Shown here: positions 1-64,000 of the stretch, piece by piece
Position numbering within the stretch: the first letter of the stretch is position 1
Layout: each line of letters starts with the position of its first letter
From: Streptomycetaceae bacterium
GTDB lineage: Bacteria; Actinomycetota; Actinomycetes; Nanopelagicales; Nanopelagicaceae
Length of the DNA: 64,000 nt
Reading direction: 5' to 3'
Assembly (NCBI GenBank): GCA_027490815.1
Contig: JAIXXJ010000021.1
Span: 1 to 64,000 of the forward strand
The notes under the pieces: generated by a model
Seen by the model: the letters and a program-made list of their open reading frames with translations, nothing else
Database searches by the model: none
What the model was told of the DNA's origin: nothing
Program-made: the position numbers and the translations under genes

Positions 1-237
1 CAACCTTTGGGTGGCATCGGCGGTACTGCGATTGATATTCGCATTCAAGCAGAGCAGATGGCAATTACAAAGCAGACAATGTCTGAACTAAATGCCCTGC
101 ACACAGGTCAAAAGCTTGCCAAGATCATCGAAGATTCAGATCGCGATAACTGGTTTAACGCAGATGATGCAAAAGAGTATGGATTTGTAGATCACGTTGT
201 TACATCAATGGCTCAGATCACTGGAGGAAAAGCGTAA
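1..237 (+). CDS. clpP1: ATP-dependent Clp protease proteolytic subunit ClpP1 (3' part)
   Basis: The reading frame is open from the first base and gives the C-terminal 78 residues of a ClpP subunit. It begins at the conserved Q-P-L-G-G segment that follows the catalytic histidine, then shows the long handle helix and the late D-A-x-E-Y-G-x-x-D motif typical of the family. Catalytic Ser and His lie upstream of the window. The stop codon overlaps the ATG of the next gene by one base, so the two subunits are translationally coupled; actinobacterial Clp proteases are mixed ClpP1P2 barrels. Identity rests on this remnant and on the neighbour. Confidence 0.93.
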   Translation, partial: QPLGGIGGTAIDIRIQAEQMAITKQTMSELNALHTGQKLAKIIEDSDRDNWFNADDAKEYGFVDHVVTSMAQITGGKA

Positions 238-857
238 TGGATAAGATTCAAGAGATCACCGCTCGCTACGTGCTTCCTACGGTTGAAGAGAAAACTGCCT
301 ATGGATTCAAACGCCAAGATCCATACACAAAGTTATTTGAAGAGCGTATTATTTTTATGGGTCAGCCAATCGATGACACCGTTGCAAACGATGTAATGGC
401 ACAGTTGTTAACGTTGGAATCCATGGATCCAGAGCGCGACATTATGATTTACATCAATTCACCAGGTGGATCTTTTACAGCGTTAACTGCAATTTATGAC
501 ACTATGCAGTTTGTTCGCCCAGATATCAGCACAATTTGTTTGGGCCAAGCTGCATCAGCGGCTGCAGTAATTCTTGCAGGTGGTGCAAAGGGCAAGCGTT
601 ATGCACTTGAGCATTCACGCATCTTGATTCACCAACCTTCATCAGAAGGTGGCGGTCAGGCATCTGATATCGAGATTCAAGCAAAAGAGATCGATCGCAT
701 TTCTCGCTTGCAAGAAGATCTATTGGCTCGCCACGTGATCAAGTCTTCAGAGGAGATTCGCAAAGACATTGAGCGCGACAAGATTTTGACATCTGCTGAG
801 GCAGTTGAATACGGAATCATCGATCAGGTTCTTGCATCTCGTAAGGCCAAGAAGTAA
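237..857 (+). CDS. clpP2: ATP-dependent Clp protease proteolytic subunit ClpP2
   Basis: Full-length ClpP serine peptidase, 206 residues, close to the usual family length. The catalytic triad is visible: Ser107 in G-Q-A-A-S-A-A, His132 in I-H-Q-P and Asp181 in E-R-D-K. The start is the ATG overlapping the stop of the preceding ClpP1, which is the arrangement expected for the hetero-tetradecameric ClpP1P2 core of actinobacteria. It acts in the cytoplasm, receiving unfolded substrates from ClpX (next gene) or ClpC. The tail is short and lysine-rich. The 149-base gap to clpX holds only a weak inverted repeat around 875-890 and the clpX promoter. Confidence 0.97.
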   Translation: MDKIQEITARYVLPTVEEKTAYGFKRQDPYTKLFEERIIFMGQPIDDTVANDVMAQLLTLESMDPERDIMIYINSPGGSFTALTAIYDTMQFVRPDISTICLGQAASAAAVILAGGAKGKRYALEHSRILIHQPSSEGGGQASDIEIQAKEIDRISRLQEDLLARHVIKSSEEIRKDIERDKILTSAEAVEYGIIDQVLASRKAKK

Positions 858-994
858 CAACTTCCTAACTCCAGGTTTAGTTTTTTAAACTATTCCATTG
901 GCTTCGTGCTCAAATCATTTTGGATGGCTGCTGATTATTCTCACGGCGAACAAAGCCCATGCTTAAATCGCGGGCACAAAAGAGGTTGGGAATC

Positions 995-1000
995 TAAACT
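995..1000 (+). promoter_or_regulatory. -10 box TAAACT of a leaderless clpX transcript
   Basis: TAAACT ends 6 nt before the clpX ATG at 1007, which would place the first transcribed base on or next to the start codon. No Shine-Dalgarno sequence is needed or seen. Inferred from the spacing pattern repeated across the window. Confidence 0.55.
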
Positions 1001-1006
1001 TGTCTC

Positions 1007-2299
1007 ATGACAAGAATCGGTGAAACAAGCGACCTGCTCAAATGCTCCTTTTGTGGCAAAACTCAAAAGCAGGTTAAAAAACTTATTGCCGGTCCTGGCG
1101 TTTATATCTGCGATGAATGTATCGAGCTATGTAACGAGATTATTGTTGAAGAACTCAGTGAAGCCAATTCACTGGGATTATCAGAACTTCCAAAACCACA
1201 GGCGATCTTTGAATTTCTTGATCAGTATGTAATTGGGCAAGATCGCGCCAAGAAGTCTTTATCAGTTGCCGTATATAACCACTACAAGAGAGTTCAAAGT
1301 GGGGGAGTAAAAGGTGAAGATGGAATTGAATTAGCAAAGTCAAATATTTTAATGCTCGGGCCAACTGGTTGCGGTAAAACGTTAATGGCACAGACTTTAG
1401 CTCGCATGCTCAACGTTCCATTTGCAATTGCAGATGCAACGGCGCTCACAGAGGCCGGATATGTCGGCGAGGATGTTGAGAACATTTTGCTGAAGCTTTT
1501 GCAAGCTGCAGATTACGATGTTAAAAAGGCAGAAACGGGAATTATTTACATAGATGAGATCGACAAAGTTGCACGTAAATCTGAGAATCCATCAATTACT
1601 CGTGACGTATCCGGTGAAGGTGTGCAACAAGCGTTACTTAAAATTCTAGAAGGAACAGTAGCCTCTGTTCCACCACAAGGTGGACGTAAGCACCCACATC
1701 AAGAGTTCATCCAGATTGATACAACAAATGTTTTGTTTATTGTTGGTGGTGCATTTTCTGGGTTAGAAAAGATCATCGAAAACCGTGTTGGAAAATCAGG
1801 TGTTGGATTTAATGCAACATTGCAAGATGCCAGCGATAAAAATCGTAAAGATATCTTCGCCGATGTAATGCCAGAGGATCTATTAAAGTTTGGAATGATC
1901 CCAGAGTTCATTGGTCGACTTCCGGTTTTAACAAGTGTTGAAAACTTGGACAAGCCAGCACTCATGCAGATTTTGACCGAGCCAAAGAATGCTTTGGTAA
2001 AGCAGTATCAACGACTCTTTGATTTAGATCATGTTCAACTTGAATTCGAAGCAGATGCATTAGATGCAATTGCTGATTTAGCGCTAGACCGTGGAACAGG
2101 TGCACGTGGACTTCGCGCCATTATGGAATCAGTTCTATTGACCGTGATGTATGAGGTTCCAAGCCGATCTGATGTTGAAAAAGTGATTATTACTAAGGCG
2201 TGCATTGAAACTGGAGCAGTTCCAACTCTGGTTATTCGCACTGGAGATATTCCAAAGCGCTCCCGTGGCCAAAAAGGTCAAGAGGAGAAGAGCGCGTAA
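1007..2299 (+). CDS. clpX: ATP-dependent Clp protease ATP-binding subunit ClpX
   Basis: AAA+ unfoldase of 430 residues, the usual ClpX length. The N-terminal zinc-binding domain has Cys13, Cys16, Cys35 and Cys38. Walker A is G-P-T-G-C-G-K-T at 118-125, followed by a Walker B I-I-Y-I-D-E-I-D and an R-K-H pore loop. The ClpP-docking loop reads V-G-F where many homologues have I-G-F. It unfolds tagged substrates and feeds them to the ClpP1P2 barrel encoded just upstream. The gene has its own promoter by inference (TAAACT at 995). The C-terminus is basic and ends shortly before the valS promoter. Confidence 0.97.
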
Positions 2300-2301
2300 T
2301 C

Positions 2302-2307
2302 TAGACT
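2302..2307 (+). promoter_or_regulatory. -10 box TAGACT before valS
   Basis: TAGACT lies 7 nt before the valS ATG and only 3 nt after the clpX stop codon. It would give a leaderless or nearly leaderless valS mRNA. Confidence 0.5.
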
Positions 2308-2314
2308 GCGCACT

Positions 2315-4897
2315 ATGTCTTCTAGCCACGAACTAGCTTCAACTTTTTCTCCTGCCGAGATTGAAGCCCCACTTTATGAAAAGTGGATCAAGGCTGGCTA
2401 CTTCACTGCCGATGCGCAATCGAGCAAACCTGCATTTTCAATTGTTCTTCCTCCACCCAACGTAACTGGTGTTTTACATATTGGTCACGCCCTTGATCAA
2501 ACACTTCAAGATTGCCTATCTCGCATGAAGCGAATGCAGGGATTTGAAGTTTTGTGGTTACCAGGAATGGATCACGCAGGTATTGCAACGCAAAACGTCG
2601 TTGAAAAACAGTTAGCAGCTGGTGGCAAATCTCGACATGATCTTGGCCGCGAAGAGTTTGTTAAAAAAGTATGGCAATGGAAAGAAGAATCTGGCGGGGC
2701 AATTTTAGGTCAGATGAAACGCCTCGGAGTAAGCGTTGATTGGACTCGTGAGCGATTTACGATGGATGAAGGAATGTCCAAAGCGGTTGTAACAATTTTT
2801 AAGAGAATGCATGATGCCGGGCTTATTTACAGAGCAGAACGAATCATTAACTGGTGTCCGCGTTGCTTGACCGCACTTTCTGACATCGAAGTTGAACATC
2901 AAGATGATGCAGGTGAATTTGTTTCCGTTCGATATGGAGAAGGCGAGCAAAGCATTGTTGTCGCTACAACTCGCCCAGAGACTATGATGGGCGATGGTGC
3001 AGTAGCTGTGCACCCAGATGATCCGCGCTATAAACACATGATCGGAACAGAGGTTCTTTTGCCTCTTGTTAATCGAATGATTCCCATTATCGCCGATGAA
3101 TTGGTCGATCCAGATTTTGGAACAGGAGCTGTCAAAGTAACTGCAGCACATGATCCAAATGACTTTGAGATGGCAATGCGCCATAACGTTCCATTTGTAG
3201 TAATTATGAATGAGCACGGCGTAATGGATGGAACAGGCACAGAGTTTGATGGAATGGATCGCTTTGATGCACGCAAAGCCGTCGTTGCAAAACTAAAAGA
3301 GATGGGACGAGTTGTTTCAGAAAAGCGTCCTTATATTCACGCCGTTGGACACTGTTCACGTTGTGAAACAACGATAGAGCCTCGCTTATCAAAGCAGTGG
3401 TTTGTAAAAGTTGAACCGATGGCAAAGGCGGCAGCAGATGCTGTGCGCAATGGTTTAGTAAAAATTGAACCCGAAGAACTTGCGCCGAGATATTTTGATT
3501 GGGTAGATAACATGCATGACTGGTGTATCTCACGTCAGTTGTGGTGGGGTCACAGAATTCCTGTTTGGTATGGGCCTAATGGTGAAGTAAAAGTTATTGG
3601 TTCAGATGAAACTGCGCCAGCTGGTTGGACCCAAGATCCAGATGTTTTAGATACGTGGTTTTCTTCAGGACAGTGGGCTTTTTCAACTTTTGGTTGGCCA
3701 GAAAAATCTGCAGATTTAGCTAAGTTCTATCCAACATCTGTGCTTGTCACAGGTTATGACATTCTGTTTTTCTGGGTCGTGCGCATGATGATGATGTCTA
3801 CCTTTGCAATGGATGGAGTACCACCATTTAAGACAATAATGTTGCATGGTTTAGTTCGCGATCAATTTGGTAAGAAAATGTCAAAGAGTCGCGGAAACGT
3901 CATTGATCCGATTGAGTTTATGGATAAATACGGCGCTGATGCGCTTCGGTTTACTTTGGCACGAGGGGCTAATCCAGGAACAGATCAAGCCTTGGCCGAA
4001 GATTGGATTGGCGGATCTAGAAACTTTGCAACAAAACTTTGGAATGCAACCAGATTTGCCATGATGAATGGCGCCACAGTTGAAGGAGATCTACCACCGC
4101 TTGAAAACTTAAATGAGATAGATAAGTGGATTCTAAGTCGCTGGTCTCAGACTTGTTTGCAAGTTACCGAGTTACTGGAAAACTACGAGTTCGCTCGTGC
4201 TTGCGAAACCTTGTATCACTTTGCATGGGATGACCTATGTGACTGGTATTTAGAGCTTTCCAAAGAAACTTTTGCTTCAGGAGATGCAGCACACTCTCAA
4301 AGAGTTTTGGGATATGTCCTTGATCAACTGTTTCGCGTAATGCACCCGGTTATGCCATTTATTACTGAGCAACTGTGGACTGCATTAACGGGGCAAGAAA
4401 GTCTGGTGACCGCCCAATGGCCAAAAGCCGACAGCTCACATGTTGATAAAAAGGCTGAAGAACTTGTATCTCAATTGCAAGAGATTATTACTGAAGTGAG
4501 GCGATTTAGAAATGATCAAGGGCTTAAGACTTCGCTAAAGATTCCTGGTCGTTTTATTGCACCGGCCCATATTGCTAAATACGCATCTGCGATGGCATTT
4601 GTTGTGCGAATGGAACTTGGCGACATTACAGCAAGTGCTAAATGTGAAGCAGCAGGAGTTGTTGTTGAGTTCGATCTAACAGGCTCAATCGATGTTGTTG
4701 CAGAGCGCCAACGTTTAGAAAAGGATCTGGCAACTGCAAGTAAAGATAAGCAGACTGCAGAGGTTAAGTTAAATAACCAAGGGTTTATGGCAAAAGCCCC
4801 AGAAAATGTTGTTGTCGAAATTCGTGAACGATTAGAAAAGACAACCTCTGATATTGCAAGAATCACTGCTGCCCTTGCTGGCTTACCAAAGGCATGA
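2315..4897 (+). CDS. valS: Valyl-tRNA synthetase
   Basis: Class I aminoacyl-tRNA synthetase of 860 residues that charges tRNA-Val with valine. The H-I-G-H signature is at residues 55-58 and K-M-S-K-S at 521-525. Between them lies the CP1 editing domain (the T-T-R-P-E-T and D-P-N-D-F motifs are visible). The C-terminal region ends in a lysine/glutamate-rich coiled coil, as in bacterial ValRS. The start ATG follows an apparent -10 box. Its stop overlaps the folC start, and valS-folC order is conserved in actinobacteria. Confidence 0.97.
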   Translation: MSSSHELASTFSPAEIEAPLYEKWIKAGYFTADAQSSKPAFSIVLPPPNVTGVLHIGHALDQTLQDCLSRMKRMQGFEVLWLPGMDHAGIATQNVVEKQLAAGGKSRHDLGREEFVKKVWQWKEESGGAILGQMKRLGVSVDWTRERFTMDEGMSKAVVTIFKRMHDAGLIYRAERIINWCPRCLTALSDIEVEHQDDAGEFVSVRYGEGEQSIVVATTRPETMMGDGAVAVHPDDPRYKHMIGTEVLLPLVNRMIPIIADELVDPDFGTGAVKVTAAHDPNDFEMAMRHNVPFVVIMNEHGVMDGTGTEFDGMDRFDARKAVVAKLKEMGRVVSEKRPYIHAVGHCSRCETTIEPRLSKQWFVKVEPMAKAAADAVRNGLVKIEPEELAPRYFDWVDNMHDWCISRQLWWGHRIPVWYGPNGEVKVIGSDETAPAGWTQDPDVLDTWFSSGQWAFSTFGWPEKSADLAKFYPTSVLVTGYDILFFWVVRMMMMSTFAMDGVPPFKTIMLHGLVRDQFGKKMSKSRGNVIDPIEFMDKYGADALRFTLARGANPGTDQALAEDWIGGSRNFATKLWNATRFAMMNGATVEGDLPPLENLNEIDKWILSRWSQTCLQVTELLENYEFARACETLYHFAWDDLCDWYLELSKETFASGDAAHSQRVLGYVLDQLFRVMHPVMPFITEQLWTALTGQESLVTAQWPKADSSHVDKKAEELVSQLQEIITEVRRFRNDQGLKTSLKIPGRFIAPAHIAKYASAMAFVVRMELGDITASAKCEAAGVVVEFDLTGSIDVVAERQRLEKDLATASKDKQTAEVKLNNQGFMAKAPENVVVEIRERLEKTTSDIARITAALAGLPKA

Positions 4898-6240
4898 TGA
4901 TTTCTCCAGATGATCAAGAACGAATTGATGCTATTGAAAAAGCATTATTGGCTCGCTGGCCAGAAAGCCGTATTGCGCCATCGATTGAACGAATTGCAGC
5001 ACTTGTAGATATTTTAGGTTCACCTCAGTTGACCTATCCAACGATTCACGTTGGTGGAACAAATGGCAAAACCACAACGACTCGCATGATTGATGCCTTG
5101 CTATTTGCTCATGGACTTCGAACTGGTCGATTTACTAGTCCACATCTTGAAACTTATTTGGAGCGAATTGCAATAAACGGGCAATCAATTGATCCCAAAG
5201 AGCTGATTTTTTCATACAACGATATTGCTGCGTACTTAGATCTCATGGATGAAAAATTTGAGCACCCCATCTCATTTTTTGAGGCGATTACCGCGCTTGC
5301 ATTTGTTGCCTTTGCCGAACACCCAATCGATGTGGGAGTTATCGAAGTGGGCATGGGCGGGCAGTGGGATGCAACAAATGTTGTTGACGCAGATGTCTCA
5401 GTCATTATGCCCATCGGTTTTGACCACATGGAGTACTTAGGTAATACATTGCATGAGATTGCATCAACGAAGGCCGGAATCATTAAAGAAAATGGTTTTA
5501 TTGTTCTTGCCCAACAAGAGCCAGAGGCGGCTAAAGAGTTAATTAGAAAAGCCGCAGAAGTTGGCGCAGATGTTGTGAGAGAGGGAATTGAGTTTTCTGT
5601 TACATCCAGAGCCGTTGCAGTCGGCGGACAACTCTTAACAATTCAGGGCGTGAATGAAACTTATGAAGAAATTTTCCTTCCACTTCATGGTCGCCATCAG
5701 GCATCTAATGCTGCAGCAGCCCTTGTTGCAGTAGAGGCGTTCTTTGGTGACCAACCACTAGATATCGATGCTGTGCGCTCTGGTTTTGCATCCGTAGTTT
5801 CACCGGGTCGGTGCGAAGTCGTGCACAGAGATCCAACGATCATCTTGGATGCAGCGCACAATCCTCACGGGGCAAAGGCGCTAGCAGAAACACTTCGCAG
5901 TGAATTTAACTTTGATGAGATCATCGCAGTTGTCGGTGTCTTTGGCGATAAAGATGCTGCAGGGATATTCAAAGAGCTTGAACCTATTGTTGATCATGTA
6001 ATCGTGACACAGAGTTCATCAGAGCGTGCGATGGCATCTTCTGAGGTTGAAAAAATTGCATCATCTGTTTTTGGCGTAGATCGGGTAATTGAGGTTCAGG
6101 ATCTTTTCCAAGCGATAGACAAAGCGCTCAGTGATTCGGTCCGCCCCTTAAGTGAGGCAACGGTTGGAATCATAATCACAGGATCTGTTGTTACAGTGGG
6201 ACAAGCTCGGACCTATTTAAGAAAGAAGTTTGCTCAATGA
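4894..6240 (+). CDS. folC: Folylpolyglutamate synthase / dihydrofolate synthase
   Basis: Mur-ligase-like enzyme, 448 residues, adding glutamate to folates (and probably to dihydropteroate). The nucleotide loop G-G-T-N-G-K-T-T-T-T is at about residues 54-63. The family's F-T-S-P-H-L motif, G-x-G-G-Q-x-D-A-T-N region and D-A-A-H-N-P-H-G motif are all present. The ATG overlaps the valS stop by four bases and the TGA overlaps the next start, so valS, folC and the DUF4233 gene are probably one transcript. A second ATG immediately follows the first, so the start is uncertain by one codon. Confidence 0.95.
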   Translation: MMISPDDQERIDAIEKALLARWPESRIAPSIERIAALVDILGSPQLTYPTIHVGGTNGKTTTTRMIDALLFAHGLRTGRFTSPHLETYLERIAINGQSIDPKELIFSYNDIAAYLDLMDEKFEHPISFFEAITALAFVAFAEHPIDVGVIEVGMGGQWDATNVVDADVSVIMPIGFDHMEYLGNTLHEIASTKAGIIKENGFIVLAQQEPEAAKELIRKAAEVGADVVREGIEFSVTSRAVAVGGQLLTIQGVNETYEEIFLPLHGRHQASNAAAALVAVEAFFGDQPLDIDAVRSGFASVVSPGRCEVVHRDPTIILDAAHNPHGAKALAETLRSEFNFDEIIAVVGVFGDKDAAGIFKELEPIVDHVIVTQSSSERAMASSEVEKIASSVFGVDRVIEVQDLFQAIDKALSDSVRPLSEATVGIIITGSVVTVGQARTYLRKKFAQ

Positions 6241-6575
6241 AAATTCTGGGTGCATCTGTATTAATTGCTGAGAGTATGACAATGGGGTTTGCAATTCTTT
6301 TAGTGATGAAAGATAGCTCGCAAGCTGCAATTATTTATGGCTGCGTAATTTCATTTTTGCTTTTTGTGGCTGCGGCTTTGGTGCGGCGTCCAGGGGGATT
6401 TGTCATCGGCTCAATCATGCAGGTGGTTATGATCAGTTTCGGTTTTATAGAACCATCTTTTTTCATTATTGGGGTGGTATTTGTTGGCTTATGGGTCAGC
6501 GCCATCGTTGTTGGCCGCAAGGGTGAGGCTGCCCGTGCTGCCTTGCTGGCTGCCGGCCCGAAAAAACCCGAATAG
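6237..6575 (+). CDS. DUF4233 family membrane protein
   Basis: Small hydrophobic protein of 112 residues with three to four predicted membrane spans (about residues 5-23, 30-47, 54-72 and 75-92) and a short positively charged, alanine-rich tail. Its place between folC and ndk, and the general pattern, match the DUF4233 family that occupies this position in actinobacteria. Function is unknown. The start overlaps the folC stop, which suggests translational coupling. Confidence 0.8.
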   Translation: MKILGASVLIAESMTMGFAILLVMKDSSQAAIIYGCVISFLLFVAAALVRRPGGFVIGSIMQVVMISFGFIEPSFFIIGVVFVGLWVSAIVVGRKGEAARAALLAAGPKKPE

Positions 6576-6578
6576 AAT
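6573..6578 (+). promoter_or_regulatory. -10 box TAGAAT before ndk
   Basis: TAGAAT overlaps the stop codon of the DUF4233 gene and ends 6 nt before the ndk ATG, placing transcription start at or next to the start codon. Confidence 0.55.
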
Positions 6579-6584
6579 GGGTGC

Positions 6585-7007
6585 ATGAGTTCTGAGAAAA
6601 CCCTGATCCTGGTTAAGCCAGATGGCGTTGCTAGAGGTTTAGTTGGTGAAGTGATTTCTCGTATTGAAGCAAAAGGTTATGCAATCGATGCATTGCGAAT
6701 GTTGCAAGCAGATCGAGCGATACTTGAAAAGCACTATGCAGAACATATTGGTAAGCCTTTTTATGAACCGCTCGTTGAATTCATGATGTCAGGTCCGATT
6801 GTTGCAATTGTTGCTTCAGGTAATCGTGTCATTGAGGGATTTAGATCCTTGGCTGGAGTTACTGATCCAACTGTTGCAGCTCCTGGAACAATTCGCGGAG
6901 ACCTAGCTCGCGATCAAGGTACAAAGGTTGTTCAAAACATCGTTCATGGCTCTGATTCGATAGAATCTGCCACACGCGAGATAGAGATTTTTTTCCCAAG
7001 CAAGTAA
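6585..7007 (+). CDS. ndk: Nucleoside diphosphate kinase
   Basis: 140-residue NDP kinase, standard length, which transfers the gamma phosphate between nucleoside tri- and diphosphates through a phosphohistidine. The active-site histidine is His121 in N-I-V-H-G-S-D-S, and the N-terminal L-I-L-V-K-P-D-G motif and the R-G-D-x-x-x-D segment are intact. It follows the DUF4233 gene but has its own apparent -10 box, so it may be transcribed separately, supplying NTPs and dNTPs. Only about 33 bases separate it from mreB. Confidence 0.97.
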   Translation: MSSEKTLILVKPDGVARGLVGEVISRIEAKGYAIDALRMLQADRAILEKHYAEHIGKPFYEPLVEFMMSGPIVAIVASGNRVIEGFRSLAGVTDPTVAAPGTIRGDLARDQGTKVVQNIVHGSDSIESATREIEIFFPSK

Positions 7008-7040
7008 CTTCCCACGTTCGAATAAGCACAAGGAGTAGAA

Positions 7041-8078
7041 ATGTCACAATCTAACAAGATGTCCTTTATTGGTCGCGATATGGCGGTTGATCTTGGAACA
7101 GCGAACACTCTTGTTTATGTTCGCGGACGTGGCATTGTATTAAATGAGCCATCTGTAGTTGCTATCAATCAAGATACTGGTGGAATTCTGGCCGTTGGAC
7201 TTGAAGCAAAAAAGATGATTGGCCGTACTCCTGGCAATATTGTTGCAATTCGTCCCCTACGCGATGGTGTTATTGCAGACTTTGATACTACAGAGCGTAT
7301 GTTGCGTTACTTTATTCAAAAGGTTCACCGTCGTCGCTATTTGGCAAAGCCCCGTATTGTTATCTGTGTTCCATCTGGAATTACTGGTGTTGAACAGCGC
7401 GCTGTTAAAGATGCAGGATATGCAGCTGGTGCTCGTAAGGTTTACATTATTGAAGAGCCCATGGCTGCAGCAATTGGTGCCGGACTACCGATTCACGAGC
7501 CAACAGGAAATATGGTTATTGATATCGGTGGTGGAACAACAGAAGTTGCCGTTATTTCACTCGGTGGAATTGTTACATCACTTTCAATTCGCGTAGGTGG
7601 CGATGAACTTGATCAGTCAATTATTAACTGGGTAAAGAGAGAGTTCTCATTACTTTTGGGTGAGCGAACTGCAGAAGAGATCAAGATGGCAATTGGATCT
7701 GCCTATCCTCTTCCAGGTGAAAATGATGCAGAAATCCGGGGACGCGATTTAGCGACAGGACTTCCAAAAACAATTATCGTTTCAGCAGCAGATATTCGTA
7801 AGGCTCTAGAGGAGCCTGTCAATGCAATTATCAATGCTGTTAAGAGCACTCTTGATCAAACACCACCAGAGCTTGCAGCAGATTTAATGGATCGCGGAGT
7901 GGTGCTAACAGGCGGCGGTGCATTACTAAAGGGTCTAGATGAGCGCCTTCGTAAAGAAACTGGAATGCCAATTCACATTGCAGAGCGTCCATTAGATGCT
8001 GTGGTTGAAGGTTCTGGAAAATGTATCGAAGAGTTTGAAGCACTTGAGAAGGTTCTAATCTCCGAGCCTCGTCGATAA
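7041..8078 (+). CDS. mreB: Rod shape-determining protein MreB
   Basis: Actin-like cytoskeletal ATPase, 345 residues. The phosphate-1 motif D-L-G-T-A-N-T is near residue 17, a second phosphate motif (D-I-G-G-G-T-T) is near residue 160 and an adenosine motif ([10 protein letters not shown]) is near residue 290. A strong Shine-Dalgarno (AAGGAG, 7031-7036) precedes the ATG. It forms membrane filaments that direct lateral wall synthesis with MreC, MreD, PBP2 and RodA, all encoded next in the same direction. Its presence implies an elongating cell of actively maintained shape, in contrast to mycobacteria and corynebacteria, which lack MreB. Confidence 0.97.
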
Positions 8079-8090
8079 GGTTACGTTGTA

Positions 8091-9014
8091 ATGAGCAAGG
8101 GCGGTCAAAGTCGCACACGATTATTGTTGGTGATTTTGATCGTTACTTCCTTATTTTTAGTTACTTTAGATCTTCGAGGTGTAAAGCTTCTAGATAGCTT
8201 AAAACAAGGGATGCAAAATGTTGTCTCCCCATTTCAACGAACTGCCAATACTGTATTTAGCCCAGTAAAAGGTTTTTTCTCTGATATCTCATTGCTTGGT
8301 CGTTCTGGATCACAAATTGAAAAGTTAGAAAAAGAAAATGCTGCACTTAAACTAGAACTTCTAGAGCGCCAAGATGCAGATGTACAAATAGATCAGTTAA
8401 AAAATATTCTAGATTTAGCTGGATCAGCCGGATATAAAATTGTTAATGCAAAAGTCATTAGCCAAGGCTCATATCAATCTTTTGCACAAACTGTGACCAT
8501 CGGAAGCGGCTCAAACGCTGGGATTGCACAGAACATGACAGTCCTATCTGAGTACGGAATAGCCGGCATAGTCAAAGAGGTCTATCCAAACTCAGCACTG
8601 ATTCAACTCGCAAGTGATCCTGCATTTCGAATCGGCGTTCGAATCGTCAACTCACAACAGATTGGTTTTTTAACAGGTAGAGGCGAACGCTCAGGGGTAT
8701 TGCAGTTGCTAGATAATTCAACAGATATCAATGAAGGCGATGTTCTGATGTCTCGAGGCAGTATCGCAAATAGACCATTTGTTCCAGGGGTTCCTGTTGG
8801 ATACATAACAACTGTTGATAACTCTGCAGGAACAATTGCCCAGTCTGCAACGGTTCGCTACTACACCGACTTTTCTAAATTAAGTGTTTTAGCAGTAGTT
8901 GTTGGCGGACCTTCGACCAACCCTGGTGATGCGTTAGTGCCACAGAAGCCGCGGCCAATTCCAACTCCCACAGTCACCGTTTTTGTCACTCCCACACCAA
9001 CACCTAGTAACTAA
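8091..9014 (+). CDS. mreC: Rod shape-determining protein MreC
   Basis: 307-residue protein with one N-terminal membrane anchor (about 10-28), a coiled coil (about 75-105, in the L-E-K-E-N-A-A-L-K-L-E-L region) and two beta-barrel lobes. This is the MreC layout, linking MreB inside the cell to PBP2 outside. The C-terminal tail is rich in proline and threonine (P-T-P-T-V-T-V-F-V-T repeats), probably a flexible extension. It lies 12 bases after mreB and 5 bases before mreD in the rod-elongation operon. Confidence 0.95.
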   Translation: MSKGGQSRTRLLLVILIVTSLFLVTLDLRGVKLLDSLKQGMQNVVSPFQRTANTVFSPVKGFFSDISLLGRSGSQIEKLEKENAALKLELLERQDADVQIDQLKNILDLAGSAGYKIVNAKVISQGSYQSFAQTVTIGSGSNAGIAQNMTVLSEYGIAGIVKEVYPNSALIQLASDPAFRIGVRIVNSQQIGFLTGRGERSGVLQLLDNSTDINEGDVLMSRGSIANRPFVPGVPVGYITTVDNSAGTIAQSATVRYYTDFSKLSVLAVVVGGPSTNPGDALVPQKPRPIPTPTVTVFVTPTPTPSN

Positions 9015-9019
9015 CAATC

Positions 9020-9541
9020 ATGTCAATACGTCTTATCGGCATCTCGTCATTAGTTTTTCTATCAATTTATATCGTTCAAGAGTCAATAATTGCGCAGTTT
9101 CGCCTTCCAGGTGGAGGGTTCTCAATTTTAGTTATCTTTGCACTGAGTTGGGCGATTATGAGTGAGCGCGAGATTGCAGCCGTTATGGGATTTTCCGCTG
9201 GTCTCTTGATGGATCTTTCACAAAATACTTCAGGACCATTTGGACAATGGACTCTCATAATGTTGATAGCCAGTTATGCCATCTCATATCTTGGCTATGG
9301 AGATGATAATTTCTTCGGTGGCGCACTAGGTGTTGTCTTTTCTATTGTCTTAGGTAATTTACTCATTGAGCTCTTGTTTTTAATCTCGGCTCCACTTTTG
9401 GGAGTATCGGTTGGATCATTTACTCAGATTTTCTTCACTCTTTTTGGAACCAGCATATGGACGCTATTTTTGACGCCCATCGTGCTTCCAATATTTGCCA
9501 AGCTGTATAAAACTATTTTTCAAGCAGGCTCACTTGCATGA
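9020..9541 (+). CDS. mreD: Rod shape-determining protein MreD
   Basis: 173-residue integral membrane protein with about five hydrophobic spans and very few charged residues inside them, matching MreD in size and position. Sequence conservation in this family is low, so the call depends strongly on its location between mreC and pbp2. The stop overlaps the pbp2 ATG by four bases, suggesting translational coupling within the elongasome operon. Confidence 0.92.
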   Translation: MSIRLIGISSLVFLSIYIVQESIIAQFRLPGGGFSILVIFALSWAIMSEREIAAVMGFSAGLLMDLSQNTSGPFGQWTLIMLIASYAISYLGYGDDNFFGGALGVVFSIVLGNLLIELLFLISAPLLGVSVGSFTQIFFTLFGTSIWTLFLTPIVLPIFAKLYKTIFQAGSLA

Positions 9542-11628
9542 ACAATAAATCTCGCCTTTCTTTACTGGTAGTCCAGATTCTGATTGTCTCTCTCGTTATG
9601 GCATTGCTCGGCCGCCTATTTTTCTTGCAGGTGGCATCCGGTACTAAGTATCAAGACGCAGCGTTGAGCATTCAGAGCCGTGATGTAATTACTCCGGCGA
9701 TAAGAGGAATTATTGTCGATGGTTCAGGTGTTGCACTGGCATCAAATAAAGTTGGCTTAGCCATTACGATCGACCGAATTGTTGTCGATCAGTTAGATGA
9801 TAAAGGTGTTGCGCTGATGCAGCGTCTGGCTAATCTTTTGCAACTGGAATACGCAGACATTTATCAAAACACACGTCTATGCGGTGAACTTCCTGCAGGT
9901 CAAAAGGCTGGATGTTGGCAAGGTTCTAGGTACCAACCAATCCCGATTACAAAATCAGCCGATCCAGATACTGCAATTCAGATTGTAGAGCGAGCAGATT
10001 TGTTCCCAGGAGTAAGTGCAAAGCCAGTTGCAATCCGCGCCTATCCAAGCTTCTTTGACGTGAATGCGGCGCATTTACTGGGTTATGTGGGTCCATTGAC
10101 GGAAAGTGATCTGCTTTCCACCAATGATAAGCAATATTTTAGAAGTGAAAGTATAGGAAAAAGTGGTTTAGAGATTCAATATGATTCTTATTTGCGTGGA
10201 GTTCCAGGGATTAGAACTGTCATTGTAGATCGCAAAGAATCAATCACAAAAGAAAGCCAGAATACGGCATCGATTGATGGAGATCATTTAGTTACTAGTC
10301 TTGATGTGCGCTTGCAAGCAGCAACTGAAAAAGCACTCAAAGATGCAGTTCTTCGTGGTCGAGCTAATGGATATAAATCTGATTCTGGAGCCGCTGTTGT
10401 CATGGATGTTAGAACAGGTCGAATTTTAGCCATGGCTTCATACCCAACCTATGATCCAAATTCATGGGAAAAAGGTTTAACTGTGCAACAGGCAAAGGAT
10501 TTGTTTAGTGAAACGAAATCTGTTCCTGCATTAAATCGAGCGATTCAAGGTTTATTTGCACCTGCATCAACTTTCAAGGTCATCTCAGTTGTTGCTGCCG
10601 ATAAAGCCGGATATGACCTTAACGCCACCTATAACTGTCCATCACAGGTGGAAGTTGGAACTAGAACATTTAGAAACTTTGATAGTAAAAATCAGGGCAG
10701 AATGAACATCAATACGGCAATTGCTGTCTCTTGCGACACGATTTGGTATCAAATTGCATTTGACGAGTGGCTTCGTGATGGTGGATTAAAGCCTAAATCA
10801 AATCCAAATGACTACTTTTTTAAAGCGGCCGAAGCATTTAAGTTGACCGATCGTGTGGGTATAGATCTTCCCGCAGAGTCTGCCTCTCGTATTGCAGACC
10901 GGGAGTATAAGAAGAGTTGGTATGAGCAAAACAAAGATTTCTATTGCAACTATAAAGAAAGAGCTAAAAAGGATCAGCAGAGTGCATTTTTGATCCAACT
11001 TGCTTACGAAAACTGTGTAGATGGTGACAAGGTCCGTGCTGGTGATGCCGTTAACTTTAGTATTGGACAAGGGGATACGGTTTTGACTCCTTTAAAACTG
11101 ACACAGTCCTATGCGGCAATTGCAAATGGTGGAACTATTTGGCAAGCACTAGTCGGTAAAGCAGTTGTAAAAACTGATGGCACGGTTGTTGAGAGATTTA
11201 CTCCACAAAAATTAGGAACGTTGGATGTAAAGCCATCAACAATTAAGTTTTTGCAATCAGGACTTAGACAAGTAGTGGTTCGCGGTACTGCAGCGGGCGT
11301 ATTTGCAGGTTTCCCAGTAGAGATCAGTGGGAAAACAGGAACAGGTGAAGTATTTGGTCGAAATCCAGATGGCAGTGCTAAAGATGACACTTCCTGGTTT
11401 GCCTCATATGCACCAACTAACAACCCTCGTTACGCAGTTACGATGATGATCGGCCAGGGTGGTTTCGGAGCATCAACTTCTGGAGTTGGTGTGCGCGCAA
11501 TTTATTCAACTTTGTTTGGTGTTACAGGCGGTCGTGTTGTGCCCGGCGAGGCGATATTCCCAGAAGGTAAACCCCCAGAGCAATTGCCTAAGATTTCCCT
11601 CGTGATTAAAAAGAAGGGAGCGCAGTAG
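9538..11628 (+). CDS. mrdA: Penicillin-binding protein 2 (elongation transpeptidase)
   Basis: Class B PBP of 696 residues. It has one N-terminal transmembrane helix (about 8-27), a dimerization/pedestal domain and a transpeptidase domain with active Ser344 and Lys347 in A-S-T-F-K and the K-T-G triad at 599-601. It cross-links peptidoglycan during side-wall growth with RodA. The ATG overlaps the mreD stop and the gene's own stop overlaps the rodA GTG by one base. The C-terminus is short and basic. Confidence 0.95.
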   Translation: MNNKSRLSLLVVQILIVSLVMALLGRLFFLQVASGTKYQDAALSIQSRDVITPAIRGIIVDGSGVALASNKVGLAITIDRIVVDQLDDKGVALMQRLANLLQLEYADIYQNTRLCGELPAGQKAGCWQGSRYQPIPITKSADPDTAIQIVERADLFPGVSAKPVAIRAYPSFFDVNAAHLLGYVGPLTESDLLSTNDKQYFRSESIGKSGLEIQYDSYLRGVPGIRTVIVDRKESITKESQNTASIDGDHLVTSLDVRLQAATEKALKDAVLRGRANGYKSDSGAAVVMDVRTGRILAMASYPTYDPNSWEKGLTVQQAKDLFSETKSVPALNRAIQGLFAPASTFKVISVVAADKAGYDLNATYNCPSQVEVGTRTFRNFDSKNQGRMNINTAIAVSCDTIWYQIAFDEWLRDGGLKPKSNPNDYFFKAAEAFKLTDRVGIDLPAESASRIADREYKKSWYEQNKDFYCNYKERAKKDQQSAFLIQLAYENCVDGDKVRAGDAVNFSIGQGDTVLTPLKLTQSYAAIANGGTIWQALVGKAVVKTDGTVVERFTPQKLGTLDVKPSTIKFLQSGLRQVVVRGTAAGVFAGFPVEISGKTGTGEVFGRNPDGSAKDDTSWFASYAPTNNPRYAVTMMIGQGGFGASTSGVGVRAIYSTLFGVTGGRVVPGEAIFPEGKPPEQLPKISLVIKKKGAQ

Positions 11629-12788
11629 TGAGTCAGATTTCAGCGCGCCAAAATCTTTATCGCAAAGATCGTCGCTCACTTTTCCATGGCTTTGATCCTG
11701 TACTAACAATTGTTGTTGGATTGCTTCTTTTTCTAGGAACGTTACTAGTGTGGGCTGCCACACGAGATTGGTATGCCCGTGGTGGATTGGATCCGCAGTA
11801 TTACCTCAAGCGTCATATTATCAATATATTAATTGGCGCAGTTCTTGCCTATGGTGTGACGGTAATTGATTATCGATTATTGCGTGCATACACTCCAATT
11901 TTATGGGGAGCTGCTGTCTTAGGACTTCTCATTGTTTTGATTCCAGGATTAGGCACCGAGAAAAATGGTGCAAAGGCATGGATTGCCTTACCCGGTGGCT
12001 TCCAAATTCAACCAGCTGAGTTAGCAAAAGTTGGAATCATTATTGGAATGGCGATGATCTTATCTGAGCGATCTCACGACAGTGACAAACCTTCCAACAA
12101 AAACGTTCTGCAATCACTAGCAGTTGCTGCTCTTCCAGTTTTACTTATTATTCTGCAACCCGATATGGGAACTATTCTCATCATCGCAGCATCAGTTGTA
12201 ACAATGATCGCCGTTTCGGGTACATCGAGTAAATGGGTAGTTGGGCTCTTACTTCTTGCAGTCACTGGTGGATTCATCGCAGTACAAGCTGGAGTAGTGA
12301 GCGAGTACCAAGTTAAAAGATTGCAGACATTTGTCGATCCCAATGCAGATACACAAGGCTCTGGCTATCAACTTCGCCAAGCCAGAATTACGGTTGGTTC
12401 CGGGGGTCTACTTGGAACAGGATTATTTAATGGTCCACAAACAAGCGGTCGATTTGTACCAGAACAACAGACTGACTTTATTTTTACAGTTGCAGGGGAG
12501 CAGTTAGGTTTTGTCGGTAGTGGTGCAATTCTGATTTTGTATTTGATTTTATTAATGCGAGCATTTTCAATTGCGCGAAGAACCAACGACCCCTTTGGGC
12601 GATTAGTGTGCACAGGCGTAATTGCGTGGTTTGCATTTCAGATGTTTGAAAACATAGGAATGACCCTAGGAATGATGCCTATGACAGGGGTGCCATTGCC
12701 CTTCATTTCATACGGTGGGTCATCAATGTTTGCCACCTTGATTGGCTTTGGATTACTGCAGAATGTCCACGCTCGTTTACGCGGGTAA
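11628..12788 (+). CDS. rodA: Rod shape-determining protein RodA (SEDS glycosyltransferase)
   Basis: SEDS-family peptidoglycan glycosyltransferase, 386 residues, with about ten membrane spans. The conserved motifs include the late loop P-M-T-G-V-P-L-P-F-I-S-Y-G-G-S-S and the earlier Q-P-D-M-G-T segment, which in RodA homologues carries the catalytic aspartate. It starts with GTG sharing a base with the pbp2 stop, so it is coupled to its partner transpeptidase. A second in-cluster SEDS gene is absent; FtsW would be elsewhere. Confidence 0.95.
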   Translation: MSQISARQNLYRKDRRSLFHGFDPVLTIVVGLLLFLGTLLVWAATRDWYARGGLDPQYYLKRHIINILIGAVLAYGVTVIDYRLLRAYTPILWGAAVLGLLIVLIPGLGTEKNGAKAWIALPGGFQIQPAELAKVGIIIGMAMILSERSHDSDKPSNKNVLQSLAVAALPVLLIILQPDMGTILIIAASVVTMIAVSGTSSKWVVGLLLLAVTGGFIAVQAGVVSEYQVKRLQTFVDPNADTQGSGYQLRQARITVGSGGLLGTGLFNGPQTSGRFVPEQQTDFIFTVAGEQLGFVGSGAILILYLILLMRAFSIARRTNDPFGRLVCTGVIAWFAFQMFENIGMTLGMMPMTGVPLPFISYGGSSMFATLIGFGLLQNVHARLRG

Positions 12789-12828
12789 ATTGGTAAATAC
12801 TGCTGGTTCTGTCATACTTAAGCCACTA

Positions 12829-12874
12829 GTTCAGCGCGGCGCGCGATCACTCGCGAGAGACGCCTAGCGCGAAC
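12829..12874 (+). ncRNA. GC-rich hairpin in the rng leader
   Basis: In the transcript this segment folds as a three-part hairpin: GTTC-A-GCGC (12829-12837) with GCGC-GAAC (12867-12874), then GGCG (12838-12841) with CGCC (12861-12864), then GCGA/TCGC closing a four-base loop at 12847-12850. A second, smaller hairpin (GCGCT/AGCGC, 12915-12928) sits just before the ribosome binding site. The pairing is read directly from the sequence. A role in regulating rng is inference, by analogy with RNase E autoregulation through its own leader. Confidence 0.5.
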
Positions 12875-12945
12875 AGTACGGAAAACCCACAAGGATTTTT
12901 TAAGAATACAAGTAGCGCTTTATAGCGCATAGAGGATTTGGTGAA

Positions 12946-15159
12946 ATGGCTATTGAGCCTAAAACACCGCGCAAGCGTGCGGTTAAAAAAGTAAGTGCAA
13001 AAGAAACCTCTGCTTCAGTCGAAAACGACGCCGCAGCCACAAAGAAGACCCCTCGTAAAAAATCAGTACCGGTTCCAGTTTTTCAAGCTGCACCAGTGAC
13101 ACCTGCCGCCGCGAGTAAAGCTCGCAAAAAAACGGATGATGGTGAAAGCAAAACTGACGCGCCTAAAAAAGATAGCTCCACAACTAGAGCTGCATCAACT
13201 GCTGATGACTCAGAGGATCGTGGAAATAGAAACAAACGTCGCCGTCGCGGTGGACGTGGTCGCCGTAAGCCAGGCTCCACAGATGGCCTAGGTAATGAAA
13301 ATTCCAATGAAGCTAGTTCTGATGATGTAACTACTGATGAGAGTTCTGAAGGTGGAACTCATCGTCGTCGCCGTCGCCGACGTGCAACAGGAGACGATGT
13401 AGTTGCTGGCGAAACAGTTGAAGAAGATGGTGTTATCACTGTCGTAAAGGTTCGCGAAAAACGTGAACGTGTAGAGCGCCCAGCCAGACCTGATCGCAAT
13501 GATCGCAACCGTAATCGTCGTGACCGCAATGACAGATATGACCGCAATGACCGTAACGATCGTGGTGGCCGTAGTGAGTATCGCGAGCCATATCGCAAGC
13601 GTCCAACAATTATTACCGATGGAGATTTCCTAGCACGCCGCGAGAATGTTGATCGTGAGATGTTAGTTCGCCAAATTGCAGATCGAACACAAATTGCAGT
13701 TATTGAAGATGGCGTCATGGTTGAGCATTATGTGAACCGAAATAGCAATGTTTCATACGTTGGAAACGTCTACCTTGGTCGCGTTCAAAACGTACTTCCA
13801 TCTATGGAGGCAGCTTTCGTTGATATTGGTAAGGGTAGAAACGCTGTTCTCTATGCAGGTGAAGTTAACTGGGATGCTGCAGGAATATCTGAGTCTGAAC
13901 CTCGTAAAATTGAAACAGTTTTAAAAACAGGCCAGCCAGTTTTAGTCCAGGTTACAAAAGATCCAATTGGGCAAAAGGGCGCACGCCTTACAAGCCAAAT
14001 CTCATTACCAGGACGCTATGTTGTTTATGTTCCAGGTGGAGGAATGTCTGGAATTTCAAAACGTTTACCTGAAGAAGAGCGCTCACGCTTAAAGTCGATT
14101 CTAAAGAATCTAATTCCTGATGAAGCTGGAGTAATTGTCCGTACTGCTGCAGAAGGTGTCAGCGAAGAGGATTTAACCAGCGATGTTGCTCGCCTGAAAG
14201 CACAATGGGAAGAGATCAACGCTAAGAGTACAAATCCAAACTTTCATCCACCTGCCGCTCTTTATCAGGAGCCAGATCTTGCAGTGCGCGTAATTCGCGA
14301 TATCTTTAATGAAGATTTCCGTAAATTAACTGTTCAGGGTTCAACGGCTTGGGATGAAGTTACAAACTACTTGGGCTTTATTGCACCAGAGCTAACGACA
14401 AAGATTGAAAAGTACACAGGAAGTGGAGATCTTTTTGCTGACTTCCGAGTGGAAGAACAGTTAGCAAAAGCATTCGATCGCAAGGTATATCTACCGTCTG
14501 GAGGTTCATTGGTCATTGACCGCACTGAGGCAATGATTGTTATCGATGTAAACACCGGTAAATTCATTGGTAAGGGTGGAAACCTTGAAGAGACTGTTAC
14601 CAAGAACAACTTGGAAGCGGCAGAGGAAATTGCTCGCCAACTTCGCCTTCGCGACTTAGGTGGAATCGTAGTAATCGACTTCATCGATATGATTTTGGAA
14701 TCAAACCGTGAAGCAGTACTTCGCCGTCTTGTCGAATGCCTTGGTCGAGATCGCACTAAGCACCAAGTTGCAGAGGTAACATCACTTGGCCTTGTGCAGA
14801 TGACACGTAAACGAGTCGGTCAAGGACTAATTGAAGCTTTCTCTACTATATGTGATTCATGTAATGGCCGTGGGATTCACATTCACATGGAACCTGTAAA
14901 AATGAAGGCACCTATGCCTCAACTTGATACGCCATCATCACGACATGAAGATGCCGAAGAATCAGATGCAACCGAACATGAGTATCACGAGAATTTGAAC
15001 TCTTCAGATGAAAATCTTTCTTCGAAGGCAACCGATGAATCAGATTTGGCACATTCAAGTGGATCGCAGGATAAAGAAGAAGAGAACATTGCCTCCGATG
15101 CCGCCCCTAAGGGTCGCAAACGTCGTCGTGCATCCTCTTCTGGGATTATCACCGCATAA
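12946..15159 (+). CDS. rng: Ribonuclease E/G
   Basis: 737-residue RNase E/G family endoribonuclease acting in mRNA decay and rRNA processing. The first about 220 residues are disordered, with alternating lysine/alanine, acidic and arginine-rich runs (R-N-D-R repeats). The catalytic core follows: an S1 domain with G-N-V-Y-L-G-R-V near residue 272, the DNase-I-like region with two catalytic aspartate motifs (I-V-I-D-V-N-T-G and V-V-I-D-F-I-D-M) and the zinc link C-D-S-C near residue 636. The tail is acidic, then basic. The RBS is AGAGGA at 12931-12936. In many actinobacteria rplU-rpmA follow this gene; here rpsT does. Confidence 0.95.
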   Translation: MAIEPKTPRKRAVKKVSAKETSASVENDAAATKKTPRKKSVPVPVFQAAPVTPAAASKARKKTDDGESKTDAPKKDSSTTRAASTADDSEDRGNRNKRRRRGGRGRRKPGSTDGLGNENSNEASSDDVTTDESSEGGTHRRRRRRRATGDDVVAGETVEEDGVITVVKVREKRERVERPARPDRNDRNRNRRDRNDRYDRNDRNDRGGRSEYREPYRKRPTIITDGDFLARRENVDREMLVRQIADRTQIAVIEDGVMVEHYVNRNSNVSYVGNVYLGRVQNVLPSMEAAFVDIGKGRNAVLYAGEVNWDAAGISESEPRKIETVLKTGQPVLVQVTKDPIGQKGARLTSQISLPGRYVVYVPGGGMSGISKRLPEEERSRLKSILKNLIPDEAGVIVRTAAEGVSEEDLTSDVARLKAQWEEINAKSTNPNFHPPAALYQEPDLAVRVIRDIFNEDFRKLTVQGSTAWDEVTNYLGFIAPELTTKIEKYTGSGDLFADFRVEEQLAKAFDRKVYLPSGGSLVIDRTEAMIVIDVNTGKFIGKGGNLEETVTKNNLEAAEEIARQLRLRDLGGIVVIDFIDMILESNREAVLRRLVECLGRDRTKHQVAEVTSLGLVQMTRKRVGQGLIEAFSTICDSCNGRGIHIHMEPVKMKAPMPQLDTPSSRHEDAEESDATEHEYHENLNSSDENLSSKATDESDLAHSSGSQDKEEENIASDAAPKGRKRRRASSSGIITA

Positions 15160-15170
15160 ATCCAAGCCCG

Positions 15171-15192
15171 ATTTGAGCCCATGCGCTCAAAT
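15171..15192 (+). terminator. Inverted repeat after rng (weak terminator candidate)
   Basis: ATTTGAGC (15171-15178) pairs perfectly with GCTCAAAT (15185-15192) across a six-base loop, directly after the rng stop. There is no T-tract, so intrinsic termination is doubtful; it may be a processing or stability hairpin. A possible -10 box for rpsT (TACCCT or TAGGCT, 15196-15207) follows immediately. Confidence 0.4.
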
Positions 15193-15245
15193 GGGTACCC
15201 TTAGGCTTCATTCAAGAGCACCTCTAACGTTCGGAGAAGTACGCA

Positions 15246-15515
15246 GTGGCAAATATCAAGTCTCAGATCAAGCGCATTAAGACAAACGAAAAGGCACGCC
15301 TTCGTAACAAGTCTGTGAGCTCATCTATTAAGACCGCTGTTCGTAAGTTCCGCGATGCTGTAACTGCTGGTGATGCCAATGCGATCACAACAGAACTTCG
15401 CGCCGCATCTAAATCTCTAGATGTTGCTGTTCAAAAGGGTGTTCTTCACAAGAACTCTGCTGCTAACAAAAAGTCTTCAATGGCTAAGGCTGCTGCCAAA
15501 GCCGGCGCACGTTAA
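15246..15515 (+). CDS. rpsT: 30S ribosomal protein S20
   Basis: 89-residue, strongly basic S20 with the characteristic N-terminal A-N-I-K-S-Q-I-K-R and C-terminal lysine/alanine helix. It binds 16S rRNA early in 30S assembly. The GTG start is supported by GGAG at 15234-15237. It precedes lepA, as is usual in actinobacteria. Confidence 0.96.
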
Positions 15516-15547
15516 TTCACTTCTCTTTATAAAGCGAGGCTAGGTTC

Positions 15548-17428
15548 ATGCCTGCAATTTCACTTGCGAAGGCTCCGCAACCAGCATCTACAAATCCGGC
15601 GCAGATTCGTAATTTCTGCATCATCGCCCATATCGATCACGGTAAATCAACACTTGCCGATCGTATGTTGGGAATTACCGAAGTTGTAGAGGCAAGAAAC
15701 ATGCGTGCGCAATATCTAGATCGTATGGATATTGAACGTGAACGCGGAATTACTATCAAGTCTCAAGCAGTTCGTTTGCCATGGCGTTCATCAATTGATG
15801 GCAAGGAATACATTCTAAATATGATCGATACGCCAGGTCACGTCGATTTTACGTACGAAGTTTCACGCTCATTGGCTGCCTGTGAAGGTGCGGTGCTACT
15901 TGTTGATTGCGCACAAGGAATTGAAGCACAGACTCTGGCCAACCTTTATCTTGCCATGGAAAATAACCTAACAATCATTCCAGTTCTCAATAAAATCGAT
16001 CTACCCAATGCCCAGCCTGATAAGTTCGCCGCCGAGCTTGCTCGATTGATCGGATGCCAACCAGAAGATTGTTTGCGAGTTTCAGGAAAAACTGGAGACG
16101 GCGTTGCCGAACTGTTAGATCAAATTGTGGCTCAAATCCCAGCACCAGTTGGCGATCCCAATGCTCCTGCTCGCGCTCTGATCTTTGACTCTGTATATGA
16201 CTCATATCGAGGCGTAGTTACATATGTTCGAGTAGTTGATGGTCACTTAACACCACGAGAGCAGATTCAAATGTTTTCAACCGGTGTGCGCCACGAGGCC
16301 TTAGAGGTTGGAGTGATTTCTCCAGAGCCAATTGCAAGTAAAGGACTTGGCGTTGGAGAAGTGGGCTATTTAATTACTGGCGTAAAAGATGTTCGTCAGT
16401 CACGCGTGGGTGACACAATTACAACCTATAACAACCCAACTAAAGAGCCGTTATCGGGTTATAAAGATCCTAAGCCGATGGTTTTCTCTGGTCTATTTCC
16501 TTTAGATGGCGCGGATTTTCCAATCCTTCGCGAAGCGCTAGATAAATTACAGTTAAATGATGCGGCGCTGGTCTATGAACCTGAAAGCTCAGCTGCACTT
16601 GGATTTGGTTTTCGGTGCGGGTTCCTTGGGCTTTTACACATGGAAATTGTCCGTGAGCGGCTAGAGCGTGAGCATAAGTTAAATCTTATTTCTACAGCAC
16701 CAAACGTTGTTTATAACGTAACAATGGATGATGGAAAAGTAGTCCGAGTAACTAATCCATCTGAATTTCCCGATGGAAAAGTGGCAGCGGTGTTGGAACC
16801 AATTGTTAAATCCACGATTTTGGCTCCTTCAGAGTTTATTGGCACGATTATGGAGCTTTGTCAGGATCGCCGGGGAATCTTATTGGGCATGGATTACATT
16901 TCTGAAGATCGTGTTGAAATTCGTTATGACCTACCACTAGCTGAAATCGTCTTTGATTTCTTTGATCAACTAAAAAGCCGCACAAAAGGCTATGCATCTT
17001 TAGATTATGAAGAAAAAGGCGATGCTGAAGGCAATCTAGTTAAGGTTGATATTTTGCTACAAGGTGAGGCAGTTGATGCCTTTAGTGCGATCGTTCATAG
17101 AGATAAGGCATATGCCTACGGAGTAATGATGACGGGCAAACTCCGTGAATTAATTCCTCGCCAACAGTTTGAAGTTCCAATTCAGGCAGCAATTGGTGCT
17201 CGAATCATTGCAAGAGAGAGTATCCGAGCAATCCGCAAGGATGTTTTGGCAAAATGTTATGGTGGAGATATTTCGCGTAAGCGTAAACTTTTGGAGAAGC
17301 AAAAAGAGGGTAAGAAGCGCATGAAGATGGTTGGGCGAGTAGAAGTTCCCCAAGAGGCCTTCGTTGCAGCACTTGCAACGGATGCAGATATAGAAAAGAT
17401 CAAAGCCGCTCGTAAAGCAAGCCAATGA
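15548..17428 (+). CDS. lepA: Elongation factor 4 (LepA)
   Basis: 626-residue translational GTPase. The G-domain motifs are [17 protein letters not shown] and N-K-I-D-L. The LepA-specific C-terminal domain is present, ending in a basic K-R-K[13 protein letters not shown] segment. It acts on the ribosome in back-translocation or initiation/assembly quality control. A short N-terminal extension (about 20 residues) precedes the G domain. Its TGA overlaps the hemW ATG. Confidence 0.97.
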
Positions 17429-18546
17429 GTCTGTCTTTCTACGTACACATTCCTTACTGCATAAAACGTTGCGGATATTGCGACTTCAATACATATACGC
17501 CTTCAGAGTTACAAGACGGTGCTACTTTAGAAGTCGTCAGCAATGATTACATCGATGCAGTTCTAAAAGAGCTTGAATCAACTCCCAAGCAAATAGTTCC
17601 CACAATATTTTTTGGTGGAGGAACGCCATCGTTACTGCCAGCAAAAGATCTAGGGCGAGTGATCCAAAAGATTAGCGATCGAAATGGGCTAACGGACAAC
17701 TGCGAAATTACGCTAGAGGCTAATCCCGACTCTGTGACTTCAGAAAAGCTGGAAGGTTATTTAGAGGCGGGATTTAATCGCATTTCGTTTGGAATGCAGT
17801 CAGCCAAGCCTCACGTGTTGGCAGTTCTGGATCGCACACATAACCCAGCAAATGTGGACAAAGCCGTAACTATGGCACGTGCGGCAGGATTTAAATCAAT
17901 CAGCGTTGACCTTATTTACGGAACACCTGGAGAGAGTTTGAATGATTGGCGCCATACTTTAGAGAGTGCGCTGTCTTTAGATATCGATCATTTGAGTGCA
18001 TATGCACTGATAGTAGAAACGGGCACAAAATTAGCTGCGCAGATAAAGCGTGGTGATTTAGAGATGCCAAATGATGATTTGATGGCAGAGATGTATTTGC
18101 TGATCGATCCACTTTGCGAAGCACATGGAATGTCTTGGTATGAACTTTCAAATTGGTCAAAACCAGGCCATGAATGCAGACACAACATTGCATACTGGAA
18201 GAATCAAAATTGGTGGGGCCTTGGACCAGGTGCTCATTCACATATTGATTCAAAGCGATTCTGGAATATAAAACACCCAACAACTTACAAACAAAAGCTT
18301 TTCTCTGGTGAAAGCGTCATGGCAGAAAGTGAAGATTTAACTCCAGGTCAAAAAAGAGATGAAGCAATCATGTTGGGCATTCGCATGCGAGAGGGATTAT
18401 CGACCTCAGATTTAAATCCAAGCCAAATTCAAACTCTGACATCGTATGGTGCGGATGGCTTTCTTCAACTGCACAAGGATCGAGTTCAGCTAACCCCAAC
18501 AGGGCGCTTGATCGCAGATCGAATCGTGCGAGAATTAACTTTCTAG
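17425..18546 (+). CDS. hemW: Radical SAM protein HemW
   Basis: 373-residue radical SAM protein with the iron-sulfur cysteines Cys12, Cys16 and Cys19 in Y-C-I-K-R-C-G-Y-C, followed by the G-G-G-T-P motif. HemW is now regarded as a heme-binding chaperone that inserts heme into respiratory proteins, rather than the oxygen-independent coproporphyrinogen oxidase (HemN) after which it is often named. The cysteine motif here has the HemW C-x3-C-x2-C form without the fourth HemN cysteine. This matters if the organism imports rather than makes heme. Confidence 0.93.
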
Positions 18547-18552
18547 TACCCT
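18547..18552 (+). promoter_or_regulatory. -10 box TACCCT before hrcA
   Basis: TACCCT begins one base after the hemW stop and ends 8 nt before the hrcA ATG, consistent with a very short or absent leader. I see no CIRCE element (TTAGCACTC-N9-GAGTGCTAA) here. Confidence 0.4.
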
Positions 18553-18560
18553 AGGCACAC

Positions 18561-19289
18561 ATGTCATCACGTCGTCTTGAAATCCTTCGCGCAATAGTAG
18601 ATGAGTACGTTGCGACCCAAGAGCCTGTCGGTTCTAAATCCATCGCCGAGCGCCACAGTTTAGGAATTTCTCCCGCAACTATTCGAAATGAAATGGCGTT
18701 GCTAGAAGAAGAGGGGCTAATCACTCAGCCTCATACAAGTGCCGGTCGAATTCCCACTGATCTTGGTTATCGAGTTTTTGTAGATAAGTTGGCAACCGTT
18801 AAGCCTTTATCACCTGCTGAACGTCGTGCGATTGAAACCTTCCTTGAAGGCTCCAGCGATCTTGAAGAGCTCTTGAAAAAATCAGTGAAGTTACTCGCTG
18901 ATATAACAAAGCAGGTAGCAGTTGTTACATACCCAATTATTGGAGACTCTCGTGAAAAGTTAGCGGTTTCTGGAACAGCGCATTTGGCTCGCTCTGGTGA
19001 AGATTTAGGTTTAACTCTTTCACCAATTCTTGAGGCACTAGAAGAACAAGTTGTTTTAATGCGTCTGCTCGATGAGGCAAACTCAACTGTTCACGTGCGC
19101 ATTGGCCGTGAGCAGATGGAGACCAATCTTCAGGCAACTTCATTAGTGACCGTTGGTTACGGTGGTGATTCTTCTCAGATAGGCGCACTTGGTGTCCTAG
19201 GGCCTACTCGTATGGATTACGCCGGTTCAATTGCCGCAGTAGATGCCGTTGCCCGATACGTTGGACGATTCATTAGTGAAGGTGCATAA
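18561..19289 (+). CDS. hrcA: Heat-inducible transcription repressor HrcA, shortened form
   Basis: HrcA represses chaperone genes by binding CIRCE operators. The N-terminal winged helix (residues 1-75, with I-S-P-A-T-I-R-N-E-M-A-L-L-E and T-S-A-G-R-I-P-T) and the C-terminal motif (L-G-V-L-G-P-T-R-M-D-Y, Y-V-G-R-F-I) are intact. At 242 residues it is about 90-100 shorter than usual. The segment between V-A-V-V-T-Y-P (about 131) and V-S-G-T-A-H-L-A (about 146) is nearly absent, where normal HrcA carries the inserted dimerization domain. The frame is uninterrupted. It sits directly before dnaJ, as is normal in actinobacteria. Confidence 0.9.
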   Translation: MSSRRLEILRAIVDEYVATQEPVGSKSIAERHSLGISPATIRNEMALLEEEGLITQPHTSAGRIPTDLGYRVFVDKLATVKPLSPAERRAIETFLEGSSDLEELLKKSVKLLADITKQVAVVTYPIIGDSREKLAVSGTAHLARSGEDLGLTLSPILEALEEQVVLMRLLDEANSTVHVRIGREQMETNLQATSLVTVGYGGDSSQIGALGVLGPTRMDYAGSIAAVDAVARYVGRFISEGA

Positions 19290-20393
19290 GTGGCTGATCA
19301 TTACGAAACCCTGGGTGTTAGCAAAGGTGCATCAGCTGATGAGATTAAAAAGGCATATCGCAAACTCGCTAGAGAACTACACCCAGATGTTAATCCTGAT
19401 CCAAAAACACAGGAAAGATTTAAGGAAGTAACTGAGGCCTACGATGTTTTAAGTGATGGACAAAAACGCCAGCAATACGACATGGGTGGAAGTAGTTTCG
19501 GGGGCGGGGCTAACTTTGGTGGTGGCTTTAGCGACATCATGGATGCTTTCTTTGGAGGCGGTGGCTCTCGTGGTCCACGACCTCGTATGCGAGCAGGCCA
19601 AGATTCACTTATTCGCATACAAGTTGATTTAAATGAAGCATGTTTTGGAACAGAACGTGAGATTACAGTCGAAACAGCAGTTGTCTGTACTAAATGCACT
19701 GGTACTGGATGTGTAGATGGTGATCATCCAGAAGTCTGTTTAACCTGCAAAGGTCGCGGTGAAGTGCAGCAGGTAGTGCGTTCTGTAATTGGCCAGGTAA
19801 TGACTTCCAGGCCATGTAATGCCTGCCAAGGATATGGAAGTGTTATTAAGAATCCTTGTCGTGAATGTGCTGGCGAAGGTCGAGTGCGAAGTCGACAGGT
19901 AATCGATGTGAAAATTCCAGCAGGTGTAGAAACTGGAAACAGAATTCAGCTTGCAGGTCGCGGAGAAGTTGGAGCAGGTGGTGGTCCAGCAGGTGATTTG
20001 TATGTAGAGATTGTTGAAGAGCGGCATGAGTATTTAGTTAGAGATGGCGACACGTTACATATGTCTCTTGAGATAAGCATGATCGCAGCAGCACTTGGCA
20101 CAACGGTTTCAATTGAAACATTAGATGGTCCTGCGCAAGTTCAGGTTAAACCAGGCACACAAAGTGGAGCCCCTGTTGTAATTAAGGGCAAGGGAATGAC
20201 GAGATTGCGACGTGGGGACAGAGGCGACCTCATTGTTCATATTGAAGTTCAAACACCAACAAAGTTAAGTAAAGAAGAAGAGAGCATTTTGCGATCATTT
20301 GCTCAGGTGCGTGGTGAGAAAGCAAGCGAAGCGCATGTAAAGGGTCAAGATGGTTCTGTATTTAGCAAAATAAAAGGTGTGTTTAACAAATAA
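19290..20393 (+). CDS. dnaJ: Chaperone protein DnaJ
   Basis: 367-residue type I Hsp40. The J domain spans about 1-65 with the H-P-D tripeptide, followed by a Gly/Phe-rich linker, the zinc domain with four C-x2-C-x-G-x-G repeats (about 130-205) and the C-terminal substrate domain. It stimulates DnaK ATPase and delivers unfolded proteins. The GTG start follows the hrcA stop without a gap and the stop overlaps the rsmE ATG by one base, so hrcA-dnaJ-rsmE form a coupled unit. Confidence 0.96.
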   Translation: MADHYETLGVSKGASADEIKKAYRKLARELHPDVNPDPKTQERFKEVTEAYDVLSDGQKRQQYDMGGSSFGGGANFGGGFSDIMDAFFGGGGSRGPRPRMRAGQDSLIRIQVDLNEACFGTEREITVETAVVCTKCTGTGCVDGDHPEVCLTCKGRGEVQQVVRSVIGQVMTSRPCNACQGYGSVIKNPCRECAGEGRVRSRQVIDVKIPAGVETGNRIQLAGRGEVGAGGGPAGDLYVEIVEERHEYLVRDGDTLHMSLEISMIAAALGTTVSIETLDGPAQVQVKPGTQSGAPVVIKGKGMTRLRRGDRGDLIVHIEVQTPTKLSKEEESILRSFAQVRGEKASEAHVKGQDGSVFSKIKGVFNK

Positions 20394-21103
20394 TGTTTAC
20401 TCTCTTTTTTGTAGAGGATCTACCAACTACGGTCGGCACAGAGTATGAATTCGACAATGATGATGCCAACCATGCAATCCGTGTACTTCGTACCAAAGTA
20501 GATGAGCAATTTATGCTAAGCGATGGCAATGGCGCTTGGTCTAAAGTAAAAGCAACGCAGATAAAAAAGAAATCAATGACAGTTCAAATCTTAGAGTCAG
20601 GATTTCAAGAGCCGTTAGCTACCAAGATCACTGTTGTGCAGGCTCTACCTAAGGGAGATCGTTCAAAAGAGGCGATTGAACTTTTAACTGAAGCCGGTGT
20701 TGACCGGATAGTTCCTTGGATGGCATCAAGAAGCATCGGCAAAACTTCCGATAAGTTTCAAATAACGGCGCGCGAAGCAAGTAAACAGTCTCGGCGATTT
20801 AGAATTCCAGAGGTAACTGGTGTTGCAACTACCTCTCAGATTTGTGAAGCAATTGCTCTAAGTGATCTAGCAATTGTCTTTCATGAGAGTGCGGTAACAA
20901 AGCTTTCGGACCAGATTTCTTCACACAATGTTGAACATTTGCTGATAATTATTGGTCCAGAGGGTGGAATTACAGATCAGGAGTTAGAGGCATTTACAAA
21001 TGCCGGCGCCAAGGTTGCACTCATGGGACGACCAATTTTGCGTTCGGCCCATGCAGGTTTAGCGGCTGTCTCTGCTGTTTCTGCACTTTTGAAGGTATGG
21101 TAA
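20393..21103 (+). CDS. rsmE: 16S rRNA (uracil-1498-N3)-methyltransferase RsmE
   Basis: 236-residue SPOUT-family methyltransferase. The N-terminal PUA-like part (N-H-A-I-R-V-L-R) is followed by the knotted SAM-binding domain with I-I-G-P-E-G-G-I-T and the terminal L-G-R-P-I-L-R-like motif (here M-G-R-P-I-L-R-S). It modifies U1498 near the decoding site of 16S rRNA. It follows dnaJ as in other actinobacteria. Confidence 0.94.
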   Translation: MFTLFFVEDLPTTVGTEYEFDNDDANHAIRVLRTKVDEQFMLSDGNGAWSKVKATQIKKKSMTVQILESGFQEPLATKITVVQALPKGDRSKEAIELLTEAGVDRIVPWMASRSIGKTSDKFQITAREASKQSRRFRIPEVTGVATTSQICEAIALSDLAIVFHESAVTKLSDQISSHNVEHLLIIIGPEGGITDQELEAFTNAGAKVALMGRPILRSAHAGLAAVSAVSALLKVW

Positions 21104-21107
21104 TTAC

Positions 21108-21455
21108 ATGGCCTTAGTTCCTGATTGCATATTTTGTAAAATAATTATTGGTGAAATCGAAGCCGATGTTGTTTTCCGAAATGAAAATGTTGTTGCATTT
21201 AATGATCTCAATCCTCAAGCTCCAACTCATGTTCTTTTGGTTCCAACATTGCACACAGAAAATGCAGCTGGAGTCGCTAGGAACAGTGCCACCATTACAG
21301 CCGCGCTGTTTTTAGCTGCAGATGAGATTGCAACCCAACGCGGGCTTTCGGGCTATAGGACCGTTTTTAACACCGGAGAAGCCGCCGGTCAGAGTGTTTT
21401 CCACGCTCACCTACATCTTTTGGGTGGTCGTGCCATGGCATGGCCGCCAGGTTAA
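21108..21455 (+). CDS. HIT-family nucleotide hydrolase/transferase
   Basis: 115-residue histidine-triad protein of the HINT branch: C-I-F-C-K-I-I near the N-terminus, and H-A-H-L-H-L-L-G-G-R near the C-terminus as the active-site triad. HINT proteins hydrolyse adenosine phosphoramidates; the physiological substrate here cannot be told. The gene is four bases after rsmE, its normal actinobacterial place. Confidence 0.93.
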   Translation: MALVPDCIFCKIIIGEIEADVVFRNENVVAFNDLNPQAPTHVLLVPTLHTENAAGVARNSATITAALFLAADEIATQRGLSGYRTVFNTGEAAGQSVFHAHLHLLGGRAMAWPPG

Positions 21456-21473
21456 AGATAGATTTACCCCTAT

Positions 21474-22454
21474 ATGGAGCGAACGCTGATAACGGTACCT
21501 AAGGCAATTGCGATGGTCGCCTTACTAGGCGCGCAGGATTCAAATCTGCGAACAATTGAAGCTGCATTTGCATCTGTAAATATAACGGTTCGAGGCAATG
21601 AGATTACTTTGCGCGGACCTCATGATGATTGCAGCAAATTAGAAAACCTATTTAATGAGTTAATGGTTGTCATTCGAAGTGGCAACGTTCTAAGTGTTGA
21701 TGCGGTCAATAGAGCGATTGAAATGCTCGAGCACAAACCAGTCGATCATCCAGCTGAAGTTCTCTCACTCAATATTGTGAGCAACCGCGGACGTACTATT
21801 CGTCCAAAAACGGCGAACCAAAAGCGCTACGTTGAGGCTATCGAAGATCACACAATTACATTTGGAATTGGTCCAGCCGGTACTGGTAAGACCTATCTTG
21901 CGATGGCAAAGGCAGTTGCTGCTTTGCAGTCGAAGAAGGTTAATCGTATTGTTTTAACAAGACCTGCTGTTGAAGCCGGTGAGAATCTAGGCTTCTTGCC
22001 TGGAACGCTGAGCGAGAAAATTGATCCTTATTTACGTCCACTTTTTGACGCACTCCATGACATGATCGATATAGATTCAATTCCACGTCTCATGCAGTCC
22101 GGCATTATTGAAGTGGCCCCACTTGCATATATGCGTGGTCGCACATTAAATGATGCATTTGTTATCTTGGATGAGGCGCAAAACACCACTCCTGAACAGA
22201 TGAAGATGTTTCTGACTCGTCTTGGATTTGGTTCCAAAATGGTGATCACAGGTGATGTGACTCAGGTTGATCTTCCAAATGCACAAAAATCGGGTTTAAA
22301 AGTAGTTCGCGAAATATTAAAAGATATTGACGACATCGCATTTCTAGAGTTAACGGCTGAGGACGTTGTCCGCCACCGATTAATTGGAGACATCGTTAAA
22401 GCTTATGAAACCTTTGATGTAAACCAACATGTCTTACGGCCTATTCGACAATAA
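21474..22454 (+). CDS. phoH: PhoH-like ATPase
   Basis: 326-residue PhoH/YbeZ protein. An N-terminal KH-like region (about 20-75) precedes a P-loop ATPase with G-P-A-G-T-G-K-T near residue 135 and F-V-I-L-D-E-A-Q-N near residue 231. YbeZ works with the endoribonuclease YbeY, encoded immediately downstream, in rRNA maturation and ribosome quality control. A possible -10 (TAGATT, 21459-21464) lies 9 nt before the ATG. The stop directly abuts the ybeY start. Confidence 0.95.
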   Translation: MERTLITVPKAIAMVALLGAQDSNLRTIEAAFASVNITVRGNEITLRGPHDDCSKLENLFNELMVVIRSGNVLSVDAVNRAIEMLEHKPVDHPAEVLSLNIVSNRGRTIRPKTANQKRYVEAIEDHTITFGIGPAGTGKTYLAMAKAVAALQSKKVNRIVLTRPAVEAGENLGFLPGTLSEKIDPYLRPLFDALHDMIDIDSIPRLMQSGIIEVAPLAYMRGRTLNDAFVILDEAQNTTPEQMKMFLTRLGFGSKMVITGDVTQVDLPNAQKSGLKVVREILKDIDDIAFLELTAEDVVRHRLIGDIVKAYETFDVNQHVLRPIRQ

Positions 22455-22892
22455 ATGACAATCGAAGTAACAAATACTTCAGGGCAGTTAGTTCCAGCAG
22501 AGCAGATAACTTCCTTGTTGACATTCGCACTCAGCGCCTTAGATCTGAACACTTTAAATGATCTCAATGTTTCCTTCGTAAAAGATGATTACATGAGTGA
22601 ACTTCATTTGAAATGGATGGATGAGCCAGGAACTACAGACGTGCTTTCCTTCCCAATGGATATGCCCTTAACCTCTCAAGACATTGTCACCTTGGGAGAT
22701 ATTGTCATTAGTCCAGTTGTGGCCCAGTCTCAAGCCACGGCTCAGGGACATTCAACCGATCACGAGATTTTTATCTTGGCAACACATGGTTTGTTGCACA
22801 TCCTTGGCTATGACCATGCAGATAAGGAAGAAGAAAAAACAATGTTTTTGCTCCAAGAAAAAATCGTCCGCGACTGGGAAAAGAGCTCGTGA
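22455..22892 (+). CDS. ybeY: Endoribonuclease YbeY
   Basis: 145-residue zinc-dependent RNase with the metal-binding motif H-G-L-L-H-I-L-G-Y-D-H near residue 113. YbeY matures the 3' end of 16S rRNA and degrades defective 70S ribosomes. It starts on the codon after the phoH stop and its TGA overlaps the GTG of the next gene, so the three genes are tightly coupled. Length and motif are standard. Confidence 0.95.
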   Translation: MTIEVTNTSGQLVPAEQITSLLTFALSALDLNTLNDLNVSFVKDDYMSELHLKWMDEPGTTDVLSFPMDMPLTSQDIVTLGDIVISPVVAQSQATAQGHSTDHEIFILATHGLLHILGYDHADKEEEKTMFLLQEKIVRDWEKSS

Positions 22893-24166
22893 GTCCATTA
22901 GCTGTAACTAGCATCGTTTTACTTTTGATCTTTGCAGGCTTTCTTGCAGCAAGTGAGTCTGCACTGACATCAATCTCCCGAATCGTGATTGATGAGTTAG
23001 AGGGTAAGCGTGGGGGAGCGCTACTGCGCAAATACAGCGCGCAACCTGCCAGATATCTCAATGTAATTTTGTTGGTAAGAAAGCTGTGTGAATTTACTGC
23101 CACTGTTTTATTAGCAGTTATTTTGCTTCGCAATTATCCCTCTGCCCAAGCAATGGCACTTACTGTTCTCATTATGGTTGTGCTTTCATTTGTTGTTGTT
23201 GGCGTTGGTCCGCGAACTTTAGGTAAACAGCAACCCCATAAATTTGCTCGCTACGGAATAATTGTTGCTCACGGTTTGGCGTTTCTACTTGGACCTGTTA
23301 CTAAGGTACTTATTTCAGTCGGAAATGCTCTCACACCAGGCAAAGGATTTAGATCAGGTCCATTTACATCTGAAGCAGAGCTTCGAGATTTAGTGGATCA
23401 AGCACATGAGCGAGGTCTTGTGGAGTCTGATGAACAAGAGATGATTCACTCTGTTTTTGAACTTGGAGATACTTTGGTTCGTGAACTTATGGTTCCACGG
23501 ATCGATATGGTCTGGGTCGAAAAAGATAAATCGGTTCGCCAGGGCTTGTCTCTAGCGCTAAGAAGTGGCTACTCACGTATTCCTGTAATCGGAGATGGAA
23601 TAGACAATATTGTGGGAATCGTTTATGTGAAGGATTTGGCCAAGCGAGCACTTGATCATCGTGATGCTGAACAGAACGAGACAATTGAACAACACATGCG
23701 CCCTGCAAATTTTGTACCAGAAATAAAGATGGCAGATGACCTCTTGCGAGAGATGCAGAAAAACCAGATTCACCTTGCAATAGTTGTTGATGAATATGGC
23801 GGTACTGCAGGAATCATCACCATCGAAGACATTATTGAAGAGATTGTTGGTGAGATTGAAGATGAGTTTGATGATGGTGAAGATGAGTTCACTTGGTTAA
23901 CTCCTGATAAGGCACGCGCAAAAGCTAGCCTGCACATAGAGGATTTAGCCGATGAGTTAAAGATTGAGATAGAAAAATCTGACTACGAAGACATCGATAG
24001 CATCGGCGGTTTAATGGCGCAGAAGTTAGGCCGCGTCCCAATTGCAGGAAGCACGATCTCTTGGAATGGTTGGTCAATCACATCAGAGCGACCTTTAGGT
24101 CGTCGTCGTCGAATATCTTCGGTTTTAGTTGAACGCTTAGTCGCTGAGATTGAAGACGCCGAATAA
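22889..24166 (+). CDS. CNNM/CorC-type membrane protein with CBS domains
   Basis: 425-residue protein with a DUF21 membrane domain (four hydrophobic segments in residues 1-150), a CBS pair (about 195-320) and a C-terminal CorC/HlyC domain. This family (often annotated hemolysin C or CorC) is linked to magnesium or other divalent-cation export; the old hemolysin label is misleading. GTG start overlapping ybeY's stop. In most actinobacteria era follows this gene; here an unrelated FAH-family gene does. Confidence 0.9.
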
Positions 24167-24222
24167 TTCTTAGATACCCTTCATCGATGATGGTTCGCGT
24201 AATTCAAAGCCAACACAACGGT

Positions 24223-24228
24223 TAGAAT
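24223..24228 (+). promoter_or_regulatory. -10 box TAGAAT before the FAH-family gene
   Basis: TAGAAT ends 6 nt before the ATG at 24235, predicting a leaderless mRNA that would also cover gltX. Confidence 0.55.
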
Positions 24229-24234
24229 GGCCTA

Positions 24235-25020
24235 ATGCGCATAGTCAGATTTACTCCAGGGCCAGATGCAGAGTTAGGCACGGATCCACTTTTTGGCGTG
24301 CTCGAAGACGATGGCCTCATCAGCATTATTAGTGGAGATCCCATCTACTCTGGAATTCAAAAGACTGCAGCGCGTATCGAACTCAATAAAGTCAGACTTT
24401 TGGCGCCAGTTATTCCTCGCTCCAAAGTTGTTTGCATTGGAAAAAACTATTCCGATCACGCGGCCGAAATGGGTGGGAAAGTCCCCGAAGAGCCACTGAT
24501 TTTTCTAAAGCCAAACACTTCTGTAATTGGCCCTCAAGACACAATTGTTTGGCCCGAAATGTCTGAGCAAGTAGACCATGAAGTTGAGCTAGCAATTGTT
24601 ATAGGACGCATCTGTAAAGATGTTCCTAAAGAGCGAGTCAGTGATGTGATTTTCGGCTACACAATCGCAAATGATGTAACAGCTAGAGATTTACAGAAAA
24701 AAGATGGCCAATGGGCAAGAGCCAAGAGCTTTGATACTTTTTGCCCAGTAGGACCTTGGATTGAAACTGAGTTCATCCCTGGAACTCAAAAACTTACTGC
24801 AACAGTTGATGGTCAGATCAAGCAATCGGCGCAGTTAAACGACATGATTTTCGACGTGCCAACAATTATTAATTTCGTATCGCGAGTAATGACACTTTTG
24901 CCAGGAGACATAATCTTGACGGGAACTCCTGCGGGCATTGGACCAATGGTCATTGGCAGTAAAGTTAGCGTTGCAATTGAAGGACTAGGCGAATTAACAA
25001 ATAAGGTGGCGGCGCAGTAA
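24235..25020 (+). CDS. Fumarylacetoacetate hydrolase family protein
   Basis: 261-residue FAH-fold enzyme. The C-terminal catalytic domain (from about residue 60) carries the C-I-G-K-N-Y-x-D-H-A motif and the acidic metal ligands in D-H-E-V-E-L-A. Family members act on 2-oxo acids or as acylpyruvases/oxaloacetate decarboxylases; the substrate is not predictable from sequence. Its stop abuts the gltX ATG, an arrangement conserved in actinobacteria despite no obvious functional link. Confidence 0.9.
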   Translation: MRIVRFTPGPDAELGTDPLFGVLEDDGLISIISGDPIYSGIQKTAARIELNKVRLLAPVIPRSKVVCIGKNYSDHAAEMGGKVPEEPLIFLKPNTSVIGPQDTIVWPEMSEQVDHEVELAIVIGRICKDVPKERVSDVIFGYTIANDVTARDLQKKDGQWARAKSFDTFCPVGPWIETEFIPGTQKLTATVDGQIKQSAQLNDMIFDVPTIINFVSRVMTLLPGDIILTGTPAGIGPMVIGSKVSVAIEGLGELTNKVAAQ

Positions 25021-26481
25021 ATGAATGCAAAAACAGTCAAGGTCCGTTTTGCGCCATCTCCAACTGGCGAACTTCACGTGGGCAATATTCGTACGGCACT
25101 TTTTGATTGGGCATATGCCCGTCACACAGGAGGCGTTTTCCTTTTCCGAATAGAAGATACCGATACGGACAGAGTTACAGATGAGTACATTCAGGCCGCA
25201 ATTGAGACATTGAAGTGGTTAGGTCTTGATTGGGATGAGGGTCCAGAAGTTGGCGGAGAAAATGGACCGTACTTACAGTCACAGCGTTTAGATATTTATG
25301 CCGAATATGCACAAAAGTTTTTGGATCAAAAAGATGCGTATTACTGCTATTGCTCACCAGATGAGTTAGAAGCCGTTCGTGAAGCACAGCGCAAGGCCAA
25401 TGTTGCACCAGGATATAACGGTCATTGCCGAGATTTAACGCAAGCCCAGATAGATGCATATAAAGCACAGGGACGTTCAGCAGTAGTGCGTATGCGCATG
25501 CCAGATGGATCAACAACATTTACCGATTTAATTCGAGGTGATGTTTCATTTGATCACAATTTTGTTCCTGATTTTGTGTTGGTGCGCGCAGATGGTTCCC
25601 CGCTCTACACCTTGGCAGTTGCCGTTGATGATATTTTGATGAAGGTAACTCATGTGTTGCGTGGTGAGGATCTGCTCTCTTCAACTCCTCGCCAGATTCG
25701 TGTTTACCAAGCAATGGGAGTTGCGCCGAAAGACTATCCAGTATTTGCCCACCTACCATTTGTGATGGGAACAGATAACGCCAAACTCTCTAAGCGAAAT
25801 GGTGAAGCTTCTATCGCTTGGTATAGGGAGATGGGCTTTTTACCTGAGGCGATTTGTAATTATTTGGCACTCCTAGGTTGGTCACCAGGAGATGATGTTG
25901 AAAACATCACGATGAAAGAGTTAACACAAATGTTTACAGTTGAAAAGGTTCACTCATCACCGGCTCGATTTGATATGAAGAAATTAGAGGCGATCAATGG
26001 TGACAAGATCCGAGCGCTAACAATTGATGAATTTCTAAAGTGGTCACTACCATTTTTAACAAAAGCTAATGTGATTCAGGGCAGTAGCCAAGAGATTGAA
26101 CTGGTCAAAAAGGCTCTTCCACTCATTCAGGAGCGCATTATTGTGCTCAGTGAAGTTCCTAAAATGCTCAAGTTTTTGTTTGTTACAGAGTTTGAAGTTG
26201 ATGCTGAGAGCGTTTCAAAGATTACGGACTCAGGATCAAAAGAGATACTTAAGCGCTCTGTTAAGGAGTTAGAGGGTGTTTCGCAATGGAGCCATGAAAA
26301 TATTGAGGCAGCGTTGCGTACATCATTGATTGAAGAGTTAGGACTAAAGCCACGGATTGCATTTACGGCGCTTAGAATTGCAACTACGGGCAGCACGATT
26401 TCACCACCACTGTTTGAATCGATGGAGTTGTTGGGCAAAGAGGCGTGCCTTGCACGTATTAGTACGGCTCTGGCTCTATAA
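25021..26481 (+). CDS. gltX: Glutamyl-tRNA synthetase
   Basis: Class I synthetase of 486 residues with R-F-A-P-S-P-T-G-E-L-H-V-G-N (HIGH region, about 9-22) and K-L-S-K-R (KMSKS-type, about residue 256), plus a helical anticodon-binding region. It charges tRNA-Glu. Actinobacteria generally lack GlnRS and form Gln-tRNA by misacylation followed by GatCAB, so this enzyme is probably non-discriminating. tRNA-Gln and tRNA-Glu genes follow directly. Confidence 0.96.
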   Translation: MNAKTVKVRFAPSPTGELHVGNIRTALFDWAYARHTGGVFLFRIEDTDTDRVTDEYIQAAIETLKWLGLDWDEGPEVGGENGPYLQSQRLDIYAEYAQKFLDQKDAYYCYCSPDELEAVREAQRKANVAPGYNGHCRDLTQAQIDAYKAQGRSAVVRMRMPDGSTTFTDLIRGDVSFDHNFVPDFVLVRADGSPLYTLAVAVDDILMKVTHVLRGEDLLSSTPRQIRVYQAMGVAPKDYPVFAHLPFVMGTDNAKLSKRNGEASIAWYREMGFLPEAICNYLALLGWSPGDDVENITMKELTQMFTVEKVHSSPARFDMKKLEAINGDKIRALTIDEFLKWSLPFLTKANVIQGSSQEIELVKKALPLIQERIIVLSEVPKMLKFLFVTEFEVDAESVSKITDSGSKEILKRSVKELEGVSQWSHENIEAALRTSLIEELGLKPRIAFTALRIATTGSTISPPLFESMELLGKEACLARISTALAL

Positions 26482-26526
26482 ATCCGCTGGTATTCTTTGC
26501 ACTTGCTATACAAGGTTTCACAACCT

Positions 26527-26598
26527 TGGGGTATGGGGTAATTGGCAGCCCTGCTGATTCTGGTTCAGTAAGTCTAGGTTCGAGTCCTGGTACCCCAG
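26527..26598 (+). tRNA. tRNA-Gln (anticodon CUG)
   Basis: 72-nt cloverleaf: acceptor TGGGGTA (26527-26533) pairs with TACCCCA (26591-26597), discriminator G. The anticodon stem GCTGA/TCAGT encloses TTCTGGT, giving CUG for CAG codons. The T-arm has the TTCGAGT loop. CCA is not encoded. Confidence 0.93.
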
Positions 26599-26672
26599 CG
26601 CAGTACCGGTTAAACAACTAAATATTTTGTACGTCATGTTTGTTCTAGGAAAACTTTCCAGCAATGGAATGT

Positions 26673-26745
26673 GGCCCCGTCGTCTAGCGGCCTAGGACTC
26701 TGCCTTCTCAAGGCAGCTACGAGGGTTCGAATCCCTTCGGGGCTA
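26673..26745 (+). tRNA. tRNA-Glu (anticodon CUC)
   Basis: 73-nt cloverleaf: acceptor GGCCCCG (26673-26679) pairs with CGGGGCT (26738-26744), discriminator A. The anticodon stem CTGCC/GGCAG encloses TTCTCAA, giving CUC for GAG codons. T-loop TTCGAAT. CCA is not encoded. Confidence 0.95.
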
Positions 26746-26751
26746 CACAAT

Positions 26752-26799
26752 AGATCTCCCTTCTCGCATTTAACTGTGCGGGGAGGGAGATTATTTTTT
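26752..26799 (+). terminator. Intrinsic terminator after tRNA-Glu
   Basis: An imperfect inverted repeat (GATCTCCC with GGGAGATT, and an inner CGCA/TGCG) is followed by TTATTTTTT. It should end the gltX/tRNA transcription unit. Confidence 0.75.
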
Positions 26800-26812
26800 G
26801 GAGTAAATTGAG

Positions 26813-26818
26813 TAGGAT
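26813..26818 (+). promoter_or_regulatory. -10 box TAGGAT before the small membrane protein gene
   Basis: TAGGAT ends 7 nt before the ATG at 26826 and supports that codon as the start, giving a leaderless transcript, rather than an upstream in-frame start at 26808. Confidence 0.45.
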
Positions 26819-26825
26819 TTTATCC

Positions 26826-27038
26826 ATGATTCCTTTTGACGCCCAACATCTCTTCTTCGGAATATTTGCTGGCCTTTGTGCCTATGCTTTTGGACGACGA
26901 GTACTTCCATGGGTGCTGCTCGGATACATCGGAACCTTCTGGGTTCTATTGGCGCTCATGTTGTCACCAAAAAAGACCCGTACTCCACTTCGAGAGTGGA
27001 ATCCAATCACTGAGTTAAGGCGTAGCCCAAAGAAGTAG
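26826..27038 (+). CDS. Small membrane protein of unknown function
   Basis: 70-residue protein with two closely spaced hydrophobic helices (about 9-24 and 27-47) and a basic, polar tail (R-T-P-L-R-E-W, ending in P-K-K). I do not recognise a family. The start is chosen at 26826 because a -10-like TAGGAT lies 7 nt upstream and would itself lie inside a gene starting at 26808. It converges on the GlcNAc-kinase-like gene with a 30-base gap. Confidence 0.6.
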   Translation: MIPFDAQHLFFGIFAGLCAYAFGRRVLPWVLLGYIGTFWVLLALMLSPKKTRTPLREWNPITELRRSPKK

Positions 27039-27068
27039 GCAATTCTTTTTGTGGATTTTTCTTCTGGA

Positions 27069-27980
27069 TTACTGAGAAGCCCATTTAAGAAAAGGGGGAA
27101 CATCGTTAGACAAATTCTCTGCAATCCAAGCAGCGCCATCTAAATTATCTCCTGCCGATTCAATCAGCTTTGCATTCGGTAGTTTGTCTTTAACATTTCG
27201 AAGAATTGCCTCTACATAACTTTTCTTTTTTGAAGGTCCACCTTGAACAACAATCTTCACCTCATCAGTACTGCCGCCTGAAACTCCTTGCCATGTTGAA
27301 ATCACAGTTTGAGCCAGTAAAAACGCTCCTTTATTAACAATCGACACTGCCGATGCAATCCTAAGATCGGCAGCATCTAGTACCTTTTTGGCAGTTTTTA
27401 TGGCAAGTGTTTGCGCCTGCGCGCCATCTCGAACATCTAATGCGTAATAAGCAGCGATCTCTTCTTTGAAAAACTCGGACATTTGTTGATCAGGAATTCG
27501 GTTTTGTTGAGATGCAAGTGCTTTTGAGATCGCATTCCTGCCAAGCCAAAAACCACCACCCTCATCACCGAAGGTGCTACCTAAGCCATCGCGATGTGCA
27601 TATTTTCCATTTAAACCAGCAACCGATACGACGCCACCACCAATAGTCAGCGCGGTTCCGTCACTTCCGTTTAAAGAGCCAATAAAACTAGCGAACCCAT
27701 CGTCTATGACTGCGACTTTTGTTGCTCCAAAAAACTTTGAGCACAGCTCTAGATACTTTTGCGGATTTGGGGCCTGTCCATATAAACCTGTACATGAAAG
27801 AGCCACGCAATCGGTGCGAATCGTTTCAGAGGCATTAAGGGATTCAAATACCGCTTCCAAAGCATCTAAACTATCTTCACCTGCATGTTTCCCGCGGGGT
27901 GTATGTAAGTTTAAGTCTTTGGAACGCAGCGACGTACCAGATTGCCCGAGATCAACAGCAAGCACTTCATCGCGGTTCAT
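27069..27980 (-). CDS. BadF/BadG-type ATPase, N-acetylglucosamine kinase-like
   Basis: 303-residue ASKHA-fold kinase. The phosphate-1 motif V-D-L-G-Q-S-G-T is at about residues 9-16; I-D-D-G-F-A-S and T-I-G-G-G-V-V come mid-sequence, followed by G-D-E-G-G-G-F-W-L-G, the pattern of eukaryote-like GlcNAc kinases in the BadF family. It probably phosphorylates an amino sugar from wall recycling or uptake; no sugar gene lies next to it, so the substrate is inference. Predicted leaderless from TAGGCT. Confidence 0.8.
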   Translation of the reverse strand: MNRDEVLAVDLGQSGTSLRSKDLNLHTPRGKHAGEDSLDALEAVFESLNASETIRTDCVALSCTGLYGQAPNPQKYLELCSKFFGATKVAVIDDGFASFIGSLNGSDGTALTIGGGVVSVAGLNGKYAHRDGLGSTFGDEGGGFWLGRNAISKALASQQNRIPDQQMSEFFKEEIAAYYALDVRDGAQAQTLAIKTAKKVLDAADLRIASAVSIVNKGAFLLAQTVISTWQGVSGGSTDEVKIVVQGGPSKKKSYVEAILRNVKDKLPNAKLIESAGDNLDGAAWIAENLSNDVPPFLKWASQ

Positions 27981-27987
27981 GATCGCA

Positions 27988-27993
27988 AGCCTA
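27988..27993 (-). promoter_or_regulatory. -10 box TAGGCT before the GlcNAc-kinase-like gene
   Basis: On the minus strand TAGGCT ends 7 nt before the ATG at 27980. Confidence 0.4.
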
Positions 27994-28030
27994 CTTTATC
28001 TCTACTTCTGATGCCCCGGAAAGAAAGCTT

Positions 28031-28939
28031 TTAACCTATGAGTTCGCGATTTCGCTTAACTTCGCGTTCATGATTGCAAGGGCGTTCCGTGTGAACTTCA
28101 TAGCAAGGATCACAGAGCAAAATTAATTGATGACACTCTGGCTTTTGGCAGTTTCTAAACGCCTTAGTTTTTTCTCCACATTCAGCACAGGTACCAATTA
28201 GCTTTGTGTGGTCACTAAAGTCGATTGTTAAGCGATCGTCAAAGGTATACAAAGAGCCTTCCCACAGACCGTCATCGCCGTACTTGTTGCCGTAGCGAAC
28301 GATGCCACCTTTCATCTGATAAACCTCTTTGAAGCCACGATTTTTCATGACCACAGAGAGAATCTCACAGCGAATTCCACCAGTGCAGTATGTGACCACT
28401 GGTTTATCTTTCAAGTGGTCATACTTTCCACTTTCAATCTCAGCAACAAAATCATGTGAGGTCTCGACCTGAGGAACCACCGCATCTTTAAATTTTCCGA
28501 CTTTTGCTTCAAATGCGTTACGGCCATCAAAGAAGACAACTTCATCCCCACGCTCTTCTACCAACTTGTTTACTTCTTCCGGGCGAAGATGCACTCCACC
28601 ACCTACAACGCCATTTTCATCGACCTTGATTTCATCTGGATTCCCAAAAGCGACAAGCTCTGGACGTATTTTAATTTTAAGTTTAGGAAAATCTAACGGT
28701 GTTCCATCTGACCATTTAAAGTCAATCTTTTTAAACCCTGGGTATGAACGAGTTACTTTCACATACCTCTTCAGGTCTTTCATCTTGCCACCTAAGGTGC
28801 CATTAATTCCATGGGGGGAGATGATGATTCGCCCCTTTAAATCTAGGGACTGACACAGAGTTTTTTGCCACAGCTTCATGGCTTCAGTATCTGCAATCGG
28901 CGTGAAGCCGTAATACAGAATTACTTTGTCTAGATCCAT
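28031..28939 (-). CDS. trhO: tRNA uridine(34) hydroxylase TrhO (rhodanese family)
   Basis: 302-residue TrhO/YceA-type protein: an N-terminal acylphosphatase-like UPF0176 region (I-S-P-H-G-I-N-G-T-L), a rhodanese domain with active cysteine in Y-C-T-G-G-I-R-C, and a C-terminal Cys-rich tail (C-A-E-C, C-x3-C-H, C-D-P-C) that probably binds zinc. TrhO performs oxygen-dependent hydroxylation of U34 on the way to 5-methoxyuridine-type wobble modifications. It precedes the GlcNAc-kinase-like gene on the minus strand. Confidence 0.9.
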   Translation of the reverse strand: MDLDKVILYYGFTPIADTEAMKLWQKTLCQSLDLKGRIIISPHGINGTLGGKMKDLKRYVKVTRSYPGFKKIDFKWSDGTPLDFPKLKIKIRPELVAFGNPDEIKVDENGVVGGGVHLRPEEVNKLVEERGDEVVFFDGRNAFEAKVGKFKDAVVPQVETSHDFVAEIESGKYDHLKDKPVVTYCTGGIRCEILSVVMKNRGFKEVYQMKGGIVRYGNKYGDDGLWEGSLYTFDDRLTIDFSDHTKLIGTCAECGEKTKAFRNCQKPECHQLILLCDPCYEVHTERPCNHEREVKRNRELIG

Positions 28940-28945
28940 ACCCCA

Positions 28946-28951
28946 ATTCTA
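28946..28951 (-). promoter_or_regulatory. -10 box TAGAAT before trhO
   Basis: On the minus strand TAGAAT ends 6 nt before the ATG at 28939; predicted leaderless. Confidence 0.55.
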
Positions 28952-29003
28952 TCGGCTCAAAAGCCGCAATAAAACCCTATAAATCAAGCGTTAAACAACG
29001 TCT

Positions 29004-29564
29004 TTACTTCAAGGCTTTTAGAGAGGCCGTAATCATCCCCTGTAGCAGTTTTGCATGGGATGCATCCACATCCCAATCATTGGGAAGTTGAATAGTTTTC
29101 TTTAGCACTTTGTAATTGGCAAACTTAGGGGCAAATGCTTTTAGGACATCTTTATTCCATGGCGCAATTGAAATGTGATTTTTAGAGGTAGAGACACCAA
29201 AAATATAGTGAGTATCTTTTTTGAGCATCGGTTGGTTCCATGCAATGACTAGCTCTAAATCCGGGTGCTTGGCCCTTATTGCCTTGAAAATAGCCTTAAT
29301 GGTTTTACTCTGTTGCGGATCGATTGCTTTGAAGTAATCAGTCGGTGTTTCAAATCGTTTTGAAGAAAGCGATCCTTTCGAGTACATAACTAGTGCATTG
29401 GCATGTGCTTGCGAGAAGCCAAAGTTCTCTTTTAAATGAGCAATCTGCTCGGGGTACTTTTTATCTTTTATCTTTGCCATGACCTTAAACCAGTAGGCCA
29501 TCTTTTCGCCATGCTTTTTTTCTATGGAAGGAAAGTGGGACTCCCTGGATGCATCTTTTGGCAT
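29004..29564 (-). CDS. DUF4287 / DUF1801 (YdhG-like) protein
   Basis: 186-residue cytoplasmic protein. The N-terminal about 70 residues have the DUF4287 look (H-G-E-K-M-A-Y-W-F, then a helix with F-G-F-S-Q-A-H-A-N-A-L-V). The rest (from Y-F-K-A-I-D-P) resembles the DUF1801/YdhG fold with L-V-I-A-W-N-Q-P-M, H-I-S-I-A-P-W and a lysine-rich end. Function unknown. The start lies 9 bases past the lexA stop, with its -10 box TAAGTT overlapping the lexA stop codon. Confidence 0.75.
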   Translation of the reverse strand: MPKDASRESHFPSIEKKHGEKMAYWFKVMAKIKDKKYPEQIAHLKENFGFSQAHANALVMYSKGSLSSKRFETPTDYFKAIDPQQSKTIKAIFKAIRAKHPDLELVIAWNQPMLKKDTHYIFGVSTSKNHISIAPWNKDVLKAFAPKFANYKVLKKTIQLPNDWDVDASHAKLLQGMITASLKALK

Positions 29565-29570
29565 AGGCCA

Positions 29571-29576
29571 AACTTA
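29571..29576 (-). promoter_or_regulatory. -10 box TAAGTT inside the end of lexA
   Basis: On the minus strand TAAGTT overlaps the lexA stop codon and ends 6 nt before the ATG at 29564. Confidence 0.45.
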
Positions 29577-30242
29577 GCGAACAGTGCGAAGAACTGCAGT
29601 GACCTTTCCTAAGATCTCGCAGGCATCTCCATCGATAGGCGCAAAGTCTGCGTTAGCTGGAAGTAGCCAGATGTGGCCATTTTTGCGTGAGAAAGTTTTG
29701 ACTGTGGCCTCTCCATCAATCATTGCCGCAACGATTTCACCGTTATTGCAATCTTTCTGGGAGCGAATGACAACGTAATCTCCATCGCAGATAGCCGCAT
29801 CGATCATTGATTCACCAACAACTTTGAGCATGAACAAATCACCTGAACCAACAAGTGATTCCGGAAGGGGAAATGTCTCTTCAACTTCTTGTTCGGCAGT
29901 AATTGGCCCACCTGCTGCGATTCGACCAACCAGCGGTATGTATCTGGTGGCATCAACCGGAGAAGAGTTCTCTGCGTTTTTCTCATCTGGCATCAAAACT
30001 TCTAGTGCGCGACCACGAGTTGGATCACGGCGGATGAAACCCTTCTTTTCTAGGGCTTCTAGTTGGTACTTGACCGAGGCCGGGCTAGTAAGTCCTGCCA
30101 CAAGGCCGATTTCGCGCATCGTTGGGGGATAGCCGTTGTTTTCTACGGCATCTTTGATTGCCCCAAGAATCTTGAGCTGGCGGGAAGTAAGGCCATGAGC
30201 GTCAGCTGGGCCATCGGAGAGTTCGGTTACGTTTTTAGCCAT
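29574..30242 (-). CDS. lexA: LexA repressor
   Basis: SOS master repressor of 222 residues from the chosen ATG (an ATG two codons upstream, 30248, is equally possible; a further upstream frame would read through the operator region). The N-terminal winged helix carries [10 protein letters not shown]. The autocleavage site is the Ala-Gly bond in R-I-A-A-G-G-P-I. The catalytic dyad is Ser in G-E-S-M-I-D and Lys in A-T-V-K-T-F. RecA filaments trigger self-cleavage. Two LexA boxes lie upstream, between this gene and the divergent LysM gene. Confidence 0.96.
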
Positions 30243-30273
30243 AGACATAGGGTGACACAGGTTTGGAAAAAAT

Positions 30274-30289
30274 TCAAACACCTGTTCGA
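30274..30289. promoter_or_regulatory. LexA box proximal to lexA (one mismatch)
   Basis: TCAAACACCTGTTCGA matches the actinobacterial/Gram-positive SOS consensus TCGAAC-N4-GTTCGA except at one base. It lies 32 bases upstream of the lexA start, suited to autoregulation. Confidence 0.8.
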
Positions 30290-30333
30290 ATTTTGCTTGC
30301 ATTTGTCAGTGGTGGGGTGTTTAATTGTCTTAT

Positions 30334-30349
30334 TCGAACAGTTGTTCGA
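30334..30349. promoter_or_regulatory. LexA box, perfect palindrome
   Basis: TCGAACAGTTGTTCGA is a perfect TCGAAC-N4-GTTCGA site, centred 60 bases from the other box and about 34 bases upstream of the LysM gene's start. It predicts SOS control of that gene and probably cooperative control of lexA. Confidence 0.9.
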
Positions 30350-30382
30350 ATCCTTCCCCAAGGTGTGACCGCAGGAGAAAAC

Positions 30383-30787
30383 ATGAGTACAGTAGTTTTT
30401 AACACAGGGTTTACAAGCTCTAAAGGCAGTGTAAATCAAGGTTTTTCAAGGGTTTTGGCCAATCCGTCCGACCAGCAATCGATGCCAGTAATTCGATTGT
30501 CACGTCGAGGTCGACTCGCAAGGGCCGTTGTGTTGCTTTCTCTTACTGTGGTGATGGTGGCTGGCTTTGCTGCCCAATCTGGTGCAAACCAGGAAGCGGC
30601 AAGCACAGCACCTTCATTTTCAACGATCGTCGTAGCCCCTGGTGAGACTCTCTGGAGCGTGGCTGCCGCGTATTCACAGGGAGATGTTCAAGAGATGCTC
30701 GCTCTTATTCGAGAGGCAAATAACCTCAAGGGCTTTGATCTTCAATCTGGACAAAAGCTACGGGTGCCGGTTCTGGCTCAAAAATAA
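30383..30787 (+). CDS. LysM-domain membrane protein, SOS-controlled cell division inhibitor candidate
   Basis: 134-residue protein: a cytoplasmic N-terminus of about 45 residues, one membrane helix (about 47-66), then a periplasmic LysM domain (about 82-130, with P-G-E-T-L-W-S-V-A). The start follows AGGAG at 30373-30377; a longer upstream frame would run through the LexA box. The lexA/LysM/nrdR order is the same as in mycobacteria (Rv2719c) and corynebacteria (divS), where the small LexA-regulated membrane gene blocks division after DNA damage. Function here is inferred from position and operator. Confidence 0.82.
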   Translation: MSTVVFNTGFTSSKGSVNQGFSRVLANPSDQQSMPVIRLSRRGRLARAVVLLSLTVVMVAGFAAQSGANQEAASTAPSFSTIVVAPGETLWSVAAAYSQGDVQEMLALIREANNLKGFDLQSGQKLRVPVLAQK

Positions 30788-30861
30788 TCGCACCTCGATC
30801 TACCGACACGCCGTTAAGAAGGTTCTAAACCGTTTATCAGGCAAAGCCTCAAGAAATGCTT

Positions 30862-30882
30862 TATAGTTACTACTACATGTAG
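30862..30882 (+). promoter_or_regulatory. Putative nrdR promoter with overlapping palindrome
   Basis: TATAGT (30862-30867) resembles a -10 box, and the ten-base palindrome CTACATGTAG (30873-30882) overlaps the expected start point. NrdR boxes are AT-rich palindromes of about this type, so autoregulation is possible, but I could not find a convincing second box at helical spacing. Confidence 0.35.
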
Positions 30883-30994
30883 GGGTCAAACCAGTAAAAA
30901 CTTCCATAAGTGGTGGTTTTAGGGTAAGTTTACTGGTCCGCTCAATACATCCAGTACGAGCTAAATACGAGCATTGAATGGAGGACACGCCGAG

Positions 30995-31510
30995 ATGAAT
31001 TGCCCATTCTGCAGATTCGAAGATTCTCGCGTTGTTGACTCTCGCCCGGTTGAAGAAGGCACAACAATTCGCCGTCGCCGTGAGTGCCCTCAATGTGGTC
31101 AAAGATTTTCAACACAGGAGATTGCCCTCCTTAACATTATTAAGCGAAGCGGGGCCACAGAGCCTTTCAGCCGCGAGAAGGTCCTGGTCGGTGTCCGCAA
31201 GGCATGCCAGGGACGTCCAGTAAACGAGGACGATTTAGTTTTGCTTGCCCAACGCGTAGAAGAAAACCTTCGCAGTAGCGGACAGGCAGAGATCGAAGCT
31301 CAAGAGGTGGGCATGGCAATTCTTGCGCCACTCCGAGAGCTCGATGAGGTCGCTTACTTACGTTATGCCTCTGTGTACCGTAACTTTGCCTCCCTTGAAG
31401 ATTTCGAAGGTGAGATCGCACTTCTCCGTGCTCTACCTTCTAGCAATTCCCCAGTTGCAACAAACTCAAGTAATACAGATTCCCAACAGTACAACCGCGT
31501 AAAAAATTAA
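30995..31510 (+). CDS. nrdR: Transcriptional repressor NrdR
   Basis: 171-residue repressor of ribonucleotide reductase genes. The N-terminal zinc ribbon has Cys3, Cys6, Cys31 and Cys34 with the basic R-R-R-R between pairs. An ATP-cone domain (about 49-139) senses dATP/ATP. The start at M-N-C-P-F-C is standard and has GGAGGA at 30979-30984; a seven-codon longer frame is rejected. It precedes nrdJ, its likely target. Confidence 0.96.
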
Positions 31511-31583
31511 TAAGAACTACATCCAAAACATGAACCAAATAAAGAATCAATTTAGAGAAAACTAGAAGACGGGGAAACACACT

Positions 31584-34433
31584 ATGTCCGAGACGGTAAT
31601 CAACCGACCAGCGAAAATCAAAGCTCACAACACCCTAAAAGGTAAGGGCTTGACGATCGAACGCATCTACACCAAGGAAGGCGTACACCCATACGATGAA
31701 GCTAAATGGGAACGTCGCGATGTAGTGCAGCAGAACTGGAAAACGGGAGAGACTGTCTTTGAACAACACGGTGTTGAGTTTCCAGACTTCTGGTCAGTCA
31801 ATGCTTCAACAATTGTTACAACAAAGTATTTCCGCGGCGCACTCGGTGCAGAAAACCGCGAGTGGTCCCTTAAGCAAGTTATCGATCGCGTAGTCCTTAC
31901 ATATACAAAGGCCGGCCGCGATAACGGTTACTTTGCAACAGAGCAAGATGCAACAATTTATGAGCACGAACTTACATACATGCTTATGCATCAGATCTTT
32001 GCTTACAACTCACCAGTGTGGTTCAACGTTGGAACAGCACAACCACAACAGGTCAGTGCATGTTTCATCTTGTCAGTAGATGACACAATGGACAGCATTC
32101 TTAACTGGTACCGTGAAGAAGGAATGATCTTCAAAGGCGGATCAGGGGCTGGATTAAATCTTTCACGTATTCGTTCTTCAAAGGAGCTATTAAAGTCCGG
32201 TGGAACAGCATCTGGTCCAGTTTCATTTATGCGCGGCGCCGATGCGTCTGCTGGAACAATCAAGTCAGGTGGCGCAACCCGTCGTGCTGCAAAGATGGTT
32301 GTTCTAGATGTTTCACACCCAGATATCGAAGAGTTTATTGAGACAAAAGTTAACGAAGAGAACAAGATTCGCGCATTACGCGATGCCGGTTTTGATATGG
32401 ACCTTGGTGGAAAAGACATCATCTCTGTTCAGTACCAAAATGCAAACAACTCAGTTCGAGTCTCAGATGAGTTCATGCGCGCAGTTGAAAAGGGCGAGCA
32501 GTTTGGCCTAACCGCACGTTCAACAGGTGAAGTTATTGAAACAGTTGATGCACGAGCGCTATTTACCAAGATGGCACAGGCAGCTTGGGCATGTGCCGAT
32601 CCTGGAATTCAATATGACGACACAATTAACGATTGGCACACAAACCCAGAGACAGGTCGCATCAATGCGTCAAACCCTTGCTCTGAGTACATGTCACTAG
32701 ATAACTCTTCATGTAACTTGGCATCAATTAACCTGATGAAGTTCCTTAAGGCCGATGGATCATTTGATTCAAAGACATTTGGAAAAGCTGCAGAGTTGAT
32801 CATCACTTCAATGGATATTTCAATCTGTTTCGCAGATTTCCCAACTGAAGCAGTAGGTGACACAACAAAGGCATACCGTCAGCTCGGAATTGGTTATGCA
32901 AACCTTGGCGCGCTCCTAATGGCATCAGGTCTTGCATACGATTCAGAAGGTGGACGCGCATTAGCAGGAGCGATCACTTCATTGATGACCGGAATTACAT
33001 ACAAGCGTTCAGCAGAGTTAGCTGGAATCGTTGGACCATATGCAGGCTTTGCACAAAATGCTAAGTCACATGCACGCGTAATGCGCAAGCATGCATCTGC
33101 ATCATCTGCTGCAAAGTCAGAGACAACTCTTGACCGCGATGTATGGACAGAGGCAAACAAGGCATGGGATGCATGTTTAGCAACTGGCGACAAGAATGGA
33201 TGGCGCAATGCGCAGATCTCAGTTCTTGCACCAACAGGAACAATTGGATTGATGATGGATTGCGATACAACTGGTATCGAGCCTGACTTCTCACTTGTTA
33301 AGTTCAAGAAGCTTGTCGGTGGCGGTTCAATGCAGATTGTGAACCAGACAGTTCCACAGGCCTTACGCAAACTTGGATACACAGAAGAGACGATCGAGGC
33401 GATCGTCGAATTCATTGCAAACAATGGCCACGTCATTGATGCACCAGGATTAAAGACTGAGCACTACGACGTATTCGATTGCGCACTTGGACAACGTTCA
33501 ATTGCGCCAATGGGCCACGTTCGCATGATGGCTGCATGCCAGCCATTCCTTTCAGGTGCGATTTCAAAGACAGTTAACCTTCCAGAAGAGGCAACTGTTG
33601 AAGAAGTTGAAGAGGTTTACTTTGAAGCATGGAAGATGGGCGTAAAGGCGCTGGCTGTCTATCGCGATAACTGCAAAGTTGGACAACCACTTTCAGATGG
33701 CAAGGCAAAGAAGAAAGATGTTGTTGTAGAAGAAGCTGCAGCAACTCCAATTCGCAAGCGCCTTCCTAAGTCACGTCCTGCAACTACAACATCATTTTCA
33801 GTTGGCGGCGCCGAGGGTTACATGACCGCTGGTGCCTACGCTGATGGCGCACTTGGTGAGGTCTTCTTAAAGCTTGGCAAGCAGGGATCAACACTTGCCG
33901 GTGTAATGGATGCATTCTCAATCGCAGTTTCAATCGGACTTCAATACGGAGTTCCACTAGAAACATTCGTAGAGAAGTTCACGAACTTGCGCTTTGAGCC
34001 AGCAGGAATGACAGATGATGCAGATATCCGCATGGCACAGTCCATGATGGATTACATCTTCCGTCGTCTTGCACTTGATTACCTTCCATTTGAACAGCGT
34101 TCAGCAATGGGCCTTTACACATCAGTAGAGCGCGCAGCAGCACTTGATAACGGTGGCGAATATGCACCAGTAGCTAACGTTGAAACACCACAAGCCCCAA
34201 AAGCAGTAGCAGTCCAGGCGGCTGCGGTTGTGGCGGCTCCTGTGGTTGTAAAAAGTGATGTAAAGATCGAACCAGCACCAGTTGCGCAAACAATTGGTTC
34301 TTCATCTGATCTTCTAGAGTCAATGGGAATCAAATCTGATGCACCACTGTGTATGACATGTGGCGTGAAGATGCGTATGTCAGGTGCATGCTTTGTATGC
34401 GAAGGATGCGGCAACACATCTGGTTGCAGCTAA
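31584..34433 (+). CDS. nrdJ: Vitamin B12-dependent (class II) ribonucleoside-diphosphate reductase
   Basis: 949-residue adenosylcobalamin-dependent reductase making deoxyribonucleotides. It shows G-G-S-G-A-G-L-N-L-S, the active-site N-P-C-S-E motif with the thiyl-radical cysteine region, the second S-C-N-L-A-S segment, and a C-terminal Cys-rich end (C-M-T-C then C-x2-C-x2-C-G) with zinc or redox-shuttle cysteines. An alanine/valine-rich linker precedes that end. No class I genes are seen here, so the cell probably needs cobalamin. I saw no cobalamin riboswitch upstream; the 73-base gap after nrdR holds an A-rich leader with GGGGAAA near the ATG. Confidence 0.96.
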   Translation: MSETVINRPAKIKAHNTLKGKGLTIERIYTKEGVHPYDEAKWERRDVVQQNWKTGETVFEQHGVEFPDFWSVNASTIVTTKYFRGALGAENREWSLKQVIDRVVLTYTKAGRDNGYFATEQDATIYEHELTYMLMHQIFAYNSPVWFNVGTAQPQQVSACFILSVDDTMDSILNWYREEGMIFKGGSGAGLNLSRIRSSKELLKSGGTASGPVSFMRGADASAGTIKSGGATRRAAKMVVLDVSHPDIEEFIETKVNEENKIRALRDAGFDMDLGGKDIISVQYQNANNSVRVSDEFMRAVEKGEQFGLTARSTGEVIETVDARALFTKMAQAAWACADPGIQYDDTINDWHTNPETGRINASNPCSEYMSLDNSSCNLASINLMKFLKADGSFDSKTFGKAAELIITSMDISICFADFPTEAVGDTTKAYRQLGIGYANLGALLMASGLAYDSEGGRALAGAITSLMTGITYKRSAELAGIVGPYAGFAQNAKSHARVMRKHASASSAAKSETTLDRDVWTEANKAWDACLATGDKNGWRNAQISVLAPTGTIGLMMDCDTTGIEPDFSLVKFKKLVGGGSMQIVNQTVPQALRKLGYTEETIEAIVEFIANNGHVIDAPGLKTEHYDVFDCALGQRSIAPMGHVRMMAACQPFLSGAISKTVNLPEEATVEEVEEVYFEAWKMGVKALAVYRDNCKVGQPLSDGKAKKKDVVVEEAAATPIRKRLPKSRPATTTSFSVGGAEGYMTAGAYADGALGEVFLKLGKQGSTLAGVMDAFSIAVSIGLQYGVPLETFVEKFTNLRFEPAGMTDDADIRMAQSMMDYIFRRLALDYLPFEQRSAMGLYTSVERAAALDNGGEYAPVANVETPQAPKAVAVQAAAVVAAPVVVKSDVKIEPAPVAQTIGSSSDLLESMGIKSDAPLCMTCGVKMRMSGACFVCEGCGNTSGCS

Positions 34434-34452
34434 AGACTTAACCAACCCCGTT

Positions 34453-34498
34453 AAAAACCCCGCTGATCGCGGCAAGCATTGCGATCAGCGGGGTTTTT
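34453..34498. terminator. Strong, possibly bidirectional terminator after nrdJ
   Basis: A perfect 18-bp inverted repeat (34453-34470 with 34481-34498) encloses a ten-base loop; it begins AAAAACCCC and ends GGGGTTTTT. It isolates nrdJ from the riboflavin operon and is the clearest terminator in the window. Confidence 0.93.
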
Positions 34499-34540
34499 CA
34501 TGTTCCAAGCACCGATTAATCAAGAGTAGAATGAGCACGT

Positions 34541-34662
34541 TGTTTCCGGGGTCGATGTAATTTCGAACCGGCGGTTATAGTCCGCGACCCGATGCCATCC
34601 AGGTATCGGTTGACTCAGTGAAATTCTGAGACCGACGGTTAAAGTCCGGATGAGAGGAAACC
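34541..34662 (+). promoter_or_regulatory. FMN riboswitch (RFN element)
   Basis: The aptamer core is conserved: an opening TTTCCGGGGTCG, the ACCGGCGGTTATAGTCCGCGACCC hinge spread over 34566-34590, the GACCGACGGTTAAAGTCCGGATG segment around 34630-34652, and GAGAGGAAAC closing the outer stem. It binds FMN and controls the ribD-ribE-ribBA-ribH operon. Confidence 0.96.
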
Positions 34663-34699
34663 AACAAAAGGTGGGTTTATTCCTGCCTTCTTTGTGTAT

Positions 34700-34729
34700 G
34701 TGCATGCATTGGTATCAATTCGCATGTGC
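34700..34729 (+). other. Hairpin in the FMN riboswitch expression platform
   Basis: GTGCATGC (34700-34707) pairs with GCATGTGC (34722-34729) and ATTG (34708-34711) with CAAT (34716-34719) around a four-base loop. It lies between the aptamer and the RBS-occluding hairpin. It lacks a T-tract, so it is not a terminator. Confidence 0.55.
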
Positions 34730-34739
34730 GTGAACGCAA

Positions 34740-34771
34740 CCCCCGGAAACTCGTTACATAGAGTTAGGGGG
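34740..34771 (+). promoter_or_regulatory. Hairpin occluding the ribD ribosome binding site
   Basis: CCCCC (34740-34744) pairs with GGGGG (34767-34771), and AACTC (34748-34752) with GAGTT (34761-34765). The 3' arm is the ribD Shine-Dalgarno (AGGGGG). This predicts translational control by the FMN riboswitch. Confidence 0.7.
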
Positions 34772-34777
34772 CAGATA

Positions 34778-35791
34778 ATGGATTACACAGTTGCAATGCA
34801 ACGTGCCATTTCACTTTCCCTACAAGGTTTAGGCAGAACATCACCGAATCCAATCGTTGGCGCAGTGATCATTAATTCTGATGGCGAAGTTGTGGGCGAA
34901 GGTTTTCACGATCGGATGAGTTCACCTGATCATGCAGAAGTAGTAGCTTTAAAAATGGCCGGCACAAATGCAAATGGCGCAACGATGGTTGTAACTCTTG
35001 AACCCTGTAACCACACAGGAGTAACAGGCCCATGTTCAAATGCGATCGCAGGTGCTGGAATTTCCAAAGTTGTTTTTGCGGTAATCGATCCAAACAAGAA
35101 AGCAGCAGGCGGTGCACAAGCGTTGCGTGATCTGGGTGTGCAGGTTGAAAGTGGAGTTTTAGAGAGCCAAGCAGCCTCTGCAAATAGAGCGTGGCTAACA
35201 AAGATAGAAAAGAGTCGACCATTCTTTACATGGAAAGTAGCAACCACACTCGATGGAAAAATTGCAGCATTAGATGGAAGTTCTCAGTGGATCTCAAATG
35301 AAAAGTCCCGCAATGATGTGCAGTTACTGCGCAGGCAGGCAGATGCAATTTTGGTTGGCACCAATACGGTCATCACGGATGATCCACATTTAATACCACG
35401 AGGAGATTTCCCAGGGTTTACGACAAATCCATTGCGGGTTGTGTGCGGGGAACAAGAGATACCAACTACATCAAAGATCTTTGATAACGCTGCTCCAACC
35501 CTTCAGGTGAAATCAAAAGATCTAGGTATTTTGGTTGCAGAGCTCAATAAAACTGGCGTCAATCAAGTTTTAGTCGAGGCAGGGCCAACACTTGCTACTG
35601 CAATGTTGAACCAAGGATTGATGGATGAGTTAGTTATGTATCAAGCTCCATCTCTTTTGGGGCAAGGGAAATCTTTTGTCGCAGATTTTGGCGCAAATAG
35701 CATCGATCAAAAGATGGTTCTAGATCACATCAGCAGTGAAGTTATCGATGGGGACGTTAAATCTATATATGTGGTCAGAGGGGAGAAGTAA
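34778..35791 (+). CDS. ribD: Bifunctional riboflavin deaminase/reductase RibD
   Basis: 337 residues from the chosen ATG. The N-terminal deaminase domain has H-A-E-V and P-C-N-H-T-G-x-T-G-P-C (zinc site), followed by the C-terminal reductase domain (T-L-D-G-K-I-A, S-Q-W-I-S). It converts the GTP-cyclohydrolase II product to the ribitylamino pyrimidine. The start is 28 codons inside a longer frame because AGGGGG at 34766-34771 fits it, and the upstream codons lie in the riboswitch expression platform. First gene of the riboflavin operon. Confidence 0.95.
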   Translation: MDYTVAMQRAISLSLQGLGRTSPNPIVGAVIINSDGEVVGEGFHDRMSSPDHAEVVALKMAGTNANGATMVVTLEPCNHTGVTGPCSNAIAGAGISKVVFAVIDPNKKAAGGAQALRDLGVQVESGVLESQAASANRAWLTKIEKSRPFFTWKVATTLDGKIAALDGSSQWISNEKSRNDVQLLRRQADAILVGTNTVITDDPHLIPRGDFPGFTTNPLRVVCGEQEIPTTSKIFDNAAPTLQVKSKDLGILVAELNKTGVNQVLVEAGPTLATAMLNQGLMDELVMYQAPSLLGQGKSFVADFGANSIDQKMVLDHISSEVIDGDVKSIYVVRGEK

Positions 35792-36397
35792 ATGTTTACA
35801 GGACTTATTGGCGAACTAGGAAAAGTTGTTGATATTGAGCGTGGAGTTGAGTCAGCAATATTTACTATCCAAGCACCAGAATTGATTTCTCACATCAAGG
35901 TAGGGGATTCAGTCAGTGTAAACGGCGTCTGCCTTACTGCTACTTCTGTTGGCGACAAAGTCTTTAGCGCCGATGTAATGGTTCAAACGTTAAAACTCAC
36001 AAGTCTTGCAAGCATTGAAATTGGATCTCCAGTTAACTTAGAACTTGCTGCACAGTTAGATGCGCGGATGGGTGGCCACATAGTCCAAGGCCACGTTGAT
36101 GGAGTGGCCAATGTTGTTGGGCTAACCCCGGGGGATAAATGGGCTCGTTTTGATATCACCATTCCGAAAGATTTAGGTAAGTACATTGTTAATCAAGGCT
36201 CTATTGCACTAGATGGTATCTCGCTAACGGTCGGAGAGATCAACGATGCCAATAATCAAGTCACCGTTTGGCTGATTCCGGAAACATTAGAGCGCACAAA
36301 TCTTTCTACCAAAAAAGCTGGCGATCTCATTAATGTCGAAGTCGATGTATTAGCTAAATATGTAGAACGACTCATCAGTAAGGGGTTACAAAAGTGA
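35792..36397 (+). CDS. ribE: Riboflavin synthase alpha subunit
   Basis: 201-residue trimeric riboflavin synthase made of two similar barrel domains: M-F-T-G-L-I-G-E-L-G opens the first, and G-H-I-V-Q-G-H-V-D-G links the halves. It dismutates two lumazines to riboflavin. The ATG directly follows the ribD stop and its stop overlaps the ribBA GTG. Standard length. Confidence 0.96.
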   Translation: MFTGLIGELGKVVDIERGVESAIFTIQAPELISHIKVGDSVSVNGVCLTATSVGDKVFSADVMVQTLKLTSLASIEIGSPVNLELAAQLDARMGGHIVQGHVDGVANVVGLTPGDKWARFDITIPKDLGKYIVNQGSIALDGISLTVGEINDANNQVTVWLIPETLERTNLSTKKAGDLINVEVDVLAKYVERLISKGLQK

Positions 36398-37599
36398 GTA
36401 ATCTGCAGAAGGCATTAGAGGCATTTAAACGTGGCGAGATGATCATAGTTGTAGATGATGAGAACCGCGAAAACGAGGGTGATTTGATGATGTTGGCTGA
36501 GAAGGCAACATCAAAGAGCGTTGGATTTATGGTGCGCCACACCACTGGAATTTTGTGTGTTGCGATGCAAGAAACACGTGCTCGCAAACTTGGATTACCA
36601 CTTATGGTCGAGGATAATCAGGACTCAAAGAAAACGGCATTTACCGTAAGCGTTGATGTAAAGAAGAATGTGACAACGGGAGTCAGTGCGCAAGAGCGCG
36701 CAAACACAGTTGTTGCATTGGCATCACATGATTCAGTAGCAACTGATTTCATTAGACCAGGACATGTTTTTCCACTGATAGCAGTCGAAGGTGGATTAAA
36801 GGTTCGAAGAGGTCACACTGAAGCAGGAATTGCTTTGACTCAATTAGTTGGAGCGCAACCCTTGTGTCTACTGTCTGAAATTGTTAATGAAGATGGCTCC
36901 ATGGCACGTGGTCAATCGCTAAAAGATTTTGCAACCACCCATGGTCTTTTAACGATTTCAATTGAGGAGCTATCCCAACAAGATATTCCAGATGATAAGC
37001 ATGATGGAGAGAATTCTGCAGGATTTACTTTTGAATGGGCGCAGCTGCCCTTGCGCAATCAGGCTTGGCAGGTTGCGACATTTCCAGCCTTAAATCAACG
37101 TGAGCATGCAGTTATTAAGTTTGGATCTAAGGGTGCAAATCCATTGGTTCGTATTCATAGCGAATGCTTTACTGGTGATGTTTTGCATTCACAAAGATGT
37201 GACTGTGGAGATCAGTTAGAGCTTTCTATCTCGTTAATTGAGGCTAGCGGTTCTGGGTACATCATTTACTTACGCAATCACGAAGGACGTGGAATTGGTT
37301 TGCGTGAGAAGATCAAGGCCTATCAACTACAGGATCAGGGGATGGATACCGTCGAGGCAAATATTGCCTTGGGTCATCAAGTTGATGCACGTAAGTGGAA
37401 CGATGCAGTTGCAATAGTTAAAAACCTAGGACTGAAATCTCTTACTCTTTTAACCAATAATCCAGACAAAGTTGCAGCAATTGAAGATGCTGGCATTATC
37501 TGTATTCAGCAGCATTTAATTGTTCCAGTCAATGAATTTAATGAAAAATACATTGCAACAAAGCAAAACAAATTGGGACATAATCAAGGGAGTAAATAA
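36394..37599 (+). CDS. ribBA: Bifunctional DHBP synthase / GTP cyclohydrolase II RibBA
   Basis: 401 residues. The N-terminal half is DHBP synthase (D-D-E-N-R-E-N-E-G-D, and R-R-G-H-T-E-A). The C-terminal half is GTP cyclohydrolase II with zinc cysteines in S-E-C-F-T-G-D-V and R-C-D-C-G, followed by N-H-E-G-R-G-I-G-L. It supplies both branches of riboflavin synthesis. The GTG start overlaps the ribE stop by four bases. Confidence 0.96.
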   Translation: MSNLQKALEAFKRGEMIIVVDDENRENEGDLMMLAEKATSKSVGFMVRHTTGILCVAMQETRARKLGLPLMVEDNQDSKKTAFTVSVDVKKNVTTGVSAQERANTVVALASHDSVATDFIRPGHVFPLIAVEGGLKVRRGHTEAGIALTQLVGAQPLCLLSEIVNEDGSMARGQSLKDFATTHGLLTISIEELSQQDIPDDKHDGENSAGFTFEWAQLPLRNQAWQVATFPALNQREHAVIKFGSKGANPLVRIHSECFTGDVLHSQRCDCGDQLELSISLIEASGSGYIIYLRNHEGRGIGLREKIKAYQLQDQGMDTVEANIALGHQVDARKWNDAVAIVKNLGLKSLTLLTNNPDKVAAIEDAGIICIQQHLIVPVNEFNEKYIATKQNKLGHNQGSK

Positions 37600-38067
37600 A
37601 TGGCAGGCAATTCACCACAGATCAAGGTTAGATCTTTGCCTCATGCAAAAGTTGCAATCATCTCTTCGTCTTGGCATTTAGATCTGTGTAATGAGCTAAT
37701 TTCAGGCGCGCAAAGAGCATTGGCCGAAGCATCAATTGCTAAAATAGAAACGATCTATGTGCCTGGATCATTTGAGATCCCACTTGCATCACAGATGGCA
37801 TTTGAAAAAGGCTTTGACGCAGTTGTTGCTGTTGGACTTGTCCTAAAAGGTGAAACACCACATTTTGATTATGTATGCCAGGGCGTTACACAGGGCATTT
37901 TAGATGTCAGCCTCAAGTTTTCTAAGCCAATTGGATTTGGTGTGCTCATGTGCAATGACATGGAGCAAGCAATTGCGCGATCCGGAGTATCAGGTAGCAA
38001 AGAGGACAAAGGTTATGACAGTGCTATTGCAGCCATCGAACTATTGAATTTAAGCCACAAGAATTGA
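37600..38067 (+). CDS. ribH: 6,7-dimethyl-8-ribityllumazine synthase
   Basis: 155-residue lumazine synthase, the penultimate riboflavin enzyme, forming hollow oligomers. P-G-S-F-E-I-P and G-E-T-P-H-F-D-Y-V carry the substrate-binding residues. The start abuts the ribBA stop. It closes the FMN-controlled operon; the RibF kinase is not here. The 176-base gap downstream has no clear terminator. Confidence 0.96.
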   Translation: MAGNSPQIKVRSLPHAKVAIISSSWHLDLCNELISGAQRALAEASIAKIETIYVPGSFEIPLASQMAFEKGFDAVVAVGLVLKGETPHFDYVCQGVTQGILDVSLKFSKPIGFGVLMCNDMEQAIARSGVSGSKEDKGYDSAIAAIELLNLSHKN

Positions 38068-38231
38068 TCGTTTGGAAAGCCCCATTTGACTGTGATGTTC
38101 ACAACTTCTGGTCGAGCCATATCTGCAACTGGCCTTAACTTCCGATAGTTCTTAATCCCGGCACGGGGGCGGGGCGTGATTTATTGAAGTTTCGGCGCCA
38201 TAGATTGTTAAAAGACTGGTCTACCTATAGT

Positions 38232-38237
38232 TAAGAT
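38232..38237 (+). promoter_or_regulatory. -10 box TAAGAT before the citrate synthase gene
   Basis: TAAGAT ends 6 nt before the ATG at 38244; a possible alternative -10 TATAGT lies at 38226-38231, with TTGTTA further upstream at 38205. Predicted leaderless mRNA. Confidence 0.5.
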
Positions 38238-38243
38238 TGCGGC

Positions 38244-39374
38244 ATGAGTGAATTCAAGCCTAAAAAGTCGGTAGCCCTCTCAGGAGTTCCAGCAGGAAGC
38301 ACCGGATTAAGTTCAGTCGGCCAAGGAGATCTTCACTACCGTGGATATTCCATCAAAGATTTGGCAACACACTGCCAATTCGAAGAGGTCGCATTTTTAT
38401 TAGTTCATGGCGAACTTCCAAATCAAAAGCAATTAGATGGTTACAAAGTAAAACTCAAAGGATTGCGCGGACTTTCACCAGCTGTTAAAACAGTCCTTGA
38501 ACAAATTCCTGCATCAGCACATGCAATGGATGTTTTGCGTACTGCATTTTCAGCAGTTGGCGCAGTTAACCCAGAATCAACTAAGCACACTGAGACAGAG
38601 GCGCGAGATATTGCCGATTCAATGCTGGCAAAGACTGGATCAATTCTTGGATACTGGCATCACTTTGCAAACAACGGCAAGAAGATTGAAGTTGAAACAG
38701 ATGATGATTCAATCGGTGCTCACTTTTTACATCTTTTGCATGGAGAAAAGCCAAGTGCACTGTGGGAAAAAGCAATGCACATTTCATTGGTTCTTTACGC
38801 CGAGCATGAATTCAATGCATCAACATTTACAAGTCGAGTAATTGCCGGCACAGGTGCAGACATTTACTCATGTGTAACCGGTGCTATCGGTGCCCTAAGT
38901 GGACCAAAGCATGGCGGTGCAAACGAGGTGGCACTTGAGATTCAGCAGCGCTATTCAACAGCTGATGAAGCTGAGGCAGATATCCGAAAGCGCGTAGAAA
39001 ACAAAGAAGTAGTTATTGGGTTTGGTCACCCTGTATACACAGTTTCTGATCCTCGTAATGAAATCGTAAAGATCATTACAAAAGAGCTTGCAGTAGCTGC
39101 AGGTAAGTCCAATGATTATGAGATTGCAGAGCGAATTGAATCTGTGATGTGGGAAGTTAAGAAAATGTTCCCGAACGTAGACTGGTTCTCAGCAGTTGCT
39201 TATGATTCTATGAAGATTCCAGTTAACTATTTCACTCCGATATTTGTGATGTCGAGAATCTCTGGATGGACTTCTCACGTTATCGAACAGCGAAATGATG
39301 GAAAAATTATTCGTCCAACCGCGCTCTATGTGGGGCCTGAGGATAAAGCCTTCATTTCAATCGACAAGCGGTAG
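38244..39374 (+). CDS. Citrate synthase / 2-methylcitrate synthase family
   Basis: 376-residue type II-like citrate synthase. The catalytic histidines and aspartate sit in [18 protein letters not shown] and the later D-W-F-S-A-V segment. The short length, and [11 protein letters not shown] at the start, resemble the subgroup containing 2-methylcitrate synthases, but no prpB/prpD partners are near. It may be the TCA-cycle enzyme of this organism; the two roles cannot be separated from sequence alone. Confidence 0.88.
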
Positions 39375-39384
39375 ATCTGCATGA

Positions 39385-41382
39385 ATGAGTGACATGTCAG
39401 CAAAAGTGCGCAAAGCACTTGATGTCGCTATAGATGCAATCGGTGGTTCGGCGCGCGAAGGCCAAATTGAAATGGCTGAAGCGGTTGCCAATGCCCTAAC
39501 AAATCGCCACCATTTAATGGTTCAAGCCGGCACCGGCACTGGAAAATCTCTAGCCTATTTAGTTCCAGGAATTGTTCATGGGCGAAAAGTATTGGTCGCA
39601 ACAGCAACTCTTGCACTTCAACGCCAACTTGTAGATCGCGATTTACCCGCAGTCGTTCCTGCACTTGAAAAAGAGCTTGGTCGCGAGATCACTTTTGCTA
39701 TTTACAAAGGTATTGGCAACTACGTTTGTCTTCAAAAAATGAATAGCGAAGAGATCGATCCGGATGCAGAGCTAGTGATGGACGTTTCATCCTTAGAAAA
39801 GGATGCAAAACAACTGATCACCTGGGCAAAAACCCCAGGAGTTAGCGGTGATCGAGATGATGCACCAGATGTAGATCGCAGAGTGTGGGCAGCAAACAGC
39901 GTCTCAGGGCGCGAATGCGTGGGTGCTGATGTCTGTGCCTTTGGGTCCAAATGTTTTGCTGCAAATGCAAAAGCTAAAGCTCAGCTAGCAGATATTGTCG
40001 TTACAAACCACACGCTACTTGCAATTGAAATCGTTGACTCACATCCAATTTTGCCTGAGCGTGATTGTGTGATCTTGGATGAGGCACATGAGTTCATGGA
40101 TCGAGCTACTCAAGCCGTTACAGATGAGTTGACATCAAATAGGGTTCTGCGAGCTGCTGCAATGGCAAGAAAATTTATGCCAGGCAAGCTTTCTGACTCA
40201 TTTCATAAAGCTGCCAATGATTTTCATGAGGCGATGGTTGATTATGGTGAATCAATAAAGCTGGATTCCACACCTGCATCTAGGCTAGAAGAGATACCGC
40301 AGTCATTAGTGGCTCCCATTCGCAAGGTTCTAGAGAGTGCCAAAGCGATTACTGCTTTTCTTTCAGCAGATGATGAAATTATTGATACAGATGCTTTAGC
40401 AGAGCGAGCCCGAGTAAAAGGGGCGGTCAATGAAATAGGCACAACGGCTGCAACAGTTCTTAAAATGGGTGATGGTTTAGTGCTTTGGTATGAACCAACA
40501 TATTCCACGCTTTATCTAGCACCGTTATCAGTATCAGAGGTCTTACGTGAGAACTTATTAACAAAAACACCTGTTATCGCCACATCTGCCACCTTAACGG
40601 TGGGTAAAGGCTTTGATTCGATGGCCAAAAGTATCGGCTTTCTCATTGGCGGAGAGTTGAATACAGATCTAAGCGATGATGAAATAGATCCTGGCAATCT
40701 TCAAATGCTAGATGTTGGATCACCTTTTGATTTTGCTAACCAAGGTGTCCTATACATGCCTAAACATTTACCAGAGCCCGGCAGAGATGGTCCAAGCCAA
40801 GAAGTTTTAACAGAGCTTGGCGAATTAATCGATGCGGCAGGTGGTCGAACTCTTGCCTTGTTTTCTTCATGGAGAGGCGTTGAAGCAGCAGATGCTCATC
40901 TTCGAAAAGTACTTGCTGAGCTTCCCATAAAGATTATTACGCAAAAACGCGGAGATGCAGTTGGGCCGCTTGTTGCACGATTTGCAAAAGATGAAACATC
41001 TATTTTGCTCGGAACAATGTCGCTATGGCAGGGCGTTGATGTTCCCGGAAGTAGTTGTATTTTGGTTGCAATCGATCGGATTCCTTTTCCTCGTCCCGAT
41101 GAACCCGTTATGAGTGCCAGAGCTGCTCAAGCAGATGCGGCCGGAGGTAGCGGTTTTATGCAGGTCTCTCTTCCAAGGGCTGCTTTGTTATTAGCCCAAG
41201 GGACCGGTCGGTTGATTCGAAGTGAAAAAGATAGGGGAGTTGTTGCGATTTTGGATTCACGAATTGTTACAAAGCGCTACGGAAGTACGCTGCTTAACTC
41301 TATGCCGCCACTCTGGAGAACCTCAGACTCTGAGGTTGTTAGAGATTCATTGCGCAGACTTGCACAGAGCGTGAAAGACTAG
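39385..41382 (+). CDS. dinG: DinG/XPD-family ATP-dependent helicase
   Basis: 665-residue superfamily 2 helicase. Walker A A-G-T-G-T-G-K-S is near residue 50 and the DEAH box D-E-A-H-E near residue 231. Between them lie the iron-sulfur cluster cysteines (Y-V-C and the E-C-x4-D-V-C-x4-K-C group, about 114-194). Motif VI is in Q-G-T-G-R-L-I-R. It unwinds DNA 5'-3' during repair or recombination. No LexA box is seen upstream here. Four bases separate it from the TetR gene. Confidence 0.93.
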   Translation: MSDMSAKVRKALDVAIDAIGGSAREGQIEMAEAVANALTNRHHLMVQAGTGTGKSLAYLVPGIVHGRKVLVATATLALQRQLVDRDLPAVVPALEKELGREITFAIYKGIGNYVCLQKMNSEEIDPDAELVMDVSSLEKDAKQLITWAKTPGVSGDRDDAPDVDRRVWAANSVSGRECVGADVCAFGSKCFAANAKAKAQLADIVVTNHTLLAIEIVDSHPILPERDCVILDEAHEFMDRATQAVTDELTSNRVLRAAAMARKFMPGKLSDSFHKAANDFHEAMVDYGESIKLDSTPASRLEEIPQSLVAPIRKVLESAKAITAFLSADDEIIDTDALAERARVKGAVNEIGTTAATVLKMGDGLVLWYEPTYSTLYLAPLSVSEVLRENLLTKTPVIATSATLTVGKGFDSMAKSIGFLIGGELNTDLSDDEIDPGNLQMLDVGSPFDFANQGVLYMPKHLPEPGRDGPSQEVLTELGELIDAAGGRTLALFSSWRGVEAADAHLRKVLAELPIKIITQKRGDAVGPLVARFAKDETSILLGTMSLWQGVDVPGSSCILVAIDRIPFPRPDEPVMSARAAQADAAGGSGFMQVSLPRAALLLAQGTGRLIRSEKDRGVVAILDSRIVTKRYGSTLLNSMPPLWRTSDSEVVRDSLRRLAQSVKD

Positions 41383-41386
41383 GCGT

Positions 41387-41965
41387 ATGCCACGCATTGA
41401 AACACAGACATTGGCCCAGCATCGAGACTGGCGCCGGGGCCAACTCATTGAAGCTGCAGCAAGCATTGCCATGCAATCAGGTGGCCAAGCTGTCACCGTT
41501 GCCGCTGTTGCCCAACGCGCAGGACTTTCTAGAACTTCTGTGTATGAATATTTCGCAAGTAGCGCAGATCTAGTCGCCGACTTAGTTATCGATGAACTCA
41601 ATGGATTTTCTGATTATTTAACGAAGGAAATTGCCCAGGCTAACTCTGCAAGCAACAGCATTGAACTTTGGATTAAGGGAGCACTTACATATATTGCAGA
41701 TGGTCGCCATTTGCTTGCAAAGGCTCTTAATGCAACAACGCTCCCACAAGAGCGTGCACACCAAATTAGAGTTGCCCACCGTGCTCTTTTGGCGCCGCTG
41801 ATTGACTCACTGGAAAAACTTCAGGTTCAAGATGTCCAACAAGCATTAGCTTTTATTCAGGCTGTTACAGATGTTTCAACAAAGAGAATTGAAGCCGGCC
41901 ATGATGCACAGGTTGAGATCGAAAAAGCTACAGCTTTTTGCATCAATGGCCTAACTTCAATTTAA
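41387..41965 (+). CDS. TetR/AcrR-family transcriptional regulator
   Basis: 192 residues with an N-terminal helix-turn-helix (about 30-65; V-A-A-V-A-Q-R-A-G-L-S-R-T-S-V-Y-E-Y-F) and a ligand-binding helical C-terminus. Effector and targets are unknown. It is probably co-transcribed with dinG. Its stop is two bases from the end of the convergent secreted-protein gene. Confidence 0.88.
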   Translation: MPRIETQTLAQHRDWRRGQLIEAAASIAMQSGGQAVTVAAVAQRAGLSRTSVYEYFASSADLVADLVIDELNGFSDYLTKEIAQANSASNSIELWIKGALTYIADGRHLLAKALNATTLPQERAHQIRVAHRALLAPLIDSLEKLQVQDVQQALAFIQAVTDVSTKRIEAGHDAQVEIEKATAFCINGLTSI

Positions 41966-41967
41966 AC

Positions 41968-42627
41968 TTACTTACTTGTAAGCGAGTACGATCCCATGAA
42001 TGGTGCGTAGACATCGGTTTTACCCGCAGCTTTCGCAAGCACAGTGCACGTACCTTTGTTAACAGTGATAGTTGTTTGTTTTAGTGAGCAAGTTCCCGCT
42101 ACTGCATAAGTAATTGGCTCTCCAACATTTGTTGTAGCCGGAAACTTTAACTTTTTACCGGTTTTTATTGAAGCTGGAACTTTAAACGCACCTAATGTCT
42201 GTTCTTGAGTCAGTGATTTGAATGTGAGTGGGATGAACTGGTCTTCTGAAAAATCTGCTGGAACCGTGTGGTCATAACGCAAGAAGGCTCCACAAGAGGA
42301 GATCGTGCAGTCGACAGTAGTTGTTCCTGATGTAAAGGTTGAGGTCGGCTTAAAGACAATTTTTGCCGTTGGCACAAAGGATGCACCTCGCATAGTCGAG
42401 ATCCAGAGTTCGGCCGCTTTGTTGCAAATGGTCGGTCTTACTCCCTCCGGTGCTTGTAGACACTGTTGAATATAGAGTCCACCTTTTGTTGGAAACTTAG
42501 AAAGGGTTACGTCAACGAGAATTTCAGCTGAAGAGATTTTGCCGACAAAACCAACCTCAGCGGCTTGAGCGTGTGGTGCTGACAAAATTGAGGCTACTAG
42601 GGCAAAAACTATAGATATTTTTTTCAC
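41968..42627 (-). CDS. Secreted Ig-like protein A (heme/corrinoid-type uptake locus)
   Basis: 219-residue protein with a Sec signal peptide (about 1-22, ending A-Q-A-A). The first module (about 25-137) has two cysteine pairs in the pattern L-Y-x2-Q-C...P-T-I-C and V-D-C-T-x2-S-C, plus L-W-I-S, R-Y-D-H and I-P-L-T-F-K. This pattern is shared with the neighbouring 173-residue protein. A second small module (about 150-215) has G-T-C...G-T-C-T-V and resembles bacterial Ig-like surface repeats. GTG start with strong AAGGAG upstream. Probably a cell-surface or soluble ligand-binding protein; the ligand is unknown. Confidence 0.75.
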   Translation of the reverse strand: MKKISIVFALVASILSAPHAQAAEVGFVGKISSAEILVDVTLSKFPTKGGLYIQQCLQAPEGVRPTICNKAAELWISTMRGASFVPTAKIVFKPTSTFTSGTTTVDCTISSCGAFLRYDHTVPADFSEDQFIPLTFKSLTQEQTLGAFKVPASIKTGKKLKFPATTNVGEPITYAVAGTCSLKQTTITVNKGTCTVLAKAAGKTDVYAPFMGSYSLTSK

Positions 42628-42681
42628 TTATTCTCCTTGTTGCTGCTTGTGATTGATTTGTCTTGAATCTAGTTGTGTAAT

Positions 42682-43203
42682 TTATTTTGAAAGATTATTT
42701 AGTTTTTTCGCTGCTTTAATCTTGATAGGTAGGTACAAGTCATAACTTCGATCTGAACCTCTTAAGTGATCAGCACGAACAGTGATGGCACATTTGACCT
42801 TGGTGCAGTCAAACTTTCCAATTTTTCTTGAGATCAGAACCTGCTCTGAAAAACTACCGTTTGCAAGAAAGGCTTTTGTTAGACCCTCTGCATAAGGAGG
42901 AGGATTAGAGGAGATCCAAATCGAGGACTCACTTACTCCCTCTTTATTTACCCCTCCACCGCACGGGGTTGGAAGTGAGCCTTTCTTTGGAACAACACAG
43001 AAAGCAAGGTAAAGACCAACGCTCTCATCAAAGTTACTTCCATTTACCGTAATCATTGAGCCAGAGATAGGTTGTGCATTCGAAACCTTGAGAACTTGAC
43101 CCTGCAGCCCGGTCACGGTGGTTGAAGAGTTAGCAAATGCGATAGATGGTGTGAGTGAGATGGATATCGCAATCAAAGTGGAGAGTGCAATCAATTTCTT
43201 CAT
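42682..43203 (-). CDS. Secreted Ig-like protein B, paralogue of protein A
   Basis: 173 residues from the ATG at 43203, with a signal peptide (about 1-24, M-K-K-L-I-A-L-S then A-F-A-N). One Ig-like module follows: I-T-V-N-G-S-N-F opening, then L-Y-L-A-F-C...P-T-P-C, S-S-I-W-I-S, F-D-C-T-x2-K-C, V-R-A-D-H and L-P-I-K-I. Two disulfides are likely. A longer frame (to 43773) is an antisense overlap with the importer gene and is rejected. From memory, similar modules occur in actinobacterial heme-uptake (HtaA-type) loci; this needs a profile search. It faces the importer across an 85-base divergent promoter region. Confidence 0.78.
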   Translation of the reverse strand: MKKLIALSTLIAISISLTPSIAFANSSTTVTGLQGQVLKVSNAQPISGSMITVNGSNFDESVGLYLAFCVVPKKGSLPTPCGGGVNKEGVSESSIWISSNPPPYAEGLTKAFLANGSFSEQVLISRKIGKFDCTKVKCAITVRADHLRGSDRSYDLYLPIKIKAAKKLNNLSK

Positions 43204-43276
43204 GAGCCCAAGTTTATGGTCAATCCCTCTTGGTCTTATCCGACAGGAGTTGAATGTATGTCGCACAAATTTTTGG

Positions 43277-43282
43277 CAGAAT
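43277..43282 (+). promoter_or_regulatory. -10 box CAGAAT before the importer lipoprotein gene
   Basis: CAGAAT ends 6 nt before the GTG at 43289. The same CAGAAT-GCGCA context precedes the parC start on the other strand. Confidence 0.45.
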
Positions 43283-43288
43283 GCGCAG

Positions 43289-44191
43289 GTGAAAAAAATC
43301 GCCCTATTACTTTCAACCTTATTGATTTCTGGGTGTGCTACCTCACAAAACTTGATGTATGAAAGTATTTCCGAGCAAGATGTAACTGGGATTTCGATAG
43401 AGGAAACTGCGACCTTCTCTGTCAGCCGTGTTGTTGTACTTGCTAATGGCGTTGCCGAAATCATGCTTGCCCTTAATGCCAAATCCATACTAGTGGGCCG
43501 TGATATTTCGAGTACTGAGAATTCTCTTAAAGATATTCCAGTTGTAACTTCAGGCCATCGGGTTATAAGTGAAAAAGTGATCGCATTAAAACCAGATCTT
43601 GTCATTATCGATGCATCGACTGGACCAAAGGCTGCAATCGAACAGATCCGATCTGCAAAAATCAAAGTGGTCCAAACCCCTGAAAGCTGGAGTTTGAAAG
43701 ACATTCCATCAAAAGTCTTAGCAGTTGGATCAGCTATTGGTGCGCCAATCTCGGCCCAACTCTTGGTGGACAAACTGACAAATCAAAAAACAATTAATCA
43801 AGTTAAAGGCAAGCCGAAGATAGCATTTCTATATTTACGTGGAACGTCAGCTGTTTATCTAATTGGCGGTCCAGGATCAGGGGCCGATTCATTGATTGAG
43901 GCAATCGGCGGAGTTGATGTGGGTGCCAAAAACCTACCACGAGCATTTAACACACTGACTGCAGAGAGTTTGGCTCAGCTCAACCCAGATATTTTATTGG
44001 TGATGACAAAGGGACTTGAATCAGTCGGCGGTATTGAGGGATTAGTAAAACTTCCGGGTGTTGCACAAAGTGTTGCAGGAAAAAGAAAAGCAATCATAAA
44101 CGTTGATGACTCGCTGCTGCTCTCTTTTGGTCCACGAAGTTATTCACTATTGCAGCAGCTGGCACTGTCAGTGGACAGAGTTAGTTCATGA
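43289..44191 (+). CDS. Substrate-binding lipoprotein of a heme/cobalamin/siderophore-class ABC importer
   Basis: 300 residues from GTG: signal peptide with lipobox L-I-S-G-C (Cys16), then a BtuF/FhuD-type two-lobe binding protein (V-V-x-L-A-N-G-V-A-E, P-D-L-V-I-I-D, L-N-P-D-I-L-L-V-M). It should capture a metal chelate outside the membrane and hand it to the permease encoded next. A much longer upstream frame overlaps the divergent gene and is rejected. The stop overlaps the permease ATG by four bases. Ligand is undetermined: heme is favoured by the neighbourhood, cobalamin by the need of NrdJ. Confidence 0.88.
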   Translation: MKKIALLLSTLLISGCATSQNLMYESISEQDVTGISIEETATFSVSRVVVLANGVAEIMLALNAKSILVGRDISSTENSLKDIPVVTSGHRVISEKVIALKPDLVIIDASTGPKAAIEQIRSAKIKVVQTPESWSLKDIPSKVLAVGSAIGAPISAQLLVDKLTNQKTINQVKGKPKIAFLYLRGTSAVYLIGGPGSGADSLIEAIGGVDVGAKNLPRAFNTLTAESLAQLNPDILLVMTKGLESVGGIEGLVKLPGVAQSVAGKRKAIINVDDSLLLSFGPRSYSLLQQLALSVDRVSS

Positions 44192-45177
44192 AGATAGGTA
44201 AGAGATCGTTTTTTGTTATTAATTTCTTGCTCGTAATTTTTGCTGGTTTGATTGCATTATCAGTTGGTCCAACAAAGATAGATGGGTTTTTCTCACAGTT
44301 AATCCAGCCAGGTAGTAATGAGATTTTGTGGCAGATTCGCTTTCCACGAGTTATAGCTGCTGTGATAGTTGGAGCCGCACTTGGTGTAGCGGGATTAATG
44401 GCACAGGGTGCAAGTAACAATGCCCTGGCTGAGCCATCGATCCTTGGTACTGCATCGGGTGCAGCACTGGGGGCAGTAATTGCGATTTTGTTGGGGTTGG
44501 CACAAGTTGGTTCTATCGCTGCGATTGTAAGCGGTGTTATTGGAGCCTTGCTTGCAACAACTCTTACTCTAAAAATTGCCTCACTACGTGGGAACTTGTC
44601 ATCCTTTGCACTGATCATTGTTGGTATCGCAGTGTCAGCGACTCTGACCGCACTCGTTGGATTAGCTTCGGCCATAATCACACAGCCAGATGCACGTTCA
44701 ATTTCTTTTTGGAACTTTGGATCATTAGCGCTGATCACCTATGAAAATCTTGCAGGAGTGATTGCAACAACTTTCATTGGGATGTTGATTGCCTGGAAAG
44801 TTGCACCAAATCTTGATCGCCTTTCCCTTGGAGATGAAACAGCTTTTCATCTAGGGGTTAACGTGACTAGAACGCGCTTGTTGGCATTAGTTGCTCTCTC
44901 ACTTCTAGCAGGAGGGGCGGTGAGCACTGTCGGGATTATCGCCTTCATAGGACTTGCAGCCCCACATATTGCTCGATTTATATACGGACCAAAACATAGG
45001 CTACTTGTAATTGAGAGCGCCTTGATTGGAAGTTTGATTCTTGTCATTGCAGATACATTGGCGCGAACTCTGGCTGCTCCCAATGAACTGTCAATTGGCT
45101 TACTAACTTCACTCCTGGGTGCACCTATTTTGGTTGCACTTGTTAGCTTTAGAAACAATGTTTGGCGTGTGCAATGA
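44188..45177 (+). CDS. ABC importer permease, BtuC/FecCD family
   Basis: 329-residue FecCD-type permease with about ten membrane helices. Conserved family segments include F-P-R-V-I-A-A-V-I-V-G-A-A-L-G near residue 51 and the G-x-I-x-F-I-G-L-x-x-P-H motif near residue 250 that contacts the ATPase. It transports the chelate captured by the lipoprotein. ATGA overlaps on both sides couple it to its partner genes. Confidence 0.93.
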   Translation: MKIGKRSFFVINFLLVIFAGLIALSVGPTKIDGFFSQLIQPGSNEILWQIRFPRVIAAVIVGAALGVAGLMAQGASNNALAEPSILGTASGAALGAVIAILLGLAQVGSIAAIVSGVIGALLATTLTLKIASLRGNLSSFALIIVGIAVSATLTALVGLASAIITQPDARSISFWNFGSLALITYENLAGVIATTFIGMLIAWKVAPNLDRLSLGDETAFHLGVNVTRTRLLALVALSLLAGGAVSTVGIIAFIGLAAPHIARFIYGPKHRLLVIESALIGSLILVIADTLARTLAAPNELSIGLLTSLLGAPILVALVSFRNNVWRVQ

Positions 45178-45764
45178 TCACAATCGATGAGATCACAATA
45201 GTTCGTGATGGGCGTGAGATTATTTACGGCTACAGTGAACAGATTCCTGCTGGTTCAATCACTGTCATCACTGGTCCTAATGGATGCGGTAAATCAACAT
45301 TATTGGCAGCTATTGCCGGTGACATAGCTCCAGAAAAGGGAACAATAACCATCGATGGGCATCATCCAATTTTGACGCCGCCCCGCACTCTTTCAAAGAT
45401 TCGCGCAATGGTTAAGCAAAATCAATTTTACTCACTAGGTTTTTCTGTTCGAGAAGTTATCGAGATGGCAGGTAATGCAGATGAAATCCTGGCCGTCCTG
45501 GCTTTGGAACATTTGGCAGATCGCGCCGTAACCACGCTATCTGCCGGTGAGGCCCAGCGAGTTTCTATTGCGCAAGCGATAGCTCAAAAAGCGCCAGTGC
45601 TTATTTTAGATGAACCTTTTGCAGCTCAAGATAATGAAAATCGCAAACGAATTATTGATTTGTTAAAAAAGCTCGCAGAAGGTGGTGTAACAGTTGTTGT
45701 CGTGGCTCACAGTAGTGAGCAGGAGTTAACGTGGGCCGATAAAGTTATTAAGCAGTTTCTTTAA
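45174..45764 (+). CDS. ABC importer ATPase, BtuD/FecE type
   Basis: 196 residues from the ATG that overlaps the permease stop (a TTG four codons upstream is possible). All ATPase motifs are present: Walker A G-P-N-G-C-G-K-S, signature L-S-A-G-E, Walker B V-L-I-L-D-E-P and H-loop V-V-A-H-S. It is short for the family, with a compressed helical subdomain and no C-terminal extension. Its last 39 bases overlap the 3' end of the convergent Nudix gene. Confidence 0.9.
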   Translation: MITIDEITIVRDGREIIYGYSEQIPAGSITVITGPNGCGKSTLLAAIAGDIAPEKGTITIDGHHPILTPPRTLSKIRAMVKQNQFYSLGFSVREVIEMAGNADEILAVLALEHLADRAVTTLSAGEAQRVSIAQAIAQKAPVLILDEPFAAQDNENRKRIIDLLKKLAEGGVTVVVVAHSSEQELTWADKVIKQFL

Positions 45765-46193
45765 CTCAGGCCAGGAGTTGCGAAAACTTGGGTGAAGAGC
45801 AAGCAAATCCACTTGATCAATTTCTACCCATCGAACTTCATGTGATTCATCATTTATTTCATGTGCAATCAGATCATCTGATGCCTGGGCCAGAACTGTT
45901 TCATACTTCCAATTTCCATGATCATCACAGAACGTGTGAACAGGTGTAAGCAGCGCGGTATCAACTCCTGTTTCTTCAACGGCCTCACGGAATGCGCCTT
46001 CAATAACGCTTTCATGAGAGTCTTTGGCCCCTCCTGGAATTCCCCATGTATCACCGTTGTGAACCCAAGGCGCACGATGCTGCAAAAGGATTTGGCTGTG
46101 GCGAAAAATTAAAACTCCAGCCGCGCCATGAACACCCCAATGTTTGTTTCCGCAGCTGCATTCAATCCAGCCATCACCATCACGCGAACTCAT
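45726..46193 (-). CDS. Nudix hydrolase
   Basis: 155 residues with a complete Nudix box: G-G-A-K-D-S-H-E then R-E-A-V-E-E-T-G. A Cys-Gly-Cys-type N-terminal segment (E-C-S-C-G-N-K-H) precedes it. Family members hydrolyse nucleoside diphosphates linked to other groups; the substrate is not assignable. It converges on the importer ATPase with a 39-base overlap of coding ends. Confidence 0.9.
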   Translation of the reverse strand: MSSRDGDGWIECSCGNKHWGVHGAAGVLIFRHSQILLQHRAPWVHNGDTWGIPGGAKDSHESVIEGAFREAVEETGVDTALLTPVHTFCDDHGNWKYETVLAQASDDLIAHEINDESHEVRWVEIDQVDLLALHPSFRNSWPELKKLLNNFIGPR

Positions 46194-46260
46194 GGGCTAA
46201 GCCTGTCACAACTATCCACAGTTAGCATCGCATGCAAGGTTTTGTGTTGGCTCCACATTT

Positions 46261-47031
46261 ATGGTGACCGCTATGAAACCCTCACTGATTACAATCTTCA
46301 TTCTGTTCTTTATTGGAGCCAGCTCAACAAATGCCCTTGGAAGCGATCTTATAAACGACTGCAAGAAAACTGCTTGCGTAAATGTGTATACAGATAATAA
46401 TCAAATAATCATTGAGGCAAAAAAAGGCGATTCAACAGTCAAGAAAACTATTTCACAAGCTCCACGAAAGGCTGTAGTCAAGGCAAAGCCCTCAGTTAAA
46501 CCTCGGCCATTGTTTTTACTTCCTCAACCGAAATTAAAGCCAGTTGTAAAGAAACCCACAGTTAAATCTACATACAAAAGACCTACAAAGCACAAAGTAA
46601 AGAAGACTGTCACAAAAGTTAACTTGAGTGATCGCTTAACCAAATTAGTACCGACAGCCGGTGTTGCTTATCAACCAGAGTTTGAACCACTCGTGAAGGT
46701 GCCAGTTTACTTTTGGTGCGATCTTCCTGAATTGTTCCAAAGTCGAGTGGAGATAATTGGTGAAATCATTGATGTGACATTGCGGCCCTCGTATCTATGG
46801 AGTTTTGGTGATGGCTCCACATTTGCAACTACAGATAATGGGGCTGCATATCCAAATGGTTCAATCCAACATAGTTATCAGAGGCCAGGTTCTTATGTAG
46901 TAACGCTAGTTACGACATGGAATGGAAGCTTTACCCACAATGCACAAGTTCGCGCTGTAACCGGCAAAGTCGTAAAAATCTCAGTGGCTGCCATAAACAT
47001 AGTCTCTGCTCCTACAACCTTCAAAGGATAA
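46261..47031 (+). CDS. Exported PKD-domain protein with a lysine/proline-rich stalk
   Basis: 256 residues: signal peptide (about 5-26), a short region with a C-K-K-T-A-C pair, a highly basic Lys/Pro/Val-rich linker (about 60-125), then a PKD-type Ig domain with Y-L-W-S-F-G-D-G-S and G-S-Y-V-V-T-L. Two start codons are possible (46261, or 46273 at M-K-P-S). PKD domains mediate surface binding; the basic stalk may cross or bind the anionic wall. It is 6 bases before the DUF4192 gene; no partner enzyme is visible. Confidence 0.7.
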   Translation: MVTAMKPSLITIFILFFIGASSTNALGSDLINDCKKTACVNVYTDNNQIIIEAKKGDSTVKKTISQAPRKAVVKAKPSVKPRPLFLLPQPKLKPVVKKPTVKSTYKRPTKHKVKKTVTKVNLSDRLTKLVPTAGVAYQPEFEPLVKVPVYFWCDLPELFQSRVEIIGEIIDVTLRPSYLWSFGDGSTFATTDNGAAYPNGSIQHSYQRPGSYVVTLVTTWNGSFTHNAQVRAVTGKVVKISVAAINIVSAPTTFKG

Positions 47032-47037
47032 AAAGAT

Positions 47038-47583
47038 ATGACAACTGAAAACACCTATGTAAATATCACAGCCCTACCACTTGCCACCGATGTTGAGTTT
47101 ATGAATTGCGTTCAAACCTTCTTTATAGATGCAGAGAGTGTCAATCTAAATCTCCTACAACGAGATGGAGCAACAGCAGTTATTGATTTGGCGGCTCAGT
47201 TTTGTGAACTTGGAAATAAATGCGATATAGAGTTGATTTCCCAGGTGATTGGACGTCTCTCAGATGTCCAAGTCCGTGATTTTGCATTGGGCTCTCACGG
47301 CGAGCAAAGCTTTGATACATATTGGAATATGTGGCTCTATCTTTTAAAAATCGCACCTGTTGGATTTATTGCACCCATTGCCTGTTTGTTTGCCACGTTG
47401 GCATATGAGAGAGGTGACAACGAACTGGCTTTTCGTGCCTTGGATCGTGCAAAAATCGATGCGCCCACCTATGCACTGACTGTTCTATTGCGCAGAGTGT
47501 TTGACTCTTCTTGGCCATCTAGCGCCTTTGCAGCAATGAGAGTGGAACTGCACCCCAAAGTGACGGCTGGGATTTTTGGGTAG
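47038..47583 (+). CDS. DUF4192 protein, C-terminal-half form
   Basis: 181-residue cytoplasmic protein resembling only the C-terminal half of actinobacterial DUF4192 proteins (W-x2-L-L-K-I-A-P, A-C-L-F-A-T-L-A-Y-E-R-G-D, A-x-x-A-L-D-R-A). Full-length members are usually about twice this size. The start has an AAAGGA-type RBS overlapping the preceding stop, so the short form appears genuine rather than a broken fragment. Function unknown in the whole family. Confidence 0.7.
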   Translation: MTTENTYVNITALPLATDVEFMNCVQTFFIDAESVNLNLLQRDGATAVIDLAAQFCELGNKCDIELISQVIGRLSDVQVRDFALGSHGEQSFDTYWNMWLYLLKIAPVGFIAPIACLFATLAYERGDNELAFRALDRAKIDAPTYALTVLLRRVFDSSWPSSAFAAMRVELHPKVTAGIFG

Positions 47584-47590
47584 TAATGGC

Positions 47591-47596
47591 TAGAAT
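47591..47596 (+). promoter_or_regulatory. -10 box TAGAAT of the metX leader
   Basis: TAGAAT ends 6 nt before 47603, the first base of the SAM-IV P1 stem, so the aptamer would start at the 5' end of the RNA. Confidence 0.6.
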
Positions 47597-47602
47597 TACC
47601 AC

Positions 47603-47705
47603 TGTTCACGAGTCCTACGTATTAGCCCCGGCTTAGTAGGCGGCAACCCTCCACCGCGGCGGGGTGCTCCGGGTGACGAACAGGCCAGGTAGCTGGCAAG
47701 TGCGT
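47603..47705 (+). promoter_or_regulatory. SAM-IV riboswitch before metX
   Basis: The conserved core GCCCCGGCT, the CGGCAACCCTCC segment, GCGGCGGGGTGCTCCGGGTGA (47656-47676) and GGCCAGG with a downstream hairpin match the SAM-IV class of actinobacteria. P1 is TGTTC (47603-47607) with GAACA (47678-47682). It binds S-adenosylmethionine and is expected to lower metX expression when SAM is plentiful. The switching element in 47706-47775 is not obvious. Confidence 0.9.
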
Positions 47706-47775
47706 GAAGGATGATTTTTCCAATGAAGAGTTTTGATTACATGAAAACTTTCGCTTACACGATGAAGTCTTTGCC

Positions 47776-48846
47776 ATGAATACAGGGGCATGGTTAGAAA
47801 GCCATGATCCTGGCGAAAGGCAGTTTCTTTCAATCGGTTCATTGCCACTTGAGAGCGGGGAAGTATTACCCGAGGTTGTCATTGCATATCAAAGTTGGGG
47901 AACGATCAATTCAACACAAGACAATGTCATTCTTATCAACCATGCTCTAACAGGCTTTCCCGATGTGCCTGGATGGTGGCCATCGATGGTTGGGCCCGGT
48001 CTACCCTTTGATACAGAGAAATACTTCATAGTCTGCCCAAATGTTATTGGTGGCTGTCAGGGCTCGACGGGGCCATCATCTATTGCTCCCGATGGAAAAA
48101 GATGGGGCTCTCGCTTTCCTGCACTTAACATCCGTGACATGGTTGCAGCAGAGGTTGCATTTACTGATGCCATGGGAATTAAAAAATATAAGTTAGCTGT
48201 TGGTCCTTCACTTGGTGGAATGCGTGCATTGGAATGGGCGATCCAACATCCTGATCGCGTTGGGGCAATTTGTACTATCGGATCATCGGCAGTTGCAACG
48301 GGTGATCAAATTGGAACCGCCTCTATTCAAATCCGAGCAATAAAGACTGATCCATTCTTTAATAACGGCGATTATTATGATCAGGAAAAGGGTCCAGAAG
48401 TCGGTATGGGTATTGCACGTCGAATTGCACATCTGACCTATCGCACAGAGGCCGAGATGGATATTAGATTTGGTCGACAGTTACAGGGAGATGAGACTGG
48501 ACGTTATGCCGTTGAGTCTTATCTGGACCACCAGGCACAAAAGCTAGAAAAGCGCTTTGATGCAAATACGTATATTGCACTGACCGAGGCAATGAATAGC
48601 CATGACGTTGGCCGAGATAGGGGCGGGGTAGCCGCAGCCCTATCAACAATAAAGATTCCTGTTATCGCTGTTGGTATTGATACAGACAGGCTCTTTCCTG
48701 TGCGGCTTCAGGCCGAGATTGCCGAACTTGCACCAGCTGCAGCGCCTTTGGTGGTTATTTCCAGCCCGTTTGGCCACGATGGCTTCCTTGTGGAGGTTGA
48801 AAGCGTGGGAGAGGTCATCAGACAGGCTTTAAATCTCTCTAAATAG
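47776..48846 (+). CDS. metX: Homoserine O-acetyltransferase MetX
   Basis: 356-residue alpha/beta hydrolase making O-acetylhomoserine for methionine synthesis. The nucleophile is in G-P-S-L-G-G-M, with the oxyanion and acid/base residues in D-T-D-R-L-F-P and G-H-D-G-F-L. The start codon has only a weak upstream GAAG. SAM-IV control of the leader supports a role in methionine rather than other acetylations. O-succinylation by a MetX homologue cannot be fully excluded. Confidence 0.93.
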
Positions 48847-48881
48847 CGGTTTTGGATGTGCATTTAGGGTCAAAACCAAAT

Positions 48882-48887
48882 TATAAT
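48882..48887 (+). promoter_or_regulatory. -10 box TATAAT before the principal sigma gene
   Basis: A perfect TATAAT 48 bases before the GTG start of the sigma gene; the -35 is weak. This gives a short leader with AAAGGA before the GTG. Confidence 0.5.
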
Positions 48888-48935
48888 ATAGCCATCGCAT
48901 CAGCCGAATGGCTGAGAAAAAACCAAAGGACAATT

Positions 48936-50606
48936 GTGGCTGCATTTAGTGCGCTCAAAAACAAGGTGAAGCCCAAGGCTTCGGCAAAAAAGGCTGTTAC
49001 AAAGAAGGCCGTTGCCAAAAAAGCTCCTGTGAAAAAAACATCGGCATCAAAATCACCTGTTAAGAAAGCCACTGCAAAGAAATCGGTTGCAAAAAAGAGC
49101 GCTCCAGTTAAGAAAGCTGCAGTAAAGAAAGTTGAACTTAAGAAAGATCTGACTGCAAAAGATGTTCAAGCAATTGTGGACACAAAAAATGCCGTATTGC
49201 GACACAATGAAGTTCTTGCAGAACTTGAGGCCCGCGGAATTACATCCATCAACCGAATTCCAAAAAAGGTTGACAAGGATTTAGTAGACGAAGCGCGCTC
49301 GCTGGCAACTGAAGTTCCTTTAATGATTGAGAAGCTGCGCAAATCCGGACTTGGTTCCCCATCTCGAATTTTGAAGAAAAGTGAGTATGAGCTAATCGCT
49401 CCGAAGGTCGAGCCTATAAAGGCTGCACCTGAAAAAATCGATGCAAAGACTGGCAAAACTGTCGTCACAAAAATTGATGGCGAGGATGTTGAGTTAGAAG
49501 AAGTTGAACTAGAAGATGTAGAGACTTTAATTAAGGAAGTTGTCGAAATCATCGACAGCGAAGAAGAGGACAAAGGCAATCAGCCACGAGTGGTCGATCT
49601 TGCCGATGAAGCTACACAGGGCAATGAAGAAAATGCATTTACATTAAAGGCCTCTGAAGAAGACGATGCGCCTGTTCAAACAGTTATGACAGCCGGTGCT
49701 ACGGCTGATCCAGTAAAGGATTATTTAAAACAGATTGGTCGCGTGGCACTCCTTAACGCAGAACTTGAAGTTGAGCTTGCTACTCGCGTTGAAGTTGGCT
49801 TGTTTGCTGAGGAAAAATTGAAGCACGAAAAGAAGTTAGACAAAAAATACAAGAGAGAGCTCGAATTCCTTGTCGAAGATGGAAAGCGCGCCAAAAACCA
49901 CCTCTTGGAAGCAAACCTTCGCTTAGTTGTTTCCTTGGCAAAGCGTTACACGGGACGTGGCATGTTGTTCCTTGATTTGATTCAAGAAGGTAACTTGGGT
50001 CTGATCCGCGCAGTTGAGAAATTCGACTACACAAAGGGTTACAAGTTCTCAACATATGCAACGTGGTGGATCCGTCAGGCGATTACTCGTGCAATGGCTG
50101 ATCAGGCTCGCACAATTCGTATTCCAGTCCACATGGTTGAAGTTATTAACAAGCTTGCCCGCGTTCAGCGCCAGATGCTTCAAGATCTTGGCCGCGAACC
50201 GACCCCAGAAGAGTTAGCTAAAGAATTAGATATGACACCAGAAAAGGTTGTCGAAGTTCAAAAGTATGGCCGCGAACCAATTTCACTACACACACCCCTT
50301 GGAGAAGAAGGTGACTCTGAGTTTGGTGATTTGATTGAAGATTCTGAAGCTGTAGTTCCTGCAGATGCCGTTTCCTTTACATTGCTTCAAGAGCAGTTGC
50401 ACTCTGTTTTAGATACTCTCTCAGAGCGCGAAGCCGGTGTTGTGGCAATGCGATTTGGATTAACTGATGGTCAACCAAAAACACTTGATGAGATCGGAAA
50501 GGTTTACGGCGTAACACGTGAGCGTATTCGCCAGATCGAGTCAAAGACAATGTCAAAGCTTCGCCACCCTTCACGTAGCCAGGTGCTGCGAGATTATCTA
50601 GATTAA
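48936..50606 (+). CDS. rpoD: Principal sigma factor (RpoD/HrdB/SigA)
   Basis: 556 residues from GTG (AAAGGA at 48925-48930). The first about 75 residues are a lysine/alanine-rich tail of K-K-A-x-x-K repeats, then an acidic stretch. Regions 1.2-4.2 follow: the region 2 motif [10 protein letters not shown] and Y-A-T-W-W-I-R-Q (-10 recognition), and region 4 helix-turn-helix [11 protein letters not shown]. As the housekeeping sigma factor it should read the TANNNT boxes noted in this window. A longer frame from 48852 would place coding sequence over the TATAAT box. Confidence 0.95.
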
Positions 50607-50621
50607 AAGAACTCGTTACTT

Positions 50622-50813
50622 ATGAGCGAGAATGCAAAAGTATTTATCAATCCGAAAAGCGGCTCGATACGCATTACCGGATCGATTGATCGTGTTGATT
50701 CAGATGGAAATGTCATAGGTACACTGGAAAATCCAAAGTTTTGTGGCTGTGGTCAATCAAAAGAAAAGCCCTTATGCGATGGATCGCATAAGGGACTTCT
50801 CAAAGAAAAGTAG
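50622..50813 (+). CDS. CDGSH iron-sulfur domain protein
   Basis: 63-residue protein consisting of one CDGSH domain: F-C-G-C-G-Q-S then P-L-C-D-G-S-H, the three Cys plus one His that bind a 2Fe-2S cluster. Family members serve in redox or cluster transfer. It is probably co-transcribed with the sigma gene, 15 bases upstream, and abuts the convergent DUF7455 gene (2-base gap). Confidence 0.93.
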   Translation: MSENAKVFINPKSGSIRITGSIDRVDSDGNVIGTLENPKFCGCGQSKEKPLCDGSHKGLLKEK

Positions 50814-50815
50814 AT

Positions 50816-51028
50816 TTAGTTTTTAGATTCGATGAGTTTTTCGGATTCATCTTGAATCTTTACAGCAATAGGCTTTAGCTTTTCAGCGTATTCCTTGCCA
50901 TGATGAGCGCAGAACATGAGTTCTCCGCCGTTGAGAAGTACTGCTCGGACGTATGCCTGGGCACCGCAACGATCGCAACGATCTAAGGCGTTAAGAGGTA
51001 CTGATTCAAGCAATAACTGTTCTGTCAT
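50816..51028 (-). CDS. DUF7455 small Cys-containing protein
   Basis: 70 residues with C-D-R-C-G and C-A-H-H-G, probably a zinc site, and a charged C-terminus. The DUF7455 family is found beside the principal sigma factor in actinobacteria; function unknown. Divergent from the topoisomerase gene across a 189-base AT-rich gap. Confidence 0.85.
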   Translation of the reverse strand: MTEQLLLESVPLNALDRCDRCGAQAYVRAVLLNGGELMFCAHHGKEYAEKLKPIAVKIQDESEKLIESKN

Positions 51029-51217
51029 ATCTCTCTCCGTTTCCGTGTACTTTCAACTTGCTTACATGGAACAGGAAACCACATATATTTATTCCCCGCT
51101 CGATTTAATCTAGAATTTATAGATAAATTACGCTGAGAAAAGAGATTTTCCACTATCTGAGACTATTTCGGCGCGCTTTCAGGGCAAATGGGCTCTAGAC
51201 AGTTAGCCTTGTCCCCC

Positions 51218-53293
51218 ATGGCCGAGAAAGATGCAACAAGTTCGCAAGATAGCTACACCGCAAAAGATCTTGCAGTTCTTGAAGGCTTAGATGCAGTTCG
51301 CAAACGTCCCGGTATGTACATCGGATCCACTGATTCACGTGGGCTCATGCACTGCTTATGGGAGATCATCGATAACTCGGTAGATGAGTCTTTGGCGGGC
51401 CACTGTAAAAAAATTGAAATCAATCTTGAGTCCGATGGTTCTGTTGAAGTCCATGATGATGGTCGCGGAATACCAGTAGATAAAGAAGCAAAGACAGGTT
51501 TAACGGGAGTTGAAGTTGTACTCACCAAACTTCATGCTGGTGGAAAATTCGGTGGTGGCTCATATGCTGCATCGGGTGGACTCCATGGCGTTGGCGCATC
51601 CGTTGTAAATGCACTTGCTTCCAGACTTGATGTAGAGGTTGACCGTGATGGCAAGATTTACTGGATGTCTTTTCAGCGAGGCACTGCAGGAATATTTGAT
51701 GGTGATGGACCTAAAGCCTCTTTTCAACCAAAGTCTGGCTTGCGTGTAATTGGAAAGATTTCTTCAAAGGTAACTGGAACTCGAATTAAATGGTGGAGTG
51801 ACCGTCAAATCTTTTTGAAAGAGGCAGAGTTAGATCTGACCGATATCTATGACCGTGCTCGTCAGACTTCTTACTTAGTTCCAGGATTGACTTTAGTTGT
51901 AAACGATAATCGCACAAAGGCCAAAACTACTGAAACCTTCTTCCACAAGAGTGGAATCACTGAATATTGTAATTTCTTGCAACCAGATGAAGCTGTTGGA
52001 GATGTCATTCGAATTTATGGCACTGGGCATTATCAAGAAACTGTGCCTGTTCTAGACGACAAAGGTCACATGGTCTCTACCGAGGTTGAGCGCGATATGG
52101 AAGTTGATATCGCTATGAAGTGGGGTAACGGCTTTGAAACAACACAGCGATCTTTTGTAAACATCATCGCAACTCCAAAAGGCGGAACTCACGTACTTGG
52201 CTTTGAGCGCGCACTCGTAAAAGTTGTAAACGAGGCGCTTCGCTCTACGAAAACTCTCTCAAACAAAGAAATTGATGTGATCAAAGATGACGTCCTTGAA
52301 GGTTTGACTGCAGTAGTCACAGTTCGAATGTCTGAGCCACAGTTTGAAGGCCAGACTAAAGAGGTTCTGGGAACTGCAGCTGCTACACGAATAGTCTCGG
52401 CCGTTGTTGCTGAAAAAATGAAAGAGTATTTCAATACAACTAAGCGTATTGATAAAGCTAATGGGCGACTTGTTCTAGAAAAGATCGCTGCCGCATCTCG
52501 CACACGTATTAGTGCAAGAGCCCATAAAGACTTACAGCGCCGCAAAAACGCTCTGGAATCCTCTTCGCTACCAACAAAGCTCTCAGATTGTCGCTCAGAG
52601 GATGTGACCCGAACTGAGTTGTTTATTGTGGAAGGTGATTCCGCACTTGGCACAACAAAGGCTGCTCGCAATAGTGAGTTCCAAGCAATTTTGCCGATAC
52701 GAGGAAAGATTTTAAATGTACAAAAAGCCTCACTTTCTCAGATGTTAGAAGACAAAGAGTGCGGCTCAATCATTCAAGTTATCGGAGCTGGCTCTGGAAA
52801 GTCATTTGATCTTGAAGAGGCAAGATATGGTCGAATCATTTTGATGTCAGATGCTGACGTTGACGGGGCGCATATTCGTTGTCTCTTGTTAACTCTTATG
52901 TATCGATACATGCGTCCATTGATTGATTCGGGCCGAGTATTTGCAGCGATTCCACCTTTGCACCGCATTGAAGTAATGGGCGGGGGAGGCAAGAAGGGCG
53001 ACTACATTTACACATACTCAGATGATGAGATGAAAAAGCTAACAGCAGATCTAAAGAAGAGCGGAAAGCGTTGGAAAGAGCCTATTCAGCGCTATAAAGG
53101 TCTGGGTGAAATGGATGCAGATCAACTTCGTGAAACAACGATGGACCCAGATGCTAGAACTCTGCGAAGAATTACTGTTAAAGATGCCGCTGCAGCAGAG
53201 GCGATGTTTGAACTATTAATGGGAAGTGATGTGGCCCCTCGTAAAGAGTTTATTGCCAACGCAGAAATTGATCGCGAACATATCGACGTTTAG
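51218..53293 (+). CDS. parE: Type II topoisomerase subunit B (ParE/GyrB type)
   Basis: 691 residues from the ATG at 51218 (TAGCCT 8 nt upstream suggests a leaderless start; an in-frame ATG at 51188 adds ten residues). The GHKL ATPase has D-N-S-V-D-E and G-L-H-G-V-G, and the TOPRIM domain E-G-D-S-A and D-A-D-V-D-G-A-H. The inter-domain G-G-G-S-Y segment is intact. With the CTD-less A subunit at 54910-56442 it probably forms topoisomerase IV; dedicated gyrase genes should be elsewhere (for example near dnaA). The stop overlaps the convergent ABC-F stop. Confidence 0.92.
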   Translation: MAEKDATSSQDSYTAKDLAVLEGLDAVRKRPGMYIGSTDSRGLMHCLWEIIDNSVDESLAGHCKKIEINLESDGSVEVHDDGRGIPVDKEAKTGLTGVEVVLTKLHAGGKFGGGSYAASGGLHGVGASVVNALASRLDVEVDRDGKIYWMSFQRGTAGIFDGDGPKASFQPKSGLRVIGKISSKVTGTRIKWWSDRQIFLKEAELDLTDIYDRARQTSYLVPGLTLVVNDNRTKAKTTETFFHKSGITEYCNFLQPDEAVGDVIRIYGTGHYQETVPVLDDKGHMVSTEVERDMEVDIAMKWGNGFETTQRSFVNIIATPKGGTHVLGFERALVKVVNEALRSTKTLSNKEIDVIKDDVLEGLTAVVTVRMSEPQFEGQTKEVLGTAAATRIVSAVVAEKMKEYFNTTKRIDKANGRLVLEKIAAASRTRISARAHKDLQRRKNALESSSLPTKLSDCRSEDVTRTELFIVEGDSALGTTKAARNSEFQAILPIRGKILNVQKASLSQMLEDKECGSIIQVIGAGSGKSFDLEEARYGRIILMSDADVDGAHIRCLLLTLMYRYMRPLIDSGRVFAAIPPLHRIEVMGGGGKKGDYIYTYSDDEMKKLTADLKKSGKRWKEPIQRYKGLGEMDADQLRETTMDPDARTLRRITVKDAAAAEAMFELLMGSDVAPRKEFIANAEIDREHIDV

Positions 53294-54888
53294 TCGATAG
53301 CAACTAAATCGAAATATTCATCTTTCCAAAGATCTTCATCGCCATCTGGCAGCAAAATGACACGTTCGGGCTTTAGCGCTTGGACTGCGCCTTCATCGTG
53401 AGAAACCATAATGACAGAGCCTTGGTACTCGGCTAATGCGCCAAGAATTTCGGCTCGAGATGCAGGATCTAAGTTATTTGTTGGTTCATCAAGAAGTAAA
53501 ACATTAGCTGCCGAAACAACTAGAACGGCAAGTGCCAATCGAGTTCTTTCTCCACCAGATAAGACCTTGACTGGCTTATGCACATCATCACCGATAAATA
53601 AAAATGAACCAAGAGTATTTCGGGCAGTTGGTTCATTGATATCTGGAGTTGCAGACATCATGTTTTCTAAAATAGTCCGTTCAAAATCTAGGGACTCATG
53701 CTCCTGGGCGTAGTAGCCAATCTTTAAGCCATGACCATGTTCAACTTTTCCAGTATCTGACTCAAGTTCACCTGCCAAAATCCTCAGAAGAGTTGTTTTG
53801 CCGGCACCGTTGAGTCCAAGGATTACAACTCTTGAGCCTTTGTCGATTACGCAAGAAACATCGGTAAAAATTTCAAGTGAGCCATAGTTTTTAGAAAGCT
53901 CTTCGCCAGATAGCGGAGTCTTGCCACAGGGAGCCGGAGTTGGAAAACGCAGTTTTGCAACTTTATCTGCAACGCGAACATCTTCTAAGCCACTGCGTAG
54001 TTTGTCTGCTCGACGCAACATGCCCTGTGCAGCAGTAGCTTTGGATGCCTTAGCTCGCATCTTTTCGCCCTGCTTCTGCAAAATCTCGGCCCGCTTTTCT
54101 GCATTAGCTCGTTCTTTCTTGCGGCGATGTTCATCTTGCTCACGCTGTAAGAGATAGGCCTTCCAACCTAGGTTGTAAACATCGATGACGTTTCTATTGG
54201 CATCTAGATAAAAGACTTTGTTTACAACGGTTTCAATCAAATTCACATCGTGAGAGATGATTACAAGCCCTCCCGAGTACTTTGACAAGAAATCTCGAAG
54301 CCAAACAATTGAGTCAGCGTCCAAGTGGTTTGTCGGTTCATCAAGCAGAAGAGTTTCGGCGCCACTAAACAAAATCCGAGCAAGTTCGATGCGACGACGT
54401 TGCCCACCCGAAAGAGTTGAGAGTTCATTTGAAAAGACAGCCTCTGAAACACCTAACGATGTGGCAATAGCTTCGGCCTCAGCCGATGCGGCGTAGCCAC
54501 CTGCAGCAGAAAACTCTGCCTCTACTCGGCCATAACGCTCCATCGCTTTTTCTAGCGCTTCACCTTGTGCTGTAGCCATCTCTTCTTCAACAGAACGCAT
54601 TCGAGATGCGATTTGATCTAAATCTCTAGCAGAGAGAATTCGATCAATAACTGTTCCTGGTTCATCACCAGTTCGAGGGTCTTGAGGCAGATAGCCAATT
54701 TTTCCTGTCCGATTTACCGCCCCGCCTGCGGGCATAGTTTCACCGGCAAGAACTTTAGCTAGCGTTGATTTACCTGCACCGTTTCGACCAACAAACCCAA
54801 TTCGATCGCCATCATTGATTCGCACCGTGACACCTTTAACCAAAAGGCGTGCACCGGCACGAAGTTCAAGTGCTTGGGTTGAAATCAC
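53290..54888 (-). CDS. ABC-F family ATPase
   Basis: Soluble protein of two tandem ABC ATPase domains joined by a charged linker (about 240-310), no membrane domain: the ABC-F layout, acting on ribosomes. Walker A motifs G-R-N-G-A-G-K-S and G-L-N-G-A-G-K-T; signatures L-S-G-G-Q and L-S-G-G-E; two D-E-P-T-N. GTG at 54888 is preferred over a TTG at 54894 because the latter overlaps the -10 box TAGACT. The subtype (translation factor or resistance) cannot be decided. It follows parC on the same strand. Confidence 0.9.
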   Translation of the reverse strand: MISTQALELRAGARLLVKGVTVRINDGDRIGFVGRNGAGKSTLAKVLAGETMPAGGAVNRTGKIGYLPQDPRTGDEPGTVIDRILSARDLDQIASRMRSVEEEMATAQGEALEKAMERYGRVEAEFSAAGGYAASAEAEAIATSLGVSEAVFSNELSTLSGGQRRRIELARILFSGAETLLLDEPTNHLDADSIVWLRDFLSKYSGGLVIISHDVNLIETVVNKVFYLDANRNVIDVYNLGWKAYLLQREQDEHRRKKERANAEKRAEILQKQGEKMRAKASKATAAQGMLRRADKLRSGLEDVRVADKVAKLRFPTPAPCGKTPLSGEELSKNYGSLEIFTDVSCVIDKGSRVVILGLNGAGKTTLLRILAGELESDTGKVEHGHGLKIGYYAQEHESLDFERTILENMMSATPDINEPTARNTLGSFLFIGDDVHKPVKVLSGGERTRLALAVLVVSAANVLLLDEPTNNLDPASRAEILGALAEYQGSVIMVSHDEGAVQALKPERVILLPDGDEDLWKDEYFDLVAID

Positions 54889-54893
54889 ACCCA

Positions 54894-54899
54894 AGTCTA
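54894..54899 (-). promoter_or_regulatory. -10 box TAGACT before the ABC-F gene
   Basis: On the minus strand TAGACT ends 5 nt before the GTG at 54888, in the 21-base gap after parC. Confidence 0.4.
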
Positions 54900-54909
54900 T
54901 CTAGTTGGA

Positions 54910-56442
54910 TTAAGCAGCACCAATTCGAGTACGACGTGGGGCAGCAAAGGCCTTTCCAACTGCTGTTAACTCTTCTGACACTTGAGCTTTAATTGCTTCT
55001 TCACTCTTTAGAAGTTTAGTTAACTCAGCAATTACAGATTTGAGTTCTTTTTGCTCAGTCTCAAGTTCAATTTTGCTCATTTTGGTTAATCGTCGAAGTG
55101 GCATATCCAAGATATACGTAGCCTGTTCGTCATTTAACTTAAAGTCTTTAATCAACTTATCTTTGGCTTGAGAGGCATCATCACTGGCTCGAATAATTTT
55201 AATGACCTTATCAATATCGATTATCGCCTTTAATAGACCATCTACTAGGCCAAGTCTAGATTGGGCCTTGGCTTTACGGAATTCAGATCGACGGCGAATT
55301 ACTTCGATACGGTGATCGATAAAGACTTTGAGTAACTCCTTCAAACCAAGAGTCTGTGGCTTGCCCTTTACTAATGCAACCGCATTAATTGCAAAAGCAT
55401 CCTCCATGGGAGTCAGCGCGTAGAGCTTTTCGAGAACATCTTCTGGTTCAAAACCATTCTTCAGCTCAATGACAACATTTGTTCCTGTTTGACCATCGGT
55501 CAAGTCAATGATGTCGCTTATTCCTTGAATCTTTTTATTCTTAACTAACGTAGCTATTCGTTCAACCACTTTTTCTGGCCCAATTGTGTAGGGAAGCTCT
55601 TTGATAATGATGCCCATCTTGCGACTGGTCACTTTCTCAATTTCAACCGTCGCTCTAACTTTAAAGGAGCCTTTTCCAGTTGCATAAGCTTCACGGACAC
55701 CTTCTAAACCAACAATTTCACCACCGGTTGGAAAATCAGGACCGGGTACAAACTTCATCAACTGTTTAACAGTTGCAGTTGGATTTTCAATCAAATGCTT
55801 GGTAGCTGCAATTACTTCGCCAAGATTGTGTGGCGCCATATTTGTTGCCATACCCACTGCAATTCCAGAACCACCATTTACTAAAAGATTTGGATAGGCA
55901 GCAGGTAAAACAATTGGTTCAGATAGTTGTCCGTCATAATTTGGTCCAAAATCAACAGTGTCTTCGTCAGCTTCGGCAACCATAGCCATTGCAGCTGCGG
56001 CCAATCTTGCCTCGGTGTAACGCATCGCTGCCGGACCTGCATCTAATGATCCAAAATTTCCATGGCCATCAATTAATGGCAAGCCCATTGAAAAACTTTG
56101 CGCCATACGAACTAATGCGTCATAAATTGCACCATCACCGTGTGGGTGCAATTTACCCATCACTTCACCGACAACTCGAGCACTCTTTACGTGTCCACGT
56201 TCTGGTCGAAGACCCATGTCTGCCATCTGGTGCAAAATTCTTCGGTGTACTGGCTTTAATCCATCTCGAGCATCAGGTAGCGCGCGCGAATAAATAACAG
56301 AGTATGCGTATTCAAGAAAAGACTCAGAGACTTCTTTTGATACATCGATATCAATTATTTTTCCTGGGTACTCACCAGGCTTCGGGCCAGTAGGTTTCTT
56401 TCCTTTTGCCGCAGCTTTCACGGGCGACTTCGCATTTGCCAT
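54910..56442 (-). CDS. parC: Type II topoisomerase subunit A (ParC type) lacking the C-terminal domain
   Basis: 510 residues; family members are usually over 750. The breakage-reunion half is complete: D-G-L-K-P-V-H-R-R-I-L, G-K-L-H-P-H-G-D-G-A-I-Y-D, the catalytic tyrosine in A-A-M-R-Y-T-E-A-R-L and the tower and coiled coil. It ends at F-A-A-P-R-R-T-R-I-G, the exact place where a DNA-wrapping beta-pinwheel CTD normally begins. The next gene starts 21 bases later on the same strand, so no hidden CTD is possible. A basic tail (A-K-S-P-V-K-A-A-A-K) opens the protein. Confidence 0.92.
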   Translation of the reverse strand: MANAKSPVKAAAKGKKPTGPKPGEYPGKIIDIDVSKEVSESFLEYAYSVIYSRALPDARDGLKPVHRRILHQMADMGLRPERGHVKSARVVGEVMGKLHPHGDGAIYDALVRMAQSFSMGLPLIDGHGNFGSLDAGPAAMRYTEARLAAAAMAMVAEADEDTVDFGPNYDGQLSEPIVLPAAYPNLLVNGGSGIAVGMATNMAPHNLGEVIAATKHLIENPTATVKQLMKFVPGPDFPTGGEIVGLEGVREAYATGKGSFKVRATVEIEKVTSRKMGIIIKELPYTIGPEKVVERIATLVKNKKIQGISDIIDLTDGQTGTNVVIELKNGFEPEDVLEKLYALTPMEDAFAINAVALVKGKPQTLGLKELLKVFIDHRIEVIRRRSEFRKAKAQSRLGLVDGLLKAIIDIDKVIKIIRASDDASQAKDKLIKDFKLNDEQATYILDMPLRRLTKMSKIELETEQKELKSVIAELTKLLKSEEAIKAQVSEELTAVGKAFAAPRRTRIGAA

Positions 56443-56448
56443 GTGCGC

Positions 56449-56454
56449 ATTCTG
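56449..56454 (-). promoter_or_regulatory. -10 box CAGAAT before parC
   Basis: On the minus strand CAGAAT ends 6 nt before the ATG at 56442; predicted leaderless mRNA. Same context as the importer lipoprotein promoter. Confidence 0.45.
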
Positions 56455-56467
56455 CCAAGACAGTTGA

Positions 56468-57349
56468 TTAATTTAGGGGAGGGCGCGCCCCAACGGATGC
56501 AACGCACTTTGCTGCAAGAGCGGCGCCGGCTGAAAGTGCTTGAGTTAGGTCACTCGTTTCAAGCCATTTTGGAATAAATCCAGCTGCAAATGAATCACCG
56601 GCACCAGTGGTATCTACAACATTTGTAGTCACTGCAGGAACTTTAGATGTCTTTCCTGCATTGATTCCCATGGCCCCTTTAGATCCCAATTTGATTACAA
56701 CAAGGGGGGTGTACTCAGTCAATTTCTTTTCGGCAACTTCAACATCAGTTTCAGCAGCAAGATACAAAGCCTCTTCAGAGTTTAGAAGAATTCCATCCAT
56801 GAGAGTTACCCACGATAAAACCTCTTCGCGAGACACGATTTTCATCGCACCAGTAGTTGTAGGGTCAAAGAAGATTGGTTTGCCAGCTGATTTAACTTTT
56901 TTTACCATTGCAAGCACTGAATCGCGACTTCGAAAATCAAGGAGTGCATAGCCACTTAAGTAGACACCATCAATGTCATCAAGAGGTGGAAGATCTGCAA
57001 CTTCTAAATCAGCATTGGCGCCATTATCTGGAAACATCGTTCGCTCACCATTAGAGTCAACCAAGATCACCACAACACCTGTTGGACGCCCAGAGTGCAT
57101 CAAATTCAAGTGCTCAACTCCGTATTTATCTAAGTCAGAAATGAGAGCAAAACCAACAGGGTCGTTTCCAGTCCTAGCAACTAAGTGCGATTTTGTATTT
57201 GTACGCGTAATCCACGTAGCAACGTTGGCAGCTTGGCCCCCTGGGTGGCTAGAAATTTTACTCGCCGTATCGTTGCCGTAGTTAATTGGCTCCTTTAATT
57301 GAGAAATAACATCCAGTGCAATATCGCCTATACAGAGAATTTTCTTCAT
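56468..57349 (-). CDS. psuK: PfkB-family kinase, probable pseudouridine kinase
   Basis: 293-residue ribokinase-like enzyme: N-terminal G-D-I-A-L-D and P-G-G-Q-A-A-N-V-A, and C-terminal D-T-T-G-A-G-D-S-F-A-A-G with the catalytic aspartate. Substrate is inferred from the preceding gene, PsuG, with which its start overlaps (four bases). It should phosphorylate pseudouridine to pseudouridine 5'-phosphate. A sugar kinase of the same family acting on another substrate is possible. Confidence 0.82.
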   Translation of the reverse strand: MKKILCIGDIALDVISQLKEPINYGNDTASKISSHPGGQAANVATWITRTNTKSHLVARTGNDPVGFALISDLDKYGVEHLNLMHSGRPTGVVVILVDSNGERTMFPDNGANADLEVADLPPLDDIDGVYLSGYALLDFRSRDSVLAMVKKVKSAGKPIFFDPTTTGAMKIVSREEVLSWVTLMDGILLNSEEALYLAAETDVEVAEKKLTEYTPLVVIKLGSKGAMGINAGKTSKVPAVTTNVVDTTGAGDSFAAGFIPKWLETSDLTQALSAGAALAAKCVASVGARPPLN

Positions 57350-58248
57350 GAAAGTGCCACGGCAATCTCTGCGGCTAGGGCGCAGTTAGATTTAATGATT
57401 TCGGTGTTTATTTTAAGCGACTCACCATTAGATGCTTTGTGGAAGTGCTCTAGTAAAAACGGAGTCACGGCCTTGCCATCAATTCCTTCTTGTTGGGCGC
57501 GCTCTAAGCCACTAGCCAATATCTCATCGTGCCGTGCTCTCGGCATTTCTACTACCACGGGGTTGGCAACGATTAAGGATTTAAACTGTGTTGCAATATC
57601 TGTTCGAGTTTTTATGATCTTTGCAATCTCTGTAGCACTTTCAACACGGTGCTCTAGAGAAAAACCAGAGTCAGTCAGATAGAAGCCTGGAAATGAATTG
57701 GTCTTATATCCAACTAGCCCTATAGATAAAGTTTCTAAACGCTCAAGAGTTGCATGTACATCCAAGATTGACTTTACCCCTGCGCAAACGACTGTCATAT
57801 CAAGTTGTGATAAAGCGGTCAGATCTGCCGACTCATCAAATGATTCTGATGCGCCACGGTGAACTCCACCTAATCCGCCAGTTGCAAAAATCTTGATTCC
57901 TGCGACAGCGGCGATATGAGCTGTTGCCGCAACTGTTGTGGCGGCGCTTTTATTCTGCGAAATGATTATTGCAAGATCTCGTATCGATGCTTTAGCAATG
58001 TCATCACGATTTGCGATCGCTTCAAGTTCTTGTGTTTCGAGCCCAATTAAAATCTTTCCATCAAGTAATGCGATGGTGGCTGGAACTGCTCCGCCTTCTC
58101 GAACAATCTCTTCACATTGCCTTGCAACCTCAAGATTTGATGGACGTGGAAGACCGTGACTAATGATCGTAGATTCAAGGGCAACTATGGGGTTGCCCGC
58201 TTTTATTGCCTGGGCTACCTCAGGTGAATACTTTATTGCGCTGATCAT
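57346..58248 (-). CDS. psuG: Pseudouridine-5'-phosphate glycosidase
   Basis: 300 residues from ATG 58248. Characteristic PsuG features: A-L-E-S-T-I-I-S-H-G-L-P, G-A-V-P-A-T-I-A, F-A-T-G-G-L-G-G-V-H-R-G-A and V-V-C-A-G-V-K-S-I-L-D. It splits pseudouridine phosphate into uracil and ribose 5-phosphate, allowing reuse of RNA turnover products. The TTG two codons upstream lies in the spacer between the -10 box TAGAGT and the ATG, so 58248 is chosen. Operon with the PfkB kinase. Confidence 0.93.
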   Translation of the reverse strand: MISAIKYSPEVAQAIKAGNPIVALESTIISHGLPRPSNLEVARQCEEIVREGGAVPATIALLDGKILIGLETQELEAIANRDDIAKASIRDLAIIISQNKSAATTVAATAHIAAVAGIKIFATGGLGGVHRGASESFDESADLTALSQLDMTVVCAGVKSILDVHATLERLETLSIGLVGYKTNSFPGFYLTDSGFSLEHRVESATEIAKIIKTRTDIATQFKSLIVANPVVVEMPRARHDEILASGLERAQQEGIDGKAVTPFLLEHFHKASNGESLKINTEIIKSNCALAAEIAVALS

Positions 58249-58254
58249 GGACAA

Positions 58255-58260
58255 ACTCTA
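58255..58260 (-). promoter_or_regulatory. -10 box TAGAGT before psuG
   Basis: On the minus strand TAGAGT ends 6 nt before the ATG at 58248. Confidence 0.5.
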
Positions 58261-58280
58261 ATACACATTCGTGGGAAGAT

Positions 58281-59387
58281 ATGCACGTGCATTTATCCCA
58301 AATAACGCCTTCGATTTTTTCATCCCTTGGGTTAGAAAGCGCTACGGATCACTTAAATGTTGGTGTTTCTCCTATGGGCCGCGAACTTCTTTTTCTTATT
58401 GATGGATTTGGCTTTGACGTATTAGAAAAGTACTCACAAGTTATGCCAACAATTTCTCGAATGGTTAACCATGGCCTTATACAAACTGCTTTTCCAACAA
58501 CTACTGCAACGTCACTTGCTACTTTAACTACAGGTGCAATGCCTGGTTCACATGGAATGCTTGGTTACACAGTTCGAGTTCCGCGTAGCGGAGGACGATT
58601 ACTAAACGCCCTTAAATGGGATGAGCGCGTTGATCCTGAAAATTGGCAGCCAGTTCAAACATTGTTTCAACGTGCATCTCTTACTGGAATCAATGTCACA
58701 CATGTTGCCGCAAAAAGATATGAGAACTCAGGTTTTACGCGCGCTGTTTTCCGTGGAGCTCAGTACAAAGGTGCAAACCTTGTCACTGATTTAGTGAGTG
58801 AAACAAGAGATGCCTTACAAAATACACCTTCATTTGTGTACCTCTATGTAAACGACTTGGATTCAGCCGGCCATAGTGATGGTGTTGGAAGCGATAAGTG
58901 GATTTCAGCTCTTACAATGATTGATCAGCTCACTCAAAATCTTATGAAGGAAGTTCCAAAAGGAACACGGATATGGATCACTTCAGACCATGGGATGGTT
59001 AATGTCCAAGAAAAAATCATCATTGGGCAAGACAATCCCTTGCTCACTGGAGTAAGCGTTGTAGCTGGTGAACCACGAGCACGCCATATTTATTTAGAAA
59101 GTGAAAGCAAGAATGCTAGAGATGATGCTGCAGCGTTATGGAATGGGTTCTTGAAGGAGAAGGCGTTAGTTTTAACTAGAGAAGATGCCATTGCGTGTAG
59201 CATTTTTGGTGAAGAGGTCAGTCAGGATGCGGCAGATCGCATGGGAGATGTGATTGCTATTGCACGTGATGGTGTTGTATTGCTTGACCCCGAAAGAGCA
59301 GATAAAGAAGGTGCGATGGTTGGCCACCACGGTGGCGATAGTCAGATTGAATCTCAGGTTGGTCTGTTTACTACAACGCTGAGCTAA
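58281..59387 (+). CDS. Alkaline phosphatase superfamily phosphodiesterase
   Basis: 368-residue protein of the type I phosphodiesterase/nucleotide pyrophosphatase family. Metal and nucleophile motifs: L-I-D-G-F-G, P-T-T-T-A-T-S-L (nucleophile Thr), D-L-D-S-A-G-H-S-D, S-D-H-G-M and G-H-H-G-G near the end. No signal peptide is evident, so it is likely cytoplasmic. Substrate unknown. It is divergent from psuG; its stop is directly followed by the end of sepH on the other strand. Confidence 0.85.
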   Translation: MHVHLSQITPSIFSSLGLESATDHLNVGVSPMGRELLFLIDGFGFDVLEKYSQVMPTISRMVNHGLIQTAFPTTTATSLATLTTGAMPGSHGMLGYTVRVPRSGGRLLNALKWDERVDPENWQPVQTLFQRASLTGINVTHVAAKRYENSGFTRAVFRGAQYKGANLVTDLVSETRDALQNTPSFVYLYVNDLDSAGHSDGVGSDKWISALTMIDQLTQNLMKEVPKGTRIWITSDHGMVNVQEKIIIGQDNPLLTGVSVVAGEPRARHIYLESESKNARDDAAALWNGFLKEKALVLTREDAIACSIFGEEVSQDAADRMGDVIAIARDGVVLLDPERADKEGAMVGHHGGDSQIESQVGLFTTTLS

Positions 59388-60236
59388 CTATTTATCGTCA
59401 GGCTTAATTCCAAACATTATTTCATCCCAACTTGGAACCTTTGCTCTAGCAGTAATTCCATCACGAGATGCTTCATCATCTGGCTCTTCACGTATGACGG
59501 CCAACCTTGGAACAAGGGGTGCAATCTTTTCGCTATCAAACTCTTTGTCCTCAAACTCGTCAAAACGATCTTTTTCTACAACTTTTCCAATCTGATTGTC
59601 TGCACTTCGACGATCTGATGGATGCGTGGATTCGGTCGTTACTAATCCTGGTTTTGAAAGCTGACGGGGTGATGGCTCATCACCCATCATCCAACGTGCG
59701 TTTTCATCCATAGATGTCAGTGTGCGAAGTAATGAATCAAAACTCCATTGCGCTACTCCAACCCCACCAGTGTGAGGATAGTGAAGCTCGATAGTCCAAG
59801 TCCCATTTTCTAATCTCCATGTGTCCCAAGACAGGCTTGAAGCATCAATTCCACGGGGTGCAAGTCGAGAAGTAATAGCTACTAATAATGAAATTGGATC
59901 TCGATCAATCTCTTTTCGCACAACTATTTGCTGTGCCTGATCAATTATGTAGATACGTTCAGAAAGAATGGGACCAGCAAAGCGTTCAATTTTTTCAATC
60001 GAAACACCGTAGTCACGAGCAATTTGCTCACTTGTTTGACCAGAGCGAAGCAATCTTTGTATCTCTTTAATCGAAATCGCAGGCTCTTCATTAACTGGAA
60101 CCGAATTCAAACGCTGTTGATTTACTGTCGCACGTAGCGTGTCACTAACACGGATGGTGTACTGAACACCTTCTTGATCGCGCATAGAAAGATAGAGACC
60201 ATCATCGGTCCGCCCATCTAGTCGTAACTCAGTCAC
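59388..60236 (-). CDS. sepH: Septation protein SepH (DUF3071)
   Basis: 282 residues from GTG 60236. The N-terminal DUF3071 domain (about 1-165) opens with T-E-L-R-L-D-G and contains a helix-turn-helix (S-G-Q-T-S-E-Q-I-A-R-D-Y-G-V-S) and S-W-D-T-W-R. The C-terminal part is acidic and disordered, ending in W-D-E-I-M-F-G. SepH stimulates FtsZ assembly in actinobacteria. The GTG two codons further upstream is only 1 nt from the putative -10 box TACCCT; the chosen GTG is 7 nt from it. The start overlaps the end of the MFS gene by 8 bases. Confidence 0.88.
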   Translation of the reverse strand: MTELRLDGRTDDGLYLSMRDQEGVQYTIRVSDTLRATVNQQRLNSVPVNEEPAISIKEIQRLLRSGQTSEQIARDYGVSIEKIERFAGPILSERIYIIDQAQQIVVRKEIDRDPISLLVAITSRLAPRGIDASSLSWDTWRLENGTWTIELHYPHTGGVGVAQWSFDSLLRTLTSMDENARWMMGDEPSPRQLSKPGLVTTESTHPSDRRSADNQIGKVVEKDRFDEFEDKEFDSEKIAPLVPRLAVIREEPDDEASRDGITARAKVPSWDEIMFGIKPDDK

Positions 60237-61470
60237 GGGCACGAGGGTAGCCGATGAGGGCCTTAAAAACCTTGAAGTACGGGAGTGTGGCTAGTGATGC
60301 TGCGATCATAAATCCAAGGGGCACCCAGTATGCGATGTCTGGACCAAATTCATCTATCACTTGGCCCGAAAGCGCACTAGCAATGGCTCCACCTAGTGGC
60401 ATTCCCGCAACTACCCAGGTCAAGGTCTCTGTAATTTGCTCAGGTGGTACAGAACCTTCTGCAACTCCATAAGCATTAATAACGAGTGGCGCAACTGCGA
60501 ATCCATTAAAAAATAATGCAACCGAGAGCCACAACAAAGAATGCACGAACAACATGGGAATTGACAAAATCGTCAGCGCAAAAAGAAATATAAGAAAACG
60601 CGCTGCGCTGGAAATCTTCCATTTAATAACTCCATTACCTATGGCCGCAACTGCGCTTCCACATGCCCAGATCGCCAATAAAATTCCAGCTTTATCTTCT
60701 TGGCCTCTTATTTCAGTAAAAGCAACCGTAACAATTGCAATTGAACCAAAAAAACCACCAAGCAAAACAGTTGGGAGCACAACAGCTTGAACTTGTTTAT
60801 TTCGAATAACCGCCGGATGTGGATCTACTACACGCTTGGGTGTTGCTGGAGGTTCGGTCGACTTTTGTAAGACAAAAAGTGGAACCCCGATAGCCATAAA
60901 TAAAATCCCAACAATAATGCCTGCAGCTGGTGCTATTGAGGTTGCACAGGCGGTCACAATTATTGGACCTAGGATAAAAACAACCTCATCCATTAATGCT
61001 TCAAATGAGTAAGCAGTGTTGACTAAATGTCGGTCGCTTTCGTCTTCGGCGGTGGTTGATTTGTCAGGGCTCAAGACATGTAGCCAGCGCCGACGAACAA
61101 GTCCTCCCGTGTTTACCGAAAAACTTTCGGCAAAGATTATTGCGGCAAACCAAGTCCAGGTCGGACTCTGATTCAAAACCAAAAACGTGAACAGAGATAG
61201 TCCGGCAATCTTTATTGGAACTACTCGAATCAGCATGTTGCTTTGGCCTATGCGATCTGCCACCCGAGACCAATGTGGGGTGGCAATGGAGATGACGATC
61301 GATGCTGCTGCACTGAGTCCACCGGCGATTGCATAGGAACCATTAACTGCGACAACGATGAAAACCAGAGCAAGAGAGTCCATCGAAATTGGCATCCGAG
61401 CAATAAGACCTGAGATAGAAAATCTGAGGGCCCCTGGTGTGCGAATCAAGGTCGTGTATGCCGAGAACAT
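60229..61470 (-). CDS. MFS transporter
   Basis: 413 residues, about twelve membrane helices in two bundles with a cytoplasmic central loop (residues about 200-215, with P-A-T-P-K-R). Substrate cannot be assigned; the family includes drug exporters and nutrient carriers. It overlaps the sepH start and shares a compact divergent promoter region with the monophosphatase gene. MFS genes beside sepH occur in other actinobacteria. Confidence 0.85.
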   Translation of the reverse strand: MFSAYTTLIRTPGALRFSISGLIARMPISMDSLALVFIVVAVNGSYAIAGGLSAAASIVISIATPHWSRVADRIGQSNMLIRVVPIKIAGLSLFTFLVLNQSPTWTWFAAIIFAESFSVNTGGLVRRRWLHVLSPDKSTTAEDESDRHLVNTAYSFEALMDEVVFILGPIIVTACATSIAPAAGIIVGILFMAIGVPLFVLQKSTEPPATPKRVVDPHPAVIRNKQVQAVVLPTVLLGGFFGSIAIVTVAFTEIRGQEDKAGILLAIWACGSAVAAIGNGVIKWKISSAARFLIFLFALTILSIPMLFVHSLLWLSVALFFNGFAVAPLVINAYGVAEGSVPPEQITETLTWVVAGMPLGGAIASALSGQVIDEFGPDIAYWVPLGFMIAASLATLPYFKVFKALIGYPRARD

Positions 61471-61477
61471 GGGCTTT

Positions 61478-61483
61478 AGTCTA
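61478..61483 (-). promoter_or_regulatory. -10 box TAGACT before the MFS gene
   Basis: On the minus strand TAGACT ends 7 nt before the ATG at 61470. It lies only nine bases from the divergent -10 box at 61493. Confidence 0.5.
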
Positions 61484-61492
61484 GACCGCGGT

Positions 61493-61498
61493 TACACT
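61493..61498 (+). promoter_or_regulatory. -10 box TACACT before the monophosphatase gene
   Basis: TACACT ends 6 nt before the ATG at 61505 and supports that start. Confidence 0.5.
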
Positions 61499-61504
61499 CA
61501 GACA

Positions 61505-62269
61505 ATGACAGATTCCAAGACACTGTTAGATCTCGCACTCACAATTGCACGTGGTGCAGGAGATTTATTGATGGATCGTCCGGCATCCTGGGATCTCACA
61601 TCTAAATCAACGGCTATAGATATTGCAACACAGATGGATTTAGCAAGTGAGAAGTTCATCGTTCAAGCAATTTTAAAGGCACGACCAGATGATGGAATTA
61701 TTGGGGAAGAGGGCGCTTCCAGAGATTCCAAAAGCGGAGTTACATGGGTGATTGATCCCGTAGATGGGACAGTTAATTATTTTTATGGACTACCAGGCTG
61801 GTGTGTCTCGATTGCTGCAAAAGATGAAAAAGGAGCAATAGTAGGTGTTGTCCATTCACCTACAGTTAATTCAACGTGGCATGCATCAAGAGGCAATGGG
61901 GCATTTCTTAATAATGAAAAGATTGCATGTAATGAACCAGTGGAGTTAAACCGCGCGCTAATTTCTTCCGGCTTTGCATATGATGTTACAAATCGTATTG
62001 AGCAGCTCAAAATCGTCAACGTTCTGCTACCTGAGATTCGAGATTTGCGCCGAATAGGTTCTGCCGCTGCAGATATCTGTCATGTGGCCACAGGACTAGT
62101 TGATGGTTATTTTGAAACTGGTTTGTTCGAGTGGGATCTAGCTGCTGCCCAGCTAATTGCCCGAGAGGCAGGAGCCATTGTTAGTACCCGGCGCTGGCAT
62201 GGGCTTGATTTGACCGTGGCCGCAGGTCCTCACCTTTACGGACAACTCAACGCTCAAATTCCTGAGTAA
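61505..62269 (+). CDS. Inositol monophosphatase family protein (possible histidinol-phosphatase)
   Basis: 254 residues. Metal-binding motifs G-E-E-G, W-V-I-D-P-V-D-G-T and E-W-D-L-A-A are in the family order. Actinobacteria use such enzymes as histidinol-phosphatase (HisN) or inositol phosphatase; SepH neighbours often include one. The start is set at 61505 (TACACT 6 nt upstream); a frame opening at 61358 would run antisense through the MFS gene. Confidence 0.9.
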   Translation: MTDSKTLLDLALTIARGAGDLLMDRPASWDLTSKSTAIDIATQMDLASEKFIVQAILKARPDDGIIGEEGASRDSKSGVTWVIDPVDGTVNYFYGLPGWCVSIAAKDEKGAIVGVVHSPTVNSTWHASRGNGAFLNNEKIACNEPVELNRALISSGFAYDVTNRIEQLKIVNVLLPEIRDLRRIGSAAADICHVATGLVDGYFETGLFEWDLAAAQLIAREAGAIVSTRRWHGLDLTVAAGPHLYGQLNAQIPE

Positions 62270-62377
62270 GTTGCAGGGGTAGGACCCGATTTAGGCTTAC
62301 AACCCTGTGTGTGGCACAATACGCAATCTGCACCGCCAAAGCGTGTGCTTAATTGAAATGACAAAAGGATCGAAAAT

Positions 62378-62932
62378 ATGAACATTCTTGACGCAGTAGA
62401 TGCAGCCTCGCTACGCAAAGACATCCCACAGTTTCGTGCCGGCGATGAGCTCAAGATTCATGTTCGCGTTATCGAAGGTAACAAGAGCCGTCTTCAGGTT
62501 TTCCAAGGAATTGTTATCCGTCGCCAAGGTGATGGTGTCCGTGAAACTTTCACTATTCGTAAAGTTTCCTACGGTGTTGGAGTCGAGCGTACATTCCCAG
62601 TACACACTCCAGTTATCGAAAAAATTGAATTAGTTAAGAAAGGCGAAGTTCGTCGCGCCAAGCTTTACTACCTACGTGACCTTCGCGGTAAAGCTGCAAA
62701 GATTCGCGAAAAGCGCGATGGCATCGAAGGTTATGGTGATGGAATCCTTTCTACTCCAGTTGCTGAAGTAGTTGTAGAACCAGTTGCTGCTACACAAGAA
62801 GTTGTGCCTGAACCAGTTGAGGCAGTTACTCAAGAAGCACCTGAAGCTATTGTTGAAGCGGCAGCTGAGGCTGTTGAGGAAACTTCAGATGTGACAGTAA
62901 TTCCTGCATCTGATGAAGAACCAAAAGCCTAG
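62378..62932 (+). CDS. rplS: 50S ribosomal protein L19 with an acidic C-terminal extension
   Basis: 184 residues; the conserved L19 part occupies about 1-115 (I-P-x-F-R-A-G-D, [21 protein letters not shown]), the rest is a Glu/Ala/Val/Pro-rich tail of about 65 residues. L19 lies at the 30S-50S interface. RBS AAAGGA 62363-62368. It precedes lepB and rnhB as in other actinobacteria. The tail is longer than the typical family end and low in complexity. Confidence 0.93.
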
Positions 62933-62949
62933 TAACTTCATTTATTTCT

Positions 62950-63603
62950 ATGCGAAGTAAGGGATCACTCCTTAAGGAGCTCCCAATCCTGATTGTTGTT
63001 GCTTTAGTTGTCTCTCTGTTTATTAAGAGCTTTCTTGTTCAGTTTTTCTATATACCTTCTGGATCAATGGAAAACACATTGCAGGTTCAAGATCGAGTTG
63101 CGGTCAATAAAGTCCCATTTATTTCTGACAATATAGAGCGCGGAGATATCGTTGTTTTTCGTGATCCTAATAACTGGCTTCCAGAGAACTTAGAAAACTC
63201 AAGTAACTCTCTAACTTCTAAGGCCAAAAGCCTTCTTGTAACAGTGGGAGTTCTCCCAAATCCTGCAAAGCAGTATTTGGTGAAGCGAGTAGTAGGAGTG
63301 GCTGGAGATCGAATAGTTTGTTGCGCTGATAGCGGCAAGCTCTCAATCAATGGCGTAGAAGTTACAGAGCCTTATATCTATGGGGGAGATGCTCCATCGG
63401 ATATGAAATTTGATGTGAAAGTTCCTGAAGGAAAATTATGGGTAATGGGTGATCACCGCGGGGCAAGTGCCGATTCTAGATATCACCAAGACGATATCAA
63501 CAGTGGATTCGTTCCCTTAAAAACGGTTTCAGGTCGAGTAGTGGCTGTTATTTGGCCCTTCAAAAACATTACGTATGTTCCAAAAATAGACGTCACGAAG
63601 TAG
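62950..63603 (+). CDS. lepB: Signal peptidase I
   Basis: 217 residues: one N-terminal membrane helix (about 10-28), catalytic Ser39 in P-S-G-S-M and catalytic Lys112 in L-V-K-R-V-V-G, then the G-D-H-R motif. It removes signal peptides from Sec and Tat substrates such as the secreted proteins at 42-43 kb. Sits between rplS and rnhB, the standard actinobacterial place. Confidence 0.95.
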   Translation: MRSKGSLLKELPILIVVALVVSLFIKSFLVQFFYIPSGSMENTLQVQDRVAVNKVPFISDNIERGDIVVFRDPNNWLPENLENSSNSLTSKAKSLLVTVGVLPNPAKQYLVKRVVGVAGDRIVCCADSGKLSINGVEVTEPYIYGGDAPSDMKFDVKVPEGKLWVMGDHRGASADSRYHQDDINSGFVPLKTVSGRVVAVIWPFKNITYVPKIDVTK

Positions 63604-63606
63604 CAA

Positions 63607-64000
63607 TTGAAGGTTATCGAGCAGCTGCTCACTGCGGCAGGCATCGCTCCGATTGCAGGAGTAGATGAAGCAGGCCGCGGTGCATGTGCTGGTCCTTTAG
63701 TAATCGCATCAGTTGTTTTACACGATCCCTTTGCACCTGAATTAGCACCTATTCGTGATTCAAAAGAGTTGTCAGAGAGTAAACGTGAAACGATATTTGA
63801 TCTTATTCAAAACTGCGCGAAGGCAATTAGCATCGTAGTAGTCCCATCTGAAGAGGTTGATTCGCGAGGCGTGCATGCTGCCAACTTAGATGGAATGCGC
63901 CGAGCAGTACTGGGTTTAAACGTAGAGCCAGAATATGTTTTAACTGATGGGTATGCCATTGAAGGATTAGGAGTTCCTAACTTGGCTGTGTGGAAAGGAG
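63607..64000 (+). CDS. rnhB: Ribonuclease HII (5' part)
   Basis: The frame is open from a TTG at 63607 to the window end (131 residues) and reads G-V-D-E-A-G-R-G-A-C-A-G-P, the RNase HII metal-site motif, then D-S-K-E-L-S and a later D-G-Y. It cleaves the RNA strand of RNA-DNA hybrids and embedded ribonucleotides. The TTG start follows the lepB stop by three bases; no better ATG or GTG lies before the motif. The 3' end lies outside the window. Confidence 0.9.
   Translation, partial: MKVIEQLLTAAGIAPIAGVDEAGRGACAGPLVIASVVLHDPFAPELAPIRDSKELSESKRETIFDLIQNCAKAISIVVVPSEEVDSRGVHAANLDGMRRAVLGLNVEPEYVLTDGYAIEGLGVPNLAVWKG

Follow-up and report, generated by a model that had tools for sequence, protein, structure and literature searches.

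The 64,000-nucleotide stretch of DNA analyzed here (the window) carries a gene cluster that probably serves heme uptake, in which two paralogous proteins, A and B, would catch heme or relay it for HmuT, the lipoprotein of a divergently encoded ABC importer. B and the N-terminal domain of A are predicted from AlphaFold models to adopt the seven-stranded, Ig-like fold of neocarzinostatin (the enediyne apoprotein fold), which went unnoticed in an earlier sequence-only reading. Neocarzinostatin carries an antitumour pigment, and in enediyne apoproteins a large, flat, aromatic chromophore sits in the cleft. The host is a freshwater actinobacterium of the Ca. Planktophila type that, judged by its gene content, is auxotrophic for heme. 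The acI bacteria, which rank with the most abundant bacteria of fresh water, depend on outside heme, which is scarce in lake water; their heme auxotrophy is reportedly the topic of a PNAS paper of 2021.

Features of the heme-uptake cluster (positions within the 64,000-nt window)
Feature	Positions	Strand	Remarks
TetR-family regulator that may repress the cluster	41387..41965	+	PF00440, E 2e-9
Protein A, secreted (predicted), 219 aa, neocarzinostatin-fold domain (predicted) and C-terminal Ig-like domain	41968..42627	-	GTG start
C-terminal Ig-like domain of A (residues 142-219), predicted	41971..42204	-	Z 5.5-7.7
Neocarzinostatin-fold domain of A (residues 24-137), predicted	42217..42558	-	VIA-align best Z 9.4, rmsd 2.7, 97 aa
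Protein B, secreted (predicted), 173 aa, single neocarzinostatin-fold domain (predicted)	42682..43203	-	conserved ATG at 43203
Neocarzinostatin-fold core of B (residues 33-165), predicted	42709..43107	-	macromomycin Z 11.9, rmsd 2.0, 100 aa
Candidate operator, an inverted repeat (CCGACA-N13-TGTCG(C/G)) within the divergent promoter region common to both sides	43240..43264		conserved in relatives
HmuT, heme-binding lipoprotein of ABC importer (predicted)	43289..44191	+	PF01497; L-I-S-G-C lipobox
HmuU, FecCD-type permease	44188..45177	+	PF01032, E 1.7e-80
HmuV, short ABC ATPase (196 aa, counted from ATG 45174)	45174..45764	+	PF00005, E 5e-32

The genes for HmuT, the FecCD permease, and the ABC ATPase overlap and form one operon. 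The closest relative of HmuT in the PDB is HmuT of Corynebacterium glutamicum (5az3; E = 6.6e-41), in which heme is held by axial His and Tyr ligands, with an Arg hydrogen-bonded to the Tyr (PMC4926363). When these contacts were mapped through the PDB entries of alanine mutants, His141, Tyr240, and Arg242 of the C. glutamicum protein corresponded to His90, Tyr182, and Arg184 of the window protein, which are conserved in 74/75, 75/75, and 75/75 relatives, respectively. Because of this closest relative and the retention of all three heme-contact residues, the importer is by its sequence of the HmuTUV type, with heme transport itself predicted. The best NCBIfam model for HmuV was a heme ABC transporter ATPase, at a score under its cut-off, and none of the three importer proteins reached the cut-off of any NCBIfam model shown; the substrate-binding protein models listed (IsdE, BtuF, F420-0, and others) include none specific to this clade. 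The system resembles corynebacterial HmuTUV in its lipoprotein, permease, and ATPase and in the His/Tyr/Arg residues of HmuT but differs in its short ATPase, in partners of predicted neocarzinostatin fold rather than HtaA/CR proteins, and in that a heme oxygenase was not found.

The importer had been assigned to a heme/corrinoid class, of which the heme half is supported and the corrinoid half disfavored. Neither HemB nor ferrochelatase was found in the host genome, which encodes COX1 (heme-copper oxidase). Among the 121 genomes of the order (Nanopelagicales), HmuT was present in none of the 7 with a ferrochelatase versus 58 of the 114 without one (P = 0.014). A second FecCD importer elsewhere in the host genome is preceded by an AdoCbl riboswitch, and no cobalamin riboswitch was found near the window operon. 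The orthology of HmuT with its three heme residues, the lost heme synthesis, and the separate riboswitch-controlled B12 importer thus support heme rather than a corrinoid as the ligand.

A and B are paralogs (BLASTP E = 2e-10; 26% identity across 154 amino acids) and are presumably secreted, both starting with a Sec-type signal sequence that, by eye, ends in A-x-A; together with the domains of the operon, this agrees with the earlier description of two secreted paralogs divergent from a lipoprotein-permease-ATPase operon. The motifs described for the pair were found in both proteins as regards the cysteine pattern, W-I-S, D-C-T, and R-x-D-H, and L-P-I was found in B and not in A (I-P-L). In 80 relatives, residues Y65, C69, C81, W96, Y104, C133, C138, R143, D145, and H146 of the B core are invariant. 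The mechanical list of open reading frames extends B to a TTG at 43773, for which the relatives give no support, and the conserved ATG was used. Protein A is without a middle domain of about 95 amino acids that most relatives have. A search of plasmid records found no relative of B.

The model of B had 28 sequences behind it, and its pLDDT falls below 50 in the P-T-P-C loop. For the N-terminal domain of A, enediyne apoproteins filled all of the first nine rows of VIA-align, and its C-terminal domain resembles Ig-like domains of phage capsid, arabinanase, and intimin chains. The likeness to the apoproteins of the PF00960 family (neocarzinostatin, macromomycin, C-1027, and actinoxanthin) lies in the fold as predicted, with Z up to 11.9, and apparently in the spacing of the cysteines: members of the superfamily have two disulfides with partners about 10 and 5 residues apart, and the invariant pairs C69-C81 and C133-C138 of B would fit this spacing as putative disulfides. 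A and B differ from these apoproteins in being encoded beside a heme importer, at 14 to 19% identity and below the Pfam cut-off; no window protein matched PF00960 at an E value of 1, and one distant relative scores 25.0 against a cut-off of 25. A plain TIG/IPT domain was rejected, given sub-threshold Pfam matches only and a structural ranking topped by enediyne apoproteins. The common fold by itself gives no function, and no link of the neocarzinostatin fold to heme uptake was found in the open library searched.

The association of B with the importer is close. In the co-occurrence check that had been proposed, the two agree completely: B and HmuT are found in an identical set of 58 genomes among the 121 of the order, and in the 57 with both genes on one contig they are divergent in every case, with 83 to 328 nt between them. 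Since B is present in 58/58 hmuT genomes of the order, always divergent where a contig is shared, the arrangement is far beyond chance. Class-wide, HmuT is present in 54 of the 59 genomes carrying a B-type domain (Fisher P = 3e-27, uncorrected for ancestry), and in 49 of these 59 the domain lies within 6 kb of hmuT. The linkage recurs in other families and in another class with varying gene order (same-strand upstream, divergent, downstream, or HtaA-fused), with same-strand B-like genes directly upstream of hmuTUV at six loci. A few of the order's genomes have single-domain A-like genes but no hmuTUV, and a B-like pair lies away from hmuT in some distant genomes. The class sample includes 95 genomes with hmuT: of B-type and HtaA, 24 have the B-type domain only, in 33 HtaA was detected but a B-type domain was not, and 8 lack both, so that not all HmuTUV systems need B.

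HtaA-type modules had been expected beside such importers, and in relatives they are there: HtaA domains adjoin hmuTUV, and at three loci B-like domains are fused to HtaA/CR heme-binding domains, the R-x-D-H motif being lost in these fusions. The expectation does not extend to A and B, which were rejected as HtaA proteins since neither matches PF04213; this family was found in 0/121 genomes of the order. Like the HtaA/ChtA CR hemophores, A and B are secreted or surface-located (as predicted) and have their genes next to hmuTUV in actinobacteria, but they belong to another family, and for A and B heme binding is presumed.

Between B and hmuT sits a conserved inverted repeat, TATCCGACA-N13-TGTCGG. 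A CCGAC-GTCGG pair with at most one mismatch was found in 69 of 77 relatives (1.9 expected in shuffles), and 60 of these 69 placements have a spacing of 15. Scans for sigma-70-like promoters and terminators gave chance level only. Most of 30 relative loci have a relative of the TetR regulator close to the A/B genes, and one adjoins the orphan A-like gene in 4 of 5 orphan loci read, which suggests a link of TetR to the cluster.

Under the reading that we prefer, HmuT would bind heme at the membrane and HmuUV would bring it in. We infer that A or B binds heme and hands it over to HmuT: the ligand cleft of their fold would capture heme, as such or in bound form, and then pass it on, A and B filling the role of the corynebacterial HtaA/CR hemophores. 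The candidate operator between the two sides, which the neighboring TetR probably reads, would switch A/B and the importer together. Imported heme probably serves intact as a cofactor, since heme oxygenase was found in 0/121 genomes of the order.

That A and B bind no heme and are structural partners, for example a docking or spacing module that keeps a receptor, HmuT or another one, at the cell surface, is unlikely but deserves real weight. Very long anchored surface proteins also contain the B-type domain as a repeat, the domain adjoins CR domains that themselves bind heme, and Ig-like domains, of which A has an extra one, are often spacers. In the order, however, B stands alone as a secreted, unanchored domain, there is no HtaA domain for it to hold up, and its invariant residues Y65, W96, Y104, R143, and H146 go beyond structural cysteines and glycines. 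It is improbable that heme is imported and A and B are protective, binding excess free heme outside to limit its toxicity rather than feeding the importer; predicted secretion, divergence, and a common candidate operator would suit such a role, as would the orphan A-like and TetR module that remains in some genomes without the importer, but B occurs without HmuT in 0/121 genomes of the order, and lake water is, as general knowledge has it, poor in heme.

Still less probable is another large flat ligand, be it a corrinoid, a chlorophyll-derived porphyrin, or a siderophore complex. FecCD importers take many ligands and the three importer proteins reach no NCBIfam cut-off, yet the HmuT heme residues are conserved, heme synthesis is lost, and B12 has its own importer, the last and the HmuT residues disfavoring a corrinoid in particular. 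As the genomes of the order share ancestry, the linkage is partly one event, but its recurrence, in differing gene orders, in further families and in a second class makes it very improbable that A and B are unconnected to uptake and neighbors through inheritance only.

The sole significant PDB sequence match of the A/B family profile (E = 5e-8) is ThiX, which differs as a lipoprotein within a respiratory supercomplex (the bcc-aa3 supercomplex of C. glutamicum, to which it is accessory); its soluble domain is unresolved in the structure (PMC8795186), and the A/B fold suggests a possible fold for it. New here is the predicted fold of B and the N-terminal domain of A. For heme capture by acI bacteria, in which we know of no route for it, the analysis offers genes with names, a fold prediction, residues that may bind the ligand, and a possible operator for testing. 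A broader proposal, to which we give somewhat less than even weight, is that in nature the neocarzinostatin fold may be a heme-capturing module of actinobacterial HmuTUV systems and a second type of hemophore in Gram-positive bacteria, alongside the CR and NEAT domains, with the enediyne apoproteins possibly being specialized offshoots. If this is true, a fold known chiefly from proteins that carry antitumour pigments would gain a general nutritional role in Actinobacteria.

The sequence-only reading had proposed a pair of paralogous secreted proteins, A and B, facing an ABC importer, and this arrangement was borne out: the two are paralogous (E = 2e-10), small, and predicted to be secreted, and B is separated from the importer operon by 85 nt, in a source genome of 1.23 Mb (41 contigs, 93% complete). 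The cysteine, W-I-S, D-C-T, and R-x-D-H motifs claimed for both were present in both; L-P-I was present in B and absent from A, which has I-P-L.

Coordinates of features in the window and in loci of relatives or other contigs
Feature	Location	Coordinates	Strand	Remarks
TetR regulator	window	41387-41965		upstream of A
Protein A	window	41968-42627	minus	219 aa
Protein B	window	42682-43203	minus	173 aa
Inverted repeat	window	43240-43264		between B and hmuT
hmuTUV importer	window	43289-45764	plus	three genes, faces A and B
HmuV ATPase	window	45174-45764		196 aa
PKD-domain protein	window	46261-47031		secreted, near importer
PKD-domain protein	L138 (IMCC25003)	4832-5599		kept near importer
HmuT with Met for axial His	L137	7911-8813		
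Tandem B-like pair	L129	8626-12103		apart from hmuTUV
Orphan TetR and A-like module	L132	7950-9071		
Orphan TetR and A-like module	L136	7420-8536		
AdoCbl riboswitch and second FecCD importer	L001 (contig C2)	325-3209		source genome

The lipoprotein, permease, and ATPase of the importer matched Peripla_BP_2, FecCD, and ABC_tran, respectively, in Pfam. None of the three reached a curated NCBIfam cut-off, so the name HmuT rests on homology and ligand residues. The solved structures closest to the lipoprotein in sequence were those of Corynebacterium glutamicum HmuT and of three mutants of its heme site (H141A, Y240A, and R242A), whose alanines align exactly to H90, Y182, and R184 of the window HmuT. 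Among 75 relatives, H90 was retained in 74 and Y182 and R184 in all 75. Judged by homology and these residues, the window importer is most likely a heme importer. Met replaces the axial His in two relatives (L111 and L137), and G058, the source of L137, stands alone among the hmuT genomes sampled in the order in also having HemB, though it lacks ferrochelatase. The BtuD-type ATPase of the source genome exceeds the window HmuV in length by about 55 aa; the HmuV of IMCC25003 is likewise short (204 aa).

No Pfam or NCBIfam family claims A or B. The AlphaFold2 model of B (pLDDT 79, near 90 in the core) matched macromomycin with a Z score of 11.9 (rmsd 2.0 for 100 residues). Enediyne apoproteins or their variants made up all of the top ten chains, with the next row at a Z score of 8.1; Foldseek also placed macromomycin first (E = 5e-4), as the sole match under 0.001. 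The N-terminal domain of the A model again matched the neocarzinostatin family (Z = 9.4) and is followed by an Ig-like C-terminal domain. On these models, B and the N-terminal domain of A have a predicted neocarzinostatin fold. Sequence support is thin but real, with the PF00960 profile matching 7/15 aligned relatives (best E = 2e-5), one of them at the cut-off. Y65, W96, Y104, R143, D145, and H146 of B were invariant in 80 relatives, as were the cysteines. The pairs C69-C81 and C133-C138 would fit the spacing of the two disulfides of the family, and by this cysteine register R143 and H146 presumably lie near the ligand cleft of neocarzinostatin. Most relatives have a protein A of about 315 aa, the extra length being a ~95-aa middle domain; because the nearest relative (L033) shares the 219-aa length, the short form looks like a shared lineage deletion, not an assembly error. 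The B family profile also matched, with E = 5e-8, ThiX of C. glutamicum (PDB 7qhm chain M). ThiX is a lipoprotein in the bcc-aa3 supercomplex, and its soluble domain, not visible in the structure, may have the neocarzinostatin fold.

Co-occurrence with the importer across relatives, which the sequence-only reading had left for checking, was confirmed in the order: B and HmuT were found in exactly the same 58/121 genomes. In 57 of these, B and hmuT were on one contig, always divergent and 83 to 328 nt apart; in the other they were on separate contigs. A comes after B in the relative loci examined. Among 297 genomes of the class, 59 had the B-type domain, 95 had HmuT, and 54 had both, the domain lying within 6 kb of hmuT in 49 (Fisher P = 3e-27, related genomes being counted as independent). 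The layout varied from lineage to lineage. In six loci (L126, L127, L128, L140, L143, and L144), hmuTUV was immediately preceded by a B-like gene in the same orientation, mostly with a C-terminal membrane-anchor-like tail, and L126 had a further one after hmuV; B-like proteins had LPxTG-like tails in L145 and were fused to HtaA/CR domains in L127, L130, and L145. Because the linkage recurs in different layouts, it argues for a functional tie of the B-type domain to hmuTUV rather than mere co-inheritance. HtaA was absent from the 121 order genomes; of the 95 class hmuT genomes, 24 carried the B-type domain without HtaA, 33 carried HtaA without the B-type domain, 30 had both, and 8 had neither. 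Two class genomes of family f3 (L129 and G479, contig C19) carried a tandem B-like pair apart from hmuTUV, one copy in L129 being inside an 816-aa surface protein.

The inverted repeat between B and hmuT has the consensus TATCCGACA-N13-TGTCGG. Its CCGAC/GTCGG pair (≤1 mismatch) was found in 69/77 relatives versus 1.9 expected in shuffled sequence, at nearly always identical spacing, and has no second site in the window. Genomes without the importer carried orphan single-domain A-like genes, in four loci (L132, L134, L135, and L136) together with a TetR paralog. Weaker copies of the repeat preceded the orphan gene in L132, L135, and L136, all with TetR, which suggests that the adjacent TetR may read this candidate operator; the repeat was missing in L134 (TetR present) and L133 (TetR absent). 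The L132 module adjoins an NhaA-like antiporter.

Most likely, B and A would catch heme outside the cell and hand it to HmuT, which would feed it to HmuUV. In CR hemophores, the axial ligand of hemin is a tyrosine, assisted by a histidine or a second tyrosine (PMC12494546). The invariant tyrosines and histidine of B are putative ligands that could, by analogy, serve in the same way. The main rival is that A and B have a structural or docking role instead. HmuTUV and HtaA are already known. In the open-access literature, to which the search was confined, no paper was found that connects the neocarzinostatin fold with heme uptake, which does not prove that none exists; one open-access paper names a neocarzinostatin-like sortase substrate and gives no function.

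As for cobalamin as the ligand, the source genome has a second FecCD importer, of the BtuF-BtuC-BtuD type, which is most likely the B12 importer because an AdoCbl riboswitch precedes it. Heme synthesis is lost from the source genome, in which neither HemB nor ferrochelatase was found and a heme-copper oxidase is present. HmuT occurred in 0/7 order genomes with ferrochelatase versus 58/114 without (P = 0.014). About half of the order genomes lack hmuTUV, and since HemB and ferrochelatase are missing from most of this half as well (e.g., G006, G013, and G015), another heme route must exist there. Planktophila has been reported as a heme auxotroph (PMC12381374). The absence of heme oxygenase PF01126 from all 121 order genomes suggests that imported heme is used whole rather than as an iron source.
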